64,000 bases of DNA from assembly GCF_014930455.1 (NCBI RefSeq), contig NZ_JAAIYO010000001.1:434001-498000 (forward strand). Direction: 5' to 3'. This DNA is from Corallococcus soli. Lineage in GTDB: Bacteria; Myxococcota; Myxococcia; Myxococcales; Myxococcaceae. Position 1 is the stretch's first letter, and every line of letters begins with the position of its first letter. Below, piece after piece: positions 1-64,000 of this stretch. The position numbers and the translations under genes are program-made. Under the pieces are notes generated by a model that saw only the letters and a program-made list of their open reading frames with translations, ran no database searches and was not told the DNA's origin.

Positions 1-2206
1 GATCCCAAAACCCAACCGTCGAGCTGTTCAGATAGCCGCACAGCGCTTGATAGTCGGCTTCGTTGCGATCGGAGTTCAGCTTGATCAGCGGAGCCGTCTG
101 CTTGAAGAGCCTTCCACCACGGTCGAGAACGTAGTGATTGTGTGTCGCTACCTCGCCGAACACCAAGGAGAACGGGGTCTGGTGCTTCTCGATAGGTAGC
201 TGCGGGATGGCCCAATGAGGCAATCCGACGTCGGTCATTCGAGTGCCGCCGGATACGAACCGGTTCGCCAGCCAGAATCGGTGAGGCCAGAGGAACCTTG
301 CGAGTCCCGGCGCCGACTGCAGATTGTGCCACAGGTCCCACGAGTCTCTCGAGTAGGGCACGGGAATGTGGATGCCTGCATCCCGAAAGGCCCAGTCCCG
401 AACTGTGTCGCCGTTTACGTAAGGGAGGAGGGATTCGACTTCCACACCAAGGCGCGTGTAGGCGGCCTTGGTGATCTCCAGAAGATCGGACGCGCGCGTG
501 ATTGTGTCGACGCCTACGCTCTTGGCGATCTTGCCGAGGCTCGTGGGCGCGGCTTCTTCAAGCCGTTCATAGAGCGTTCGTGCACCACCACCGGCGAGGA
601 GCCAGGGATGGCGTCTCGCTTCGAGTCGCGTGAACGACTCCACCGAGACGTACTGGCCGTCAAACCCGACCGCTTGGTGATTCGCGACAATCTCGGACCA
701 TACCGGCGCCCGCGAAGGTTCGAACGGTGGTTCCTGCTCGCCACGCTTACCAAGTACCGCCGGAATTGCGGTCTCGGTCGGCGACCGGTTCCGGCCGAAC
801 AGCAGGAGTGTCGGCGTGCCATGGCCCGGCAAGTAACACCCGGACGTGTCGATGATCTTCTGAACGTCAAAGCGCGGCAGGACCTTCTCAATCAGAACCT
901 TGCCGTAGTCCCGTTTCGTCCAAGCGTTCGTGTTGATCAATCCGACGAAACCGTTGGATACAGCCAAGTCGAAGAACCGCTGCGTGAACGGGGCCCCGAG
1001 AGCCCACCTGCCAGTGATGCTGTCGTACAGTTCCTTGAAGCGGCGCTTCTTAACTCCGTCCTTCTCGGTGATGTACGGCGGGTTGCCGAGCACCGCATGG
1101 AATCGCTTCGTGAGGACGCGCTCAACGTCACCTCGACTCTCGAGCCGAAACAGCCGGTCGCCCCAGCGAAGGTCATCGTCCATCGACATCTGTCCGACGC
1201 TGAGGACACGCTGGTCGAAGCGATGCAGCAGGCTGTCGGCCACGACGACGTTCGGCTTGATGTCGGGCGCGCGCTCGAGCCGCTTGATGCCCACCGCATC
1301 GAGCAGCGCCAGCACGAGGCGGAAGCGCGCGATGGCCACCGCGTACGGGTTGATGTCGACGCCGTAGACCTGATCGAGCGCGCGCCGCGCGAGGTCCGCG
1401 ATGTTCTCGGTCGGAGCCTCCTTCTGCCAGCGACCGAGGAGCCGCCTGAACGCACCGAGGAGGAAGTGGCCCGAGCCGCAGGTCGGGTCGATGAGGGTCA
1501 CCTCCTTGAGACCGAATTCCGCGATGGCCGGGTCGAGCGTCTGGTCGAGGATGAACTCCTCCACGAACTCCGGCGTTTGCAAGAGCGCGTAGCGCTTGCG
1601 CACGGCCTCGGACAGGTCCTGGTACAGGTCGCCGAGGAAACGCGTGTCCTCGTTCGCGCTGTGCTTGTTTGCTTCGCTCGGCTCACGCTTGGGGAAGATG
1701 AGCGCGGGCGCGCCGCTCGCGTCGGGCTTGCGGAAGAAGTCGAGCAGTGCCTGAGCGCCTTCGCTCGACGGCGAGAGCACCCAGACGGGGTTGTGCTTCG
1801 TGTCGAATACGTCGCGCGCGCCGGGGAGCTTCGCCAGTTCGCGGAACACCGCCAGCAGGTACTCGCGCGGACCGAGGAAGGGCGCGACCTGGAGGAAGAG
1901 TGCCTCGCGGTCTTCTGCGGCGCGCAGCGCGCTGGCGGTCGCGCCTGCTACGCGCGGATCGACGTACCCGCGATCCTCCAGCGTGCGCACGAAGACGATG
2001 GACAAGATCCACGAGACCGCGAGCTGGGTCACGCGCTCACGTCGCCACGGCTCGAAGCCAAGCCCCGTCTGCCCCGCCTTCTGTTCGTCCCCCCACGCCG
2101 CCTTCAGGCCGGCCTCGACGCGCTCGGTCTTCGCGCGCGCGAGGAGGTCCTTCTCGAGCGCCTTGAGCGCGGGCTGCAGCAGCTTGGGCAAGTTCGCGAT
2201 GCTCAT
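1..2206 (-). CDS. pglX: BREX type 2 adenine-specific DNA methyltransferase PglX (3' end missing)
   Basis: The reading frame starts with ATG at 2206 and stays open to the left window edge, so 735 residues are visible and the C-terminus is cut off. PglX proteins are usually about 1,200 aa. The SAM-binding motif DPTCGSGHF begins at residue 240 and the catalytic NPPY motif of N6-adenine methyltransferases lies at residues 375-378. The N-terminal helical region before motif I is typical of PglX. In BREX, PglX marks host DNA and is needed to distinguish self from phage. The gene starts 2 bp after the pglW stop, so the two are surely co-transcribed. The 3' part, towards position 1, looks less GC-rich than the rest of the window. 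Family assignment rests on the motifs plus the adjacent PglW; pglY and pglZ would be expected beyond the left edge. Confidence 0.9.
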
Positions 2207-2208
2207 CG

Positions 2209-5200
2209 TCAGGGCGTCTCCGCGGCTTTGTGGGCATTCGCCAGCCACGCATCGGGCATGACGAGCCGCTGGCTCGGTAGCGGCGCGGGAACGGGCAGCC
2301 GACCGTTGATGGAGGGCGCGGTGCCGTCGTCATGCGAGGGCACCACGAGGAGGATGGCGGGCGCGTCGCCGTGCTCGGCGCCTGCGACGATGCGCGAGAG
2401 CGCGCCCGCTAGGCCGTAACGCGCGAGCGCGCCGGGCCATGCGAGCAACAACGTCTGGGCGTGTCGCTTCAAGAGGTCGTCGACGACGCGGTCGGTGGCC
2501 TGGGTTACCAGCTCGATGAGCAACGGCCAATCGGAGCCGCCGGGCCCCTGGCGGTCGGCGGCCTCGATGTTCGCCCACTCGACGTCGAGCTCCTTGGCGG
2601 TCTGCCGAACGGCCTCCGTGAGCGCGAGGTCGAGCGATATCGCCTGCGTCTTCAGCGCAACCGCCAGTGCGTCGGTCGCTTGACTCGCGGCGTCGGCTCT
2701 CACCTGAACCACGCGGAAGCGACCCGCCGCGACGCCTCGTTCGAGCTGGTCCTGGAAGGCCGCGGCCCGCTGAGCGTCGGGGCTGCTGCGCTGCGGGAGG
2801 CCGGGCGCGGTGGGCTTGCGCGAGGGCGGCGTCACCGTCATCGACGTGTTCGCGTGCTGTCCAGGCCGCGCGTACTCGCCTGCGCCGAGGTCGGCCATGA
2901 AGATGAGGCCGTGAGGCGCGAGCAGGGCGTCGAGCGCCGGGCGACCGGGCAGCGGGGTGGCCTCCGGGTAGCGCGCGGCGATGCGTTTGCGAACGACGTC
3001 GGGCGTGAGGCCGGTGCCCGAGAGCGCGCCGAGGCTCAGGGACAGAGTCCGGGTCGCGTCCATGCCGCGCGGGTACAGCTCGAGGCGCGCCGATGCGGCG
3101 GCACTCGTGCTGGCGCGCGCCGCGAGCGCAAGCCGCTGGTCCGCCGGAAGGGCCGCGAGCGGGGTGCCGGCGCTGGCCTCGGCGAGCGCCGCTCGCACGA
3201 CCTCGGAGGAAGGAAGCGGTTCGGTGGCAGCCAGGCTGTCGGCGCGCTCCGCAAGGGCCGCGAGCGCGTCGAGCACTTGGGGATCGCGCGCGACCCACGG
3301 CGTGTTGCCAATGCGGCGCCACGTCGCTGGCGGGTTGGGACGCAGCTCTAGGGCCACACGGAGCAGCGCCGCGGCGGTGCGCACGTCGTCGTCGGTGGGC
3401 GAGCCCTCTGTCCGAGCCTTGGCCAGAGAGAGCGCTAGCTCCATGAAGCTTGATGCAGGGGCTGCTGCGTCGAGCGCCGCCGACAACGCTTGCGTGAGCG
3501 CGCTGGCCGCCGCGTTGTCCTCCCACCGCTTGTTGCGGAGGAATTGGAGGCTTGAGTAAATCTGCGCGGGCTCGATCCCGAACGCTCCGGCGACCTCGGG
3601 CACGGCGCGCGCTGCGGGGAGGCCCGTGTCGGGCCGCTCGTCAGGGAGTGGGTCCAGACCGACGAGAACGCGGAGTCGCTTGTTCGCCTCGTTCGCGCTG
3701 GAGCGGCCGATGAGTTCGCGCGCCCAGTCGCCCAGCGAGCCCGGCGTGGGCTCCGCGGCGGCGATGGCCACGAGCCGCTCACGGAGCACTGCGGCGCGAG
3801 GTTTTCCGAGGAGCTTCTCGATGCGAGCGGCGGGCGCGAGCGCGGCGTCGACGGTGGTCTTGAGGCCTGCCGCGACGAGGCGGTCGGCCGTGCTCGCGTC
3901 GATTCCCGCTTCGGGCTCATCGAGCACCAGACGCGGTCGCGCGAAGCCGGGCACCAGCATCGGACGGTTCTCGACCTCGAAGCGGGCGCGGAGCTGGTCG
4001 GCGACTTTGACGATGTCACGGGCGACCTGCGTGCCGACGCCGCGCACGACGGAGAGCTGGTTGCGTGGAAGGAGCAGCAGCTCCGCGACCGTCGACACGC
4101 CCGCGCGGTCGAGCGCATTGCGCGCACGGGCCGAGAGCGGCAACGCGTCGACGGGCGTCTCGAGGCGTACCTGGTCGAGGGCGACGGCGGAGGCGCCGTC
4201 GTCCGTCTCGGTAGGAGACGACAGCGAGTTCGACCACGCGTGGCGCATCGCCTCGGCGCTGGTGAAGCGGGTCTTCGGGTCGCGCGCGAAGGCCTTGCGG
4301 AAGAACGTGGTCAACCGGTCGCGCACGGCCGCGTCGAAGCGCTCGGCGTCCACGACGATGTCGGCGGTCGCGTCGCCCTGCGGGAGAGAGGGCCGAGCGC
4401 CGGTGAGCGTGAGGTACAGCACGGCGGCGGCGGCGAAGCGGTCGGCCTCGGCATCCCACGCGCCACGCAGGTAGAGCCACGGATCACGCCACTCGGCGGT
4501 GCCCGCGGTGATCGCGGTGGTGTCGGCCGACGAGAGCGAAAAGTCGAGCAGCAGCAGGTGGCTCTGCTTCTTCGAGAGGCTGGTGAAGCCGACGTTGGTG
4601 GGCTTGATGTCACGATGGGTGACGCCGGCCTCCTCGAGGTACTGCACCGCCGAGAGCAGGTCGTCGCCGTAGCGGCGCGCCAGCTCGAGCGGCAGCGTGC
4701 CTTGTTCGCGGAGCACGTCGCCCAGGCTTCGATCGCCGGCGAATTCGAGGAGCAAGCACGGAAGCCCGCCGAGGGTCACGACGTCGCGCAGCGCGACGAT
4801 GTGCTCGTGGCGCAGGTCGCGCAGCGCCTTGGCCTCCGAGAGCAGCCGCTCGCCGCAGCCTGCGTCGTGCGGAACCTTCAGCGCGAAGTCACGCCCCTCG
4901 CGGCGCACGTGCAGCACGAGCGCCGTGCCGCCGGAGCCGAGCCGCCGCTCGACGCGCAAGCCGCCCTGGAGCGTGTCGCCCTTCTGCGCTTCGCGTGGAT
5001 CCGCTCCGACGCTGACGTCGACGGTCGGTCGCGTGAGCGCTTCGAGGACGAAGGCGTTGAACCAGTCGGAGATGTCGTCGGCGCGGGCGTGGAGGTTGGG
5101 CTGCGTGGCGAAGGCGATGGCTTCGTCGAGGAGCGCGAGGTCGGAGCGGACCGCCGAGGGGCGCAGACCCCCTTCGCCGTCCTTCCCGCCCTTGATGCGC

Positions 5201-6471
5201 TGCTCGCGCTCGGCGAGCGTCGCGGCCGGGTGCTGTCCGGTGAGCACCAGCCACGCGAGGCAGCCCACCGAGAACACGTCGCTTTCGTAGGTCGCCTTCT
5301 CGGGATCGGCGAGGACCTCGGGCGCGTGATAGAGGCGATCGACAGCCTGTGACAGCTCGTGGAAGTGGCGCGTGCCGACGCTCGAGTGTTCGAGCCACGC
5401 GGCCGTCTGGAATCGATGGAGGCGCACGTGGATGCGCCCGTCGGTGCCGCGTCGAACGAGCACGGAGGCGGGCGCGAGGTTGCGGTGAAGGACGCCCGAG
5501 CGGTGGCAGTGCGCGACCGCCTCGACGATCTGCTGCAGGAGACCGAGCCGCTCGTCGAACGTGAGGTTCGGCTCCTGGCGGATGAAGGCGTGCAGCGGGA
5601 GCGAATCCTCGAAGGACTCGAAGAGCACCGCCGGTCCGAGCGGCGCGTCGTCGACGAACGAGCGGTACGCGAGGATGCCCGGGTGCTGGCCGATCTGCGC
5701 GAGCGTCCGCGCTTCGCGTCGGGCCGCGCGATGGAGCTGTGCGCGCCGCTCTGCGCTCGTCGCGGCGGGCACGAGGTAGCTGCGAACGCGTGCCTGGTCG
5801 CGGTCGACGGCGGCGTTCTTCGCGAGGTGCTCCTGGTAGCCCTCGCCGTCATCAAGCAGCTCGCCGAGCTGGTAGCCGCCCACCACACGCGCCGTGGTGC
5901 TCGGGCGCAAGCCGAGCTTGTGCGCAGCCTGGAGGAGCTGCTTCATCATCGGGCGATTGACGATGCGCCTTGCGTCGCTGCCGTCGAGCCCGTTGACGAG
6001 CTTGCTGCCTACGTCGTCAGGCAGCAGGAGCCATGGCGGTCGGCCGCCGTCGAGCCGAACTTCGGCGACGTTGGAGAGAAAGACCGCCGCGTGAACGTAG
6101 GGGCGTTCGTGCCCGAGCTGCCGCCCGAGCAGGTCGCCGAGCACCTTCGCCTTGAGGTTCGCGCCGGGGAACGGGCAATCAATGGTCCGGCGGCGCCCAC
6201 CTTCGGTGATGGTCCAGTCGACGATGTCGCCCGTCAGCACGCCGGGGTGGCTCTTGATTTCGACGAGGAACAGGCCCTGGCGTGAGAGGAAGAGGAGGTC
6301 GACCTCGTAGAGGCGGCCCGACGACGGGTCGTAGAGCTCGTGCAGCTCCCACGCCTGATGCGGGTCGGTGTCCGAGAGGGACGGGTGCTTGTAGACGAGG
6401 TCGAGCGCCTGCCGTTCCCAGGGGAACGGTGTCGCGCGCCCGCGATGGATGCGTCCCTCGGAGAGCGCCAC
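2209..6471 (-). CDS. pglW: BREX type 2 serine/threonine kinase PglW, NERD + pseudokinase + kinase
   Basis: This 1,420-aa protein has the size and architecture of PglW, the kinase of type 2 BREX/Pgl phage defence. Residues about 15-150 form a NERD nuclease-related domain with D58, E71 and K73. A first kinase-like domain (about 200-480) has HRN at 329-331 instead of HRD and RFQ at 353-355 instead of DFG, so it is probably inactive. A second kinase domain (about 505-760) keeps the Gly loop LGSGG at 511-515, K532, HRD at 619-621 and DFS at 643-645, and should be catalytic. Helix-hairpin-helix-like segments follow near residue 815. The start is GTG at 6471, sharing one base with the TAG stop of the upstream gene. 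pglX begins 2 bp downstream. Confidence 0.92.
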   Translation of the reverse strand: MALSEGRIHRGRATPFPWERQALDLVYKHPSLSDTDPHQAWELHELYDPSSGRLYEVDLLFLSRQGLFLVEIKSHPGVLTGDIVDWTITEGGRRRTIDCPFPGANLKAKVLGDLLGRQLGHERPYVHAAVFLSNVAEVRLDGGRPPWLLLPDDVGSKLVNGLDGSDARRIVNRPMMKQLLQAAHKLGLRPSTTARVVGGYQLGELLDDGEGYQEHLAKNAAVDRDQARVRSYLVPAATSAERRAQLHRAARREARTLAQIGQHPGILAYRSFVDDAPLGPAVLFESFEDSLPLHAFIRQEPNLTFDERLGLLQQIVEAVAHCHRSGVLHRNLAPASVLVRRGTDGRIHVRLHRFQTAAWLEHSSVGTRHFHELSQAVDRLYHAPEVLADPEKATYESDVFSVGCLAWLVLTGQHPAATLAEREQRIKGGKDGEGGLRPSAVRSDLALLDEAIAFATQPNLHARADDISDWFNAFVLEALTRPTVDVSVGADPREAQKGDTLQGGLRVERRLGSGGTALVLHVRREGRDFALKVPHDAGCGERLLSEAKALRDLRHEHIVALRDVVTLGGLPCLLLEFAGDRSLGDVLREQGTLPLELARRYGDDLLSAVQYLEEAGVTHRDIKPTNVGFTSLSKKQSHLLLLDFSLSSADTTAITAGTAEWRDPWLYLRGAWDAEADRFAAAAVLYLTLTGARPSLPQGDATADIVVDAERFDAAVRDRLTTFFRKAFARDPKTRFTSAEAMRHAWSNSLSSPTETDDGASAVALDQVRLETPVDALPLSARARNALDRAGVSTVAELLLLPRNQLSVVRGVGTQVARDIVKVADQLRARFEVENRPMLVPGFARPRLVLDEPEAGIDASTADRLVAAGLKTTVDAALAPAARIEKLLGKPRAAVLRERLVAIAAAEPTPGSLGDWARELIGRSSANEANKRLRVLVGLDPLPDERPDTGLPAARAVPEVAGAFGIEPAQIYSSLQFLRNKRWEDNAAASALTQALSAALDAAAPASSFMELALSLAKARTEGSPTDDDVRTAAALLRVALELRPNPPATWRRIGNTPWVARDPQVLDALAALAERADSLAATEPLPSSEVVRAALAEASAGTPLAALPADQRLALAARASTSAAASARLELYPRGMDATRTLSLSLGALSGTGLTPDVVRKRIAARYPEATPLPGRPALDALLAPHGLIFMADLGAGEYARPGQHANTSMTVTPPSRKPTAPGLPQRSSPDAQRAAAFQDQLERGVAAGRFRVVQVRADAASQATDALAVALKTQAISLDLALTEAVRQTAKELDVEWANIEAADRQGPGGSDWPLLIELVTQATDRVVDDLLKRHAQTLLLAWPGALARYGLAGALSRIVAGAEHGDAPAILLVVPSHDDGTAPSINGRLPVPAPLPSQRLVMPDAWLANAHKAAETP

Positions 6472-7172
6472 TACGTGCCCCCCACCTTCCGCGCGAGGTC
6501 GGCGGTTTCAGGTTCGGCGTCCGGCGAAACGACCGCCGCGTCGAGGTGAGCGAAGCCCGCGGCGCGCAGGGCCGCCTCTGCGCCCTCGCCCGGGCGAACG
6601 ATGACGGTGCGACCGCGCGCGCCAAGCACGACGGCCGCGAGGCCCGCGAGCTGTCGCCACAGGGGCCTGTCGGCGAGGACCACGACCTGGTCGGTCCACG
6701 AGAGCGCGGCGTTCTCGGAGAACGCCTTGGCGACCGAGACGATGGCGGTGCCGCCGGCGATGATGAGCTTCGTCGACGGGGTGAGCGGCGGAAGCGGGAC
6801 CGAGGCCGCCTTCACGCCGAGCCCATGGGCGATGTGCTCGAGGGTCGCCGGAGCGTCGGGCTCGGCGAACAGGCGCTTCGCGGCGGGGTCGTCGATGCCG
6901 CCCCAGTCCGGCCCGAACGGCTCGTCGTCGGCGAGGCCGAAGAAGCCGAAGCACTCCGAGGGCGAGAACGCGGCGCCCCACGTTCCGGCTGCGTCGCGCA
7001 GCAGAATGTCGAGGCGGTCACCCGCACCGAGCGCACCTGCGAACTGCGCCCAGCGCGCCTCCGCGTCGGCGCCGAATCGGCGCGCGTGGCGCTCGCGGGC
7101 GTCGAGTGTGCGCAGGCCGAGCACGGCTGCGCCGTAGAACGCTGATCGATCCTGTGAGGTCACCGGGTTCAT
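6471..7172 (-). CDS. Uncharacterised BREX-locus protein, 233 aa
   Basis: I do not recognise this family. It lies between a small HTH gene and pglW, overlapping each by one base (TGATG upstream, TAGTG downstream), so it is translated as part of the BREX operon. No signal peptide or membrane segment is visible. A Gly-rich stretch near residues 136-144 (IIAGGTAIV) followed by beta-strand-like segments (VVVLADRP, RTVIVRPG) suggests an alpha/beta nucleotide-binding-like fold, but that is only an inference. ATG at 7172 is preferred over GTG at 7175 because it gives the one-base coupling seen elsewhere in this operon. It may be an accessory or regulatory BREX component. Confidence 0.75.
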   Translation of the reverse strand: MNPVTSQDRSAFYGAAVLGLRTLDARERHARRFGADAEARWAQFAGALGAGDRLDILLRDAAGTWGAAFSPSECFGFFGLADDEPFGPDWGGIDDPAAKRLFAEPDAPATLEHIAHGLGVKAASVPLPPLTPSTKLIIAGGTAIVSVAKAFSENAALSWTDQVVVLADRPLWRQLAGLAAVVLGARGRTVIVRPGEGAEAALRAAGFAHLDAAVVSPDAEPETADLARKVGGT

Positions 7173-7369
7173 CACTTCGACTCCTCCTCGCCAGCGGCGC
7201 GGCGGGTCTTCGCGTCGATCCAGCTATCCAAGTTCGCGCGGCGAAAGCGCCACTGGCCCCCAACCTTGAACGCTGGCAGCTCCCCCTTCTGCGCCATCGT
7301 GTAGACGGTTTTCTCCGCGACTTTGAGCAGTTGGGCGACCTCGGGAAGCGTGAGGATCTCGTCCGACAT
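7172..7369 (-). CDS. Small helix-turn-helix DNA-binding protein of the BREX operon
   Basis: This 65-aa protein is an excisionase/MerR-type helix-turn-helix (HTH_17) domain: LTLPEVAQLLKV forms the recognition unit, followed by the typical wing KVGGQWRFRR and a short C-terminal helix ending at W-I-D. Such single-domain proteins bind DNA and often autoregulate the operon they head. The chosen ATG at 7369 is preceded by GGAG at a suitable distance; an in-frame start 16 codons upstream (7417) adds residues unlike the family. It is the first gene of the BREX operon and overlaps the next gene by one base. A role as BREX regulator is inferred from position. Confidence 0.8.
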   Translation of the reverse strand: MSDEILTLPEVAQLLKVAEKTVYTMAQKGELPAFKVGGQWRFRRANLDSWIDAKTRRAAGEEESK

Positions 7370-7516
7370 CGGGGCAAGCTCCACGGGTAGCGGTTGGCAG
7401 AGTTTGCCAGCCTTCACCAGAGTACGCCGGGATTGGGCGCTCCTACAAGGGACGAGCGCAAGCGGCCGAAATCGGCGCTTCCGGCAGCGTCAGCCGAACA
7501 GGCCGAGCTGTAGCTC

Positions 7517-8501
7517 GTGGGGGCGCGGCTGGGCAAGATGCTCTCCGAGTACGATGGGCTGCGCATCGACCATCCCCACGGCCTCGTGTGCCCGTGGGTG
7601 TACCGCGCGGGCCAGGCGGATCCGCTGCGCGCCGTGCAGGGCGGGGCGCGCCTCTTCTCCTCGCCGGACCTGCCGGACCACCCGGAGCTGGCCCGCTACG
7701 CCATCGTCGCCCCGGAGCAGCTGGACCGCGCGCGGGCGCGCCACGCGGATGGCTGGGTGAAGTCGCTGACGCCCGAACAGGTGGGCCGCTACGCGCGCCT
7801 CTTCGACACCGTGGTGCGCGCGGCCCGGGAGCGGGGACGTGCCCGCGAGGACGTGCTGTGCGAGGTGCTGAGCACGCTGCCCTTCGAGCTGTCCCAGGTG
7901 ATGGCGCGCGACGGGCTGGGCCGCTTCCGCGTCACGCAGAAGGCGGACCTGGACAACCCGGCGGACGTGTACCGCAGCGAGAACGCGTCCCCCCGAGGAC
8001 TGGATCATGGTGGGCAACCACGACACGAAGTCGCTCTGGCGGCTCGTGGGTGAGTGGCAGTGGAAGCACCTGCTGCGCGCCCAGGCGGACTACCTCGCGC
8101 AGCGGCTGCACCCGGAGGCGGAGGGCCGTGAGGACTTCGCGCGCCAGCTCGCGCATGAGCCGGGGCTGCTCGCGCAGGCGAAGTTCGCGGACCTCTTCAC
8201 CAGCCGCGCCCGCAGCGTGATGGTGTTCTTCACGGACCTGCTGGGCATGCCGGACACGTACAACGCCCCGGGCTCCGTGGACGCTCGCAACTGGTCGCTG
8301 CGCCTTCCCCATGACTGGGACTGGCAATACCAGCAGCGCCTGCGCGCGGGCGCGGCCCTCAACCTGCCCCAGGTGCTCGCCATGGCCTTGCGCGCGGGGG
8401 GGACCGAAGCGCGGAGCCTCCACGCGGACCTCCTCGTCCGCCTGGACCGCGCCGCCGCCCGGCTCCGGTGCGGCGCGGAGTCGCCGCGGGGCGAAGCGTG
8501 A
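7517..8501 (+). pseudogene. malQ: 4-alpha-glucanotransferase (GH77) remnant, 5'-truncated and frameshifted
   Basis: The translation matches the C-terminal half of GH77 amylomaltase: LRIDHPHGL carries the catalytic nucleophile Asp, [11 protein letters not shown] lies where the acid/base Glu is expected, and GNHDT holds the third catalytic Asp. GH77 enzymes are about 500-700 aa, but only about 325 residues remain and the frame has a TAG at 7511-7513 just upstream. The gene is also broken by an extra C in a C6 run at 7989-7994: reading through in two frames gives a continuous GH77 sequence (NASP then [11 protein letters not shown]). Some malQ-like coding potential may extend upstream of the TAG to about 7442. 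The missing 5' half coincides with the start of the BREX operon on the opposite strand, so the island probably replaced it. Confidence 0.8.
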
Positions 8502-8522
8502 CGGGAGCCTCCTCGTCAGGGG

Positions 8523-8542
8523 GATAGTGGAAAACCACTATC
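8523..8542. repeat. Perfect 8-bp inverted repeat with AAAA loop
   Basis: GATAGTGG and CCACTATC are exact inverted copies separated by AAAA. The element lies 22 bp after the malQ remnant and 235 bp before the next gene. It has no T-tract, so it may be a stem-loop or a dimeric-regulator operator rather than an intrinsic terminator. The rest of 8502-8776 shows no gene that I can support. Confidence 0.55.
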
Positions 8543-8776
8543 ATCCACCGCTGTGGCGTCTTGCCTTGAGTCCCGCGCGCCCATTCCGCCCCGGGTCCAA
8601 CAGGACGTCTGTCATCAGGGACCCCAACCCCAGGCACCAAGACCCACGTCAGGGCTGCTCGACTTCACGCCCGAAGAAGTTGAGAGAGTTTGGGTTTTGA
8701 ATTCTCGCCTTGAAATCCTGGTTGGAGGGGTTAACAGGGATAAGCCTGTTGAGGTGAGGATTGAGGCGGGGGCCGT

Positions 8777-9184
8777 GTGTCGAGTCATCGTGAGTGGAGC
8801 TTCGGAGGGCATCACGCGCACTTCGAAGAGCCAGACCTGTTGGTGATGAAGTTCAATGGTCCCTCCAAGGTGGAGGACTGCCGGAAGCTGTTGGAGGTGT
8901 GCGAGGAGGTGGCGGCGGAGCAGCCGGTCTTCCTCATCTCCGACGTGTCGAACTCGCTCATCGACAAGGAGGCGCGCGAGCTGCTGGTGGAGCACTCGAA
9001 GGCGGAGTGGTTCCGGGGCCACATCTACGTCGGCACGGGCCCGCGACAGCTTGCGGGGGCCAAGGCGCTGATGCTGGCGCTGTACTTCACCGGCAGGTGG
9101 ATGGTGGACGTGGACTTCGCGGACTCGGAGCGTGACGCGCGCGACCTCGTCGCGAGGAAGCGCGCGCAGCCACCGAGGCACTAA
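8777..9184 (+). CDS. SpoIIAA/STAS-like hypothetical protein
   Basis: This 135-aa soluble protein starts at GTG 8777 behind a G-rich stretch. Its layout, a beta strand (LLVMKFNG), an amphipathic helix rich in Cys/Glu, a central strand (PVFLISDVSN) and a further helix-strand pair (AEWFRGHIYVG), resembles the SpoIIAA-like/STAS fold often seen in small myxobacterial proteins. No catalytic motif is visible. It converges with the lipoprotein gene ending 12 bp downstream. The function is unknown; a protein-protein interaction or anti-sigma-antagonist-like role would fit the fold but is not shown. Confidence 0.65.
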   Translation: MSSHREWSFGGHHAHFEEPDLLVMKFNGPSKVEDCRKLLEVCEEVAAEQPVFLISDVSNSLIDKEARELLVEHSKAEWFRGHIYVGTGPRQLAGAKALMLALYFTGRWMVDVDFADSERDARDLVARKRAQPPRH

Positions 9185-9196
9185 GTGCCCATCGCC

Positions 9197-9985
9197 TCAG
9201 TGCTGGACGTCCAGCACGAGGCGGGTGGGGTCGCGCAGCTCCAGCACGCGGAACGGGGCGCGGCGCGTGGTGCCCAGCACCCAGGTCACCTCGCCCTCGA
9301 AGGCGCACAGGCGCGCCAGCTCCAGCACCGACGGCAGCGCGGGCTTGAACGTGCGCTGCGCCACCGTGGCCTGGCCCTGCTCGTTGTGCAGCTGCGCGAG
9401 GGTGAAGCGCACCTGGAGCGCGGCCTTGCCCGGCACCGGCACGTCATCCCCCGAGCCGCAGTCCTGCACCGGCGTCTTCACGTACGACACCTGATAGCCC
9501 GGCAGGCGGGGGCCTTCGAACTCGAACACCGTGCGGTCGTAGCCCGCGTGCGTGCCCGTGCGCACCGAGCGCATCGTGATGGAGGGCGGCTCGCCGCGCT
9601 TCTTCTCCGCGGGCTCCAGCGTCCACGCGCTGTCCGCGGCCACCGCGCTGCCGGCGTCCGTCGTGGCGGTGGCCGTGGTGCTGCCCGTGCCCTGCGCGGT
9701 GCCTGCGCTGCCTGCGCCCGTCGCGGTGCCCGCGCTGCCTGCGCCTTGCGTGGTGCCCGTGCCCTGCGCGGTGCCCGTGCTGCCCGTCCCCTGCGCGGGC
9801 GCCGAGTCCACGACCTTCTGTGCCGGCGGCGTGGCAGCGGCGCCTGCCCGGGGCACGGTGTTGGTGGGCGCGGGCACGGCCGGGACGTCCATGGGCACCG
9901 TCGGCGGCTCCAGCTGCTTCTCGCAGCCCGCCCCCAGCAGCCCGCCCAGCATCCCCAACGCGCACAACCCCTGTCGCAGACGCAT
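9197..9985 (-). CDS. AMIN-like domain lipoprotein with GTGS-rich spacer
   Basis: The 262-aa product begins with a lipoprotein signal peptide (lipobox LGAGC, lipidated Cys at about residue 21). Residues about 60-115 are a low-complexity Gly/Thr/Ser/Ala spacer built from imperfect GTGSAGTA-type repeats. The C-terminal region (about 135-262) has alternating strands (TVFEFEG, YQVSYVK, LQVRFTL, RLVLDVQ) that fit an AMIN-like beta domain, a module that binds peptidoglycan or outer-membrane partners. The start at 9985 has a strong GGAGGAA Shine-Dalgarno. It is transcribed divergently from the aminotransferase. The family call is moderate; localisation as a lipoprotein is firm. Confidence 0.75.
   Translation of the reverse strand: MRLRQGLCALGMLGGLLGAGCEKQLEPPTVPMDVPAVPAPTNTVPRAGAAATPPAQKVVDSAPAQGTGSTGTAQGTGTTQGAGSAGTATGAGSAGTAQGTGSTTATATTDAGSAVAADSAWTLEPAEKKRGEPPSITMRSVRTGTHAGYDRTVFEFEGPRLPGYQVSYVKTPVQDCGSGDDVPVPGKAALQVRFTLAQLHNEQGQATVAQRTFKPALPSVLELARLCAFEGEVTWVLGTTRRAPFRVLELRDPTRLVLDVQH
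9680..9800 (-). repeat. Low-complexity tandem repeat inside the lipoprotein gene
   Basis: Imperfect repeats built from GCCTGCG/GCCCGTG-type units encode the GTGS/GAGSAGTA spacer of the lipoprotein. Such a tract can gain or lose units by slippage without breaking the frame when the units are multiples of three. Confidence 0.6.
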
Positions 9986-10264
9986 CCTGTTCCTCCGGCC
10001 TTCCAGTTGAACCGCGTCCCACCGGGACTTCCGTTTCCTCGCACAAGGTGCGCGCCCGAGTCACGGAAGATGCTCCGCCCTCCCCGCGCCAGCGACGGTT
10101 CCCCGACAGGCGCGGGCCCGGAGGTGGCTCGCCGCGCCGTTCCCCCTCCACCCGGACGGGCCGCGCCGGAAGTGGGCCCCACGCCCGGGCGGGTTGCGTA
10201 TAGGGTCCGCCCGGCCGCGTCCCGGGCCACCCCTTCGAGCCCCCTCACTGGAGACCTGCGCCGC

Positions 10265-11563
10265 ATGGCCCTCGACCTGACCTCCCTCCCGCGTCCCTCG
10301 CGCGACGACACCACCGTGGGCACCATGGTGCGTGGACTCGTGGGCAGCGAAATCCTCCGCATCGCCGCGGAGATCCGCGAACTCGTCGCCAGGGGCACCC
10401 CGGTCTGCAACCTCACCGTGGGTGACTTCAGCCCGAAGGAGTTCCCCATCCCCACCGGCCTGCGCGACCAGATTGGCGCCGCGCTCCAGGCCGGAGAGAC
10501 GAACTACCCGCCCTCGGACGGCGTGCTGGAGCTGCGCCAGGCCGTGCAGCGCTTCTACGAGCGCTCCCTGGGGCTGAAGTACCCGCTGGAGGGCATCCTC
10601 ATCGCGGGCGGCGCTCGGCCCATCATCTACGCTGCCTACCGCGCGGTGTTGGATCCAGGGGACGTCGTCGTCTACCCGGTGCCGTCGTGGAACAACAACC
10701 ACTACGCGCACATGCTGGGCGCCAGGAGCGTGGTGGTGACCACCGACGCGGCCTCCGGCTTCATGCCCACGCTGGCGCAGCTGGAGCCGCACCTGTCCAC
10801 CGCGCGCCTGCTCTGTCTGTGCAGCCCGCTCAACCCCACCGGCACCATGGTGGACCCCGAAGCGCTGCGCGCCATCTGCGAGCGCATCGTCCAGGAGAAC
10901 CGCGCGCGCGAGGGCCGGGGCCAGAAGCCGCTCATCCTGATGTACGACCACATCTACTGGGTGCTCAGCTTCGGCGGCACGAAGCACGTCACGCCCGTGG
11001 AGCTGGTGCCGGAGATGGCGCCCTACACCGTGTTCGTGGACGGCATCAGCAAGGCGTTCGCCGCCACCGGCGTGCGCGTGGGCTGGGGCGTGGGCGCGCC
11101 CACCCTCATCTCCCGCATGCGCGACGTGCTGGGCCACGTGGGCGCCTGGGCCCCCAAGGCCGAACAGGTCGCCACCGCCCGCTACCTGGACGACACCCAG
11201 GCCACCGAAGCCTTCCTGACGGCCATGCGCTCCAGCGTGGAGGCGCGCCTGGAGGCCCTCCACCGGGGCTTCGCGCGCATGAAGGACGCGGGCCTGCCGG
11301 TGCGCGCCATCGCGCCGCAGGGCGCCATCTACCTGTCCGTCCAGTTCGACCTGGTGGGCAGGGACGGCCTCACCACGAATGACGCCATCCGCAAGCGCCT
11401 GCTGGAGAAGGCCCGCTTCGCCATGGTGCCCTTCCAGGCCTTCGGCCTCAAGGAGGACACCGGCTGGTTCCGCCTCTCCGTGGGCGCCACCTCCGTGGCC
11501 GAAATCGAGGACGCCCTGCCCCGCGTGGAGGCCACCGTGCGCGAAATCCTCGCCGGGCAATAG
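10265..11563 (+). CDS. Class I/II PLP-dependent aminotransferase
   Basis: This 432-aa enzyme has the fold-type I aminotransferase signature. The PLP Lys is K263 in GISKAFAATGVRVGW, the LNPTG motif contacts the cofactor, and the domain order and length match aspartate/aromatic aminotransferases. The N-terminal part VGDFSPKEFPIP resembles the substrate-gating region of the family. It should transfer an amino group from an amino acid to a 2-oxo acid in the cytoplasm; the exact substrate cannot be read from the sequence. ATG 10265 is chosen because the residues upstream are unlike protein and GGAG precedes it. The transporter gene starts 68 bp downstream on the same strand. Confidence 0.88.
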   Translation: MALDLTSLPRPSRDDTTVGTMVRGLVGSEILRIAAEIRELVARGTPVCNLTVGDFSPKEFPIPTGLRDQIGAALQAGETNYPPSDGVLELRQAVQRFYERSLGLKYPLEGILIAGGARPIIYAAYRAVLDPGDVVVYPVPSWNNNHYAHMLGARSVVVTTDAASGFMPTLAQLEPHLSTARLLCLCSPLNPTGTMVDPEALRAICERIVQENRAREGRGQKPLILMYDHIYWVLSFGGTKHVTPVELVPEMAPYTVFVDGISKAFAATGVRVGWGVGAPTLISRMRDVLGHVGAWAPKAEQVATARYLDDTQATEAFLTAMRSSVEARLEALHRGFARMKDAGLPVRAIAPQGAIYLSVQFDLVGRDGLTTNDAIRKRLLEKARFAMVPFQAFGLKEDTGWFRLSVGATSVAEIEDALPRVEATVREILAGQ

Positions 11564-11631
11564 CGACTTTCCTCCCCAGAAGGGCAGGTTGGGAATAGCC
11601 TGCCAGAACCGCCGTTGAGGGCGCCGCCATC

Positions 11632-12918
11632 ATGCTCAAGCGCTTCGTGGACGTCCGGGACGAGGAGGTGGGGGCGGTCCTCGGCTCGTTCATCTACTTC
11701 TTCACGCTGATGTGCGGCTACGCCATCCTGCGCCCCATCCGCAACGAGATGGGCACGGCGGGGGACGTGAAGCACCTGCCCTGGCTCTTCACGGTGACGT
11801 TCGGCGTGATGCTGCTGGCGGTGCCGGCCTTCTCCATGCTGGTGGCGCGCTACCCCCGGCGCGTCGTCGTGCCGCGCGTCTACCGCTTCTTCCTCGTCAA
11901 CCTGCTGGTCTTCTTCGTGCTGCTGAAGTTCGGCGTGGCGAAGGAGGGGGTGGCGCGGGCCTTCTTCGTCTGGCTGAGCGTCTACAACCTGTTCGTCGTC
12001 TCCATCTTCTGGAGCTTCATGGCGGACGTGTTCGCCAGCGACCAGGGCAAGCGGCTCTTCGGCTTCATCGCCGCGGGCGGCACGACGGGGATGATCGTCG
12101 GCCCGTTCCTGGTGGGACGGCTGGCGGAGGGCGTGGGCCCGGTGAACCTCATCCTCCTGTCCGCGGTGATGCTGGAGGTGAGCGCGCAGTGCGTGCGCCG
12201 CCTGGGCCGCTGGGCGCGGGACGTGCAGCACCAGCCCGCCACGCGTGAAGGGCCCGTGGGCGGCGGGATGCTCGCGGGGCTGCGGCTCCTGGTGCGCTCG
12301 CCGTTCCTGCTGGCGCTGGGGCTCCAGGTGCTGCTGTACGCGGCCACCTCCACGTTCCTGTACTACCAGGAGGTGCAGCTGGTGGCGGGGATGGCGAAGG
12401 ACGCGGCGGCGCGCACGGCGGCCTTCGCGGACATCGACTTCTGGGTGCAGGTGCTGACGCTGGGCCTTCAGACGCTCGTCACCGGACGCGTGATTTCCCG
12501 TCTGGGATTGGGCGTGGCCATGGCGGTGCCGCCGGTCATCACCATGCTGGGCTTTGGCGTGCTCGCGTTCGCGCCGGTGCTCGCGGTGCTCATCGGCGTG
12601 AAGTCGCTCCGGGGCGCCAGCCACTACGCGCTGGAGCGCCCGTCGCGCGAAATCCTCTTCACCACCGTGGACCGCGAGGCCCGCTACAAGTCGAAGAGCT
12701 TCATCGACACGGTGGTCTACCGCGGCAGCGACACGGTGAGCTCCTGGCTGCAGGGCGGCCTCACCGCGATGGGCATGGGGATGACGGGCCTGTCGCTGGT
12801 CGCGGTCCCCATGGCGGCGCTGTGGCTGGCGGTGTCCCTGTACCTGGCGCGGCAGCAGCGCACGCGCACCCCTGAAGCAGTTCCGCAGACGACCCTTCCC
12901 GGAGGAACCACGGCATGA
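11632..12918 (+). CDS. ADP/ATP translocase-like (Tlc/Npt family) membrane carrier
   Basis: The 428-aa protein has about 10-12 hydrophobic segments and the N-terminal RDEEVGAVLGSF / YAILRPIRNEMG region typical of bacterial NTP/NDP antiporter-like proteins of the major facilitator superfamily. True intracellular-parasite translocases are about 500 aa, so this is a shorter free-living member whose substrate may differ. It sits in the inner membrane. The last four bases overlap the next gene (ATGA at 12915), so the carrier and the epimerase-like lipoprotein are translationally coupled and may act on related substrates. Confidence 0.72.
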   Translation: MLKRFVDVRDEEVGAVLGSFIYFFTLMCGYAILRPIRNEMGTAGDVKHLPWLFTVTFGVMLLAVPAFSMLVARYPRRVVVPRVYRFFLVNLLVFFVLLKFGVAKEGVARAFFVWLSVYNLFVVSIFWSFMADVFASDQGKRLFGFIAAGGTTGMIVGPFLVGRLAEGVGPVNLILLSAVMLEVSAQCVRRLGRWARDVQHQPATREGPVGGGMLAGLRLLVRSPFLLALGLQVLLYAATSTFLYYQEVQLVAGMAKDAAARTAAFADIDFWVQVLTLGLQTLVTGRVISRLGLGVAMAVPPVITMLGFGVLAFAPVLAVLIGVKSLRGASHYALERPSREILFTTVDREARYKSKSFIDTVVYRGSDTVSSWLQGGLTAMGMGMTGLSLVAVPMAALWLAVSLYLARQQRTRTPEAVPQTTLPGGTTA

Positions 12919-14087
12919 AGTTGACCCGAAGAGGCGTGATTCAAGCAGCGGCGGCATTGGGCGTGGCCCAGACCCTGGGCTGTGCGACGACCCCCAAGGC
13001 GGGGCCCGGCGCGGGGCCGGAGGCGGAGGACCCCAAGGGCAAGCCCCTGAGCATCCTCATCCTGGGCGGCACGCGCTTCCTGGGCCCGGCGCTGGTGGAG
13101 CGGGCGAAGGAGCGCGGCCACTCCCTCACGCTCTTCAACCGCGGCAAGTCCAACCCCGGCCGCTTCCCGGACGTGGAGACCCTCCAGGGCGACCGCGACC
13201 CGAACAAGGGCGAGGGCCTCAAGGCGCTCGCGGGCCGCAAGTGGGACGTCGTCATCGACACGTCCGGCTACTACCCGCGCATGGTGAAGGCCTCCGCGGA
13301 GCTGCTGGCGCCCAACGTGGGCCAGTACGTCTTCATCTCCAGCATCTCCGTCTACAAGGAGCTGACGAAGTCGAACCTGGATGAGACGGCCGCGGTGGCC
13401 ACCATCGACCCGTCGGCGCCGGAGGAGATCACCGAGCAGAGCTACGGGGCCTTCAAGGCGCTCTGCGAGCAGGCCGCGGAGGCCGCCTTCCCGGGCCGCG
13501 CGCTCAACATCCGCCCCGGCTACATCGTGGGGCCGGACGACGGGTCGGACCGCTTCACCTACTGGCCGCTGCGCGTGGCGCGGGGCGGGGAGATGCTGGC
13601 CCCCGGTGACGGCGAGGATCCGGTGCAGTTCGTCGACTCGCGCGACCTGGCCGCCTTCATCATCCGGAACGTGGAGCGCCGCACGATGGGCGTCTTCAAC
13701 GTCACCGGCCCCCTGAAGCCCATCAAGATGCGCTCCTTCCTGGAAGGCGTTCGCGAGGTGACGGGCAGCGACGCGCGCTTCACCTGGGTGGAGACCCCCT
13801 TCCTGGAGCAGCAGAAGGTGATGCCCATGGCGGAGATCCCCATCTGGTCGGCGCGCACCGGCGCGGAAGGGGGCATGGGCCGCGTGAGCATCGAGCGCGC
13901 CATCCAGGCGGGCCTGACCATCCGGCCCATGGCGGACACCGTGCGCGACACGCTGGCGTGGTTCCGCGCCCTGCCTCCGGAGCGTCAGGAGAAGCAGCGC
14001 GCGGGCATCCCCGCGGACCGCGAGCGCGAGCTGCTCGCCGCGTGGCACCAGGCGAAGGGCACCGGGACCGCCAAGGCGGCGGAGTAG
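12915..14087 (+). CDS. Tat-exported lipoprotein NAD-dependent epimerase/dehydratase
   Basis: The N-terminus carries TRRGVIQ, a twin-arginine motif, then an Ala-rich hydrophobic stretch and the lipobox TLGC, which suggests a folded cofactor-containing protein exported by Tat and lipidated. The mature part is an extended short-chain dehydrogenase: LILGGTRFLG binds NAD(P), SSISVY is the strand with the catalytic Ser, and YGAFK supplies the YxxxK pair. Total length is 390 aa. Extended SDRs are normally cytosolic nucleotide-sugar enzymes, so an exported lipoprotein form is unusual. ATGA overlap with the upstream carrier gene indicates coupling. Alternatively the Tat signal could be vestigial. Confidence 0.82.
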   Translation: MKLTRRGVIQAAAALGVAQTLGCATTPKAGPGAGPEAEDPKGKPLSILILGGTRFLGPALVERAKERGHSLTLFNRGKSNPGRFPDVETLQGDRDPNKGEGLKALAGRKWDVVIDTSGYYPRMVKASAELLAPNVGQYVFISSISVYKELTKSNLDETAAVATIDPSAPEEITEQSYGAFKALCEQAAEAAFPGRALNIRPGYIVGPDDGSDRFTYWPLRVARGGEMLAPGDGEDPVQFVDSRDLAAFIIRNVERRTMGVFNVTGPLKPIKMRSFLEGVREVTGSDARFTWVETPFLEQQKVMPMAEIPIWSARTGAEGGMGRVSIERAIQAGLTIRPMADTVRDTLAWFRALPPERQEKQRAGIPADRERELLAAWHQAKGTGTAKAAE

Positions 14088-14098
14088 ACGCGGGTATT

Positions 14099-14129
14099 GC
14101 CTGGTCGCCGGGCATCCGTGCGACCAGGC
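14099..14129 (+). terminator. Inverted repeat after the epimerase gene
   Basis: GCCTGGTCGC and GCGACCAGGC form a perfect 10-bp stem with an 11-nt loop, 12 bp after the stop codon. There is no clear T-tract, as is common in very GC-rich genomes. Confidence 0.6.
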
Positions 14130-14198
14130 GGTGCTGGTGAAGCAAGCACGTCCTGGGGGTGCTGGTCGTCCGCGTCATGCGGCCGCACCTTTCCCGCC

Positions 14199-15554
14199 AT
14201 GGAAAGCCATCAGGACAGCCGGCATCACGTGGTCATCGTCGGGGCGGGCTTTGGCGGGCTGGAGGCCGCGAAGGCGCTGGGCAGGTCCCGCGACGTGCGG
14301 GTGACGGTGGTGGACCGCTACAACCACCACCTCTTCCAGCCGCTCCTGTACCAGGTGGCGACGGCGGTGCTGAACCCGGCGGACATCTCCGCGCCCATCC
14401 GCAGCGTGCTCAAGGCGCGCAACACGGAGGTGATGCTGGCGGAGGCGAAGTCGGTGGATCCGCGCCGCAAGGTGCTGCTCGTGGAGGGCGGAGAGATTCC
14501 CTACGACTCGCTGGTGCTGGCGACGGGCGCGGCGCACTCGTACTTCAAGCACCCGGAGTGGGCGCAGGTGGCGCCCGGCCTGAAGACGCTGGAGGACGCG
14601 GTGCGCATCCGCGAGCGCGTGCTGACGGCCTTCGAGGCCGCGGAGCGTGAGTCCGATCCCGAGCGTCGGCGCGAGTGGCTGAACTTCGTCATCATCGGCG
14701 CGGGGCCCACGGGGGTGGAGCTGGCGGGGGCGCTCGCGTACATGACGCGGCACTCGCTGCCGAAGGACTTCCGGCGCATCGACACGCGGCAGGCGCGGGT
14801 CATCCTGCTGGAGGGGCTGCCCCGGGTGCTGACGGCGTATCCGGAGGAGCTGTCCGCGGACGCGAAGCGCGACCTGGAGCAGCTGCACGTGGAGGTGCGC
14901 ACCGGGGCGATGGTGACGGGCGTGGACGCGGAGGGCGTCAACATTGGCGAGGAGCGCATTCCCACGCGCACGGTGCTGTGGGGCGCGGGCGTGGCGGCAT
15001 CACCGCTGGTGCGTTCGCTGGACGTTCCGTTGGACCGCGCGGGCCGCGTGAAGGTGGGGCCGCTGCTCACGGCGCCGGGATGCGACGACGTGTATGTGAT
15101 TGGCGACGTGGCGGCGGTGGAGCAGCACGGCAAGCCGGTGCCGGGCATCGCGCCGGCGGCGATGCAGATGGGGCGGCACGTGGCGAAGACGGTGCGCGAC
15201 CGGCTGGCGCACAAGCCGCTGCGGGCGTTCCGCTACCACGACAAGGGCAACTTCGCGGTCATCGGCCGGGGCTACGCGGTGGGCGTGCTCTTCGACAAGT
15301 GGCGGATGCGGGGGATGCCCGCGTGGCTCGTCTGGGCGGGCGTGCACATCGCCTACCTGATTGGCTTCCGCAACCGCCTGTCGGTGATGCTCAACTGGGG
15401 CTACACGTTCTTCACCAAGGGCGGCCGGGACCTGCGGCTGATCACAGGCAACGTGGCGCCCCGCATGCCGGCCCTGAACGCAGGGCCCACCGTGCCCGTG
15501 GCTCCGCCGCCGCGCCCGGAGCTGTCGGTGGCCCGGCCCGCGCCGGTGCACTGA
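14199..15554 (+). CDS. ndh: Type II NADH:quinone oxidoreductase
   Basis: This 451-aa flavoprotein has two Rossmann motifs: VGAGFGGLEAA near residue 15 for FAD and IIGAGPTGVELAGAL near residue 166 for NADH. The CDDVYVIGDVAA motif closes the FAD site. The C-terminal HIAYLIGFRNRLSVMLNW segment is the amphipathic/membrane-anchoring region of NDH-2 enzymes. It would pass electrons from NADH to quinone at the inner face of the inner membrane without pumping protons. ATG 14199 is chosen because the 34 residues upstream are unlike the family. The preceding stem-loop suggests its own transcription unit. Confidence 0.9.
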   Translation: MESHQDSRHHVVIVGAGFGGLEAAKALGRSRDVRVTVVDRYNHHLFQPLLYQVATAVLNPADISAPIRSVLKARNTEVMLAEAKSVDPRRKVLLVEGGEIPYDSLVLATGAAHSYFKHPEWAQVAPGLKTLEDAVRIRERVLTAFEAAERESDPERRREWLNFVIIGAGPTGVELAGALAYMTRHSLPKDFRRIDTRQARVILLEGLPRVLTAYPEELSADAKRDLEQLHVEVRTGAMVTGVDAEGVNIGEERIPTRTVLWGAGVAASPLVRSLDVPLDRAGRVKVGPLLTAPGCDDVYVIGDVAAVEQHGKPVPGIAPAAMQMGRHVAKTVRDRLAHKPLRAFRYHDKGNFAVIGRGYAVGVLFDKWRMRGMPAWLVWAGVHIAYLIGFRNRLSVMLNWGYTFFTKGGRDLRLITGNVAPRMPALNAGPTVPVAPPPRPELSVARPAPVH

Positions 15555-15573
15555 GCTTCTGGTGAAAGCAGCG

Positions 15574-15597
15574 CCTCCCGGTGGCGACCCCGGGAGG
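15574..15597. terminator. Stem-loop between convergent genes
   Basis: CCTCCCGG and CCGGGAGG are exact inverted copies around an 8-nt loop, placed between the ndh stop and the 3' end of the opposite gene. It could end transcription in both directions; no T-tract is visible. Confidence 0.6.
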
Positions 15598-15602
15598 ACG
15601 GC

Positions 15603-16070
15603 TCAGGTGGTGTCGTCCGTCAGCAGGACGGCTTCCTGGGCCCTGCCATCGAGCAGCAGCGCGAACTGCTCCGAGAAGCGGGCGAGCGCGCTGTAGGTCG
15701 TCTTGAGCTCCACTGCCGCAGTATTCGCCGACTCGGGGCGCTCGGCGCGGTCCGTGCGGGTCGCGAGCCGGGCCTGGACGCCCAGGCTCCCTCGGGTGTT
15801 GATGGGGTACGCGGAGATCGCGACGAAGACCTGTTCAAGCTTGTAGGTCTTGTCGACCTCGTGGAAGGACCACGCTCCCCCCACGAGGCCACGCCGCGCC
15901 TCTTCGCCCAAGGGGAAGGCGGTCAGCGCCGAGGCGAAGGCCCGGAGCTGCGCCAGACCGAACCAAGCGCAGCCCTCCCCCGAGAAGGCCCCCGAACGGA
16001 CGCTCACCTGGAGCTCTGCCGACCCGTCTTCGTCAGGAAACAGCTTCAGCAGGAGCCTGTCGTCGCTCAT
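15603..16070 (-). CDS. Hypothetical protein, 155 aa
   Basis: I do not recognise this soluble protein. It has no signal peptide. The N-terminal half is strand-rich (LLLKLF, AELQVSVRS) followed by a helix (LAQLRAFASALTAFP), and the middle repeats a strand pattern (EQVFVAISAY). That layout recalls small immunity-like or ligand-binding proteins in polymorphic-toxin neighbourhoods, but no toxin gene is adjacent. The ATG at 16070 has AGAGG upstream at good spacing. It converges with ndh. Confidence 0.6.
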   Translation of the reverse strand: MSDDRLLLKLFPDEDGSAELQVSVRSGAFSGEGCAWFGLAQLRAFASALTAFPLGEEARRGLVGGAWSFHEVDKTYKLEQVFVAISAYPINTRGSLGVQARLATRTDRAERPESANTAAVELKTTYSALARFSEQFALLLDGRAQEAVLLTDDTT

Positions 16071-16420
16071 CGTTCCAGCCTCTTTTTTCCGTACCCGCGG
16101 TGTGCCCCTGCGGGGACGGGTCTTCTCGCTCCGGCATGACGCTGGAGGTTCAACCCGCCCGCTCCGCGATACGGAGCGTGGGGGTTGGCCTGGCGCACGG
16201 TTGGGAGGTTTCCCTGGATCCGGCCCGGTCCTTCGTGCACGGCAGGGGCGAAGCCTTTCCGGCTGCTCGCAGTGCCGGCGGGCGTTACGGAGGGGGACAC
16301 GCGGGCCCTGGCCATGTCAGCCTGCCGCGATAGTGAAGGGTAGGGCCGTGGAGCGCGGGGTGCCCGACCCCGCGGGTGGGCGGGCAGGGTGGGTGGGGAC
16401 AGGCCATGAGGTGGGATGCA
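16071..16420. other. Intergenic region before the topB-recQ fusion gene
   Basis: This 350-bp stretch separates divergent genes and must hold both promoters. I see no RNA gene, repeat or convincing promoter box. Open frames across it are continuations of neighbouring shadows. Confidence 0.4.
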
Positions 16421-19400
16421 ATGGGCGAGTCGCCCGGATGGGACAGCACGGTGGCGCGGGACGGTGGCGCGAACGGTCAGGCAGCTCGTGGTGGGCGGGG
16501 CTCCATCCTCGCCGTGGTGGCGGAGAAGCCGGCCGTGGCGCGCGACATCGCCCGGGTGCTGGGCGCCACCGAGCGCGGTGAAGGCTGCCTGCGCGGCAAC
16601 GGCTATATCGTGACATGGGCCCTGGGCCACCTGGTGGGCCTGGCCCAGCCGCATGAAATCAAGCCCGAGTGGAAGCGCTGGCACCGCTCGCAGCTCCCCA
16701 TGCTGCCGGAGGACTGGCCGCTGGTGGTGTCCCCGCAGACGAAGGATCAATTCGAGGTGGTCCGCCGCGTGATGAACGCGCCGGAGGTGTCCACGGTGGT
16801 GTGCGCCACCGACGCGGGCCGCGAGGGCGAGCTCATCTTCCGCTACATCTACGACGCCGCCGGGTGTCGCAAGCCGGTGCGGCGGCTGTGGGTGTCCTCG
16901 CTCACCGAGCGCGCCATCCTCGACGGCTTCCAGAAGCTGAAGGACGGCCGGGCCTACGCGCCGCTGGCCGACGCCGCCATGGGCCGCAGCCGGGCGGACT
17001 GGCTCGTCGGCATGAACCTGTCGCGCCTCTATACGCTCGCGAGCGGCACCTACGGGAGCATGCTGTCCGTGGGCCGCGTGCAGACGCCCACGCTGGCCAT
17101 GGTGGTGGAGCGCGAGCTGGCCATCCGCGACTTCGTGCCCCGGGACTACCTGGAGCTGGTGGCCACCTTCGCGCCGCGCGGCAAGGGCGCGGCGCCCGGG
17201 ACGCGCTACCAGGGGACGTGGTTCCGCTCGGGGCCGGACGGCAAGCCGGTGATTCCCCCGGGCTTCGACAGCGTGCGCGAGGCGCGGCGCCTGGACGTGG
17301 ACGGCGTGGAGGCGGGACGCATCATCGACCGCGTGAGGGGCGGGCTCGCGGCGGTGGAGTCGCTGGACGCGGAGACGAAGCGGATGCCGCCGCCGCTGCT
17401 CTACGACTTGACGGAGCTGCAGCGTCACGCCAACCGCCTCTTTGGCTTCAGCGCGCAGCGCACGCTGGAGGTGGCGCAGGCGCTCTATGAGAAGCACAAG
17501 CTGCTGAGCTATCCGCGCACCGCCAGCCGGCACCTGTCGCAGTCGGTGGCGGACACGCTGCCGGAGGTGGTGCGTGCCATCCAGGCGCCCTACGCGGAGG
17601 ACCTGGCGCCGGGCACGGGCGAGCGGCCCCTGGGCAAGCGCTACGTGGACGACGCGAAGGTGACGGACCACCACGCCATCATCCCCACGCCCACGCCCCC
17701 TTCCGGCGTGCGCCTGTCGCCGGACGAGCAGCGGCTCTACGACCTGGTTTGCCGGCGCGTGCTCCAGGCCTGGCACGAGGACCACGTCTGGAAGGTCACC
17801 ACGGTCATCACCGCGGTGACGTCCAAGGGGGACGCCGGGACCGTGGTGGACCGCTTCCACAGCGCAGGCACGCAGGTGGAGCGCGTGGGGTGGAAGGTGC
17901 TGGACCTGGGCGGAGGGCAGAAGGCGCCGCGTCCCCGCGCGGAGGGCAAGAAGGGCGAGGACAAGGACCGGGACGACGAGCCGGACGACGAGCCCCAGGA
18001 CCTGCCGCCGGGGCTCCTGCGCGGACAGGCGCAGACGGTGGAGGACGTGGAGGCGGTGAAGAAGCGCACGCGCCCGCCGCCGCGCTTCACGGACGCGACG
18101 CTCCTGACGGCGATGGAGTCCGCCGGGCGCACCCTGGATGAGAAGGAGCTGGCGGACGCCATGCGCGACACGGGGCTGGGCACGCCCGCCACGCGCGCGT
18201 CCATCATCGAGGTGCTGCTGGAGCGCGAGTACCTCATCCGTCAGGGCAAGCGGCTGGAGGCCACGGACAAGGGCATCCACCTCATCCAGGTGGTGCACCC
18301 GGACGTGAAGTCCCCCGTCATGACGGGCCAGTGGGAGGCGTGGCTCCAGCGCATCGAGCGCGGGCAGGGCGAGCTGGGCTCGTTCCTGAGCGGCATTGAA
18401 GCGTACGTGCGCGAGGTCGTGGGACAGGCGCCCGCGTCGCTGCCGCCGACCCCGGCGCAGTCCGGCGGTGTGCGGCCCCCGGCGTCCGGTGAAGGCGGCG
18501 TCCGGGGAGGCCCGCACCAGGACCCCGCCCGGGTGTCGTCGGAGGCGGGCCGCTTCGGCGGTGCTGCGTCCCACGGTGGAGGCGGAGGACCGGCTCCCGC
18601 GAACGGGCGCTTCGAGGCCTCCCGACAGCATCCCGCGCAGGCGCCCGCCGAAGGACTCTTCCGTGCCCGCGAAGCCCTGTCCGCCACGGGCGAAGCCCTG
18701 GCTCGCGGTGCCCACGAGGCCCGCTCCGGTGCCGCGTGGGAGGGGGCAGGTCCCCATGCCGTGACCTGGGGCTCCAGCGCGCCGCGCGACACCGCCGCCG
18801 GGTCACGCGATGCGATGTCTCCGATTGCAGGCGCGTCCATGGACCCCCGCGCGGCGCTGCTGCGGGGGCAGGAACCTCCGCCCCGGATTCCGTCCGCGGA
18901 GGTGCGGACCGCGTTCGTGCAGGCGTCGTCCGAGGGCTTCGGCCGGGCCAAGCGTCAGCCCCAGGGCGTGAACATGGGAAGCGGGCGGCCGGAGCGGGTG
19001 CACCGCGCGCCCACGCCGCCGAACCAGCTCCGGGGCCTCTTGAAGGAGGCCTTCGGCTTCTCCGACTTCCGGCCGTACCAGGAAGAGGTGTGCCGCGCGG
19101 CCACGTCCGGCGAGGACCTGCTGCTGGTGATGCCCACGGGCGCGGGCAAGTCGCTGTGCTACCAGCTGCCGGGCCTGGCGCGGGCGGGGACGACGCTCGT
19201 CGTCAGTCCGCTCATCGCGCTGATGGAGGACCAGGTGCTGCGGCTCCAGTCGCTGGGGTTCGCGGCGGATCGCATCCACTCCGGCCGCGACCGGGCCGCC
19301 TCCCGGCAGGTGTGCGCCGAGTACCTGGAAGGCCGCCTGGACTTCCTCTTCATCGCGCCCGAGCGGCTGGGCGTCCCCGGCTTCGGTGAGTTCCTGGCCC

Positions 19401-21298
19401 GGCGCACCCCCTCGCTCATCGCCATCGACGAGGCGCACTGCATCTCTCAGTGGGGCCACGACTTCCGGCCGGACTACCGGCTGCTGGGCTCGCGCCTGCC
19501 GCTGCTGCGTCCGGCCCCGGTGGTGGCGCTCACCGCCACGGCGACGCCGGACGTGCAGCGCGACATCGTCCAGCAACTGGGGCTGCGCGGCTCCACGGGC
19601 GGCGCCGCGCACACCTTCATCCATGGCTTCCGTCGCACCAACATCGCCATCGAGGTGCGGGAGCTGAACCCGGGGGCGCGCGGCGAGGCCATCCTGTCGC
19701 TCCTGCGCGACCCGTCCCACCGGCCCGCCATCGTCTACGCCTCCACGCGCAAGCACGCGGAGCAGTACGCGGACCTGCTCTCCTCGGACTTCCACACCGC
19801 GCCGTACCACGCGGGCCTTCCCCCCGCGGACCGCGACCGCATCCAGGCGGCCTTCCTCAAGGGGCACCTGGAGGTCATCGTCGCCACGACGGCGTTCGGC
19901 ATGGGCATCGACAAGGCGGACGTGCGCACCGTCATCCACGCGGCGCTGCCGGCCAGCCTGGAGGGCTACTACCAGGAGCTGGGGCGCGCGGGCCGCGACG
20001 GGAAGGACTCGCGCGCGGTGCTGCTCCATGCGTTCGTGGACCGGCGCACGCACGAGTTCTTCCACCGCCGCGACTACCCGGACCCCGCCGTGCTGGAGCG
20101 GCTGTACCAGGCCACGTCCAACGAGCTGGAGTCCAAGGGCTCCCTCCAGGCCCGCGTGCGCGGGGACCCGGAGGTGTTCGACAAGGCGCTCGAACAGCTG
20201 TGGATCCACGGCGGCGTGGAGATGACGCCGGACGAGGACGTGCGGCGCGGGCGCGCGGGCTGGGCGGTGCAGTACATCGCGCAGCGCGAGCGCAAGCAGC
20301 TCCACCTGGAGCAAATGGGGCGCTACGCGGAGGCGCACGGCTGCCGCATGCGGCACCTGGTCGCGCACTTCGGCGACCTGCAGGACTCCGGCGCGGCGTG
20401 CGGCCTGTGCGACGTGTGCGCCCCGGAGACGTGCGCGGTGGTGCGCTTCGAGGAGCCCTCGGCGGTGGAGGCCCACGCCCTGGGCCGCATCCTGGAGGCC
20501 CTGCATGCCCGCGACGGACAGGCCACCGGCCGGCTCCACCGGGAGCTGTTCGGCGACGCGCTCCACCGGCGCGACTTCGAGCGGCTCGTGGGCGGACTGG
20601 CGCGCTCCGGGCTGGTGCGCCTGGACTCGGACTCCTTCGACAAGGACGGACAGGTCATCCTGTTCCAGCGGCTGTCGCTGACGGACACGGGCCGCCGCGC
20701 GCGCGTCATCGCGCCCGGACAGGTGGTGCTCCCCCAGGCGCGCGAGGAGTCCCCCAAGAAGCGCCGGGGCCGGGCCTCCCCCGCGGCCTCGAAGCGGGCC
20801 CCTCGCAAGCGCGCGAGCACCGGGGCAGGGGCCACCTCCACCGGACGGGGCAAGCGCGCCGCCAGCACGGGCACGCGGCGCGGCGCCGAACCGTGGCAGG
20901 CCCCGCGCGTGGACCGGGAGGGCGCGGACTTCACCCAGGAGTCCTTCGCCCCGGACGCGCCCGCCCCGGGCCGGAGCTGGAAGGCGCGCACCACGCCGGA
21001 GTCCTCCACGGGCTCCCGGGCGGCGTCCTGGAACGCGTCGCGGCAGGCGCCCGAGCCCGGCTTCGCCGCGCCTGAGGCCGCGCCCGCCCTGGTGGAGTCC
21101 CTGAAGGCCTGGCGGCTCACGGAGGCGCGCAAGCGCAAGGTGCCCGCCTTCCGCATCCTCACCGACCGCGTGCTGGACGCCATCGCCAGCGCCCGGCCCT
21201 CCAGCGGCGCGGAGCTCCTGTCCATCCACGGCGTGGGGCCCGCCCTCACCGAACGCTACGGCGCGCAGATCCTCTCGCTCGTGTCCCGCCGTCGCTAG
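16421..21298 (+). CDS. topB-recQ: DNA topoisomerase III - RecQ helicase - HRDC fusion protein
   Basis: One 1,625-aa frame joins two enzymes. Residues about 27-670 are topoisomerase III: the Toprim motifs VAEKPAVARDIA and TDAGREGE, and the catalytic Tyr364 in LLSYPRTASRHL. An acidic insert lies near residue 510. A 190-aa Pro/Gly/Ala-rich linker follows (about 673-865). Residues about 866-1435 are RecQ: Walker A MPTGAGKS near 904-911, DEAH at 1003, the SF2 motif GRAGRDG and a Cys-rich zinc site (CGLCDVC). A Lys/Arg-rich linker leads to a C-terminal HRDC domain (about 1557-1620). The pair would unwind and decatenate recombination intermediates. ATG 16421 is chosen for GAGGTG 7 nt upstream; ATG 16406 is possible. 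No frameshift or stop interrupts the join. Confidence 0.9.
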   Translation: MGESPGWDSTVARDGGANGQAARGGRGSILAVVAEKPAVARDIARVLGATERGEGCLRGNGYIVTWALGHLVGLAQPHEIKPEWKRWHRSQLPMLPEDWPLVVSPQTKDQFEVVRRVMNAPEVSTVVCATDAGREGELIFRYIYDAAGCRKPVRRLWVSSLTERAILDGFQKLKDGRAYAPLADAAMGRSRADWLVGMNLSRLYTLASGTYGSMLSVGRVQTPTLAMVVERELAIRDFVPRDYLELVATFAPRGKGAAPGTRYQGTWFRSGPDGKPVIPPGFDSVREARRLDVDGVEAGRIIDRVRGGLAAVESLDAETKRMPPPLLYDLTELQRHANRLFGFSAQRTLEVAQALYEKHKLLSYPRTASRHLSQSVADTLPEVVRAIQAPYAEDLAPGTGERPLGKRYVDDAKVTDHHAIIPTPTPPSGVRLSPDEQRLYDLVCRRVLQAWHEDHVWKVTTVITAVTSKGDAGTVVDRFHSAGTQVERVGWKVLDLGGGQKAPRPRAEGKKGEDKDRDDEPDDEPQDLPPGLLRGQAQTVEDVEAVKKRTRPPPRFTDATLLTAMESAGRTLDEKELADAMRDTGLGTPATRASIIEVLLEREYLIRQGKRLEATDKGIHLIQVVHPDVKSPVMTGQWEAWLQRIERGQGELGSFLSGIEAYVREVVGQAPASLPPTPAQSGGVRPPASGEGGVRGGPHQDPARVSSEAGRFGGAASHGGGGGPAPANGRFEASRQHPAQAPAEGLFRAREALSATGEALARGAHEARSGAAWEGAGPHAVTWGSSAPRDTAAGSRDAMSPIAGASMDPRAALLRGQEPPPRIPSAEVRTAFVQASSEGFGRAKRQPQGVNMGSGRPERVHRAPTPPNQLRGLLKEAFGFSDFRPYQEEVCRAATSGEDLLLVMPTGAGKSLCYQLPGLARAGTTLVVSPLIALMEDQVLRLQSLGFAADRIHSGRDRAASRQVCAEYLEGRLDFLFIAPERLGVPGFGEFLARRTPSLIAIDEAHCISQWGHDFRPDYRLLGSRLPLLRPAPVVALTATATPDVQRDIVQQLGLRGSTGGAAHTFIHGFRRTNIAIEVRELNPGARGEAILSLLRDPSHRPAIVYASTRKHAEQYADLLSSDFHTAPYHAGLPPADRDRIQAAFLKGHLEVIVATTAFGMGIDKADVRTVIHAALPASLEGYYQELGRAGRDGKDSRAVLLHAFVDRRTHEFFHRRDYPDPAVLERLYQATSNELESKGSLQARVRGDPEVFDKALEQLWIHGGVEMTPDEDVRRGRAGWAVQYIAQRERKQLHLEQMGRYAEAHGCRMRHLVAHFGDLQDSGAACGLCDVCAPETCAVVRFEEPSAVEAHALGRILEALHARDGQATGRLHRELFGDALHRRDFERLVGGLARSGLVRLDSDSFDKDGQVILFQRLSLTDTGRRARVIAPGQVVLPQAREESPKKRRGRASPAASKRAPRKRASTGAGATSTGRGKRAASTGTRRGAEPWQAPRVDREGADFTQESFAPDAPAPGRSWKARTTPESSTGSRAASWNASRQAPEPGFAAPEAAPALVESLKAWRLTEARKRKVPAFRILTDRVLDAIASARPSSGAELLSIHGVGPALTERYGAQILSLVSRRR

Positions 21299-21583
21299 GG
21301 CGTCCGCCGCCGGACACCGGGAACCCCGGGCGGCATCCGGGGCACGCCTGGGGCCCTTCGCCGTACCGCGCAAGAGAATGTCAGGCCCGGCGTGGGCAGG
21401 ACAGGCATCCGCAAGGGCGTGGAGCCACCTGACAAGGGAAAGCCTTTTCCTGGGTCGCAGGCGCGGAGGGCGGCCGGCCGGGCATGAAGGTTGTTTCCCA
21501 AGCTTGTAGGCGTAGGGGCGGGTGCCACCTTCTCACCCAACACGCGCATGGGCGACGTGGGGGTTTCAAGGGGGCGCGCAACG

Positions 21584-22978
21584 ATGGAGCTGGGCTTCGA
21601 GACGATTGGGAACGCCACACTCATCTGTCACGACAACGGGCCGGTGCTGGTGACCGACCCCTGGACGGACGGCACGGCGTACTTCGGCAGCTGGACGCTG
21701 TCGCACGAGATTCCGGAAGAGCAGCGCCAGGCCATCCGCGACTGCGCCTACGTGTGGCTCTCCCACGGCCACCCCGACCACCTGAGCATGGAGTCGCTGG
21801 AGAAGCTGCGCGAGCGCACCCTGCTGGTGCCCAACCACGTGGGCCACCGCATGCGGGATGACCTGCGCGAGGCGGGCTTCCGCGTCCAGGTGCTGGCGGA
21901 CCGCGAGTGGACGCGGCTGTCCCCGCGCATCCGCGTGCTGTGCCTGCCGGACGTGAACCAGGACGCGGTGCTGCTGGTGGAGGTGGGCGGCCGGCTCATC
22001 GTCAACCTCAACGACTCCGGGGACCGCGGCCAGGGCCGCTTCGTGCGCCGGGTCATCAAGGAATACGACGAGACCTTCCTGCTGGCCCTGTCCGGCTACG
22101 GCGACGCGGACATGATGAACTTCTTCACCGAGGACGGGAAGCGCATCCTCCCGTACGCGGCGGCGAAGACGCCCGTGGGACAGACCATCGCGCGGCAGGC
22201 GGAGACGTACGGGGTGCGCTACTTCGTCCCCTTCAGCTCCATGCACAAGTACCAGCGCGCCGACAGCCTCTGGGCCGCCGAGTACACCACCACGCTGCCC
22301 GACTACGCCCGGGGCTTCAGCTCCAACACCTGCCAGATGCTCCCGGCCTTCCTGCGCCACGACTTCACCAACGACTCCTCCGTCTCCATCAACCCCAGGG
22401 AGCGCACCCTCACGCCGGTGGACCCCAGGGAGTACGGCGACGACTGGAGCGAGTGCCTGGAGCCGGACGAGGTGAAGCAGCTGGAGCAGTACTTCCGCGC
22501 CGTCGAACACCTGGGCACGGTGATGGACTTCCTGCGCTTCCGCGTGGGCGGCAGGGAGCACGTCATCGAATTCAACAAGCGCCGCTTCGAAAAGGGCATC
22601 ACCTTCGAAGCGCCCCGGGGCTCGCTGATGACCGCCGTGAAGTACCAGGTGTTCGACGACCTGCTCATCGGCAACTTCATGAAGACCACCATCCACGGCG
22701 GCTTCGGCAAGGGCAGCCTCTATCCGGACTTCAGCCCCTACGTGGCCAAGTACGCGGACAACGGCAAGGCCCGCACGGAGGCGGAGCTGCGCAACTACTT
22801 CCACGAGTACAAGAGCCGCGACATGGTGGGCTACTTGCGCCACCAACTGGATGCCCACTGCGTGCGGCCCCTCCAGACCCAGTCCGCGGAGCTGCTGCGC
22901 ACCCTGCTGCCCGCTGACTCCAGCGCCTTCCGCATGGCCAAGGAGACCTATTGGAAGGTGCGCCGCGCCATCCTCTAG
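21584..22978 (+). CDS. Metallo-beta-lactamase-fold hydrolase, UlaG/CMAH-like
   Basis: The 464-aa protein opens with a metallo-beta-lactamase fold: H61-G-H63-P-D65-H66 gives the metal ligands and LNDSGDRG supplies a later Asp region. The DPWTDGTAYFGSW segment before it and a roughly 200-aa C-terminal extension resemble the UlaG and CMP-N-acetylneuraminate hydroxylase-like branch. It is cytosolic, with no signal peptide. A substrate linked to sugar or surface polymer metabolism is plausible but not shown. ATG 21584 is chosen for AAGGGGG upstream; an in-frame ATG at 21548 is possible. The 285 bp before it hold GC-rich imperfect repeats but no gene. Confidence 0.75.
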   Translation: MELGFETIGNATLICHDNGPVLVTDPWTDGTAYFGSWTLSHEIPEEQRQAIRDCAYVWLSHGHPDHLSMESLEKLRERTLLVPNHVGHRMRDDLREAGFRVQVLADREWTRLSPRIRVLCLPDVNQDAVLLVEVGGRLIVNLNDSGDRGQGRFVRRVIKEYDETFLLALSGYGDADMMNFFTEDGKRILPYAAAKTPVGQTIARQAETYGVRYFVPFSSMHKYQRADSLWAAEYTTTLPDYARGFSSNTCQMLPAFLRHDFTNDSSVSINPRERTLTPVDPREYGDDWSECLEPDEVKQLEQYFRAVEHLGTVMDFLRFRVGGREHVIEFNKRRFEKGITFEAPRGSLMTAVKYQVFDDLLIGNFMKTTIHGGFGKGSLYPDFSPYVAKYADNGKARTEAELRNYFHEYKSRDMVGYLRHQLDAHCVRPLQTQSAELLRTLLPADSSAFRMAKETYWKVRRAIL

Positions 22979-23300
22979 GTGCTCAAAGAGAAGCAAGAAG
23001 GCTGACCGGAAGCAGGACACCCCCCTGTCGTCTTCCCGGACGCAGTGAGCAGGGGATGGAAAGCCCAGTGCTTCAGGGCACTTGGTCAAGGGAACGTCAC
23101 GAAGGGTGACAACGGAGACGCGGGGGCGTGGAGTGAAGTCACTCCAGCTATCCCGCGTTTTCGGATTTTCTCCCCCTGAGAGGGTTTGTCAGGAACTTGG
23201 CCCGACAGTTGCTCAATGGGCCGGCACGCAGCTGCCGCGGCTGGCGGAGATGCCAGGCGGTGGCGGCGCAATCCCCCGTAGGACAGAGGAAGAGTTCCCA
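22979..23300. other. Intergenic region upstream of the protease gene
   Basis: About 320 bp with a locally lower GC content near 23150-23190. It presumably carries the terminator of the upstream gene and the promoter of the secreted protease, but I cannot assign boxes with confidence. Confidence 0.3.
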
Positions 23301-24116
23301 ATGCTCAAGTTCCGCTCTGTTGCGATGCTGGCCGGTGTTTCGCTGCTCGGTGCCGCCTGTGGTGGTCCCGAGTCCCAGCAGGAAGCCGAAGTGACGCCGT
23401 CGTGGGAGGAGTTCAGGGCGAGCGCCGTGCGTGAGCCGTGGGAGGGCGGGAAGATCATCGTCAACGGCGACGAGGCGCTGGAGTCCGAGGAGGAGCTGGC
23501 GGCCTACTTCCACAACGTCGTGGAGGCCAAGCTGGGCCAGTCGCAGGACGGTCTCGCCGTGTACTACATCGGCGGCGACATCAAGTGGAACGCCACGCAG
23601 AAGATGAACCTGACGTACTGCATCAGCAACAACTTCGGCGCCAACAAGACGAAGATGGTCAACGCGATGGCGAGCGCGACGGCGGCCTGGGAGGCCACGG
23701 CGAACGTCAACTTCACGTACCTGTCCCAGTACGACGCGTCCTGCACCGCGAGCCAGGCGGGCGTGCTGTTCGACGTGCGCCCGGTGAGCGGCCAGTCCTA
23801 CGTGGCGCGCGCGTTCTTCCCGAACTCCAGCCGCTCCGGCCGCAACGTGCTCGTGAACAGCAGCGCGTTCACCAGCACGGGCGCGTGGTCCCTGACGGGC
23901 GTCATCCGCCACGAGCTGGGCCACACGCTGGGCTTCCGCCACGAGCACACCCGCTCCACCGCGTCCGGCTGCTACGAGGACTCCCAGTGGCGCGCGCTGA
24001 CCTCCACCTACGACCGCGCCTCGGTCATGCACTACCCCCAGTGCAACGGCACCCAGACGGGCGACCTCGTGCTGACCACCCTGGACAAGCAGGGCGCCCG
24101 CGCGCTGTACCCGTGA
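23301..24116 (+). CDS. Secreted lipoprotein metalloprotease, astacin-like/M57 metzincin
   Basis: The 271-aa product starts with a lipoprotein signal (lipobox LGAAC). The extended zinc motif HELGHTLGFRH begins at H204 and the Met-turn SVMHYP has M243, both diagnostic of metzincins. The acidic N-terminal region before about residue 85 may act as a propeptide. Cys residues in the mature part (CISNN, DASC, SGCYED, QCNG) could form disulfides. It should be exported and cleave extracellular or surface proteins, in line with a predatory lifestyle. ATG 23301 follows AGAGGAAGAG. Overall closest in character to the myxobacterial M57/HEIGH-type peptidases. Confidence 0.85.
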   Translation: MLKFRSVAMLAGVSLLGAACGGPESQQEAEVTPSWEEFRASAVREPWEGGKIIVNGDEALESEEELAAYFHNVVEAKLGQSQDGLAVYYIGGDIKWNATQKMNLTYCISNNFGANKTKMVNAMASATAAWEATANVNFTYLSQYDASCTASQAGVLFDVRPVSGQSYVARAFFPNSSRSGRNVLVNSSAFTSTGAWSLTGVIRHELGHTLGFRHEHTRSTASGCYEDSQWRALTSTYDRASVMHYPQCNGTQTGDLVLTTLDKQGARALYP

Positions 24117-24158
24117 GCGACGTGACGTGCTGAACTCGCGCGGGTGATGCCGCGCGCA

Positions 24159-24196
24159 CGGGACCGGTGGGAGCCTCTTCGCTCTCGTCGGTCCCG
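24159..24196. terminator. Stem-loop between convergent genes
   Basis: CGGGACCG and CGGTCCCG form an 8-bp stem around a 22-nt spacer that includes a TCTTCGCTCTC stretch, between the protease stop and the opposite gene's 3' end. Confidence 0.5.
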
Positions 24197-24220
24197 CGTT
24201 CATTTCCGGCCGGGCCCGCT

Positions 24221-24652
24221 TCAGCCGTGGAGGGTCGGGCTGTCCACGTCCAGTTCGCGCTCGAAGAAGACGAGCAGCTTGCCGCTGCCGCGCTCGATGA
24301 TCTCCAGGCACTCCAGCGCGCCGCTGTCCGAGTCCACCTCCGCGCTGATGCGCTCCGGTTCGAGGACGCGGTGGGTGATGGCGTCGTCGTCGTGGCCCAC
24401 GATGATCTGCACCGCGCCGGTGTCGCTGCCCTTCAGCTCCAGGGAGATCTCCACCAGCGGCAGGCTCCGGGCGATGTCCTGGTCACCGGTCTGCTCGCTG
24501 AGGGACTCCAGGGTGACGCGTTGGGTGCGGGTGCTGGGCTGGGCGCGGACGATGGACTCCACGCGCACGCGCTCGTTGCGCACCCGCCGGCTGATGTCGG
24601 CGAGGTAGCTCGCCCACTGGTCCCTGGGAATTTCCTTGCTGGTGTGTGCCAT
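24221..24652 (-). CDS. DUF5335-like protein
   Basis: This 143-aa soluble protein matches the DUF5335 pattern as I remember it: REIPRDQW-like opening, a GDQDIARSLPLVEIS core, then a strand-rich C-half with VGHDDDAITHRV and an acidic EVDSDSGALECLEI segment. The function of the family is unknown. The start at 24652 has a strong GGAGGCGG Shine-Dalgarno. It lies 145 bp downstream of the AAA+ gene on the same strand, so read-through from that gene is possible. Confidence 0.7.
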   Translation of the reverse strand: MAHTSKEIPRDQWASYLADISRRVRNERVRVESIVRAQPSTRTQRVTLESLSEQTGDQDIARSLPLVEISLELKGSDTGAVQIIVGHDDDAITHRVLEPERISAEVDSDSGALECLEIIERGSGKLLVFFERELDVDSPTLHG

Positions 24653-24797
24653 GAAGCCGCCTCCGCGCGCTGTCGTGTGCCTCAACCGTAAGGCCTGTGA
24701 CGCGCGGATGAAGGACGGGCCCGACTGACCGTCGCGTCGGGGGCCCCCCGGACCGGGCCCCGCCGTGTCGGCTGCCCCCGACGGAGGGGAGGGGCGC

Positions 24798-25946
24798 TCA
24801 GTCGCGCAGGGCGTGCACGGCGTCGTCCTTGAGCACCAGGCGCACGGTGGCGGCGCGGCCGTGCCCGAAGTGCTCGTAGGCGGCCGCCTCCAGCACGGGG
24901 GCCAGCGCGGTGCGCAGGCCGCGCGCGCCCGTCTCGCGCTTGATGGCGCGGGCGACAATCCAATCGCGCACCTCCGGCGTCACGGTGAGCTGGAGGCCCT
25001 CGTGCTCGAACTCGCGCTCCCAGGTGCGCAGCACGTTGTTCTGGAGGATGTCGCCCAGGGTGGCCGCGTCCAGCGGGGCGAAGGACACCAGCCGGTTGAA
25101 GCGACCGATGAGCTCCGGGATGAAGCCGTAGCGGGAGAACGCGGTGGTGTTCTCCAGGTGCTCCTCGGTGATGCGCGTGGCGATGGACTCCGCGTCGCGG
25201 GTGCCGCCCTTGCCGGGGTCCCGCCCGAAGCCCACGCGCTCCACATGGGTCATGTTCAGGGCGGTGCCCTGGAAACCGCTGAACGCGCCGCAGGCGATGA
25301 AGGTGAGGCAGGACAGGTCCAGCGTCTCCGCGCGGATGCGGCTGGTGAAGCCGAAGTCCGGGGGGAAGGTGGAACTGGACGCGGAGAGCAGGTGCAGCAG
25401 GCTGCGCTGGACGCCGAAGCCGCTGACGTCCTTGGTGGTCTGTTGACCGGAGAAGCGGCTGTCGGAGCGGCTGGTGGCCAGCTTGTCGAACTCGTCCATG
25501 CAGATGACGCCGCAGGCGGCCCACTCCGCGTCGCGGTCCGCGGCCTCGTAGAGGCGGGACAGCAGGCTGCTCACGTCATCGCCGATGTAGCCCGTTTCGG
25601 AGAACTGGGTGGCGTCCGCGAGCACGGTGGGCACGCCGAGGATTTCGCGGAACATCAGCTCCACGAGGAACGTCTTGCCGGAGCCGGTGGGGCCCAGGAA
25701 GAGGGCGTTCTCGCGGGTGCCGGGCTCCGGCTCCAGGCCCTCCAGGTACAGGCGGCGGATGCGGCGCAGGTGGCGGTAGGCGATGACGGCGGCGGCGCGG
25801 CGGGCCTCGGGCTGGCCCCGGTAGCCCAGGTCCCCCAGGCGCGCGTCGATGTCCTGGGGCGACAGCACCTCCAGGGCGGCCACGCGCTCCTGGACGGGCG
25901 GGCCTTCGGGGAAGGGGGTGGGTTCGGCGCCGGGGCGGGGGGGCAT
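24798..25946 (-). CDS. ClpX-like AAA+ ATPase without zinc-binding domain
   Basis: The 382-aa protein has Walker A GPTGSGKT at 85-92, a ClpX-type pore loop GYIGDD at 119-124, Walker B CMDEFDKL near 149-156 and a sensor-2 segment ETGARGLR near the C-terminus. This order and spacing match ClpX/HslU, but the N-terminal four-Cys zinc domain of ClpX is missing and I did not find an obvious IGF-type ClpP-binding loop. It may therefore be a ClpP-independent unfoldase or a specialised paralogue. ATG 25946 is chosen for GGAG upstream and because the 24 residues before it are unlike protein. Confidence 0.85.
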   Translation of the reverse strand: MPPRPGAEPTPFPEGPPVQERVAALEVLSPQDIDARLGDLGYRGQPEARRAAAVIAYRHLRRIRRLYLEGLEPEPGTRENALFLGPTGSGKTFLVELMFREILGVPTVLADATQFSETGYIGDDVSSLLSRLYEAADRDAEWAACGVICMDEFDKLATSRSDSRFSGQQTTKDVSGFGVQRSLLHLLSASSSTFPPDFGFTSRIRAETLDLSCLTFIACGAFSGFQGTALNMTHVERVGFGRDPGKGGTRDAESIATRITEEHLENTTAFSRYGFIPELIGRFNRLVSFAPLDAATLGDILQNNVLRTWEREFEHEGLQLTVTPEVRDWIVARAIKRETGARGLRTALAPVLEAAAYEHFGHGRAATVRLVLKDDAVHALRD

Positions 25947-26052
25947 CTTCGGTGGACTCCAGGACAGGGCGGCGTGCGACGGACGCCCCATCATCCCGGG
26001 AGGGCCCGGGGGCCACAAGCCACCCGGGCAGGGCGCGATGCGCGTCCCGCCG

Positions 26053-26508
26053 CTACCGGATGTCGAGGATGCGGCCCTGGCCGTCGATGAGGTAGGTCGC
26101 GCCCGCGTCCATCACGACGATGTCGGGATGCAGACCGCAGCGATCCAGGTTGGCTGCGAAGCTGACGAGGTACAGGTCGTCGCTGACCTTGTTGATGCGG
26201 ACGTCCATGACGTCGCGGCGGTTGAAGCAGCGCACGAGCGGTTCGTAGTCGCCGGAGGATTTCACTCCGGGGGGCATGAAGTCAGCGAGCGCGACCTGGA
26301 GCGCCGCCAGGGTGGGACCATCCAGGGTGGTGGTGGCAACGAATGTCTTGGGGTCGGGGTCCCGGATGCGCTCCCCGACCTCCTTGGGAATTCGCTCTGG
26401 ACGCTCGTACTTGTAATAACCAAAGTAGCTGCACCCCTGCACCAGTCCGCAGAACGCAATCCCGACGAGGGCCGCAGCCAGTCTCCGCATGCGCCTGAGT
26501 TCGGTCAT
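26053..26508 (-). CDS. Small lipoprotein paired with a JAB-like lipoprotein
   Basis: The 151-aa product has a lipoprotein signal (lipobox LVQGC). The mature part has Tyr-rich beginning (YFGYYKYE), a Cys pair (RCFN, DRCG) and strand-rich C-half (LYLVSFAAN, ATYLIDGQGR). I recognise no family. Its ATG at 26508 overlaps the stop of the upstream gene by four bases, so the two lipoproteins are co-translated. An in-frame ATG at 26490 is an alternative start. They may interact in the envelope. Confidence 0.7.
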   Translation of the reverse strand: MTELRRMRRLAAALVGIAFCGLVQGCSYFGYYKYERPERIPKEVGERIRDPDPKTFVATTTLDGPTLAALQVALADFMPPGVKSSGDYEPLVRCFNRRDVMDVRINKVSDDLYLVSFAANLDRCGLHPDIVVMDAGATYLIDGQGRILDIR

Positions 26509-27170
26509 GGCGTCCAGTCCTGTCCTGCATGGAGTTCGATGTTGCCCTCGTCGTCGAGAACCGCGCCGATGGGGACCCAGGCTCCTTCGCGGAGCGCACT
26601 CACGACGCGTGCGGCATAGTTGTATTGGTAGGCGCGGCACTGGCCCGCCTTCTCCCGGTAGAAGAGCAGCAGCTCCCGGTCGAGCACCTTGCCGGTTCGT
26701 GAATCAGCGATCCGGGTGGGAAACCACCGGCGCTTTTCGCCCAGGTCCTTCTGGGAGAAGCGCCGATTGTGGGGATGGCTGTGACCCCTCCCCAGGATGA
26801 TGGCGTCCAGGTGCTGGGGATCATCCAGGTCGGTGGGAACCAGGCATGACTTTGTCTGACCCTTGTAGCTGCCCTGAATGTCAGACAGGTGGCTGAGGTA
26901 GAACGCGTCCTCCGCGCTCGAGAAGTAGATCAACGCGCAGTACTCAATCCCGTACTCACCTGACGACGCACCCGGTTGCCGGGTGATGAGTTCACAGGCG
27001 TTCCCAGCGAGCTCCGCCGTGGATTTGAAGGGGCCCGCAAGAGGTCCGGTCACCTGGATGCGTCCATCCGGCAGCACACGCACCCGGACATCGGGGTTCG
27101 GCGTGGAGCAGCCCACCATCACGGCGAGCAATCCCAACCACACCAGGCGGCAGCTTCGCTGAATCCCCAT
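26505..27170 (-). CDS. Lipoprotein with JAB/MPN-like HSHP motif
   Basis: The 221-aa product carries a lipoprotein signal (MVGC). In the middle, ILGRGHSHP is followed by FSQKDL: this recalls the JAMM metallopeptidase pattern HxHP...SxxD, though the spacing between the second His and the Ser is one residue shorter than usual. Many bacterial JAB-like domains act as isopeptidases or process polymorphic toxins. Two Cys residues (ACEL, EYCAL) could pair. The gene overlaps the next lipoprotein gene by four bases. Assignment as an active metallopeptidase is tentative. Confidence 0.65.
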   Translation of the reverse strand: MGIQRSCRLVWLGLLAVMVGCSTPNPDVRVRVLPDGRIQVTGPLAGPFKSTAELAGNACELITRQPGASSGEYGIEYCALIYFSSAEDAFYLSHLSDIQGSYKGQTKSCLVPTDLDDPQHLDAIILGRGHSHPHNRRFSQKDLGEKRRWFPTRIADSRTGKVLDRELLLFYREKAGQCRAYQYNYAARVVSALREGAWVPIGAVLDDEGNIELHAGQDWTP

Positions 27171-27518
27171 GGTCGATGTCTTGGCTGGAAAGCTCGCTCC
27201 CGGGGATTGTTCACTATCATGTCAATTCATGCAATTCAAGGAAGTGTAATTAAAGCCGACAGACTTGAAATAGGGTAGAGAAGGACCCGCCACGGGGCAA
27301 GCAGGCATTCACCGGGTGCGGACACTACCTCCAGGGTCGTGCGCTGCCAACAGGATGTAGCGGATGCACTCCCGCTGCCGCTCCGCCTGGAGGGCCCGCT
27401 GCCCTCCGTCCGCCGGTCCGCACTCGCGGGCTCCCAGAGGTCGGCCCGTGAACACCGGTGCCCCGGGCCGCCAAGGGATGCTCCCCGGACCCGCGCGTGC
27501 GCATTAACAGGGGCACCC
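27171..27518. promoter_or_regulatory. AT-rich divergent promoter region
   Basis: This 348-bp gap separates a divergent lipoprotein operon and treZ. Its segment at about 27210-27275 is clearly AT-richer than the rest of the window and includes TTGACA on the minus strand and TTGAAATAGGGTAGAGA on the plus strand. It probably holds both promoters, but I cannot fix -35/-10 pairs. Confidence 0.4.
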
Positions 27519-29372
27519 ATGGCTCAATCGACTGAATCACGTTCCCTCGCGCCGCGGCTGGGTGCCTGGGTGGAGGATGGACCTGCGGTGCGCTGGCGCG
27601 TCTGGGCTCCCGGCCACAAGCAGGTGGAGGCGGTGCTGTACGACGCGGAGGACCGCGTCCTGCGCACGCTGCCGCTCACCCCGGAAGCGGAGGGTTGCTT
27701 CGGCGGCGCGCTGCCCGGACAGGGCGCCGGCCTGCGCTACAAGCTCCGCCTGGATGGCGGCGACCCGTTCCCTGACCCGTGGTCGCGCTCCCAGCCTGCG
27801 GGGGTGCACGGCCCGTCCGAGGTCGTCGTCGCCGACCATGGGTGGACGGACCTGCACTGGAAGGGGCCGGATCCGAAGTCGCTGGTCATCTACGAGGTGC
27901 ACGTGGGCACCGCCACGCCGGAGGGCACCTTCGAGGCGTTCATCCCCAAGCTCGGGCACCTGCGGGAGCTGGGCGTGAACACGCTGGAGCTGCTGCCCGT
28001 GGCCAGCTTCCCCGGCGCCCGCAACTGGGGCTACGACGGCGTGGACCTCTTCGCGCCCCAGGCCACCTACGGCGGGCCGAAGGGGCTGCGGAGGCTCATC
28101 GACGCGGCGCACGCGCACGGCATCGCGGTGCTCATCGACGCCGTCTACAACCACTTCGGGCCGGACGGGAACTACCTGGGCGCGTACTCGCCCCACTACT
28201 TCACGAAGAAGCACCACACGCCCTGGGGCGACGCGGTGAACTACGACAGCGAGGGCAGCCCCTTCGTGCGCTCGCTCGTGCTGTCCAACGTGGAGATGTG
28301 GATCCGCGACTACCACGCGGACGGCCTGCGCCTGGACGCCGCGCACGCGCTGGTGGATGACGGCCAGCCGCACCTGCTCGCCGAAATCGTCGAGCGCGCC
28401 CACGCCGCTGGCAACGGCCGCCGCGTCGTCGTCTTCGCGGAGGACGAGCGCAACGAGCGCAAGCTCGTCACACCCGTGAAGGACGGCGGCTACGGCCTGG
28501 ACGGCGTCTGGGCGGATGACCTGCACCACCAGCTGCGCCGCGCCTTCGCGGGCGACCACGAGGGCTACTACCAGGACTACACCGGCAGCGCGGAGGACAT
28601 CGCCACCACGCTGCGCCAGGGCTGGTTCTACCAGGGCCAGAAGTCCCAGAACCTGGGCCACGCGCGCGGCACGTCGTCAGAAGGGTTGGCGCCGTGGCAC
28701 TTCGTCCACTGCATCCAGAACCATGACCAGGTGGGCAACCGGCCCTTCGGCAACCGCCTGTCGGAGGACGTGTCCCCGGCCGCCTACCGCGCCATGAGCA
28801 CGCTGCTGCTCCTGTCGCCGTTCACCCCGCTGCTCTTCATGGGCCAGGAGTGGAACGCGAGCACGCCGTTCCTCTACTTCACCGACCACAACGCGGAGCT
28901 GGGCAAGCTCGTCACGGAAGGCCGCCGCAAGGAGTTCTCCGGCTTCTCGCGCTTCAAGGGCGAACAGGTGCCGGACCCCCAGGACCGCGACACCTTCACC
29001 CGCTCCACGCTGGACTGGAGCGAGCCGGAGAACCCCAGGCACGCGGGCGTGCACGCGCTCTACAAGGAACTGCTGCGCCTGCGCGCCACGGAGCCCGTGC
29101 TGTCCAACCGCCAGGGCACCGGCGCCCACGACGCCCGCGCCCTGGGGCCGGACGCCTTCGTGCTGGAGCGCCGCGCGGAGGGCGACACGCTGCTCGTCAT
29201 CGTGAACCTCCGGGGCTCGCTGGTGCACGCGCTGCCGCCGCAAGCGAGCGCGGGCATCGTGCTGTGGAGCGAATCGCCGCGCTTCGGTGGCGCGGTGGAG
29301 GCATCACCGCTGACGGGCAACGTCGTGCGCCTGGAGGGCCCCTCGGCCGCGGTGGTGAGGTTGCGCGAGTAG
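27519..29372 (+). CDS. treZ: Malto-oligosyltrehalose trehalohydrolase
   Basis: The 617-aa GH13 enzyme has an N-terminal carbohydrate-binding beta domain (VRWRVWAPGHKQVEAVLYD) and a TIM barrel with the nucleophile D273 in GLRLDAAHAL, the acid E308 in VFAEDERNE and the third Asp in QNHDQVGN. The NWGYDGVDLFAPQATYGG segment and the length match TreZ, which releases trehalose from maltooligosyl-trehalose made by TreY. It works in the cytoplasm on glycogen-derived chains. No treY is adjacent. ATG 27519 follows AGGGG. A strong stem-loop ends the unit. Confidence 0.92.
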   Translation: MAQSTESRSLAPRLGAWVEDGPAVRWRVWAPGHKQVEAVLYDAEDRVLRTLPLTPEAEGCFGGALPGQGAGLRYKLRLDGGDPFPDPWSRSQPAGVHGPSEVVVADHGWTDLHWKGPDPKSLVIYEVHVGTATPEGTFEAFIPKLGHLRELGVNTLELLPVASFPGARNWGYDGVDLFAPQATYGGPKGLRRLIDAAHAHGIAVLIDAVYNHFGPDGNYLGAYSPHYFTKKHHTPWGDAVNYDSEGSPFVRSLVLSNVEMWIRDYHADGLRLDAAHALVDDGQPHLLAEIVERAHAAGNGRRVVVFAEDERNERKLVTPVKDGGYGLDGVWADDLHHQLRRAFAGDHEGYYQDYTGSAEDIATTLRQGWFYQGQKSQNLGHARGTSSEGLAPWHFVHCIQNHDQVGNRPFGNRLSEDVSPAAYRAMSTLLLLSPFTPLLFMGQEWNASTPFLYFTDHNAELGKLVTEGRRKEFSGFSRFKGEQVPDPQDRDTFTRSTLDWSEPENPRHAGVHALYKELLRLRATEPVLSNRQGTGAHDARALGPDAFVLERRAEGDTLLVIVNLRGSLVHALPPQASAGIVLWSESPRFGGAVEASPLTGNVVRLEGPSAAVVRLRE

Positions 29373-29426
29373 CAGACCCGGACCCGGCGTCACACGCTCG
29401 CACGCAACGCGAGACCTGAATCCACG

Positions 29427-29465
29427 CACGGCCCGTCACCCCGGAAGAGGGGCAGACGGGCCGTG
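29427..29465 (+). terminator. Terminator hairpin after treZ
   Basis: CACGGCCCGTC and GACGGGCCGTG make a perfect 11-bp stem, with an inner CCCC/GGGG pairing in the loop, followed by GTGTTTC. Confidence 0.75.
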
Positions 29466-29650
29466 GTGTTTCAAGGGCTGAAACATCCCTGTCTGGGAAT
29501 GGACCGGGTGGAGGGCCGGTAGTGGGGCTCGCCACACCGACGCCAGCAGGTCCACGTGCCGCGAGCGCTCGCGCGACGTCACCGGTCCGGCCGCTTCCGC
29601 CGGGCCCTGAAGACGTGCGTCCCTTCGCGGCCCAGTCGTGAGGAAGCACC

Positions 29651-30928
29651 TTGTCCCAAACGCATGGGTTGAAGGCATCCCGGGGGGGATGGAAGCGTCA
29701 TGTCGCGAGCACCGGCGCGCTCGCGTTGCTCGTGTCCGCGGGTCCCGCGCTCGCCGCGTCGGGCTTCACCGCCGTCACCGCCAGCGGCGATGACGGCAAC
29801 CGGCCGTCCGCCACCGTTGACGGCAACCTCGCCACGCGCTGGTCCAGCCTGGGGGTGGGGCAGTGGCTCCGGGGAGACCTGGGCGCCGTGAAGTCGCTGT
29901 CCGCCGTGGACATCGCCTGGCACGAAGGAAACAGGCGCGCGAACACGTTCGTCCTCGCCACGTCCACCGACGGCGCCACCTGGACGATGGCCGTCTCCAC
30001 GAAGTCGTCCGGCACCACCGCGAACTTCGAGCGCTACACCTTCGCTACGCGCACCGCCCGCTACGTGCGCGTGACGGTCAACGGCAACTCGCTCAACGCC
30101 TGGGCCAGCATCGCCGAGTGGGCCGCCATCACCGGCGACCTGCCCGCGCCCGTGGGCCGGGACCGCTTCGGCGTCACCATGCTCTACCCGTCGAAGGCGG
30201 GCGGGGAGGCGTGGACGCTGGCGGACAACGCCACGTCGGACCGGCGGTTCAACCCGCAGGACACCCTCACCCGCAACAGCGACGGCTCCTGGAAGGTGAG
30301 GGACTCGCAGGTGCGGCTGAGCGTCTTCACGTCCACCGGCTACGACGACAACAAGATCCCCACCTACGACCGGGACGTGCTCGCGAGCCGGGGCTACATG
30401 CAGGCCGCGAACGACTGGAAGAACGTGGAGATGACCGGCTTCGTGAAGCTGAACAGCGCGTCCGTCGCGTCCGACAACTTCGACTGGTACGCCCGGGGCG
30501 GCAAGCACAACAATGACCACTCCGGCTGTGAAGGCAGCAGCTACAAGGCCGGCCTCCACTACGACGGCCGCGCGCGCTGGCAGAAGGAGACCTGGCATGT
30601 CTCCTACGAGCAGACGCCCTACAAGGCCGCCACCTCCGCGCTCAAGGGCCGCTGGGTGGGCTTCAAGTCGGTGATGCGCAACGTCACCGTCAGCGGCAGG
30701 ACGGCCGTGAAGCTGGAGATGTACGTCAACGAGAACGCGGACAGGGTGACGTGGAAGAAGGTCTACGACTACACCGACGCGGGCGCGTGGGGCGGCGACG
30801 CGCAGCACTGCGGCGGCGCCACCGGGCCCATGCCCATCACCTGGGGCGGCCCCATCGCGGTGTTCCGCTGGGACAACGCGAACGACGTGGACTTCAAGTG
30901 GCTGAGTGTCCGTGAAATCCAGCCCTAG
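29651..30928 (+). CDS. Secreted discoidin (F5/8 type C) domain protein with C-terminal jelly-roll-like region
   Basis: The 425-aa protein starts at TTG 29651, preceded by GAGGAAG at 5-nt spacing; the next in-frame TTG (29669) has a weaker context. A signal peptide ends near PALAASG. Residues about 36-155 look like a discoidin/F5-8 type C fold (SATVDGNLATRWSS, WLRGDLGAVKSLSAVDIAW, RYVRVTVNG), which binds sugars. The C-terminal 260 residues are rich in Trp/Tyr and Asn (DNFDWYARGGKHNND, DVDFKWLSVREIQ) and resemble a concanavalin-like jelly roll of polysaccharide lyases or binding modules. It may bind or cleave prey or matrix polysaccharide. No catalytic residues can be assigned. Confidence 0.78.
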   Translation: MSQTHGLKASRGGWKRHVASTGALALLVSAGPALAASGFTAVTASGDDGNRPSATVDGNLATRWSSLGVGQWLRGDLGAVKSLSAVDIAWHEGNRRANTFVLATSTDGATWTMAVSTKSSGTTANFERYTFATRTARYVRVTVNGNSLNAWASIAEWAAITGDLPAPVGRDRFGVTMLYPSKAGGEAWTLADNATSDRRFNPQDTLTRNSDGSWKVRDSQVRLSVFTSTGYDDNKIPTYDRDVLASRGYMQAANDWKNVEMTGFVKLNSASVASDNFDWYARGGKHNNDHSGCEGSSYKAGLHYDGRARWQKETWHVSYEQTPYKAATSALKGRWVGFKSVMRNVTVSGRTAVKLEMYVNENADRVTWKKVYDYTDAGAWGGDAQHCGGATGPMPITWGGPIAVFRWDNANDVDFKWLSVREIQP

Positions 30929-30961
30929 GTTGTGAGGCAGACCCTCGGGAAACCCGGACTC

Positions 30962-30994
30962 CGCGCGGCCTGACGCAAGACGGCAGGCCGCGCG
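30962..30994 (+). terminator. Stem-loop after the discoidin gene
   Basis: CGCGCGGCCTG and CAGGCCGCGCG form an 11-bp perfect stem around an 11-nt loop, 33 bp after the stop codon. Confidence 0.65.
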
Positions 30995-31065
30995 CCCGGC
31001 GACCGGGGGGCCGGGTGGGGCTTTCCATCGACAGGGGGCGTCGGGGTGGGCAGCATGGCGCCGCC

Positions 31066-32496
31066 ATGAACGTCGACCAAGCCCTCGCCTCGTCCGAGCG
31101 CATCTGGGAGCAGGAAATCCTGCCCGCGCTGGAGCGCTACATCCGCATCCCCAACAAGTCGCCCGCCTTCGACCCGGACTGGGTGAAGTCCGGGCACATG
31201 GAGCAGGCCGTCCAGCTCATCTCCGACTGGTGCCGCGCGCAGGCCGCGCACCTGCCGGGGCTGACGGTGGAGGTGGTGCGGCTGAAGACGCCGGACGGCA
31301 AGGAGCGCACGCCCGTCATCTACATGGAGGTGCCGGGCACGCGCGGCGAGGACACCGTCCTGCTGTACGGGCACCTGGACAAGCAGCCGGAGATGACCGG
31401 CTGGCGCGAGGGCCTGACGCCGTGGACCCCCGTGCGCGAGGGCGACAAGCTCTACGGGCGCGGTGGCGCGGACGACGGCTATTCGGCGTTCGCGTCGCTG
31501 TCCGCGCTGCGGCTGCTCAAGGAGCAGGGCGTGCCGCACGCGCGCTGCGCGGTCCTCATCGAGGCGTGCGAGGAGTCCGGCAGCTACGACCTGCCCGCGT
31601 ACATCGAAGCGCTGGCGCCGCGCATCGGCAAGCCGTCGCTGGTGGTGTGCCTGGACTCGGGCTGCGCGAACTATGATCAGCTCTGGATGACCACCAGCCT
31701 GCGCGGCATGGTCGCCGGCAACCTGCGCGTGGACATCCTCACGGAGGGCGTGCACTCCGGTGACGCGACGGGCGTGGTGGCGTCGTCCATGCGCATCATG
31801 CGGCAGCTCTTGTCGCGCGTGGAGGACGAGCAGACGGGCCACATCAAGGTGGACGCGCTGCACACGCAGATTCCGGAGGGCCGGCGCGAACAGGCGAAGG
31901 CGGCGGCCCAGACGCTGGGCGACGAGCTGTACACCAAGTTCCCCTGGGTGGAGGGCTCCGGCCCGGTGACGAAGGACGGCGAGGAGCTGGTGCTCAACCG
32001 CACCTGGCGTCCGGCGCTGGCGCTGACGGGCGTGGAGGGCATGCCGGCGCTCGCCAGCGCGGGCAACGTGCTGCGCCCCTTCACCACGCTGAAGCTGTCC
32101 ATGCGGATTCCGCCGCGCGTGGACCCCAAGGTCGCGGCGAAGGCGCTGAAGGACGTGCTGGAGAAGGATCCGCCGTACGGCGCGAAGGTGACGTTCGACG
32201 GGGACAAGGCGAGCGTGGGCTGGGACGCGCCGCCCCTGGCCGGCTGGCTGTCGCGCGCGGTGGAGTCCGCGTCCAAGTCCTGCTTCGGCAAGCCCGCCAT
32301 GGCGATGGGCGAGGGCGGCACCATCCCCTTCATGGGCATGCTGGGCGAGCGCTTCCCGGAGGCGCAGTTCCTCATCACCGGCCTGCTGGGGCCGGGCAGC
32401 AACGCGCACGGGCCCAACGAGTTCCTGCACATCCCCACCGGCAAGAAGCTCACCGCCGGCGTGGCCAGCGTCATCGCGGAGCACTTCAAGCGGTAG
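31066..32496 (+). CDS. M20 family metallo-dipeptidase
   Basis: The 476-aa enzyme has the M20 metal and catalytic signature: H103 in LLYGHLDKQPE, D136 in GRGGADDGYS, and the E169-E170 pair in ACEESGS. The inserted dimerisation/lid domain lies in the middle (about 215-335) and a late His in NAHGPNE completes the site. This arrangement is that of cytosolic non-specific dipeptidases (CNDP-like). It likely hydrolyses dipeptides taken up from digested protein. No signal peptide is visible. Start ATG 31066; a nearby ATG at 31055 is out of frame. Confidence 0.9.
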   Translation: MNVDQALASSERIWEQEILPALERYIRIPNKSPAFDPDWVKSGHMEQAVQLISDWCRAQAAHLPGLTVEVVRLKTPDGKERTPVIYMEVPGTRGEDTVLLYGHLDKQPEMTGWREGLTPWTPVREGDKLYGRGGADDGYSAFASLSALRLLKEQGVPHARCAVLIEACEESGSYDLPAYIEALAPRIGKPSLVVCLDSGCANYDQLWMTTSLRGMVAGNLRVDILTEGVHSGDATGVVASSMRIMRQLLSRVEDEQTGHIKVDALHTQIPEGRREQAKAAAQTLGDELYTKFPWVEGSGPVTKDGEELVLNRTWRPALALTGVEGMPALASAGNVLRPFTTLKLSMRIPPRVDPKVAAKALKDVLEKDPPYGAKVTFDGDKASVGWDAPPLAGWLSRAVESASKSCFGKPAMAMGEGGTIPFMGMLGERFPEAQFLITGLLGPGSNAHGPNEFLHIPTGKKLTAGVASVIAEHFKR

Positions 32497-32500
32497 CGCG

Positions 32501-32540
32501 CTTCCGGGACGGGGCCTGCACGGGCCCCGTCTTCCGGAAG
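32501..32540 (+). terminator. Terminator-like stem-loop after the dipeptidase gene
   Basis: GACGGGGCC (32508-32516) pairs exactly with GGCCCCGTC (32523-32531), and flanking CTTCCGG/CCGGAAG extends the stem with a short bulge. Confidence 0.7.
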
Positions 32541-32564
32541 GAACCGACGTCCAAGGAAGGCCTC

Positions 32565-32981
32565 ATGCCGAGCACGCCCCGCAGGGCCCCCCAGGTCCGA
32601 GCGCAGCCCCTCATCGCGGTCCGCGACGTCGCCGCGAGCAGCCGCTGGTACCAGGCGCTCCTCGGCTGCGAGGGCACCCACGGCGGCGACGACTACGACA
32701 TGCTCGTCAGCAACGGCGACCCCGTGCTGCAACTGCATGCCTGGGACCTGGAGGAGCACCCGAACCTGATGGGGCCGGACTCGGCGCCGCACGGGCACGG
32801 GGTCCTCCTCTGGTTCGAGACCACGGACTTCGAGGCGTCGGTCCAGGCGGCGCAGGGATTGAAGCTGGCGTGGGTGGAAGCGCCCCACGAGAACCGCAAC
32901 TCGCGCCGCTGGGAGTTCTGGGTCCGGGACCCGGACGGCTACGTCGTCATCGTGGCGGCGGAGTCACGCCGGAAGGCCTGA
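32565..32981 (+). CDS. VOC (glyoxalase/bleomycin resistance) superfamily protein
   Basis: The 138-aa protein shows the betaalphabetabetabeta repeats of the vicinal oxygen chelate fold: LIAVRDVAASSRWYQALLGC, then VLLWFETTDFEASV, and the closing FWVRDPDGYVVIVA. Candidate metal ligands are His in QLHAW and Glu in RWEFWV. VOC proteins act as glyoxalases, dioxygenases or drug-binding proteins; the substrate here is unknown. ATG 32565 has AAGGAAGG upstream. It converges with the protein kinase gene. Confidence 0.85.
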   Translation: MPSTPRRAPQVRAQPLIAVRDVAASSRWYQALLGCEGTHGGDDYDMLVSNGDPVLQLHAWDLEEHPNLMGPDSAPHGHGVLLWFETTDFEASVQAAQGLKLAWVEAPHENRNSRRWEFWVRDPDGYVVIVAAESRRKA

Positions 32982-33008
32982 GCGCGGGCATCGCCAGCGC
33001 GCGGAGCC

Positions 33009-34622
33009 TCAACGCCCGGTCTTGATGCCCAGCGACGACGAGGACGGCGGCTTCTTGGGCGTGTTCGGCGTCCGCGCCGTCCGGCGCTGCATCGCCACCG
33101 CCACCGTGGGCGCGTCCGCCGCGGACACCTGCCGCGTCACCGGCTCATACCCGTTGAGCGCGAGCGTCACGGCCACCGAAGGCTCTCCGGGCACCAGCGG
33201 CAGGGCCACGGGCGTGGTGCCGCGCTCCTCGCCCGCCACCTGCACCGTGGCGCCCGGCGGCTCGCTCGTCACCAGCAGGCGCACCGGCTGGGGCGGGAGG
33301 TCCTCCGGAGGGGTGGGACGCGCGGGCGTCTCCGGCGTGCGCCCCTGGGGTGCCTCCGGCGTCTGGGGAACCGTCGCGACGGGCGCCTGGGGGACGGCCG
33401 TCTCCGCGCCGCGCAGCCACACCACCGCCGCGCCGCTCAACACCAACGCCACGCCGCCCGCCACGTACGGCAGCCACGCGCGCCGCTTCTGGACGACCGG
33501 GGCCAGGGCCGCGGTGCCGCGCGTGGCCTCCGGCCCCACGCGCGTGGGCGGACGGGACGGAGGCCCCACCAGCTTCGACGCGCGCGACGACGCGAGCCCC
33601 CGCGCGCCCGACGTGGGCATGCCATTGCGCGAGGAGTTGGACTGCGAATCCAGGTCCGCGTCCTCGGCCAGCTGGTCCAGCTTGGACGGGTCGGACTCCG
33701 CGGCGATGCGCTCCGCGTACAGGTCCCGCAGGTACGCGGCCAGGTGCGCGCTGCTGGAGGGCAGCCGCAGGTTGAGCGCGTAGTCCTCCAGCGCCAACCG
33801 GAACGCGGCGCAGTCCGGGTAGCGGCCCTCCGGCGTGGGCGCGAGCGCCTTGAGCAGCACCTCATCCAGGCCGGGCGGCAGCTTCGGGTTGAGCTGCGAC
33901 GGCGGCGGAATCTGGCAGTCGCGCACCAGCCGCAGCGTCATCAGGTCCGTGTCGCCCTTGAAGAGGCGCTTGCCGGTGAGCAGCTCCCACATCACCACGC
34001 CCAGCGCGAACTGGTCGCTGCGGCCGTTCACCGGCTGGCCGTTGGCCTGCTCCGGGGACATGTACGGGTACTTGCCCTTGAGCACGCCCGTCGCCGTCTG
34101 CTGCCCGCTGGTGGCCGCCTTCGCCACGCCGAAGTCGATGACCTTCACGCCGCCGTCGAACCCGACAAGCACGTTCTGCGGCGACACGTCCCGGTGCACC
34201 AACTGGAGCGGCTGGCCCTGACCGTCGCGCGCGCCGTGCGCGTACGACAGGCCCGCCGCCGCGTCCGCGATGATGCGCACCACCAGCCCCACCGGCAGCG
34301 GCTTGTCCTGCTTGCGCGAGAAGCGGTCCAGCCGCCGCACGTCCTCGCCCTGCACGTACTCCATCGCCAGGCAGTGACGGCCTTCAATCTCCGTCAGGTC
34401 CAGGATGGTGATGAGGTTCGGGTGCGACAGGCGCGCGACGAGCCGCGCCTCCTCCAGGAACATGTCCAGGAACTCTTCGTCCTCGGCGAGGTGCGGGAGG
34501 ATGAGCTTGAGCACGACCAACCGCTCGAAGCCCGTCCCATGCTCCTGCGCCAGGAACACCTGTCCCATGCCGCCCGAGGCGATTTTTTTCAGCAGCTCAT
34601 ATTTCCCGAACGCGACCGCCAT
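33009..34622 (-). CDS. Membrane-bound Ser/Thr protein kinase with C-terminal PEGA domain
   Basis: The 537-aa protein has an active eukaryotic-like kinase domain at residues about 7-275: Gly loop IASGGMGQVF, HRDVSPQN at 143-150 and DFG at 163-165. A Ser/Arg-rich juxtamembrane linker precedes one transmembrane helix (about 382-402), and the extracytoplasmic tail has a Pro-rich stretch then a PEGA domain (VTSEPPGATVQVAGEERG, about 447-505). This Pkn-type layout, common in myxobacteria, suggests sensing envelope or polysaccharide signals and phosphorylating cytoplasmic targets. The promoter lies in the 145-bp gap shared with no divergent gene; the permease gene upstream runs in the same direction. 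Confidence 0.93.
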   Translation of the reverse strand: MAVAFGKYELLKKIASGGMGQVFLAQEHGTGFERLVVLKLILPHLAEDEEFLDMFLEEARLVARLSHPNLITILDLTEIEGRHCLAMEYVQGEDVRRLDRFSRKQDKPLPVGLVVRIIADAAAGLSYAHGARDGQGQPLQLVHRDVSPQNVLVGFDGGVKVIDFGVAKAATSGQQTATGVLKGKYPYMSPEQANGQPVNGRSDQFALGVVMWELLTGKRLFKGDTDLMTLRLVRDCQIPPPSQLNPKLPPGLDEVLLKALAPTPEGRYPDCAAFRLALEDYALNLRLPSSSAHLAAYLRDLYAERIAAESDPSKLDQLAEDADLDSQSNSSRNGMPTSGARGLASSRASKLVGPPSRPPTRVGPEATRGTAALAPVVQKRRAWLPYVAGGVALVLSGAAVVWLRGAETAVPQAPVATVPQTPEAPQGRTPETPARPTPPEDLPPQPVRLLVTSEPPGATVQVAGEERGTTPVALPLVPGEPSVAVTLALNGYEPVTRQVSAADAPTVAVAMQRRTARTPNTPKKPPSSSSLGIKTGR

Positions 34623-34767
34623 GAGGTGAGCAGAGGATATCGCTCTTTCTCACCGGGCAGGAAACAGCCGATTTCCAAAAAGACAGGGAGCCTGTGCGGC
34701 GGGGAGGGGCTCGCCTCCCTACCCGTGGAGGTGGCAGGCAGGCGGCAGGCGCCGGATGTCCGGTGCT

Positions 34768-35529
34768 TCAGGCCTTCATCTTGTAGCCGGAGCGCAGCAC
34801 GCCGTACGTGACGCCGGTGGCGACCGCGGCGGTGGCCGCGAGGATGGCGCCTCCCACGAACGGCGAGAACGGGCTGCTGCCCAGCATCCCGTAGCGCAGG
34901 CCCTCCACCATGTAGACCATGGGGTTGAAGAGGCTGACCTGGCTCCAGGGCGAGGGCAGCTCGCGCACGGAGTAGAAGACGCCGCCCAGGAACGTGAGCG
35001 GAAGCATCACGAACGTGGGGAAGAAGTTGATCTGCTCGAACTTCTCCGCCCACACGGCGGCGAGCATGCCCAGCACGCTGAACACGTAGCTGGACAGCAA
35101 GAGGAAGTAGAGCGTCGCCAGCGGGTGCTCCAGGCTGAAGCCGGAGAAGACGGAGGCGACGACCCACGTGAGCAGGCCCACCACGAGGCCGCGAATCATC
35201 GCTCCGCCAACGAAGCCCACCATCAGCTCGCCGGGCCCCAGGGGGGCGACGAGCAGGTCCACCACGGTGCCCTGAATCTTGGTGATGAACAGCGAGGAGC
35301 TGCTGTTGAGGAACGCGTTGTTCGCGATGCCGAGGAACACCAGCCCGGGCACGATGAAGTGCAGGTACGGGTGGCCCTCCACCTCGTGCACGCGGCCGGA
35401 GATCGAATAGCCGAAGACGATGAAGTACAGCGTGGTGCTGATGAGGGGCGACAGGACGGTCTGGCCCGGCACGCGCATGAAGCGCCGGACCTCCTTCGCG
35501 AACAGCGTCTGCATCCCGAGGACGTTCAT
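34768..35529 (-). CDS. ABC-2 type transporter permease
   Basis: The 253-aa protein has six hydrophobic segments and the ABC-2 permease hallmarks: an amphipathic N-terminus (FAKEVRRFMRVPGQT), the LLVAPLGPGEL coupling region and the FLGGVFYSVRELP segment before the last helix. It pairs with the ATP-binding protein encoded 37 bp upstream to form an exporter of drugs, lipids or polysaccharides. The cargo cannot be read from the sequence. Confidence 0.9.
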   Translation of the reverse strand: MNVLGMQTLFAKEVRRFMRVPGQTVLSPLISTTLYFIVFGYSISGRVHEVEGHPYLHFIVPGLVFLGIANNAFLNSSSSLFITKIQGTVVDLLVAPLGPGELMVGFVGGAMIRGLVVGLLTWVVASVFSGFSLEHPLATLYFLLLSSYVFSVLGMLAAVWAEKFEQINFFPTFVMLPLTFLGGVFYSVRELPSPWSQVSLFNPMVYMVEGLRYGMLGSSPFSPFVGGAILAATAAVATGVTYGVLRSGYKMKA

Positions 35530-35566
35530 GGGGTGTGGGGCGGGTCTTCCAGAAAGGGCGGGGGTG

Positions 35567-36514
35567 TCAGGCGGCCTGCATGGGGCGGCCGCGGAGGATT
35601 TCGATGAGCACGTCTTCCAGGCGGGGGCGGCGCGTCTCCACCTCGGAGATGGGCAGTCCGTCGGCGTAGAGCGAGCGGAGCAGCTCCCCGGAGGGGGCGC
35701 AGTTCTCGCGCTCCACGTAGGTGAGCGTGCGGCCGTCCGGGGACAGGCTCGCGGAGAAGCGCTGGCCGGCGGGGGGCAGGGCGGGCAGCTTCTCGGAGAA
35801 GGTGACGACCAGCCGCTTCTCTCCGAAGCGGCGCAGGATGGTGTCCTTGTCCTCCACCATGAGCAGGCGGCCCTCGTTGATGATGCCCACGCGGTCCGCC
35901 AGCTCCTCCGCCTCTTCCAGGTAGTGGGTGGTGAGGACGATGGTGGTGCCCTCGCTGGCGATCTTGCGGACGTACGTCCACAGGTCGCGGCGCAGCTCCA
36001 CGTCCACGCCCGCGGTGGGCTCGTCCAGGAACACGAGCCGGGGCCGGTGCACCAGGGCCTTGGCGATGAGCAGCCGGCGCTTCATGCCGCCGGACAGGGC
36101 GCGCGTGAGCGAGTCCTTCTTGGACTGGAGGTTGAGGGCGGTGAGGACCTCGTCCACGCGCGCGTCGTCGCGCTTCTGGCCGTAGAAGCCCTGCTGGATG
36201 CGCAGCGACTCCGCGACGGAGAAGAACGGGTCGAAGTTGATCTCCTGCGGGACCAGGCCCACCTGGTAGCGGGGCCCCACGGGGTCCTGGTCCAGGTCCT
36301 TGCCGAAGACGCGCATGGTGCCGGCGGACTTCTTCACCAGGCCGCACACGCTGCCGATGAGGGTCGTCTTGCCGGCGCCGTTGGGGCCCAGGAGGGCGAA
36401 GATCTCCCCGGGCCGGATGCTGAGGTCCACGGCGTGCAGGGCGGTGAAGTTTCCGTAGCGTTTGGAGAGGCCCTGCAGCTCCAGGGCGGGCGTCGTCGGC
36501 ACGGGCTCGGACAT
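35567..36514 (-). CDS. ABC transporter ATP-binding protein
   Basis: This 315-aa ATPase has Walker A GPNGAGKT at 43-50, the signature LSGGMKRRL, Walker [13 protein letters not shown] and the switch His in [10 protein letters not shown]. The DrrA/NodI-like C-terminal extension (about 220-310) is typical of ABC-2 exporters. It energises the permease encoded immediately downstream. The ATG at 36514 has AGAGGAAG upstream. It is divergent from ettA, with a 188-bp shared promoter region. Confidence 0.93.
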
Positions 36515-36702
36515 GGCGGGCTTCCTCTAACACCTTCACGCCGGGTTCGCTGCCCAAGCGGCCGGCCGTCCCGGGGCCCCGTCCGCGTGACGCAGCCCGT
36601 CCAGCGGGACACGGGGAGTGCGTTCACGCCTTGAGCCGGATGGGGCTCCCTGCTATCCGCTCAGGCCCGCTCACGCTTCGGCATGACACCCAGGAGGCCG
36701 CC

Positions 36703-38382
36703 ATGGCCCAGAATTTCATCTTCACGATGCAGGACCTGCGCAAGGTCAAGAACAGCAAGGAGATCCTCAAGGGGATCTACCTGTCGTTCTTCCCTGGCGC
36801 CAAGATTGGCGTGATTGGCCCCAACGGCTCCGGCAAGTCCACGCTCCTGCGCATCATGGCGGGGGTGGACAAGGAGTTCTTCGGCGTGGCGCAGCCGGAC
36901 CCCACGGTGAAGGTGGGCTACCTGGAGCAGGAGCCGCAGCTCAACACCTCCCTGGACGTGAAGGGGAACGTGGAGCTGGGCCTGAAGGAGATCCGCCAGG
37001 CGCTGGACCGCTTCAATGAGGTGAGCGCGAAGTTCGCGGAGCCCATGAGCGACGCGGAGATGGAGAAGCTGCTCGCCGAGCAGGGGAGGCTCCAGGACGC
37101 CATCGACGCGTCGAACGGCTGGGAGCTGGACCGCACGCTGGAGATGGCGATGGACGCCCTGCGCCTGCCCCCGGGCGACGCGGACGTGACGAAGCTGTCC
37201 GGCGGTGAGAAGCGCCGCGTGGCGCTCTGCCGCATCCTCCTGGAGAAGCCGGACCTGCTGCTGCTGGACGAGCCCACCAACCACCTGGACGCGGAGAGCG
37301 TCGCGTGGCTGGAGCAGGCGCTGAAGGCATACACGGGGACCATCGTGTGCATCACGCACGACCGGTACTTCCTGGACAACGTGGCGGAGTGGATCCTGGA
37401 GCTGGACCGGGGCGAGGGCGTGCCCTGGAAGGGCAACTACTCCAGCTGGCTGGACCAGAAGCAGAAGCGGCTGGAGCTGGAGGAGAAGTCGGAGAGCCAC
37501 CGTCAGAAGACGCTCAAGCGCGAGCTGGAGTGGGTGCGGGCGTCCCCGAAGGCGCGTCAGGCGAAGAGCAAGGCGCGCATCGCCGCGTACGAGGAGCTGT
37601 TCAACCAGTCGCAGCAGAAGCGGGACGTGACGGGCGAGGTGATGATCCCGCCGGGTCCGCCGCTGGGCGGGCTGGTGGTGGAGGCGAAGGGGCTGCGCAA
37701 GGCATACGGCGAGCGGCTGCTCATCGACGAGCTGAACTTCAAGCTGCCGCCCGGCGGCATCGTGGGAGTGATCGGGCCCAACGGCGCGGGCAAGACGACG
37801 CTGTTCCGGATGATGACGGGCGTGGAGAAGCCGGACGCGGGCGAGCTGAAGATTGGCGAGACGGTGGTGATGGCCTACGTGGACCAGAGCCGCGACGCGC
37901 TGCAGGGCGAGCAGTCGGTGTTCCAGGAGGTGAGCGGCGGGTTGGACCTCATCGACCTGGGCAAGGCGGGCACGGTGCCCAGCCGCGCGTACCTGGCGGG
38001 CTTCGCGTTCAAGGGGACGGATCAGCAGAAGCGGGTGAAGGACCTGTCCGGCGGCGAGCGCAACCGGCTGCATCTGGCGAAGATGCTCAAGAGCGGCGGC
38101 AACCTGCTGCTGCTCGACGAGCCGACGAACGACCTGGACGTGGAGACGCTGCGGAGCCTGGAGGACGCGCTGCTCAGCTTCGCGGGCTGCGCGGTGGTCA
38201 TCAGCCACGACCGCTGGTTCCTGGACCGCATCGCCACGCACATCCTCGCGTTCGAGGGCGACAGCAAGGCGTTCTTCTTCGAGGGCAACTTCGAGGACTA
38301 CGAGGCGGACAAGAAGAAGCGCCTGGGCCCGGACGCGCTGGAGCCGCACCGCATCCGCTACCGGCCGCTGCAGAAGAACTGA
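36703..38382 (+). CDS. ettA: Energy-dependent translational throttle protein (ABC-F)
   Basis: The 559-aa protein has two ABC domains: Walker [10 protein letters not shown] at 39-47 and GPNGAGKTT from 358, with signatures LSGGEKRR and LSGGERNR. Between them lies the charged P-site-tRNA-interaction linker ([18 protein letters not shown]). No transmembrane segment is present. Length and motif spacing match E. coli EttA, which binds the ribosomal E site and gates the first elongation steps according to ATP/ADP. ATG 36703 follows AGGAGG. It is monocistronic. Confidence 0.95.
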
Positions 38383-38622
38383 GACGGTGACGTTGGCTCC
38401 GCCCTGGCTTGACTGGGGCGGCGCTGCTCAAGGCGAGGGTGCGACGTCCCCTCTGTTCCCGGGCCCGGGCAAATCCGCTGGAATCCTCCGCCGTGGGCCC
38501 ACTGTTTCCCCGGTACGCCCCGGGGCGAGCCCCGCTGGTGGACAGTGTTCCCCACCGGGCTTCAAGGGCGGGGGCGGTGCCGCTATGGTCGTCCCCAGCG
38601 GGGGCCCCGCCCGCCAGGAGCC

Positions 38623-39786
38623 ATGAACTTCGTCTTCATCTCCCCCCACTTCCCGAGCCACTACTTCCACTTCGCCGTCGCCCTGCGCGAGCGCGGCGTG
38701 ACCGTGCTGGGCATCGGTGACACGCCCTACGAATCCCTGCGCCCGGAGCTGCGCGAGTCCCTCCGCGAATACTTCTTCGTCCCCAGCCTCACGGACTACG
38801 ACGCGCTCGTCCGCGCCACCGGCTACCTCACCTGGCGCCACGGCCGCATGGACCGCATCGAGTCCCTCAACGAGTCCTGGCTCGAAGTCGAAGCCCGCCT
38901 GCGCGAGGACTTCCACGTCCCCGGCCTCCAGCCCGCGGACATCCTCAAGCTGCGCTCCAAGTCCGGCATGGCCGAAGTGTTCCACGCCTCCGGCGTCCCC
39001 CACCCGGACCTGCTGCGCGTGCGCGACGCGGATCAGGTGAAGGCCTTCGCCGCCCGCGTGGGCTATCCGCTGGTGCTCAAGCCCGACGTGGGCGTGGGCG
39101 CCGCGCACACGTTCAAGGTCACCACCGACGCGGAGGTGGACGCCGCGCTCGCGCACCCGCTGCCCACCTCCTATGTGGCCCAGCCCTTCGTGCGCGGCAC
39201 CATCGTCACCTACGATGGCATCGTGGACCGCCACGGCGCCATCGTCTTCACGCTCAGCCACGAGTACAGCGACGGCGGCATGGAGACCGTCACCGAGCGG
39301 CGCGACATCTCCTTCTGGAGCCTCCAGAACATCCCCCCCGCGCTCGACGTGCTGGGCCGTCAGGTGGTCGCCGCCTTCGGCCTGCGCGAGCGCTGGTTCC
39401 ACCTGGAGTTCTTCCGTCTGCCGGACGGCCGCTTCGTCGTGCTGGAAGCCAACCTGCGCCCGCCCGGTGGCTTCATGACGGACATGATGAACTACACGTG
39501 CGACATCGACGTGTACCGGCTCTGGTCCCGCGTCGTGACGGGCGACCCGGTGGGCGACTTCCAGTACACGCCGCGCCACCACGTCTGCCACAGCGCGCGC
39601 CGGCACGGCCGCCGCTACCGCCACACCCACGCGCAGATCGTGGAGCGGATGGGGACCTCGCTCCTGGTCCACCGCGAACTGCCGCCCATCTACCACAGCC
39701 TCCTGGGCGAGGAGATGTACCTCACCCGCCACGCGGACAAGGAGTCCATGCAGGAGGCGGTGCGCTTCATCCAGGCGACGACGTGA
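38623..39786 (+). CDS. ATP-grasp domain carboxylate-amine ligase-like protein
   Basis: The 387-aa protein has an N-terminal preATP-grasp fold (FISPHFPSHYFHFAVALRERG), then the ATP-grasp core: YPLVLKPDVGVGAAHTF with the ATP-binding Lys, YVAQPFVRGTIVTYDG and the metal site FVVLEANLRPPGG with Glu and Asn. The family joins a carboxylate to an amine or thiol using ATP. The substrate is unknown. ATG 38623 is right behind GGAG. The 240 bp upstream contain GC-rich imperfect repeats but no gene. It converges with the DUF2378 gene 9 bp away. Confidence 0.85.
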   Translation: MNFVFISPHFPSHYFHFAVALRERGVTVLGIGDTPYESLRPELRESLREYFFVPSLTDYDALVRATGYLTWRHGRMDRIESLNESWLEVEARLREDFHVPGLQPADILKLRSKSGMAEVFHASGVPHPDLLRVRDADQVKAFAARVGYPLVLKPDVGVGAAHTFKVTTDAEVDAALAHPLPTSYVAQPFVRGTIVTYDGIVDRHGAIVFTLSHEYSDGGMETVTERRDISFWSLQNIPPALDVLGRQVVAAFGLRERWFHLEFFRLPDGRFVVLEANLRPPGGFMTDMMNYTCDIDVYRLWSRVVTGDPVGDFQYTPRHHVCHSARRHGRRYRHTHAQIVERMGTSLLVHRELPPIYHSLLGEEMYLTRHADKESMQEAVRFIQATT

Positions 39787-39795
39787 GCGACGCCT

Positions 39796-40371
39796 TCAGC
39801 GCTCCGTCCAGGTGAGCACGTAGACCGTGCCGTCCGCGTCCTCGCGGAGCTTCGTCACGCGGGGCGCGTGCGCGCCGCCCACCTGGAGCACCGCCTCGAA
39901 GAGGGCCTCCACGTAGCCGGGCGCATCAATGACGGAGTTGATGCGCAGCTCGTGGTGCGCGGGCCCCAGCTCGGTGACCGTCGCCTCCGTGTAGTTGTCC
40001 GTGCCGCGCAGCACCTCGGGAAGCCGCTGCACCACGCGCCGGGGCCCCAGCAGGCGCATCACGCTCATCACCGCGCGCCCCAGCAGCGTGGCGCCGTAGC
40101 CCTCCACGTGCGCCCGCGCGAGCCGCCGGAACGCCTCTTCGCGGGGGACGCCCGGCTGGGTCTCCTCGATGATGATGTTCAGGCACCGCGCCCAGAGCGG
40201 CACCGGGTAGAGCGGCAGGAGCGGCCGGTCCAGGTCCACGCCCGCCTGGCGCAGCCGCTCCTTGAGGCGCGGGGACACCTGCCCGCGCAGGCCGTGCTGG
40301 AGCAGCCCCTCCACCACCTGCACGTAGACCTGCCGCTGCTCGGGCGGCACCGACCGGGGTGTGCGCGTCAC
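39796..40371 (-). CDS. DUF2378 (TIGR02265) family protein
   Basis: This 191-aa protein fits the Myxococcales-restricted DUF2378 family: an N-terminal helix (QVYVQVVEGLLQHGLRG), the RLKERLRQAGVDLDRPLLPLYPVPLW segment and the C-terminal strand-rich region (TVTELGPAHHELRI, GTVYVLTWTER). The family's function is unknown; I know it only from large paralogue sets in myxobacteria. It starts at GTG 40371, 10 bp after the esterase stop, so the two form an operon. Confidence 0.85.
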   Translation of the reverse strand: MTRTPRSVPPEQRQVYVQVVEGLLQHGLRGQVSPRLKERLRQAGVDLDRPLLPLYPVPLWARCLNIIIEETQPGVPREEAFRRLARAHVEGYGATLLGRAVMSVMRLLGPRRVVQRLPEVLRGTDNYTEATVTELGPAHHELRINSVIDAPGYVEALFEAVLQVGGAHAPRVTKLREDADGTVYVLTWTER

Positions 40372-40381
40372 GGACGCGGAC

Positions 40382-41155
40382 TCAACCGAGCAGCCACTGC
40401 ATGGCGCCGGGCAGCCTGCGCTGCCAGTCCTTCTCGTGGTGCTCGCCGCCGGGCTCCAGCACCAGGGACACCTCGTGGTCGCCGTAGCCCAGGCCCTTGA
40501 GGTGGTGGAAGAAGTCGCGCGTGCGCTGGCCGTAGTCCAGCGGCAGGCCGCCCGCGAAGATGGACTCCGTGGCGCCCGCGTCCAGGTAGATGCGCGTCCA
40601 CCGCTGGCTGTGCGCGCGCCACGCGTCGAACAACCGGCTCTGGCTCCACATCACCGTGGGCGACAGCGCGCCGATGCGGCCGAACACCTGCGGGAACTTC
40701 CACCCCAGGTACAGCGAGATGAGCCCGCCCAGCGACGAGCCCATGGTGCCCGTCCACTCGCCGCCGGTGCGCGTGCGGTACGTCCGGTCGATGTAGGGCT
40801 TGAGCTCCTCCACGAGGAAGCGCCCGTAGGCCTCGCCGCGCGCGACGACGCCGTTGCGAGGCTCGTCCCACGGCGAGTACTCCTGGAAGCGGCCCGGCCC
40901 GGAGTCCACCGCGACGATGAGCCACGGCTCCATCCGGCCCGCGCTCACGCCCTCTTCGAGGACGCGGTTGGCGCACCACGTGTCGAAGACGGCGGACTCC
41001 GGATGCGCGAGGACGTTCTGCCCGTCGTGCATGTAGAGCACCGGGAAGCGGTGGTCCTTCCAGGCGTCGTAGTTGTCCGGCGTGTAGATGCGGACGGTGC
41101 GGTTGAACCCCTCCTGGGGAGAGGAGAAGTGGCGAAGGATGTGGACGTGGCCCAT
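40382..41155 (-). CDS. Alpha/beta-hydrolase esterase, esterase D/Fes-like (PF00756)
   Basis: The 257-aa enzyme has the family pattern: RTVRIYTPDNY then PVLYMHDGQN, the nucleophile S141 in MGSSLGG, an Asp in the following strand region and a late His in GGEHHEKDW. Family members are esterases, including enterochelin-type hydrolases and acetyl/feruloyl esterases. No signal peptide is seen, so it is probably cytosolic. ATG 41155 is preferred over GTG 41236 because the 27 residues upstream are Arg-rich and unlike the family. It is followed by the DUF2378 gene. Confidence 0.83.
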   Translation of the reverse strand: MGHVHILRHFSSPQEGFNRTVRIYTPDNYDAWKDHRFPVLYMHDGQNVLAHPESAVFDTWCANRVLEEGVSAGRMEPWLIVAVDSGPGRFQEYSPWDEPRNGVVARGEAYGRFLVEELKPYIDRTYRTRTGGEWTGTMGSSLGGLISLYLGWKFPQVFGRIGALSPTVMWSQSRLFDAWRAHSQRWTRIYLDAGATESIFAGGLPLDYGQRTRDFFHHLKGLGYGDHEVSLVLEPGGEHHEKDWQRRLPGAMQWLLG

Positions 41156-41329
41156 GAGCTGTTCTGGGGCCGCGATGCCGGCCCTCACGAAGATGTGCCT
41201 CGCAGCATAGCCGCACCGCCCGACGTCTTCGCGCACGGCTCGCGGCCCCCGTCCCTTGCCTGGACGCCACGTCCGCGGAAGGGATGGGACAGCGTTGAGG
41301 CCACCTTGTAGGGAAGGGTGGTCCCGCTC

Positions 41330-43411
41330 GTGCAGAGGGCCCGCCGCGTGCGTCTCCTCCTCTGCTGCGTGTGGCTGTTCCTGCTGGTGGTGCCCGGGGT
41401 GGCGCGCGCGGCGTCCTACGAGGTCGACCCGGAGGACACAGGCGAGCAGGCGTTGTTCGCGCTGCGGGAGGACGGGGCCATCACGGCGGAAACGCTCGCG
41501 GCGCTGACGGTGCTGCGGCGCTCGGGGGTGGACCCGGCCTACGCCTCGCGCGCGACCCTCTATGGACTGCCCGGGCTGACGTACGCGCGGGTGGACGGGC
41601 TGCTGGGGGAGGCGGCCTCAGGAGGACGGAGGGCGGTGCTGTCCGTGGAGGAGCGCCGGAGGCTGGCGCCGTTCCTCATGCAGGCAGCGCCGGAGCGGGT
41701 GTCGGGGGACGCGCGGTTGCTGACGGCGTTCGCCGCGTCGGATCCTGTGCTCCCGCCCTGGGCGCTCCAGGTGCGCGTGGCGGGGCCGGAGGGCTGGAGG
41801 GTGGGCGTGCTCACGTCGCTGACGCGGCGGAGGCTGGGCGGGGTGCACCGGGACGCGCGCCTCCGGACGCTCGTGGCGGAGGCGCCCGGCGTGTCGGTGG
41901 TGGTGCCCAAGTTCCACGGGCAGTGGACGGGGATGCGGGGCTCGCTGCTGGTGGGGACGTACCGGCTGGGCTTCGGGCAGCGCCTCACGCTGGACACCAC
42001 GGGCCTGCCCACGCCGGATGGCTTCCTGCCCGACGACGTCGTGCGCGCGCCCGGGGACGTAGAGCGGTGGTGCTTCCTGGGGGAGGGGGCGTGCACTCCC
42101 GAGGAGCGCGCCGCGGACGTGACGCCGGACTTCCAGTGGGAGGAGGGCTTCCGGGGCGTGGTGGGCACGGTGCGGGGCGCGGTGGGAGCGGACGCGGAGG
42201 TGTCCGTGACGGGCTTCGGTTCGTATCAGTCCCGCTCTCTCCTCTCGCATGCGCTGGTGGAGCGCGCCTCGTGTGAAGACGCGCGGGATGCGTGCAAGGC
42301 GCCCCCGGTGTGGCTCGGAGGCCCGGGGACGAGGGCGGGGCGCGTGGTGTCGAGGACGCTGCCCGGTGTGTTCCACGAATGGGCGGGCGGCGGCCACGCG
42401 ACGCTCGCGTGGAGTCCCCGGGCCCAGTTGGGGATGACGGCCTGGGGAGCGCGGCCGGTGTGGAGCGTGGAGGGCGCGGCGCTCGATTTCCGCTCCAGCG
42501 CGGGCTACCCGGCGGGTGGGGGCTTCGGCGCGGTGGGGGTGGACGGGGCGTGGGGCCACGGGCCGGTGGACCTGTTCATGGAGGCTGCGCGCAGCTTCGA
42601 TGCCACGCCGGGCGGAGGAGGTGGATTCGGCGTGCTCCAGCGCACGGTGGTGGCCGCTCCGTCGCAGGAATTGGAGGTGTCGCTGCGCGCCTATGGGCGC
42701 GGGTTCGCCAATCCCTACACGGGGGCGGTGTCAGGGCCGGATGAGCTGGAGGGCTCGCGGGCCCGGAACGAAGTGGGCGCACGCGCGCGCTACCTGCACC
42801 GGCTGGAGGCGTGGAGGCTGCGCGGCGAGGTGGACGCCTGGACGCTGCCCGCTGATGGCGCGGTGGCGGGAAGTGCCGGCACGGTGAACCTGCGGGCCTC
42901 CGCGCGGGTGGACTGGCGGGCGCATGCGCTGCTCCAGCCCTCGCTGTGGGGCGAGTACCGGGACAAGGACGTCGGCGTGGCGGGGGATTGCTTCGACGGG
43001 ACGGGGGAGGAGCCCTGCGCGGGTTCGCTGCTGCGCCTGACGGCCCGCGTGAAGGCGGAGCTTCACGACGCCGTGACGGTGGCCGCGCAGTACGCGCATG
43101 CACGGGTGGATGATCCGGTGAACAAGGGCGTGCGCGAGGACGCGCAGGCCGTGGCGGAGGCGCAGGTGCGGCCGTGCGAAGCGGTGCGGCTGCGGGGACG
43201 CGCGGTGTGGAAGGACGAGGACCTGGCGACGCGCAACCGGCTGGAGCAGTCCTTCCGGGCGACGCTCGATGCGAGCTGGGCCGTGGGGACCGCGGTGACG
43301 ACGCGGGCGCGGTACGCGTGGGTGCTCGACCTCAAGGACGCACGCGGTGCGAAGACACCACCGGATGCGCCGAGGCACCTGTTCGCGCTGGAAGTGGAGA
43401 CGCGGTTTTGA
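41330..43411 (+). CDS. Putative outer-membrane beta-barrel protein with HhH-like N-terminus
   Basis: The 693-aa product begins with a signal peptide (LLLCCVWLFLLVVPGVARA). Residues about 35-85 (ITAETLAALTVLRRSG...RATLYGLPGLTYARVDGLLG) read like a ComEA-type helix-hairpin-helix region. The rest is a long run of alternating amphipathic strands with Gly/Tyr/Trp (GTYRLGFGQRLTLD, LRAYGRGFANPYTG, ARYLHRLEAWRLRGE) ending in Phe (EVETRF), which is the classic C-terminal barrel signature. It could be a surface pore or anchor. GTG 41330 gives the best signal peptide; GTG 41318 is also possible. The lipoprotein gene follows after 12 bp. Confidence 0.7.
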   Translation: MQRARRVRLLLCCVWLFLLVVPGVARAASYEVDPEDTGEQALFALREDGAITAETLAALTVLRRSGVDPAYASRATLYGLPGLTYARVDGLLGEAASGGRRAVLSVEERRRLAPFLMQAAPERVSGDARLLTAFAASDPVLPPWALQVRVAGPEGWRVGVLTSLTRRRLGGVHRDARLRTLVAEAPGVSVVVPKFHGQWTGMRGSLLVGTYRLGFGQRLTLDTTGLPTPDGFLPDDVVRAPGDVERWCFLGEGACTPEERAADVTPDFQWEEGFRGVVGTVRGAVGADAEVSVTGFGSYQSRSLLSHALVERASCEDARDACKAPPVWLGGPGTRAGRVVSRTLPGVFHEWAGGGHATLAWSPRAQLGMTAWGARPVWSVEGAALDFRSSAGYPAGGGFGAVGVDGAWGHGPVDLFMEAARSFDATPGGGGGFGVLQRTVVAAPSQELEVSLRAYGRGFANPYTGAVSGPDELEGSRARNEVGARARYLHRLEAWRLRGEVDAWTLPADGAVAGSAGTVNLRASARVDWRAHALLQPSLWGEYRDKDVGVAGDCFDGTGEEPCAGSLLRLTARVKAELHDAVTVAAQYAHARVDDPVNKGVREDAQAVAEAQVRPCEAVRLRGRAVWKDEDLATRNRLEQSFRATLDASWAVGTAVTTRARYAWVLDLKDARGAKTPPDAPRHLFALEVETRF

Positions 43412-43423
43412 AGGGAGTGGCGT

Positions 43424-45181
43424 GTGGCGGCTTGGGCAGTGCGGGGCTGGGGCGTGAGGGCATGTCTGGGATTGGGGTTGGGATGGCTGGTGGGCTGTGG
43501 GGTGCCCGCGTGGGAGGAGGAGTCCGCGGCGTGTGAGGCCCTGCTCCCGGGGGACCTGGTCATCACCGAGTACCTCAACGACCCTTCGGGCGCGGACACC
43601 GGGAAGGAGTACGTGGAGCTCCACAACCCCTCCCGGGAGACCGTGGACCTCCTGGGCGTGACGCTCTTCACCGCCCGGGAGGAAGGGGCGCAGGAGCGGG
43701 CCTATACGCTGACCACGGCGCTCCCGTTGGATGCAGGGGCCTTCTTCGTGATGGGGGACGTGCGCGACGGACCCCTGCCCGAGCACGTGGACCAGACGTA
43801 TGGCGACGCGCTCGGCGCGCTGGGCAACAGCGGTGGGCTGGTGGGGCTGCGCTGCGGGACGCGCGTGCTCGATTCGGTGGCGCTCACCGCGCCGTCGAAG
43901 TCAGGTGCGGCCCGCATCCATGACGGCCGGCGTGTGCCGGGTGCGGAAGGCAATGACGACCCGTCGCGCTGGTGCGATGCGCCGGAGGTCGTGCCGGGCG
44001 GAGCGCGTGGCAGCCCGGGCGCCGCGAACGCGCCGTGCCCGGACGCACCGGACGGCGGAGCCGCGGTGGGGCATGCGGGGACGTGTCTGCCTCCGGGGGC
44101 GGTCGCGCCCCGGGACGTCCGGGCCGCGCGTCCAGGCGACCTCGTCATCACGGAGGTGATGGCCAACCCGCGCGGGGACGACACGGTGGGCGAGTGGCTG
44201 GAGGTGCGCGCCACCGCGCCCGTGGACCTCAATGGCCTCACGGTGGGGACGGACACGTCGGGCACGCGCCTGGAGTCGGAGCGCTGCCTGTCGCTCGCTG
44301 CGGGTGAATCCGCGCTGCTGGCCCGGAGGCGGGAGCCGGACGTGAACGGCGGGCTCCCGGAGCCCCTGGCCACGTTCTCCGTGGACCTGCGCAACGCGGG
44401 CGGCGTCGTCGCCGTGCGCGCGGGAGGCGTGCTCATCGACAGCGCGCTGTATGGCCCGGCGCAGGAGGGCGTGGCCACCCAGGTGTCGGCGCCACTCAGC
44501 GCACAGGCGAAGGACAACGATCTTCCGACCGCCTGGTGCGTGGCCACGGAGCCCTACGGAGACCGGGGCAACCTGGGCACGCCGGGGGCTTCCAACCGCG
44601 TCTGCTCCGGAGCGGACGCGGGGGTGTCCCAGGCTGGCTGCATCGACCGGACGACGGGGCAGCCGCGTGCGCCCCGCGTTCCCACCGTGGGCTCGCTGGT
44701 GCTCACCGAGTTCCTGGCGGATCCCTCCGCCGTGCCGGATGCGCTGGGGGAGTGGGTGGAGGTGCTCGCGTCGCGCGAGGTGGACCTCAACGGGGTGATG
44801 CTCTCCAACGAGACGGGCGGCACCGTGCTGGACTCCGCGCTGTGTCTGACGGTGAAGGCCGGTGGCCACGCCGTCCTTGCGCGCTCCCTGGACCCCGCGC
44901 TCAACGGGGGGCTGCCCGGGGTGCTCGGCACGTTCGGCTTCGGCCTGGGCAATGGCGCGGGGGCGCATGTCCTGAAGCTGGTGTCGCGGGGGGCCGTGCT
45001 GGACTCGGTCGCCTTCACGCAGGCCGCGACACCCGGGGCGTCATCGCAGCTGGATGCGCGCGTGCGGGATGCCTCTGGCAACGATGCGGCGGGTGCCTTC
45101 TGTCCGACCCCGGCCGGCGTGACGTACGGCGCGGGAGACCGGGGTTCCCCGGGCCGCGAGAACCGGACGTGCGCGCCATGA
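43424..45181 (+). CDS. Lipoprotein with three lamin-tail domains
   Basis: The 585-aa product has a lipoprotein signal (LVGCG). Three copies of an Ig-like lamin-tail domain follow, each opening with a strand of the form GDLVITE-Y/V/F and a conserved WVEV/WLEV core: about 40-150, 235-340 and 415-530. Cys-rich spacers with GSPGA/GTPGA repeats join them. Lamin-tail domains often accompany extracellular nucleases and DNA-binding surface proteins. GTG 43424 follows AAGGGAG. Its stop overlaps the nuclease gene start (ATGA), so they are coupled. Confidence 0.85.
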   Translation: MAAWAVRGWGVRACLGLGLGWLVGCGVPAWEEESAACEALLPGDLVITEYLNDPSGADTGKEYVELHNPSRETVDLLGVTLFTAREEGAQERAYTLTTALPLDAGAFFVMGDVRDGPLPEHVDQTYGDALGALGNSGGLVGLRCGTRVLDSVALTAPSKSGAARIHDGRRVPGAEGNDDPSRWCDAPEVVPGGARGSPGAANAPCPDAPDGGAAVGHAGTCLPPGAVAPRDVRAARPGDLVITEVMANPRGDDTVGEWLEVRATAPVDLNGLTVGTDTSGTRLESERCLSLAAGESALLARRREPDVNGGLPEPLATFSVDLRNAGGVVAVRAGGVLIDSALYGPAQEGVATQVSAPLSAQAKDNDLPTAWCVATEPYGDRGNLGTPGASNRVCSGADAGVSQAGCIDRTTGQPRAPRVPTVGSLVLTEFLADPSAVPDALGEWVEVLASREVDLNGVMLSNETGGTVLDSALCLTVKAGGHAVLARSLDPALNGGLPGVLGTFGFGLGNGAGAHVLKLVSRGAVLDSVAFTQAATPGASSQLDARVRDASGNDAAGAFCPTPAGVTYGAGDRGSPGRENRTCAP

Positions 45182-46293
45182 GGATGCTGCGCGGGGGATT
45201 CGGGCTGCTGATCAGCCTGCTGCTGGCGTGCGGGGGCGAGGAAGGAGCGTGCGGCCCCGTCACGGGCGTGGTGACGCAGGTCATCGACGGGGACACGGTG
45301 GTGCTCCAGGACGGCGAGCGCATCCGCTACCTGCTCGCGGACACGCCGGAGACGACGCGCGGCCACCACGACTGCTTCGGCGAGGAAGCGGCGGCGTTCA
45401 ACCGCTCGCTCGTGGAGGGCCGCACGGTGCGGCTGCGGGACGCGGAGGCGTGCACGGACCGCTTCGGACGGCGGCTCGCCTATGTGTCCGTGGACGGCCA
45501 CGACGTGAACGCGCTGCTCGTGGAGCGTGGCTACGCGTGCACGTTGTTCGTCCCGCCGGCCGGCACCTCCCGGCGCGGCGAGTTCGAGGCCCTGGAGGTC
45601 GAGGCCCGCCGTGCCCGCCGGGGCATGTGGGGCCGCTGCCCCGCGCCGTGCCCGAAGGGACGGCGCCCGTCCGCGTCCGCCCTACGGCAGCGCGTCCGTC
45701 ACGGCCAGCTTCAGCTCCCGGTCCAGCGGCCACGCCGCCGGGAAGCGCGACGTGGTGAGGTCCAGCGTGTGGTCCGTGAGCTTCACCCGGAAGGTGTCGC
45801 CCACGAACAGCCGCACCTTGCGCACCTGCTCCTTGAGCACCGCTCCGACGTCGGGCGTCGCGGCCATGTCGCCGACGACCGCGCCCGTGCGCTCGATGAG
45901 CCACGCCAGCGCCTGCACGGTGCTGGCCTGATCCAGGTCCGTGCTCGGGCCGAACTCCGCCGTCACCGGCGTGCCCCAGGCGGTGGACAGCTTGTCGGCC
46001 ATGGCGGGCAGGTGCCGCCGCAGGTGCATGGGCGAGGACTCCGGCATCGACCTGGCCGGCGTGGCCAGCACGGTCGCGTCGTGCAGCGTGATGGCTTCGA
46101 TGACGCCGTCCGGCACGAACGTCACATCCGTGCTCTCGCCCCGGGACCCATGTCCGCCCGACGTGTTCAGCAGCACGCCCCGGCCCTGCCGGAACTCGCC
46201 GTACTCCCGCAGGACGCCCACCACCTCGCGCCCGCTGCGCAGGTACAGCGTCACCTGCGGCAGGTTCAGGGGCAGGCCTTCGTTGCGGCGTGA
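45178..46293 (+). CDS. Staphylococcal-nuclease-like lipoprotein (thermonuclease)
   Basis: The product opens with a lipoprotein signal (SLLLACGG). Residues about 28-155 match the SNase fold: VIDGDTVVL with the calcium-site Asp, ERIRYLLADTPE with the catalytic Arg and Glu region, and DRFGRRLAYV with the second catalytic Arg. It should cut extracellular or periplasmic DNA/RNA. The frame then stays open for another 210 codons with an Arg/His/Gln-rich tail, across the opposite-strand gene at 45682-46389; the real protein may well end near 45660 but no stop exists there. Start ATG 45178 overlaps the upstream stop. Confidence 0.82.
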   Translation: MRMLRGGFGLLISLLLACGGEEGACGPVTGVVTQVIDGDTVVLQDGERIRYLLADTPETTRGHHDCFGEEAAAFNRSLVEGRTVRLRDAEACTDRFGRRLAYVSVDGHDVNALLVERGYACTLFVPPAGTSRRGEFEALEVEARRARRGMWGRCPAPCPKGRRPSASALRQRVRHGQLQLPVQRPRRREARRGEVQRVVRELHPEGVAHEQPHLAHLLLEHRSDVGRRGHVADDRARALDEPRQRLHGAGLIQVRARAELRRHRRAPGGGQLVGHGGQVPPQVHGRGLRHRPGRRGQHGRVVQRDGFDDAVRHERHIRALAPGPMSARRVQQHAPALPELAVLPQDAHHLAPAAQVQRHLRQVQGQAFVAA

Positions 46294-46389
46294 CATGAGG
46301 ATGCTCATCGCCTCCAGCACCTCCCACACGCTGCGCACATGGCCTCGGCCCAGGGCCTCCAGCGGATCCACCGGTCGGGGGTTGGTCAT
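45682..46389 (-). CDS. Hypothetical protein, 235 aa
   Basis: I do not recognise this family. The N-terminal half contains strands (QVTLYLRSGREVVGVL, TDVTFVPDGVIEAITLHD) reminiscent of a small Sm-like barrel, the C-terminal half is helical. There is no signal peptide. Base composition and amino-acid usage look natural, which argues that this, not the antisense tail of the nuclease frame, is the real gene over this stretch. Start ATG 46389 has a G-rich upstream. It is divergent from the sensor kinase. Confidence 0.75.
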   Translation of the reverse strand: MTNPRPVDPLEALGRGHVRSVWEVLEAMSILMSRRNEGLPLNLPQVTLYLRSGREVVGVLREYGEFRQGRGVLLNTSGGHGSRGESTDVTFVPDGVIEAITLHDATVLATPARSMPESSPMHLRRHLPAMADKLSTAWGTPVTAEFGPSTDLDQASTVQALAWLIERTGAVVGDMAATPDVGAVLKEQVRKVRLFVGDTFRVKLTDHTLDLTTSRFPAAWPLDRELKLAVTDALP

Positions 46390-46785
46390 GGCTGGCCCCC
46401 CGCCTTCATGCCCTGCCCCCGGGGACGGGCCCGCTGCGGCTGCCACCCTGATGATGTCCCCTCGCCCTGCCCATTGGCCCTGCGTGCCGCGAATGCCATG
46501 ACGCGATTCCTCTCGTGTGTCCTGTCGGCAGTGTCGCCCATGTCGCCGGCAGGGCCCAGCGGCGTGCGAAGGCCTTCCATGGCTGCCTGCCACCCCCCGG
46601 GGTCCCATCCCAGAGGTAGGCAACCCACCCCACCCCCTCCCGCAGGCCCCATCCACTCTGGGGGACACAATGGCCATCTTCTCTCCACTCCGGGCTCGTT
46701 CAGGAGGCAGGGGCACGGTGACGTCCAGACTTCCGACAGCAGGCGGCCTGCTCCATCCGACCGGTGTCTCCGGAGAGGCAGGGGC
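46390..46785. other. Intergenic region between divergent genes
   Basis: This 396-bp region must hold the promoters of the 235-aa gene and the sensor kinase. I see only C/G-rich tracts (for example around 46600-46650), no RNA gene and no convincing small gene. Confidence 0.3.
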
Positions 46786-49056
46786 ATGAACCCCTTCGCC
46801 TCCTCGGCGAGCTCGCTCGCGGACCTCGTGCAGGGGCAGCGCGAGGACATCGTGCGGCGCTGGGTGGCCCGGATGGGCCCCTCTTTCGGCAGCGACCCTT
46901 CCTCGCTCCAGGCGCGCCTGCAGGGAATGCTCCGGCTGGTGGACGCGCTGGTCGTCAGCTTGCGCCAGGACTCAGGAACGGAGTGGGCCGAGGTCGCGAC
47001 CCGGGAGCCGGCCCGCGAAATCGGGCGTCACCGCTTCCACTCGGGGGGCGGGGTGGAGTCCCTGGTGGAGGAGTACAGCCTGCTGCGCGAGGCCGTCCAG
47101 GAGGCCCTGGAGGGCTCCCAGCGCCCGTTGCTCCCGGAGGAGTTGCGGGCGCTCTGGCACGCGCTGGACGCGGGCCTGTCGGAGGCGGTGGGGCACTACG
47201 TCCACGAGCACGAACAGGTGTTGCGCACGCGCGAGGGACGGCTGCAGACCATCCTCGACCATGCCCCCGCGGCCATCTACGCGAAGGACGCGCTCGGTCG
47301 CTACCTCTTCATCAACCGCCCCTTCGAGGTCATCTCCGGACACTCGCGGCGCACGGTGCTGGGCCGCTCCGACATGGAGCTGTTCCCCCGGGAGACGGCG
47401 GAGCGCTTCCTGGAGAACGACCGCCAGGTGTTGAGGGCGCGAAGGTCGCTGGTGTTCGACGAGGAGGTGCCCCAGGCCGACGGCATCCACGTCTACCATA
47501 CGCTGAAGTTCCCCCTGCCCACCGTGGCGGACGGCGAGGCGTGGGCCGTGTGCGGCGTGTCCACGGACCTCACCCCCACGCGCACACTGCGCCAGGAGCG
47601 CGACGAGGCGCGCGAGCAGTTGCAGCGCGTGCTCACCCAGATTCCCGTCGTCCTGTGGGCCTTCGACGCGCAGGGCACCATCACCCTGGTGGAGGGGGAG
47701 GGCGTGCCGGCGGTGGCCGCGCAATCCCATTCGATGCGTGGGCGCTCCGTGTTCGACCTGCTGCGGGACAGGCGGGACGTGCTGGAGGTCGTCCTGCGCG
47801 CGCTGGCCGGCGAGCGCCTGTCCACTGAGTTGTACATCTTCGACACCTGGTTCGAGGTCCGCTTCCTGCCGACCCTGGGCGCGGACGGCCGGGTGGTGAA
47901 CGTGTCGGGCGTGTCGCTGGACATCACCGAGCGGCGTCGGGCGGAGCAGGAGCTGCGCGAGTCGGAGACGCGCTACCGGCTGGCCACCCTGGCCACCCGC
48001 GACATCATCTGGGATTGGGACCTGCTGACGAACGAGATCCGCTTCAGCGAGATGGCGGCGGGCATCCTGCGGCTGGACACGTCCCGGGAGCAGCCCGTCA
48101 TGGACATGGCGTGGTGGACGGACAGCCTGCACCCCGAGGACCGCGTGCGGGTGAGCCGGAGCCTCCTGGACGCGCTCGACAGCACCGAAGGCCGCTGGGC
48201 GGAGGAGTACCGGCTGCGGCGGGGCGACGGCACCTGGGCCTTCGTCGCGGACCGGGGCCGCGTGGTGAAGGACCTCCAGGGCCGCCCGGTGCGCATGGTG
48301 GGCGCCATGCAGGACGTCTCCGACCGGTACGCGGCCGAGAGGGAGGCGAAGCGCCGCGCGGAGTTCGAGCAGCTGCTCATCGGCATCGTCGGGCACGACC
48401 TGCGCAACCCCATCTCCGCCATCACCATGGCGGCCTCGGTCCTGGCGAGGCGCGAGGACGCGGAGCCCCGCGAGCAGAAGGCTGTCGCCCGCATCCTCTC
48501 CAGCGCGGAGCGCGCCCACCGCATGCTGCGCGACGTGCTGGACTTCACCCAGGCCCGGCTGGGCGGCGGCATCCCCATGGCGTCCCAGGCGGTGGACCTG
48601 CTGGAGCTGGTGCGCCAGGTGATGGATGAAATCCAGCAGGCCCACCCCGACCGGCGTCTGGAGGTGGACCACCGGGGGGATGCCCACCTGTCGTGTGATC
48701 CGGACCGGCTGGCGCAGGTCATCACCAACCTGGTGAACAACGCGCTCGCCTACGGGGACGCGCACTGTCCGGTGCGCGTGCGGCTGCGGGGCCAGACGGG
48801 GACGGTGACGCTCGCGGTGCACAACCAGGGCCGCCCGATTCCGCAGGACCTGATGCCCCACCTGTTCGAACCGCTCAAGCGCGCGGAGGCCCGCGAAGGC
48901 AACCGCGCGGCCCATGGGCTGGGGCTGGGGCTCTTCATCGTGAAGCACATCGTGGATGCGCACGCAGGGCGCCTGCGCGTGCGCTCCAACGCGCAGGACG
49001 GCACCACGTTCCTCGTGCACCTGCCGCGCCGCCCCTCGCTGGCCGCCGGGCCGTGA
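46786..49056 (+). CDS. PAS-domain sensor histidine kinase with RsbRD-like N-terminus
   Basis: The 756-aa soluble kinase begins with an RsbRD-type sensor-like helical bundle (LVQGQREDIVRRWVARM, about 10-150). Three PAS domains follow (about 160-280, 285-395 and 400-520), each with the typical DITERR/DLTPTR-type linker. The dimerisation domain has the phospho-acceptor H537 in GHDLRNP, and the ATPase domain has NLVNNALAYG, a G1-like box and GLGLGLFIV. No transmembrane segment is seen, so it senses a cytosolic signal. No response regulator is adjacent. ATG 46786 is preceded by GGAGAGG and AGGGG. Confidence 0.9.
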   Translation: MNPFASSASSLADLVQGQREDIVRRWVARMGPSFGSDPSSLQARLQGMLRLVDALVVSLRQDSGTEWAEVATREPAREIGRHRFHSGGGVESLVEEYSLLREAVQEALEGSQRPLLPEELRALWHALDAGLSEAVGHYVHEHEQVLRTREGRLQTILDHAPAAIYAKDALGRYLFINRPFEVISGHSRRTVLGRSDMELFPRETAERFLENDRQVLRARRSLVFDEEVPQADGIHVYHTLKFPLPTVADGEAWAVCGVSTDLTPTRTLRQERDEAREQLQRVLTQIPVVLWAFDAQGTITLVEGEGVPAVAAQSHSMRGRSVFDLLRDRRDVLEVVLRALAGERLSTELYIFDTWFEVRFLPTLGADGRVVNVSGVSLDITERRRAEQELRESETRYRLATLATRDIIWDWDLLTNEIRFSEMAAGILRLDTSREQPVMDMAWWTDSLHPEDRVRVSRSLLDALDSTEGRWAEEYRLRRGDGTWAFVADRGRVVKDLQGRPVRMVGAMQDVSDRYAAEREAKRRAEFEQLLIGIVGHDLRNPISAITMAASVLARREDAEPREQKAVARILSSAERAHRMLRDVLDFTQARLGGGIPMASQAVDLLELVRQVMDEIQQAHPDRRLEVDHRGDAHLSCDPDRLAQVITNLVNNALAYGDAHCPVRVRLRGQTGTVTLAVHNQGRPIPQDLMPHLFEPLKRAEAREGNRAAHGLGLGLFIVKHIVDAHAGRLRVRSNAQDGTTFLVHLPRRPSLAAGP

Positions 49057-49066
49057 GCCGCCGCGC

Positions 49067-50635
49067 TCAGACGCGAGAGCGCCACGCGAGCGCGCCCCCC
49101 AGCGCCACCAGCACGGGCAGCACCCCGGCGGTGAGCAGCGCGCCATGCGGTCCCGCCGTCTCCAGCAGCACCGCGACCACGCCACTGCCCAATCCCAGGC
49201 CCAGCGCGAAGCACGCGTTGGAGAGCGCGAAGCCCTCCGCCTGACGGCCGTCCGGGAGCTGGCGCTGCAGGAGCGTCGCCTGCATCGCGGCCTGCGGTGC
49301 CAGGAAGAGGCCCGCCGCCGCGAGCGCCGCCCCCAGGGCCCAGAGGCTCGTCACCCGCGCCAGCGGCACCAGCAGCACGCCCCACAGCGCGAGAAACCCC
49401 ATGCAGCGGCGCAGGATGACGCCGTCGAGCGTGACGCGCCCCTTCAACGTGCTGGTGTAGAGCAACCCTCCCACTGCGCTCGCGGCGGACAGGAGCGCGG
49501 TGAGCGCACCCCAGGCCTCGGGACGCGAACCCACCTGGACGAGCCGGGGCGGCAGCGCGGCGTCTACCACGCCCCAGCTCACCCCGACCGCCAGCGACGA
49601 CAGGTACAGGAGCCTCGGCAGCCCCCGGAAGAAGGGCGCGAGCGATGCCAGCGTGGCGGCCACCCGGGGGCCGGGCAGGGGTTCACGCTCCGGCAGGAAG
49701 AGGTTGAGCACCAGCGCCGAAAGCCCGGTCAGCGCGATGACGCCCACGCCCAGCGTCGGATGCGCCAGCGCGAGCATGCCCACCATCGATGGGCCCAGGA
49801 TCCACTGCACCTCCATCAGCACCGCGTCGATGGCGAACGCCGCTTCCAGCCGCCCTCCGGGCACCAGCGCGGGTAGGATGGCGCGGTAGGCCGCGACGAC
49901 CCCGGCGGGCACCACGCCGCCCACCACGGACAGCGGCAGCAGCACCCACAGCGAGGCCTTGAAGTAGCACGCGTGCGCGAGCGCCAGGAACACCACGGCC
50001 TGGGCGAGCAGGGGAGGGCGCAACCCGCCCGGCAGGCGCCGCCGGTCCAGGGTGCGGCCCCGGAACGGTGCCGCCGCGGCCATGCCCATCGCGTAGCCAC
50101 TGGCCATCCACGCCCCCTGCGCGAACGAGCCCGTGGCCCGCTCGCCCGCGAGCAGCAGCGCGAAGGGTGCCATGGTCCCACCCAGCCGCGCGAACGAGCT
50201 CGCTAACACCCAGCGGCGCCAGCGGGGCTCGCCCCACAGCTCCTGCTGCGCCCGCCACGAGCCGCCCTGCGGCGCGGATGCCGTCTCCGCTGTCGTGGCG
50301 GCGCTTGATGCGACAAGGGGGCCGTCCGACTTCGGGATACCGCTCGCTACAAAAGGCAGGGCGTCCGCCGCCATGACACTGCCCGCTCCACCAGGGACGT
50401 CGCCCGCCGCCGCGAAATCGCCTGCCGCGACCGCGAGGTCACCCGCCGCCGCGACACCGCCCGCTCCAACAGGGACGTCGCCCGCCGCAGCGACATCGCC
50501 CGCTCCATCAGACAGGCCGTCCGCCGCCGCGACACCGTCCGGCGCGACTGGAAGGTCCTCCGGGCCGCTGGAGGTCGGCCCGACCTCCGGGCTCACCGTC
50601 GCCTTGCCGCGCACCGACTCCTCCCGTCCGGACAT
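49067..50635 (-). CDS. MFS transporter with repetitive N-terminal extension
   Basis: The 522-aa protein starts with a cytosolic extension of about 110 residues built from imperfect GAGDVAAAGDVPV-type repeats, then 12 hydrophobic segments of a major facilitator. YAMGMAAAAPFRGRTLDRR fits the loop 2-3 signature region. Substrate is unknown; drug or metabolite efflux is likely. ATG 50635 is chosen because AGGAAG lies 7 nt upstream and an earlier in-frame GTG would run into the next gene's promoter. It converges with the sensor kinase. Confidence 0.83.
   Translation of the reverse strand: MSGREESVRGKATVSPEVGPTSSGPEDLPVAPDGVAAADGLSDGAGDVAAAGDVPVGAGGVAAAGDLAVAAGDFAAAGDVPGGAGSVMAADALPFVASGIPKSDGPLVASSAATTAETASAPQGGSWRAQQELWGEPRWRRWVLASSFARLGGTMAPFALLLAGERATGSFAQGAWMASGYAMGMAAAAPFRGRTLDRRRLPGGLRPPLLAQAVVFLALAHACYFKASLWVLLPLSVVGGVVPAGVVAAYRAILPALVPGGRLEAAFAIDAVLMEVQWILGPSMVGMLALAHPTLGVGVIALTGLSALVLNLFLPEREPLPGPRVAATLASLAPFFRGLPRLLYLSSLAVGVSWGVVDAALPPRLVQVGSRPEAWGALTALLSAASAVGGLLYTSTLKGRVTLDGVILRRCMGFLALWGVLLVPLARVTSLWALGAALAAAGLFLAPQAAMQATLLQRQLPDGRQAEGFALSNACFALGLGLGSGVVAVLLETAGPHGALLTAGVLPVLVALGGALAWRSRV
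50381..50488 (-). repeat. Direct repeats encoding the MFS N-terminal extension
   Basis: A 30-bp unit at 50381-50410 recurs at 50459-50488 with one mismatch (78-bp period, 26 codons). Weaker copies lie between and beyond, to about 50530. The period is a multiple of three, so copy number could vary without a frameshift. Confidence 0.75.
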
Positions 50636-50793
50636 GCGCGTCTTCCTAGCGGAGATGGGCCCGGCCGTCTGCCCGGCACCCTCCACCCACCCGAAGCACC
50701 TGGGCGCGCTTGCCCTGGAGGGACGGCCCGGGTAGCAACGGGGCCCTCCGGTGGGGATGGCCTTGCCTTCCGGGCGTGGAGCGGAGCGACGCA

Positions 50794-51612
50794 ATGAACA
50801 AGAAGTGGGTCATCGGTGGAGTGCTGGGCGTCGTGGGGCTGCTCGGCGTGGGCGTCGTGGGGCTCGTCGCGACGGGCTTCTGGGCGAACCGCCAGATGGA
50901 GGGCACGGGCGTGGAGGCGGTGATGGACGCCCAGGCGCTCGCCCAGCGGTTCGCGGAACTCAACGCCCGGTATGCCTTCACGCCGCCCCCGGCGGGCCAG
51001 GTGCTGAAGCTGGACGAGGCACGGCTGGACACCTACCTCGCCGTGCGCGAGGCGACCCTGCCCGCCTACGCGGTCCTGGCGAAGGAGTCCGTCACGTTCG
51101 TGCAGCAGCACTCCGCCGGGCTGGACCGCCGCGACTCGCGCACCCTGCTCAAGGCCGCCGCGGCCTCGCTGCGGATGGTGGCCAAGGCCCAGGCCGTCCT
51201 CGCCACGAACCTGGACACGCTGAAGATGTCGCCCCTGGAGTTCCAGACCCTCACCACCGTGGTGTACCCGCCCCCGGCCGCGCCGCCCACCCCGGCCCCG
51301 GCCAACGTGTCCCAGCCCTCCGCGCCGGAGAACCTGGCGCTGCTGGAGCAGCAGCTCGCCGCGCTGACACCCCAGCTCGAAGACCCGAAGCTCGGTGAGT
51401 CGGAGCGGCTCCAACTGGAGCAGCGCCGCGCGAGCCTGCGCAAGTACATCACCACGCTGGAGCAGGCCTCGGGCAAGGACGTGAAGCTGGCCAACGCCGC
51501 GCTCGTGGAGAAGCACCGCGCGCGCATCGCGAAGGCGGCGAACCAGACCTTCGACGACCTGCTGGTGAACCCCCGGCCCCAGCAGACCGCGCGGCGCCCC
51601 GCCACGCCCTGA
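50794..51612 (+). CDS. Hypothetical single-pass membrane protein, 272 aa
   Basis: One N-terminal transmembrane helix (VIGGVLGVVGLLGVGVVGLVA) is followed by a mainly helical periplasmic or cytosolic domain with heptad-like stretches (NLALLEQQLAALTPQLED, RLQLEQRRASLRKYITTLEQ) that suggest a coiled coil around residues 185-235, and a Pro/Ala-rich linker before it. No enzyme motif is visible. ATG 50794 is preceded by GGAG. It is divergent from the MFS gene and converges with terC. Confidence 0.72.
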   Translation: MNKKWVIGGVLGVVGLLGVGVVGLVATGFWANRQMEGTGVEAVMDAQALAQRFAELNARYAFTPPPAGQVLKLDEARLDTYLAVREATLPAYAVLAKESVTFVQQHSAGLDRRDSRTLLKAAAASLRMVAKAQAVLATNLDTLKMSPLEFQTLTTVVYPPPAAPPTPAPANVSQPSAPENLALLEQQLAALTPQLEDPKLGESERLQLEQRRASLRKYITTLEQASGKDVKLANAALVEKHRARIAKAANQTFDDLLVNPRPQQTARRPATP

Positions 51613-51638
51613 AGCTCCCGGGATGTCCGGGCGGAGGC

Positions 51639-52556
51639 TCAGGCCTCCGCTTCGCGCGAGCGGCGCGCGAGGCTTGCGCCCACCGAGCTGCCGATGACGA
51701 CCAGGATGATGGCCACCGACAGGAGCGGCGGGATGTGCACCCACTGCTCCACCACCATCTTCACGCCCGCGAACGCCAGCACCCCCGCCAGGCCATAGTG
51801 CAGGTAGCGCAGCTGCCCCACCGCCCCGGCGATGACGAGGTACAGCGCGCGCAGCCCCAGGATGGCGAAGGCGTTGGAGCTGTAGAGGATGAACGTGTCG
51901 GTGGTGACGGAGAACGCCGCCGGCACCGAGTCCACCGCGAACAGGATGTCCGTCACCTCCAGGCCGATGAGCGCCAGCAGCAGCGGCGTCACGAGCCGGC
52001 GCCCCTGGTGCTTCACGAAGAAGTGCGGCCCCTCCACCTGGTCGCTCACCGGCAGCCGGCGCGAGAGCCACTGGACGACGCGGTTGTCCTGCTGCCTGGA
52101 CGGATCCTCGCGGAACACGCGCCACGCGGTGATGAGCAGGATGGCGCCGAAGACGTAGGACACCCAGCCCCAGCGCTCCAGCGCCGCCGCGCCCACGAAG
52201 ATGAACAGCGCCCGGAACACCAGCGCGCCGAAGATGCCCAGGAAGAGCACCTCGTGCTGGTACTTCGGCGGCACGTTCAGGCTGCGGAAGATGACGAGGA
52301 AGACGAAGACGTTGTCCAGGCTCAGGCTCTTCTCGATGAGCCACGCCGCCAGGTATTCGTGTCCGCGCTCGGAGCCCAGCGTCACCCACACGAAGCCACA
52401 GAAGGCCAGCCCCAACCCCACCCAGGTCAGGCTCCACAGGATGGCCGCGCGGCGCGACTGTCCCCGTCCGCCCCGGTGGGCCAGCAGATCCACCACCAGC
52501 AGCGCCAGCAGCAACGCCCAGAAGACGATCCAGGCCCAGGAGGGGGTGCTTTGCAT
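51639..52556 (-). CDS. TerC/Alx family integral membrane protein
   Basis: The 305-aa protein has about nine hydrophobic segments and the TerC/Alx motifs LSLDNVFVFLVIF and ILFAVDSVPAAFSVT, whose Asp residues bind metal. Family members export manganese or help metallate exported proteins and confer tellurite or pH-related tolerance. ATG 52556 follows GGGAGGG. The 5' leader was inspected for a manganese (yybP-ykoY) riboswitch but none could be supported. Confidence 0.92.
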   Translation of the reverse strand: MQSTPSWAWIVFWALLLALLVVDLLAHRGGRGQSRRAAILWSLTWVGLGLAFCGFVWVTLGSERGHEYLAAWLIEKSLSLDNVFVFLVIFRSLNVPPKYQHEVLFLGIFGALVFRALFIFVGAAALERWGWVSYVFGAILLITAWRVFREDPSRQQDNRVVQWLSRRLPVSDQVEGPHFFVKHQGRRLVTPLLLALIGLEVTDILFAVDSVPAAFSVTTDTFILYSSNAFAILGLRALYLVIAGAVGQLRYLHYGLAGVLAFAGVKMVVEQWVHIPPLLSVAIILVVIGSSVGASLARRSREAEA

Positions 52557-52672
52557 GACCCTCCCAACCTAGGCATCCCCCCGGCGACGGCACCGGCCCG
52601 GAGTCAGCCGCTACCCAGACTTACAGCATTGACGCAGTGCGTTGTCTGGTGTTGGAAGGGTTGGGTCGAGGG

Positions 52673-52702
52673 TTGTCTTCTCCCTCGCGCAGGATGTGAT
52701 AC
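52673..52702 (+). promoter_or_regulatory. Possible promoter of the arsenate-reductase-like gene
   Basis: TTGTCT and TGATAC lie 18 bp apart, 52 bp before the ATG at 52754. The -10 box has a TG-extended look. This is a weak match to a housekeeping promoter and is only a suggestion. Confidence 0.25.
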
Positions 52703-52753
52703 TTCCCTGGAAGGCTTGAACCTCATGATTCTCAACACTCCAAAGGCGGTGCG

Positions 52754-53167
52754 ATGAACACGGTCATCTTCGCTTGTAAGCAGAGTGCGGGCAGCTCGCA
52801 GATCGCGGCGGCCTTCTTCAATGTGATGGCGGACCCTTCGAAGGCCCGGGCCATTGCGGCGGGGATGCAGCCGGCCGAAGGCGTGCAGCCTGAAGTGCTG
52901 GCCACGATGAAGGACATCACCGTCGACATGACGGGCGCGAAGCCGACGCAGCTGACGGCGGAGCTGGCCAAGAGCGCGAAGGTGCTGGTGACGCTGGGCA
53001 GCATGGCGGGTGCGCCCGCGGTCCCGGACCAGGAGCGCGTGGAATGGGCGATGGTCGATGACACGGCGGGCAAGTCCGCGGCGGACGTGGAGAAGATCCG
53101 CGACACGCTGGCGGCGCTGGTGTCGGGCCTCGTGGAGAGCCACGGCTGGGAACGTCCTCCGGCGTAG
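52754..53167 (+). CDS. Low-molecular-weight phosphatase/arsenate-reductase-like protein, degenerate active site
   Basis: The 137-aa protein has the LMW phosphatase/ArsC fold pattern: an N-terminal strand-loop (VIFACKQSAGSSQIAAAFF), a central LVTLGSMAG segment and the ending VDDTAGKSAADVEKIRDTL, close to the usual DPAGK...VRD form. The catalytic loop should be CxxNxGRS; here it is C8-KQSAG-S14, so the Cys is kept but the essential Arg is Ser, and the Pro after the general-acid Asp is lost. It is probably not a normal arsenate reductase or phosphatase and may have turned to another role. Confidence 0.75.
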   Translation: MNTVIFACKQSAGSSQIAAAFFNVMADPSKARAIAAGMQPAEGVQPEVLATMKDITVDMTGAKPTQLTAELAKSAKVLVTLGSMAGAPAVPDQERVEWAMVDDTAGKSAADVEKIRDTLAALVSGLVESHGWERPPA

Positions 53168-53442
53168 TGGGTCGCGCGCAGGGCCCGCGGGGATGTGCTT
53201 CCGCGGGGAAGATGTGACGCACGGACCCCTTCCGTGAATCGTGGGTGCCCGGGCCCGGGGACGGGCGGGCGGACGGTTCCCACGGAAGGGCAGGGGCTCG
53301 CGGCGGTGGCGTCGTGGGTGGGGGGGCCTGTCCGGTGCCGTGCGGCCGTGAAGTGGTGGGTGGCTTGAAATGACGGGTGGGCTTGCCGCACGCTGTGTTC
53401 GTTCGCGGACACGCGGTTCGCGCTCCCCACGCCAGGCACCCG

Positions 53443-54357
53443 ATGCTCAACCTCCTCCTCGCCGCGCTGCTGTCGCAGACAGCGCCGTCGGCTCCGGCCC
53501 GTCAGCAGGGCGTGCCCATTGGCAAGGGTGACAAACCGCCCACTGTCAGGCTGAGCGCGCCGTCCGGCGGGTGGACCGTGGACCGGATGCTGCTCATCGA
53601 GGGCACGGTGAGCGACCCCACGGTGGATCCGGTGGTCGTCTCCATCAACGGCGACCGCTACCTGATGCGCACGCAGGGCGGGCGGTTCAGCCGGAAGTTC
53701 CCGGCGGCCAGCGGCAAGAACATCGTCACCGTGATGGCCACCAACAAGGGCGGCACGGCGCGCACGCAGGCGACCAGCTACGCCCAGGTGCCTCCGGTGC
53801 CGCTCAAGGCCATCCTCACGAGCGACACGGACGGCGTCTACACGGACCTGCACATCTACGAGCCCACCGACGCGAGCAGCGCGGGGGACACGCTGGACGT
53901 GAAGGCGATGGCGCACGTGTACTGGGCGGACACGGACAGCCCGTCCGGCGGCACGTTCTTCCTCAACTCGCAGGGGGGAGACTTCGACCAGCCGGCGTAC
54001 GGCCCCTACCTCTACATCCACCGCTCGCCGCCCAAGGGCGTGTACCTGGTGGCCACCAACTACTGGCCCAGCGGCGACAAGGCGCACACGGTGGCGACGC
54101 TCAACCTGGCGCTCTTCGAGGGCACGCCGGGCGAGGTCCGCCGCCGCGTGCGCATCCCGCTGGCGACGCCGGGCACCACGCGCGTGCTCGCGTGGGTGAA
54201 CGTCCTGGGGGACGGACAGGCGGAGGTCTACGTGCCGTCCGCCGACCCGAAGCCGAAGGGCGACCGCTGGCCCACGAACCTGGATGAGGCGCTCAAGGAG
54301 CTCCAGAAGAGCGACGCGTCCGGGTCCGACTCGGGCGACGGCGAAGACGGGTACTGA
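53443..54357 (+). CDS. yfaP: Periplasmic YfaP-like protein (DUF2135) of the A2M operon
   Basis: The 304-aa exported protein starts with a short signal peptide (NLLLAALLSQTAPSAP). Residues about 32-115 form an Ig-like/bacterial-CARDB-type strand region (VRLSAPSGGWTVDRMLLIEGTV), and residues about 125-270 match the YfaP pattern: LTSDTDGVYTDLHIYEP, FLNSQGGDFDQPAYGPYLYIHRSPPKGVYLVATNYW. The acidic C-terminus (SDSGDGEDGY) may bind cations. It is the first gene of the five-gene YfaP-T-A-S-Q operon, with a 33-bp gap to the next gene. A role in presenting or assembling the macroglobulin is inferred from context. Confidence 0.8.
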   Translation: MLNLLLAALLSQTAPSAPARQQGVPIGKGDKPPTVRLSAPSGGWTVDRMLLIEGTVSDPTVDPVVVSINGDRYLMRTQGGRFSRKFPAASGKNIVTVMATNKGGTARTQATSYAQVPPVPLKAILTSDTDGVYTDLHIYEPTDASSAGDTLDVKAMAHVYWADTDSPSGGTFFLNSQGGDFDQPAYGPYLYIHRSPPKGVYLVATNYWPSGDKAHTVATLNLALFEGTPGEVRRRVRIPLATPGTTRVLAWVNVLGDGQAEVYVPSADPKPKGDRWPTNLDEALKELQKSDASGSDSGDGEDGY

Positions 54358-54390
54358 CGGCGACGGTCGCCGCGAAACCCGATTCCTTCC

Positions 54391-55053
54391 ATGCACGTCC
54401 TGCTGCTCTCCCTGCTGTTGCACGCCGCCCCGGCGACCCCGGTGGGCCCGGGCGCGCGTGGGGACCTCCCGCGAGGCGCCGCGCCGTCGAAGGCGGGAGG
54501 GCCGGCCGCCGGAGCCGTCTCGCCGGAGACCCGCGCCCGGCTGCTGCGACGCGAGGTGGCGCAGGTGGCGCTCGCGCAGGTGCGGGCCCCGGATGCCGCG
54601 TGGCAGCCCGCGCAGCGCGACTGCGCGGGCCTCATCCGCTACGCCTACCGCACGGCCTACCGGCGCGTGGCCTCCGAGCGGCTCGCCACGCCCCTGTGGA
54701 CGGACACGCGCGGCGCCCCCACCGACTTCGCGGACGCGGAGACGCTCCTCGCTCGCAACTTCACCGCGCTGGGGCGCGACGCGTCCACGCGGGACGCGCT
54801 GCGCACCGGGGACGTGGTGGCCTTCCGCCAGGAGCACGACGCGGGGCCCGTCTTCCACCTGATGCTCGTGGTGCGCCCGGAGGACCGGGCCCATGCCCCC
54901 GCGCGCGTCGTCTACCACCCCGGTGAGCGGGGCGCCGCCGTGCGCACCGGGGTCCTCGCTTCGCTCGCCACCGAGGCGCCGCTGGAGTGGCGCCCCGTGC
55001 CGGCCAACGCCGCCTTCCTCGGCTTCTTCCGCTTCAAGGAGTGGATGTCATGA
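54391..55053 (+). CDS. yfaT: YfaT-like protein (DUF1175), NlpC-like
   Basis: The 220-aa exported protein has a short signal peptide (VLLLSLLLHAAPA) and a DUF1175 core: C78 in RDCAGLIRYAY and H156 in PVFHLMLVV are placed like the Cys and His of NlpC/P60-type thiol peptidases, which cut peptidoglycan stem peptides. Family function is not established. It lies in the A2M operon and its stop overlaps the next start (ATGA at 55050). No Shine-Dalgarno is evident before ATG 54391, so it may depend on read-through translation from yfaP. Confidence 0.8.
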   Translation: MHVLLLSLLLHAAPATPVGPGARGDLPRGAAPSKAGGPAAGAVSPETRARLLRREVAQVALAQVRAPDAAWQPAQRDCAGLIRYAYRTAYRRVASERLATPLWTDTRGAPTDFADAETLLARNFTALGRDASTRDALRTGDVVAFRQEHDAGPVFHLMLVVRPEDRAHAPARVVYHPGERGAAVRTGVLASLATEAPLEWRPVPANAAFLGFFRFKEWMS

Positions 55054-56648
55054 CGTCTCCCGTGAGCCCGCCGCCGCCCTCCAAGGGGCCGGGCCCCTCG
55101 TCCGCGGTGCGCGTCGCGCTCGTCGGCGCACTCGTGGTGGGCGTGGGCGTGGGGGCCTTCGTCCTGGGCCGCGGCAGTGGCGGTTCCTCGGGCCCCGCCT
55201 TCTCCTCCGGCGAGCGCCAGGGACCTCCGTCCGCGGGCGCCACCGTGGAGGGCATGCCGGAGGTGCCGTCCGAGCCGACGAAGATGGACGTGCCGGACGC
55301 GCCCGCCACCGCCGCCCTCTGGGTGGACGTGCATGCGCCCGGCAAGGTGCGCGACGCGCTGATGCGCAACGCGTGGCTGAAGGAGCAGTGGGGCAAGCCG
55401 CTGGGACAGGGGTTCGTGGGCGAGTGGGCCCCGTTCCTGGGCTCCACCGGCGCCGACCTCAAGGCGTCCTTCAAGGGCGCGGTGGTGGACGTGGTGGCGG
55501 GGCAGCTGCTGGATGCTCCCTTCCGCACCGTGTGGTTCAGCGGTGCGTCGCGAGCGGGCACGCCCGCGCTCCTCGTGCCCAGGGCGGACAGGAAGTCCCG
55601 GGCCGCGTGGGACGCGCTGGACGGGGTGGCGAAGCGCGGGGCGATGACCGCGGACCGCTGCCCGGACAGCGCCGTGAAGGTGCCCGAGGGCGGCTTCCAC
55701 CTGTCGCGCTGGCTGGTCGCGGAGCAGACGGTGTGGACCGCGCGCACGGAGGAGCGCGTGGTGCTCGCGCGCAACCCGGTGGTGCTGCTCCAGGGGCTGT
55801 GCACGCCCCTGCCGAAGCTGGGCGCCAGCGAGGGCGTGGACGTGGAGGTGGGCTTCAACCCGGACGCCTACGGCCGCGAGGCGCAGCTGTTCACCCACGT
55901 GCTGGGCCTGAAGGGGAACGCGCGGTTGCAGTTCGGCGTGGAGGGGGACCGGCTGGTGGGCCGGGGCATCGCGGGGGCCGTGTCGCCAACCGCGATCCCC
56001 GACACGCGCCCCCTGTCGGACGACCTGCTGAAGCTGGTGCCGGAGGAGACGCCGGTGTTGTTCACGTTCAACCTGACGCTGCCCGAGTCGCTGGAGCCCG
56101 AGGTGCTGAAGACGCACTGGGAGGGCAAGAGCGCGCAGTCAGTCCGGACGCGCACGCGTCAGGTGGCCCTGGTGTGGACGCCGCGTGGCAACGCCTCGCT
56201 GGAGCCGGAGCTGGCCCTGCTGTGGGGCAGCGAGCAGGACGCCGAAGGGGTGCGGGCGCTGTTCTCCGGAGGCGCGCGGACGTTGAAGACCGCCACGCTG
56301 TGCAAGCACGTGGTGCTGGCCACGAGCGACGCGGAACTCGAGCGCCTCAAGAAGGCGTGCGAGGGCCGCGCGCCCAACCTCCTGAACGCCGCGGGCCCGG
56401 TGGTGACGGGGCTGCGCGAGCCCGCGTCGGTGATGCTCGGCATCAACACGGGGCGGCTGCTCAGCGGGCTCCTGATGGACGGCTACACGTCGGAGGCGCG
56501 CGTGGACCGCGCATCGCCCCTGCCCAAGGCAGCGCCTCCGGAAATCGAAGCGGCCCGCCGCGACCTGGAGTCCCTGCCGTACCTGGGGCTTCGCGGCAAG
56601 GTCGTGGGCTACGGCCCCGAACTGGTGTCGGAAGGATTTGGGACATGA
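55050..56648 (+). CDS. yfaA: YfaA-like protein (DUF2138) of the A2M operon
   Basis: The 532-aa protein has one N-terminal transmembrane segment (VALVGALVVGVGVGAFVLG) after a Pro-rich start, then a Gly/Ser-rich linker and a large periplasmic domain matching DUF2138 as remembered from E. coli YfaA: FVGEWAPFLGSTGADLKASFKG and repeated strand-turn units (ARTEERVVLARNPVVLLQGLC). Cys residues (CPDS, LCTP, LCKH, KKACEG) could pair. The stop overlaps the yfaS start by four bases. It probably anchors the system to the inner membrane. Confidence 0.8.
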   Translation: MTSPVSPPPPSKGPGPSSAVRVALVGALVVGVGVGAFVLGRGSGGSSGPAFSSGERQGPPSAGATVEGMPEVPSEPTKMDVPDAPATAALWVDVHAPGKVRDALMRNAWLKEQWGKPLGQGFVGEWAPFLGSTGADLKASFKGAVVDVVAGQLLDAPFRTVWFSGASRAGTPALLVPRADRKSRAAWDALDGVAKRGAMTADRCPDSAVKVPEGGFHLSRWLVAEQTVWTARTEERVVLARNPVVLLQGLCTPLPKLGASEGVDVEVGFNPDAYGREAQLFTHVLGLKGNARLQFGVEGDRLVGRGIAGAVSPTAIPDTRPLSDDLLKLVPEETPVLFTFNLTLPESLEPEVLKTHWEGKSAQSVRTRTRQVALVWTPRGNASLEPELALLWGSEQDAEGVRALFSGGARTLKTATLCKHVVLATSDAELERLKKACEGRAPNLLNAAGPVVTGLREPASVMLGINTGRLLSGLLMDGYTSEARVDRASPLPKAAPPEIEAARRDLESLPYLGLRGKVVGYGPELVSEGFGT

Positions 56649-59600
56649 AGACGTCGGTGCGTTTCGCGGCCCTGGCCGCGCTCCTGGTGTCTGGCGTGGC
56701 GCTGACCAAGCCGCTCTACATCACCGTGCCCCGCGCCTACGGCAGTGGCGAGCCCGTCGCGGTGGACGTCGCCTTCGAGGACACGGGCCCCGTGGAGCTG
56801 CGCGTGTTGCAGCCGGCGGACCTGGACGCCTTCATCCGCGCGCAGGGGGACCTGCGGCGCGCGTACCAGGTGCCGCCCACGCTCATCAACCCGGGCCGGG
56901 GGCTGAGCCGGGGCCTCAACGGGGTGCGCGTGCCCGGGCTCGCGCTGCTGGAGGCGCTGAGCCCCGATTTCCGCCAGGAGGCGGGTGAGGCGCTGCCGCC
57001 CCCGCCGCCAGGAGGCAGCTCGGGTGAGCCGCTGACGCAGATGGCCCCGGGGCCGGAGCGGCTGGTGGGCGCGCCGCCGGGCTTCACGGTGATGCGCAGC
57101 CAGTGGCTCAACCTGGACCTGGGCGGTGAGGAGCGCGGCTTCAACGTGCCGGGCTTCAGCGCCGGTGGCGGTGGCGGCTTCCAGGAGCGCCGCGTGCTGC
57201 TGGCCCCGCTGCCCCCGGGCGCCTACGTGCTCCAACTGGTGCAGGGTCGGGTGGAGGGCCAGGTGGTGCTCGTCGTCAGCGACGTCACCGTGCAGCTCAA
57301 GCAGACCGACGGCCAGGTGCTGGTGCGCGTGGCGGGGCGCGACCAGCAGCCCCGCGCGGGTGCTCGGGTGCAGGTGTACCTGCCCACGGGCAAGGGCCCC
57401 ACGGGCACGACGGACGACAAGGGCGAGCTGACGCTCGCGGTGACGGAGCCGCGCATCCTGGCGACGGTGTCGTCCGGCAAGGACACGGCCATCGTGGACA
57501 CGGACTTCTACTCCGCGCTGGCGGTGGCGCCGGACGTGTTCATCTACAGCGACCGGCCCATCTACAAGCCCGGCAACGAGGTGAAGTTCCGCGGGCTCGT
57601 GCGCCAGCCGGACACGTTCCTCGCGCGGCTGTTCACGCCGAAGAAGCGCGACGTGCGCGTGAAGCTGGTGTCGCAGGAGGGCCGCGCCATCACCACGCAG
57701 GCGGCGGTGGACGAGTTCGGCGCGTTCCACGGCACGCTCAGCGTGCCGTCCGACCTGGGCACGGGCGTGCTGCGCATCGAGGCGGAGCTGGACACGCAGC
57801 CCCACCAGGGCGAGGCGCGCGTGCAGGACTACGTGAAGCCCACGTTCTACCTGGAGGTGCAGCCGGCGTCGGAGACGGTGGTGCCCGGCCAGACGGTGAG
57901 CGTCACCGTGCGCGCGCGGCGCTACGCGGGCGGCGTGCCGAAGGACGCGAAGTACGAGGTGTTCCTCTACCGCAGCCTGCTGGATGCGCCCGCGTGGGTG
58001 GACGACGCGGGCAAGGGCGGACAGGGCAGCGCGGTGACGTACGGGTCGGCGTCCAGCAGCGAGGGCAAGCTGAGCGTGCCGGAGCGGCTGTACTCCTCCG
58101 TGGCGGAGCGCTCGGCCACGGACGACCCGTGGTCCAGCGCCAGCGAGTTCGACGCGGAGGGCGAGGCGGAGGTGGAGATCGCCGTCCCCGCGCTCAAGCC
58201 GGGCGAGGAGCGGCTGCCGTACCGCTACAGCCTCACCGTGCGCGCGCGGGATGATCAGGAGACGTTCGCCACCGGCACCGCCGCCTTCTTCCTGTCGAAG
58301 GTGGAGGTGATGGGCGTGGCGCGCTACTCCGACGCGGTGGTGGCCAAGGGCTCGGAGGCGCTCCTGTCCGTGCGCGCCACCACGCTGTCCGGCAAGCCCT
58401 ACGGCGTCACCTCCGGCGAGGTGGCCTTCGTGCTGCGCCGCGCGGACGGCAGCGAGAAGCCGCTGGGCTCGCACGCCTTCACCACCGCGCAGGACGGCAC
58501 GGCGCGGCAGAAGGTGCCCACGTCGGACGTGGGCGCGGTGCTCGCGCGCGTGACGGTGAAGGACAAGAAGGGCGAGGCGTGGACGGGCGAGGAGTCGCTG
58601 CTGGTCATCGGCGGCGCGGACGAGCCGGTGGCGCAGGTGCCCAACCTCACGCTGGCCTCGCTGTCCGGCACGCTGTCGCCGGGGGACTCCGCGAAGCTGG
58701 TGGCGCTCATGCCGGATGGCTGGGGGCAGGGCGGCAGGGACAGCGGCCCGGTGTGGGTGACGCTGACGGGCGCGGGCCTGTACGGCACCACGATGGTGCC
58801 GCTGAAGGGCCGCACGCTGGTGCACGCGTTCCCGGTGGAGAAGCGCTTCGGAAGCGCGGTGTACGCGTCCGTGGCGTACCCCACGGCGACGGGCCGCTGG
58901 GAGGAGCGCACGGTGGCGTTCCGCGTGGTGCCGAAGGAGCGCACCCTCACCGTGGCGCTGCAGGCGCGCCGCGCGGAGGCGCTGCCGCTCACCGAGCAGG
59001 TGGTGGACGTGCGCGTCACCGACCATGAGGGCCAGGGCGTGTCCGCGCAGCTGTCCGTGGGCGTGGTGGACAAGGCCGTCTACGCCATCCAGGGCGAGTT
59101 CCGCCCGGGCGTGCTGGACTTCTTCTATCCGCCCTCGCGCGACAACGTGACGAGCTTCTATTCGGCGGAGTTCCAGGGCTACGGCTACGGCGAGCAGCTG
59201 GCGCGCAAGCTGGCCGGGCTGCCGGACCACGCGTTCGCGTCCATCAAGCCGCCCACCCGGAGTGCGAAGGACCTGGAGAAGGACACCGCGCACTGGGACC
59301 CGGCGGTGGTGACGGACCGGGACGGCCGCGCGACGGTGCGCTTCACGCTGCCCTCCAACCAGACGCTCTGGGTGGTGACGGCGGTGGCGGCGGACACGTC
59401 CGGTCGCTTCGGTGAGGGCACCTCCGAGTTCGCCACGCGCGGCGGCCTCAACGTCTACGCGGCGCTGCCGCAGTTCCTGCGCGAGGGCGACGAGGCGCTG
59501 GCCTCCGTGCGCCTGTCCGCGGGCGAGAGGTCCAAGGGCAGCCAACTGCTGGACCTGCGCATCCAGCCGGGGGGCGCGCTCCAGGCGGAGGCCACCCAGA

Positions 59601-61357
59601 AGAAGCTGGAGCTGGGGCAGGGCGGCGAGCAGGTGGTGCCGGTGACGCTGCGCGCGTCGAAGACGGGCCCCGCCGAGCTGGCGGTGGACGTGACGGGCGG
59701 CAAGGACCCGCTGCGCGACCTGAAGCGCTTCGACGTGGCCCCGGCCTCGGTGGAGGACGCGGTGCGGGTGAGCGCGTGGGGCGGCGGGGCGCTGGCGCTG
59801 GAGACGCCGGACTCCGCGACGCTGACGCGCGTGGAGCTGGTGCTCCAGCCGTCCACGGTGGACGCGGCGCTCGCCAACGTGCGCGAGCTGCTGACGTACC
59901 CGTATGGGTGCCTGGAGCAGCTGGTCTCCACGACGGTGCCGAACGTGGCCGTGTACCAGGTGCTCCAGAAGGCGGGCGCGCTGGAGAAGTTGGATCCGGA
60001 GTCGCAGGCGCTGCTGGCGGAGGCGCGCAGCCGCTCCGTGCAGGGCACGGCCCGCATCCTGGGGCTCGCGGTGAAGGGCGGCGGCTTCACCTGGTTCGGT
60101 GGCTACAGCGAGCCCAGCCTGCCGCTCACGCTCATCGCGCTGGACGGTCTGGCGTACGCGGCCGAGGCGGAGCTGGTGGGCCGCGACGACGCGCGCATCG
60201 CGGAGAGCGCGAAGTGGCTGGAGGCGCAGGAGGGCCTGCCGGACGAATACGAGGCCACGCGCGCCTACGTGCTGGCGCGGTTGCAGGGGGCTCGGCAGGC
60301 CGCGCGGGTGCGGGCGCTGGTGGAGGGGGCGAAGCCCGGGGACCTGTACTCGCTGGCGCTCGCGGTGTTGGCCGCGGAGAAGGCGGGCGTGATGAAGGAG
60401 CCCGCGCTCCAGGCGCGCATCCAGGAGCTGGTGAAGCAGAGCGGCGAGGGCTTCGTGAAGCTCGCGAGCCTCAAGGATGAGGCCCAGACGTCCGAGGCGT
60501 TCTACCGCTTCCCGCTGCGGCGCGTGGGCCTCTCCGCCATCACCGCGCACGCGGCGTCGTTCGGTTCGCTGGACGTCACGCGCGCGCGCAAGCGCATCCT
60601 GGAGATGCTGAGCGAGCCGGGGCTGTCCACCTTCGACCGGAGCACGGCGCTGCTGCATTCGCTGTGGCTGGTGGAGCGCGACGCGAAGGCGTTCAAGGGC
60701 ATGACGCCGCCGGAGGTGAAGGGCGCGTCGGCGCCGGTGAAGTTCACGTCGCGCGGCATGGGGCTCGTCGCCACGCTGCCGGCGGGGACGCGCACGGTGG
60801 ACGTGGCCAGCTTCGACGGCGTGGCCACGCTGCGCGCCGCCGCGACGACGCCGCTCAAGCAGGTGCGGGCGCGCGTGGAGGGCATGTCCGTCAACCGCGC
60901 GTACTACGCGCTGCGCGAGGGCGGAAAGGTGAAGCTGGAGTCAGGGGCCACGGTGACGCAGGGCGAGGAGGTCTACGTGGAGCTGACGCTGGATGCGCGC
61001 GGGGACAACCGCGCGCGCTCGGCGTACTACGTGGTGGAGGACGCGGTGCCGGCGGGCTTCGTCGCGCTCCAGGAGGACAAGGCCTTCCGCGGTCCGCCGC
61101 ACTCGCTGCCGCTGGTGCCGGAGGCGCTTAAGCGCCGGCAGCTGGACCCGGCGCAGGCCACGTTCTTCTTCGAGGAGCCGGCGTGGTGGAGCGACAGCCC
61201 GCGCACGGTGGGCTACGTGATGCGCGCGCAGTTCGCGGGCACGTTCGCCGCGCCGCCGGCCACCATCGAGGACATGTATTCGGCGCGCATCCGGGGCCGC
61301 ACGGCGTCGGACGTGCTGACGGTGGTGCCCTCGAAGACGTCCGTGAGCGACCTGTAG
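56645..61357 (+). CDS. yfaS: Alpha-2-macroglobulin family protease inhibitor, YfaS type, thioester present
   Basis: The 1,570-aa exported protein has a signal peptide (VRFAALAALLVSGVALT) and the domain run of bacterial A2Ms: Gly-rich N-terminus, macroglobulin domains with RPIYKPGNEVKFRG near residue 310, a bait-like Ser/Asp-rich stretch, the A2M core (WDPAVVTDRDGRATVRF, near 880-930) and the reactive thioester motif GCLEQ with Cys1089 and Gln1092, then complement-like domains. A2Ms trap proteases: cutting the bait exposes the thioester. I recall that YfaS-type members often lack this motif, so its presence is worth checking. Coupled to yfaA by ATGA; the yfaQ gene follows after 2 bp. Confidence 0.93.
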   Translation: MKTSVRFAALAALLVSGVALTKPLYITVPRAYGSGEPVAVDVAFEDTGPVELRVLQPADLDAFIRAQGDLRRAYQVPPTLINPGRGLSRGLNGVRVPGLALLEALSPDFRQEAGEALPPPPPGGSSGEPLTQMAPGPERLVGAPPGFTVMRSQWLNLDLGGEERGFNVPGFSAGGGGGFQERRVLLAPLPPGAYVLQLVQGRVEGQVVLVVSDVTVQLKQTDGQVLVRVAGRDQQPRAGARVQVYLPTGKGPTGTTDDKGELTLAVTEPRILATVSSGKDTAIVDTDFYSALAVAPDVFIYSDRPIYKPGNEVKFRGLVRQPDTFLARLFTPKKRDVRVKLVSQEGRAITTQAAVDEFGAFHGTLSVPSDLGTGVLRIEAELDTQPHQGEARVQDYVKPTFYLEVQPASETVVPGQTVSVTVRARRYAGGVPKDAKYEVFLYRSLLDAPAWVDDAGKGGQGSAVTYGSASSSEGKLSVPERLYSSVAERSATDDPWSSASEFDAEGEAEVEIAVPALKPGEERLPYRYSLTVRARDDQETFATGTAAFFLSKVEVMGVARYSDAVVAKGSEALLSVRATTLSGKPYGVTSGEVAFVLRRADGSEKPLGSHAFTTAQDGTARQKVPTSDVGAVLARVTVKDKKGEAWTGEESLLVIGGADEPVAQVPNLTLASLSGTLSPGDSAKLVALMPDGWGQGGRDSGPVWVTLTGAGLYGTTMVPLKGRTLVHAFPVEKRFGSAVYASVAYPTATGRWEERTVAFRVVPKERTLTVALQARRAEALPLTEQVVDVRVTDHEGQGVSAQLSVGVVDKAVYAIQGEFRPGVLDFFYPPSRDNVTSFYSAEFQGYGYGEQLARKLAGLPDHAFASIKPPTRSAKDLEKDTAHWDPAVVTDRDGRATVRFTLPSNQTLWVVTAVAADTSGRFGEGTSEFATRGGLNVYAALPQFLREGDEALASVRLSAGERSKGSQLLDLRIQPGGALQAEATQKKLELGQGGEQVVPVTLRASKTGPAELAVDVTGGKDPLRDLKRFDVAPASVEDAVRVSAWGGGALALETPDSATLTRVELVLQPSTVDAALANVRELLTYPYGCLEQLVSTTVPNVAVYQVLQKAGALEKLDPESQALLAEARSRSVQGTARILGLAVKGGGFTWFGGYSEPSLPLTLIALDGLAYAAEAELVGRDDARIAESAKWLEAQEGLPDEYEATRAYVLARLQGARQAARVRALVEGAKPGDLYSLALAVLAAEKAGVMKEPALQARIQELVKQSGEGFVKLASLKDEAQTSEAFYRFPLRRVGLSAITAHAASFGSLDVTRARKRILEMLSEPGLSTFDRSTALLHSLWLVERDAKAFKGMTPPEVKGASAPVKFTSRGMGLVATLPAGTRTVDVASFDGVATLRAAATTPLKQVRARVEGMSVNRAYYALREGGKVKLESGATVTQGEEVYVELTLDARGDNRARSAYYVVEDAVPAGFVALQEDKAFRGPPHSLPLVPEALKRRQLDPAQATFFFEEPAWWSDSPRTVGYVMRAQFAGTFAAPPATIEDMYSARIRGRTASDVLTVVPSKTSVSDL

Positions 61358-61359
61358 TC

Positions 61360-63630
61360 ATGGGGTGGGCCGCCGCCATCACCACCGTGCTGCTGGCGGC
61401 GTCCCCTACCTTCGTCACGCAAGGCGACCTGACGCCCGAGCCGAGGCTGCGCGCGCTGGCGGCCTCCTCCTGGGAGTCGGTGGCGTCGCGGTACGCGGAG
61501 CAGGCGGGGGGCCTCCCGAAGCGGGCGCCCGCGACCGTGACGCTCCAGAAGGGCACCACCCTCCCTCCCGGGAGCAACGGGCGGAGTCGGCCCGGGGTCG
61601 TGGAGCTGCGGCAGGACACGCCGGGGGTGCTGGACGATTCGCTGCTCATGGCGCTGCCCCACGAACTGGCGCACCAGCTGCTGTGGTGGGCCTGTCCCGC
61701 GTCCCGCGAGGACCGGCTCTTCCATGAGGCGTTCGCGCTGACGGTAAGCGGGGAGCTGGTCGCGTGGCGCGGGGCGCCCTACCAGTCGCTGTCGCTCGCG
61801 GCGAAGGAGGTGGCCAGCGCGCCCTCCCTGGACACGCCCCGGGCCCGCCGGGGGCTGGCGCGCATCCTGGGCGAACACCCGGGGTTCCCCGCCGCGCTGT
61901 CGCGCCGGTTGCGCCAGTGCCAGGACGGGACGCGGTGGGTGTCGCCCCTGACGGTGGAGGAGCTGGCGAACGTGGCGGTGCTGGCGCCGGCGGAGGCCAC
62001 GGTGGTGGTGAGCCGGCACTCGGGCGAGGTGCTCTTCTCGCTGGGCGACGTGCACCGCGCCGTGCCGTATGGCTCCACGCTCAAGCCGTTCCTGTACGCG
62101 GCGGGGACTCCGCCTCCCGGGACGAAGGGCGCGCCGCCTCCGCTGCTCGCGCCCCGTCGCCGCGTGCAGGAGTGGGAGTGTGGTTCGGGGCTGCCCGCGA
62201 AGATGGACGCGCGGGTCGCGCTCCTGCGCTCGTGCAACGGCTACTTCCTGGACTGGGAGGCCACGGGCCATGCGCCCAGGGCCTTCGGTGTCTGGGGGCC
62301 GGTGCTCTCCGCCGTGGGCCTCAGCGGCCTGCCGGCGGACATGACGGAGGCCATCGGGCTGCGCTCCGGACAGGCCCTGTCCCCGTGGGGGCTGGCGCAG
62401 GCATACCGGCTGCTCGCGGAGGCGCGTCCGGACGTCATCGCGCTGCTCACCGGCAACGTGGAGGAGGGCACGCTCAGCGGCCTGCCCGCGTCGCGAGCGC
62501 TGAAGGGCGTGGCCACGAAGACGGGCACGGTGCGCGATGCCGCGAGCCGGCCCCAGCTCGGGTGGGTCGTCGCCGTGGACGCGGACCACGTCCTCGTGGC
62601 GGTGCGCCCTGGCAAGATGCCCCGGCAGTTCGTGGACGAGCTGCCCGGCCTCTTCGCCCGTGTGCGGAACCTGGCGCCGGGCCAGGAGGCCGCGCACGTG
62701 CAGGTGTTCGGCCTGCTGCCGTCCGCGTCCGTGGAGGCGCGCTGCGCGGGCGCGGGCTTCGCGCTGGAGGACGGCGCGCCCCGCCCCGTGGCCGCGGACT
62801 TCGCCCGCCTGGATGCGCTCACCGCGAAGGGCCCGGCGGTGTGCCTGGGCAGCCCCTGGCGCGTGCGCTTCCCGGACGTGCCCGACGGCCGTGACTACGC
62901 GGGCGTCTTCACCTGGTCCACACCGCCGCCGTACCGCCCGCCCCCGGGCGTGCCCACCACCGCCAGCGCGCTCAAGGCCCGGCGCGGCTCGGACTTCGTC
63001 TTCCGCACCGCGCGCTTCCAGTACATGGTCGGCGTCATCACCGCCGAGGACGTCACGTTGCGGGAGGAGGCCCGCGCCGCGCTGGGCCGCGTGGTCCTCC
63101 ACAACGAGCGCCACGCGCACGGCCGGCACCCCGGTCGCGCCATCTGTGACACCACCCACTGCCAGGCCTTCCGGGGCACCGTGCACACGCGGCGCAACGA
63201 GGACATCGGCGCGCTCAAGAAGCCTCCCTTGAAGTGGGACGTCTGGCTGCCCTTCTCGCAAGGCGGACAGACGCCCTGGCGCGAGGTCCGCACCCGCGCG
63301 CAGGTGGAGGCGCTGCTGGGCAACCGCCTCGTGGCGCTGCGCTTCGAGCAGGGCCGCGTGCGCTACCTGCGCACCGAGGGCGACCCCGGCTCGCCCTACG
63401 AGGACGCGCGTTCGCTGCCCTGCGACCTGGTGCGCGCGGGCCTCAAGCTGCCCTCCTGTCCCCAGCGCGCGTCCTTCGACGGTCCCCAGGTCGTCTTCGA
63501 GGGCCAGGGGCGGGGCCACGGCGAGGGCCTGGACGTCGAAGCGGCGAAGGCTTCCCCCAGGTTCCGCTCCAGCACCCTCATCCTGGAGGACGCCTACAAG
63601 GCGTTCCCCGTCACGCCTCCGCCTCCCTGA
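61360..63630 (+). CDS. yfaQ: YfaQ-like (DUF2300) multidomain protein: HExxH + PBP-like + SpoIID-like
   Basis: The 756-aa exported protein (signal AAAITTVLLAASPTF) has three recognisable parts. An HELAH zinc-peptidase motif lies at 101-105 with a later Glu (FHEAF). Residues about 230-410 hold the penicillin-binding transpeptidase triad: S239-TLK242 (SxxK), S291-C-N293 (SxN) and K387-TGT390 (KTG). Residues about 535-740 resemble SpoIID/LytB, with ICDTTHCQ at 595-602 and GQGRGHGEGLD. SpoIID cuts glycan strands. E. coli YfaQ, as I recall, is about 550 aa. This would be a peptidoglycan-acting enzyme partner of the A2M. ATG 61360 is 2 bp after the yfaS stop. Confidence 0.85.
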   Translation: MGWAAAITTVLLAASPTFVTQGDLTPEPRLRALAASSWESVASRYAEQAGGLPKRAPATVTLQKGTTLPPGSNGRSRPGVVELRQDTPGVLDDSLLMALPHELAHQLLWWACPASREDRLFHEAFALTVSGELVAWRGAPYQSLSLAAKEVASAPSLDTPRARRGLARILGEHPGFPAALSRRLRQCQDGTRWVSPLTVEELANVAVLAPAEATVVVSRHSGEVLFSLGDVHRAVPYGSTLKPFLYAAGTPPPGTKGAPPPLLAPRRRVQEWECGSGLPAKMDARVALLRSCNGYFLDWEATGHAPRAFGVWGPVLSAVGLSGLPADMTEAIGLRSGQALSPWGLAQAYRLLAEARPDVIALLTGNVEEGTLSGLPASRALKGVATKTGTVRDAASRPQLGWVVAVDADHVLVAVRPGKMPRQFVDELPGLFARVRNLAPGQEAAHVQVFGLLPSASVEARCAGAGFALEDGAPRPVAADFARLDALTAKGPAVCLGSPWRVRFPDVPDGRDYAGVFTWSTPPPYRPPPGVPTTASALKARRGSDFVFRTARFQYMVGVITAEDVTLREEARAALGRVVLHNERHAHGRHPGRAICDTTHCQAFRGTVHTRRNEDIGALKKPPLKWDVWLPFSQGGQTPWREVRTRAQVEALLGNRLVALRFEQGRVRYLRTEGDPGSPYEDARSLPCDLVRAGLKLPSCPQRASFDGPQVVFEGQGRGHGEGLDVEAAKASPRFRSSTLILEDAYKAFPVTPPPP

Positions 63631-63796
63631 GCCGCGCCCGGCGCGGAGGGCTGTCGGCGGGGTGACAGGGAATCATCCCGGGGTGCTCGCGCTCGGGGGT
63701 GGGGCTGTCGGCCGGGCGGCCCTGGCAACCGCCTTCCGCGTCACCACCTTGCACCCGTCATTGATCCATTCGGACGAAGCACGGGAGGCAGGGACC

Positions 63797-64000
63797 ATGG
63801 GCAACAAGAACTGGAAGACGCGGGCGGTGGCGGCGGCGGTCATGACGGGGTTGCTGGGCTTCGCGGCCCACGCCGAGGACCCGATGGCCAAGCAGGACAA
63901 GGAGGCGATGAAGCAGGGCAAGCAGGTGGGGGAGGCGGCCGCCAAGCGCGTGCAGTTCGTGGGCTCGCTGGCCGTCTTCAACAACCGGCAGATCGAGCTG
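63797..64000 (+). CDS. Secreted protein, DUF4142-like, 3' end missing
   Basis: Sixty-eight codons are visible before the window edge. ATG 63797 follows GGGAGGCAGGG. A signal peptide (VAAAVMTGLLGFAAHA) ends before AED; the mature start is Lys/Gln-rich and runs into RVQFVGSLAVFNNRQIEL, which recalls the start of a DUF4142 helical domain. Too little is present for a firm call. Confidence 0.55.
   Translation, partial: MGNKNWKTRAVAAAVMTGLLGFAAHAEDPMAKQDKEAMKQGKQVGEAAAKRVQFVGSLAVFNNRQIEL

Follow-up and report, generated by a model that had tools for sequence, protein, structure and literature searches.

The window analysed here is a stretch of 64,000 nucleotides from Corallococcus soli (GCF_014930455.1, NZ_JAAIYO010000001.1, positions 434,001 to 498,000). 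On its forward strand, positions 16421-21298 form a single uninterrupted frame whose ORF translation has 1,625 aa and a calculated mass of about 176 kDa. In this chain a topoisomerase III (TopoIII) is followed by linker 1, a RecQ helicase with its zinc site and winged helix, a disordered linker 2 and an HRDC domain. An earlier note on this DNA had described one protein of 1,625 aa, and indeed the frame is open from end to end and all the domains named there were found by Pfam. The features are as follows.

16421..21298 (+), whole fused gene, 1,625 aa plus stop; alternative in-frame starts at ATG 16406 and GTG 16376
16514..16900 (+), Toprim domain, residues 32-160, with D131-x-G133-x-E135 (Pfam PF01751)
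16958..18385 (+), type IA topoisomerase core, residues 180-655 (Pfam Topoisom_bac PF01131, 341.1 bits; NCBIfam NF005829)
17510-17512 (+), codon of the catalytic Tyr364 (motif position)
18431..19024 (+), linker 1, residues about 671-868, ~198 aa (sequence comparison, composition)
18890..19036 (+), better conserved end of linker 1, residues about 824-872 (alignment of relatives)
19070..19558 (+), RecQ RecA-like lobe 1, residues 884-1046, with Walker A MPTGAGKS and DEAH (Pfam DEAD PF00270)
19688..20002 (+), RecQ RecA-like lobe 2, residues 1090-1194, with motif VI QELGRAGRDG (Pfam Helicase_C PF00271)
20279..20419 (+), RecQ zinc-binding site, residues 1287-1333, four Cys (Pfam RecQ_Zn_bind PF16124)
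20462..20698 (+), predicted winged-helix (RQC-like) domain, residues about 1348-1426 (structure model)
20747..21073 (+), linker 2, residues 1443-1551 (pLDDT under 50 nearly throughout; composition)
21086..21283 (+), HRDC domain, residues 1556-1621 (Pfam PF00570, 68.6 bits)

The gene may start at ATG 16421, ATG 16406 or GTG 16376, the last giving the longest version of the frame in the ORF listing (1,640 aa). The sequence AGGTGG lies six bases upstream of ATG 16421, another in-frame ATG stands at 16406, and MRW is found at the position of ATG 16421 in 13 of the 18 relatives compared. Since the region is GC-rich, long antisense frames run around the fused gene as a by-product of composition; three rows in the alignment of relatives (L253, L257, L260) were such antisense frames and are not used, and the conservation values of that alignment are somewhat low for this reason. 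Linker 1, put at ~190 aa in the earlier note, is disordered and variable as stated there, its length being rather ~198 aa (671-868), and a second disordered stretch ahead of HRDC (1443-1551) had been overlooked. Linker 1 is rich in Ala, Gly, Pro, Arg and Ser, and both its length and its sequence vary among relatives, with 22-338 aa in Myxococcota, 38-168 aa in Acidobacteriota and 6-45 aa in Bdellovibrionota. The ~50 aa that close it (18890-19036, +) are strongly conserved within the genus of the window, and this conservation suggests that they are possibly a short binding motif.

The fusion is flanked by a weak MFS match, an epimerase, a pyridine-nucleotide oxidoreductase, a lactamase-fold protein and a matrixin-like protease, and no repair operon was found around it among the ten neighbouring frames scanned. 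The matrixin-like metalloprotease frame (23082-24116, +) lies downstream of the fusion, beyond the lactamase-fold frame, and a 2,154-aa frame with bacterial alpha-2-macroglobulin domains occupies 54893-61357 (+). In the host genome (9.44 Mb, 68 contigs, 99.99% complete), a family search for type IA topoisomerases recovered two, the fusion and a TopA-like protein of 889 aa, and no separate topB. Three other RecQ-like frames of 703, 516 and 842 aa, distant from the fused RecQ, are present, so the cell has RecQ-type helicases besides the fused one. The question of whether the genome has separate genes for the two enzymes, raised earlier, is therefore answered differently for each half.

The motifs of both enzymes are in place. 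The TopoIII half carries AEKP at 34, DAGREGE at 131 and SYPRT at 363, which gives the catalytic Tyr364, and the Toprim acidic residues E35, D131 and E135 are all present; the helicase half carries MPTGAGKS at 904, DEAH at 1003 and QELGRAGRDG at 1185, followed by the zinc-site cysteines 1308, 1327, 1330 and 1333. The claim that all key residues are present thus stands for Tyr364, Walker A, DEAH and the zinc cysteines, and fails for the middle Toprim Asp: the triad is DxGxE, with Gly133, and not DxDxE, whereas E. coli TopoIII has a second Asp at that place. As the DAGREG Toprim motif also occurs in 48 of the 53 separate TopBs examined, Gly133 is a trait of the subfamily and not a defect. A variable insert of loop size at residues about 268-298 is a candidate match to the E. 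coli decatenation loop.

Family models agree with these assignments. The protein passes NCBIfam NF005829, bacterial topoisomerase III (657.8 bits, cut-off 597), TIGR01056 topB (555.1, cut-off 515.75) and the RecQ family model TIGR00614 (365.3, cut-off 219.8), and stays below the recQ equivalog TIGR01389 (453.7 against 640.2). By these scores the helicase half is a RecQ-family member outside the standard recQ equivalog. The zinc-binding PF16124 and the HRDC PF00570 are both above the Pfam cut-offs, and the Pfam RQC model has no match in the fused protein. By fold, a winged helix made of helices and a wing of two strands is predicted at about 1348-1426, in a model that aligns with RecQ cores through this domain. 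Aligned by sequence, residues 32-716 correspond to E. coli TopoIII and residues 871-1204 to the core of E. coli RecQ, and fold comparison extends the likeness to RecQ beyond the latter stretch.

An AlphaFold2 model of the window protein spans residues 800-1625 (pTM 0.65). In it, pLDDT is under 50 at residues 800-853 and at nearly all of 1443-1551, a very low confidence of the kind expected of disorder. Its RecQ half matches 4q48_B with Z 38.7 over 475 aligned residues (rmsd 6.2), which takes in the RecQ core and the winged helix. For the other half a homologue was used, whose TopoIII has E. coli TopoIII 2o59_B as best match (TM-score by target length 0.84); its near-full-length model (1,200 aa), built on a thin 17-row alignment, has a pTM of 0.51 and no confident docking of the halves. 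The proposal that fusion fixes the stoichiometry and order of the two enzymes is thus borne out as far as one of each per chain is concerned, and a fixed geometry of the halves is unsupported because of this pTM. According to these models, the TopoIII and RecQ modules are probably tethered and not rigidly docked.

Both enzymes appear to be maintained by selection. We compared the window gene with six relatives, giving the three close ones also apart. The dN/dS values for the three close relatives, with those for all six in brackets, were 0.07-0.12 for TopoIII (0.07-0.33), 0.04-0.15 for the helicase (0.04-0.20), 0.04-0.10 for the zinc site and winged helix (0.04-0.40) and 0.00-0.03 for HRDC (0.00-0.28), as against about 0.4 for linker 1 (0.35-0.54) and 0.33-0.58 for linker 2 (0.33-0.96). 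Therefore, both enzymes are constrained by purifying selection and the spacers are drifting.

The earlier note had suggested mapping the spread of the fusion, and the architecture proved to recur in three phyla. With the TopB family model and a match threshold of E 1e-100, matches were found in 92 of the 195 genomes searched from Myxococcota, in 44 of 396 from Acidobacteriota and in 23 of 290 from Bdellovibrionota, the last two sets being samples drawn evenly from larger groups. All the matching Myxococcota genomes, 43 of the 44 from Acidobacteriota (G439, with two fragments, was left out) and the Bdellovibrionota loci were then examined. A gene was counted as fused when matches to both TopoIII and RecQ lay in one frame and the RecQ match covered more than 380 query positions and included Walker A. 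On this count the fusion is present in 81 of the 92 Myxococcota (the window's own included), 10 of the 43 Acidobacteriota and 3 of the 23 Bdellovibrionota, and in 16 of the 16 searched genomes of the window's genus. A separate TopB is present in 7 Myxococcota, 29 Acidobacteriota and 17 Bdellovibrionota. Rows cut by contig ends (4, 2 and 3 in the same order) were taken as neither fused nor alone; among the cut rows, G106, G109, G085, G576 and G446 score in the fused range. Degenerate fusions account for two Acidobacteriota, and G034, one of the seven Myxococcota genomes with a separate TopB, has another as a second gene; G123 has a distant separate topB together with a fused-type RecQ frame running off the contig end. 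Many Acidobacteriota records are metagenome bins, in which single cases may be wrongly binned contigs.

Fused and separate enzymes are set apart by score as well. Against the window TopoIII, separate copies reach at most 435 bits in Myxococcota, 465 in Acidobacteriota and 378 in Bdellovibrionota, and fused ones at least 598, 559 and 426, which leaves a gap in each phylum; a degenerate copy, L234, scores 306. Besides the window's own fusion, 93 fused frames were counted, 18 of them reaching the edge of a locus or contig. Every one of the 93 has DEAH and motif VI, as well as Walker A, which is part of the counting rule. Complete motif patterns were found in 75 of the 80 other Myxococcota fusions; among the 80, three without zinc site and one without Toprim are incomplete at a contig end, and G082 has YPRA instead of YPRT, with the Tyr retained. 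HRDC is likewise present in 75 of these 80 (of the remaining five, four run into the edge of a contig or locus, and G032 is without HRDC) and in 9 of 10 Acidobacteriota fusions. The three Bdellovibrionota loci counted end ahead of HRDC, and L016, a longer stretch of one such genome, has it.

The covalent TopoIII-RecQ architecture is thus widespread, in at least three phyla among the matches listed, and probably old. TopoIII itself seems dispensable in many lineages, since 103 of the 195 Myxococcota genomes, including 69 of the 149 more complete ones, are without a TopB match at E 1e-100.

The history of the fusion was approached through trees of both halves. In a quick TopoIII tree (76 rows, simple model), the fused enzymes form one clade with an SH-aLRT of 100; L270 and L234 are long branches in this tree, and the rows L228, L183 and L194, labelled as fused, are cut by contig ends before or within the helicase. 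The only row labelled unfused inside the clade is the long-branched L234, itself a fusion with a dead motor, and two shortened relatives (G441, G481) also fall inside. For RecQ, a quick tree (77 rows) groups 34 fused RecQs and one unfused row, L015, at SH-aLRT 92. In a more careful tree (45 rows), the unfused Acidobacterial RecQs lie with some fused ones in an unresolved base, L015 is nested among fused rows, and the fused RecQs form one group in 0% of bootstrap trees. By these trees, the clade of fused TopoIIIs is better supported than the grouping of the RecQ half; some RecQs may have separated from the fusion at a later time, or there may be unfused relatives of the RecQ half that are of older origin. 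Sub-groups that appear alike in both trees (L192/L196, L229/L230, L240/L017, L016/L263 and the mixed L186+L204+L231+L232) are as predicted for the co-inheritance of one gene. Rows from Acidobacteriota are intermingled with those from Myxococcota, which makes transfer between phyla, or wrong binning in single cases, likely.

RecQ-HRDC genes of the fused clade also occur with TopoIII absent from the examined stretch, at L015:1867-3993 (+) and in L018-L022, and it is possible that these are later splits of the fusion. A topB-recQ operon was considered as a precursor and rejected: a RecQ frame was absent from the flanks of the separate topB genes examined, which covered mostly ~6 kb on each side in Myxococcota and Acidobacteriota (less in some cases where the contig ended) and ~1.4 kb in Bdellovibrionota.

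Three fusions (G441, G481 and G034) have kept the TopoIII motifs and lost the helicase motor. In G441 and G481 the remnant consists of RecA lobe 1 alone, in which DEAH has become EEAE and the aromatic loop is missing; neither lobe 2 nor anything beyond it is present, and the GxGKT core of Walker A remains. Between the two, the remnant has a dN/dS of 0.139 at a dS of 0.48, and thus selection appears to keep it. Both genomes have a full fused-clade RecQ elsewhere (L289, L290). The fusion of G034, known from one sequence, still has the motifs of TopoIII and the cysteines of the zinc site; Walker A, DEAH and motif VI are gone. At the level of loci, TopoIII with a lone RecA lobe lacking a working motor was seen at L185:5928-8621 (+) and L188:6028-8652 (+), from two Acidobacteriota, and L234:245-3619 (-) encodes the 1,125-aa TopoIII-RecQ fusion of G034 (Myxococcota), a genome that also has a separate TopB.

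Taken together, we consider it fairly probable that the fused protein is a natural single-chain RecQ-TopoIII partner enzyme that unlinks joined DNA, of which we infer the coupling, the substrates and the activity. RecQ would unwind or branch-migrate DNA, supplying single strands, and would hand the unwound or migrated DNA to the TopoIII of the same chain, which would pass strands through its own break. Linked duplexes, such as double Holliday junctions, hemicatenanes, converging forks and precatenanes, would then come apart. The flexible linker would give a high local concentration of both enzymes while leaving their geometry free. From our analysis, the open frame, the intact motifs, the sub-groups common to both trees, the purifying selection and the single clade of fused TopoIIIs speak for this reading, as do the recurrence of the fusion in three phyla and the absence of another TopoIII from the host genome. 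Unlinking chemistry of this kind is described for the yeast and human complexes of RecQ and TopoIII enzymes (PMC4109787, PMC3905885), including the dissolution of double Holliday junctions (PMC4109787). However, some observations speak against it: two Acidobacteriota have one-lobe helicases and a full RecQ elsewhere, fused-clade RecQs occur without TopoIII nearby, the host has three other RecQ-like helicases, many Myxococcota genomes are without a TopB match at E 1e-100, the homologue model shows no confident docking, and in E. coli it was RecG and not RecQ that acted with TopoIII in vivo (PMC13244152).

The remnants kept by selection in two dead-motor fusions give a hint, from their sequences, of a structural role for RecQ. 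RMI1 is not known from bacteria. A more far-reaching proposal, which we put forward tentatively and with the chances somewhat against it, is that the fusions are a clade of covalent, RMI1-free dissolvasomes whose dead-motor variants reveal that RecQ contributes structurally to strand passage by TopoIII, in a way that can be separated from its activity as a helicase. For Sgs1, such a role was proposed earlier on the basis of a mutant without catalytic activity, and the dead-motor fusions fit the reported result that Sgs1-Top3-Rmi1 makes catenanes with wild-type or catalytically dead Sgs1 alike (PMC4109787). The variants would be ready-made separation-of-function forms.

An alternative is that the fusion serves above all to bring TopoIII to replication forks or single-stranded DNA by way of the DNA- and SSB-binding parts of RecQ, the main job being precatenane removal and the finishing of replication and not the dissolution of recombination junctions. 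Precatenane removal is described as the sole well-established role of E. coli TopoIII (PMC13244152), two separate TopBs (L184, L237) have C-terminal tails with CxxC pairs in the place taken by RecQ in the fusion, and two dead-lobe copies are kept by selection. However, mere targeting would need no intact motor, and DEAH and motif VI are found in all 93 fusions with Walker A as against three degenerate ones, so that we regard this explanation as rather unlikely, though worth keeping in mind beside the partner enzyme.

The pair could also be in part two proteins in the cell, if an internal translation start or a cleavage yielded a separate RecQ or separate halves. Met852 stands directly ahead of RecQ, is kept in 14 of 14 readable rows of the same genus and has AGGG upstream; yet it is missing in 5 of 5 readable rows of other genera in the same alignment, and linkers down to 6-60 aa occur. 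This makes the possibility a slim one. A reverse-gyrase-like activity, that is, an ATP-dependent topological change such as positive supercoiling, is more improbable still. Reverse gyrase has the opposite domain order and no long linker, the varying linker length of the fusion speaks against rigid coupling, and the TopB and RecQ models were matched whereas the reverse gyrase model rgy (TIGR01054) gave only 94.4 bits, below its cut-off of 471.7. What speaks for it is that reverse gyrase, like the fusion, is a single chain with both a type IA topoisomerase and an SF2 helicase-type ATPase (PMC8185306).

The joining of two genes by misassembly or sequencing error, or a frameshift or chance, can be dismissed, since the fusion recurs in 80 other Myxococcota genomes, including single-contig assemblies such as G006, G010, G091 and G124. 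Among the fusions counted, an unbroken linker follows by construction from the one-frame rule. Nevertheless, no uncut TopoIII of the fused score range stands alone in Myxococcota and Acidobacteriota: the only genes of this range that end early, G441 and G481, still continue in frame into the helicase remnant. The stop or frameshift in the linker that the earlier note had raised against one protein was thus found between the halves in none of the uncut fused-type genes of these two phyla.

Both enzymes are known, and so is their partnership, though disputed; in the fusion they have a covalent TopoIII-RecQ architecture. No description of such a fusion was found among the matches listed from the open-licence PMC literature, a scope mostly outside subscription journals, nor does one appear in the passages of PMC6390638 on RecQ copies; domain databases may already show the architecture. 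In Myxococcus xanthus, the RecQ MXAN_1950 is reported to be raised by mitomycin C in a proteomic study (PMC12288472); it may or may not be the fused protein and is not used as evidence here. Found in three phyla and kept by selection, the fusion is natural evidence that RecQ and TopoIII cooperate in these bacteria. Moreover, contact or mutual influence between the two catalytic domains is named as an open question for the eukaryotic complex (PMC4109787), and the fusion is a one-polypeptide system in which to ask it.

Among known systems, stand-alone bacterial TopB shares with the fusion the NF005829 subfamily and the DAGREG Toprim motif, and L184 and L237 differ from it by their tails. The RecQ and TopoIII of E. 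coli belong to the same two enzyme families; they are separate proteins, presented in the relevant passages of PMC3905885 as interacting functionally and not physically, whereas the fusion is one chain. There, RecQ can modulate TopoIII in vitro, and the partnership in vivo is disputed, a 2026 genetic study concluding that TopoIII works with RecG and not with RecQ (PMC13244152); because of this dispute, a natural fusion makes the partnership testable. In the fusion, RecQ and TopoIII are physically joined, as far as one frame recurrent in relatives indicates. In layout the fusion resembles Sgs1-Top3-Rmi1 and BLM-TopoIII alpha-RMI, in which RecQ is preceded by a disordered stretch that holds TopoIII and is accompanied by a winged helix and HRDC, as in the fusion. 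Those complexes consist of separate chains, with RMI1 supplying the decatenation loop (PMC4109787), whereas the link in the fusion is covalent. As Sgs1 is reported to hold Top3 through its disordered N-terminus, ahead of the RecQ core (PMC3905885), the layout of the fusion looks like a covalent Sgs1-Top3.
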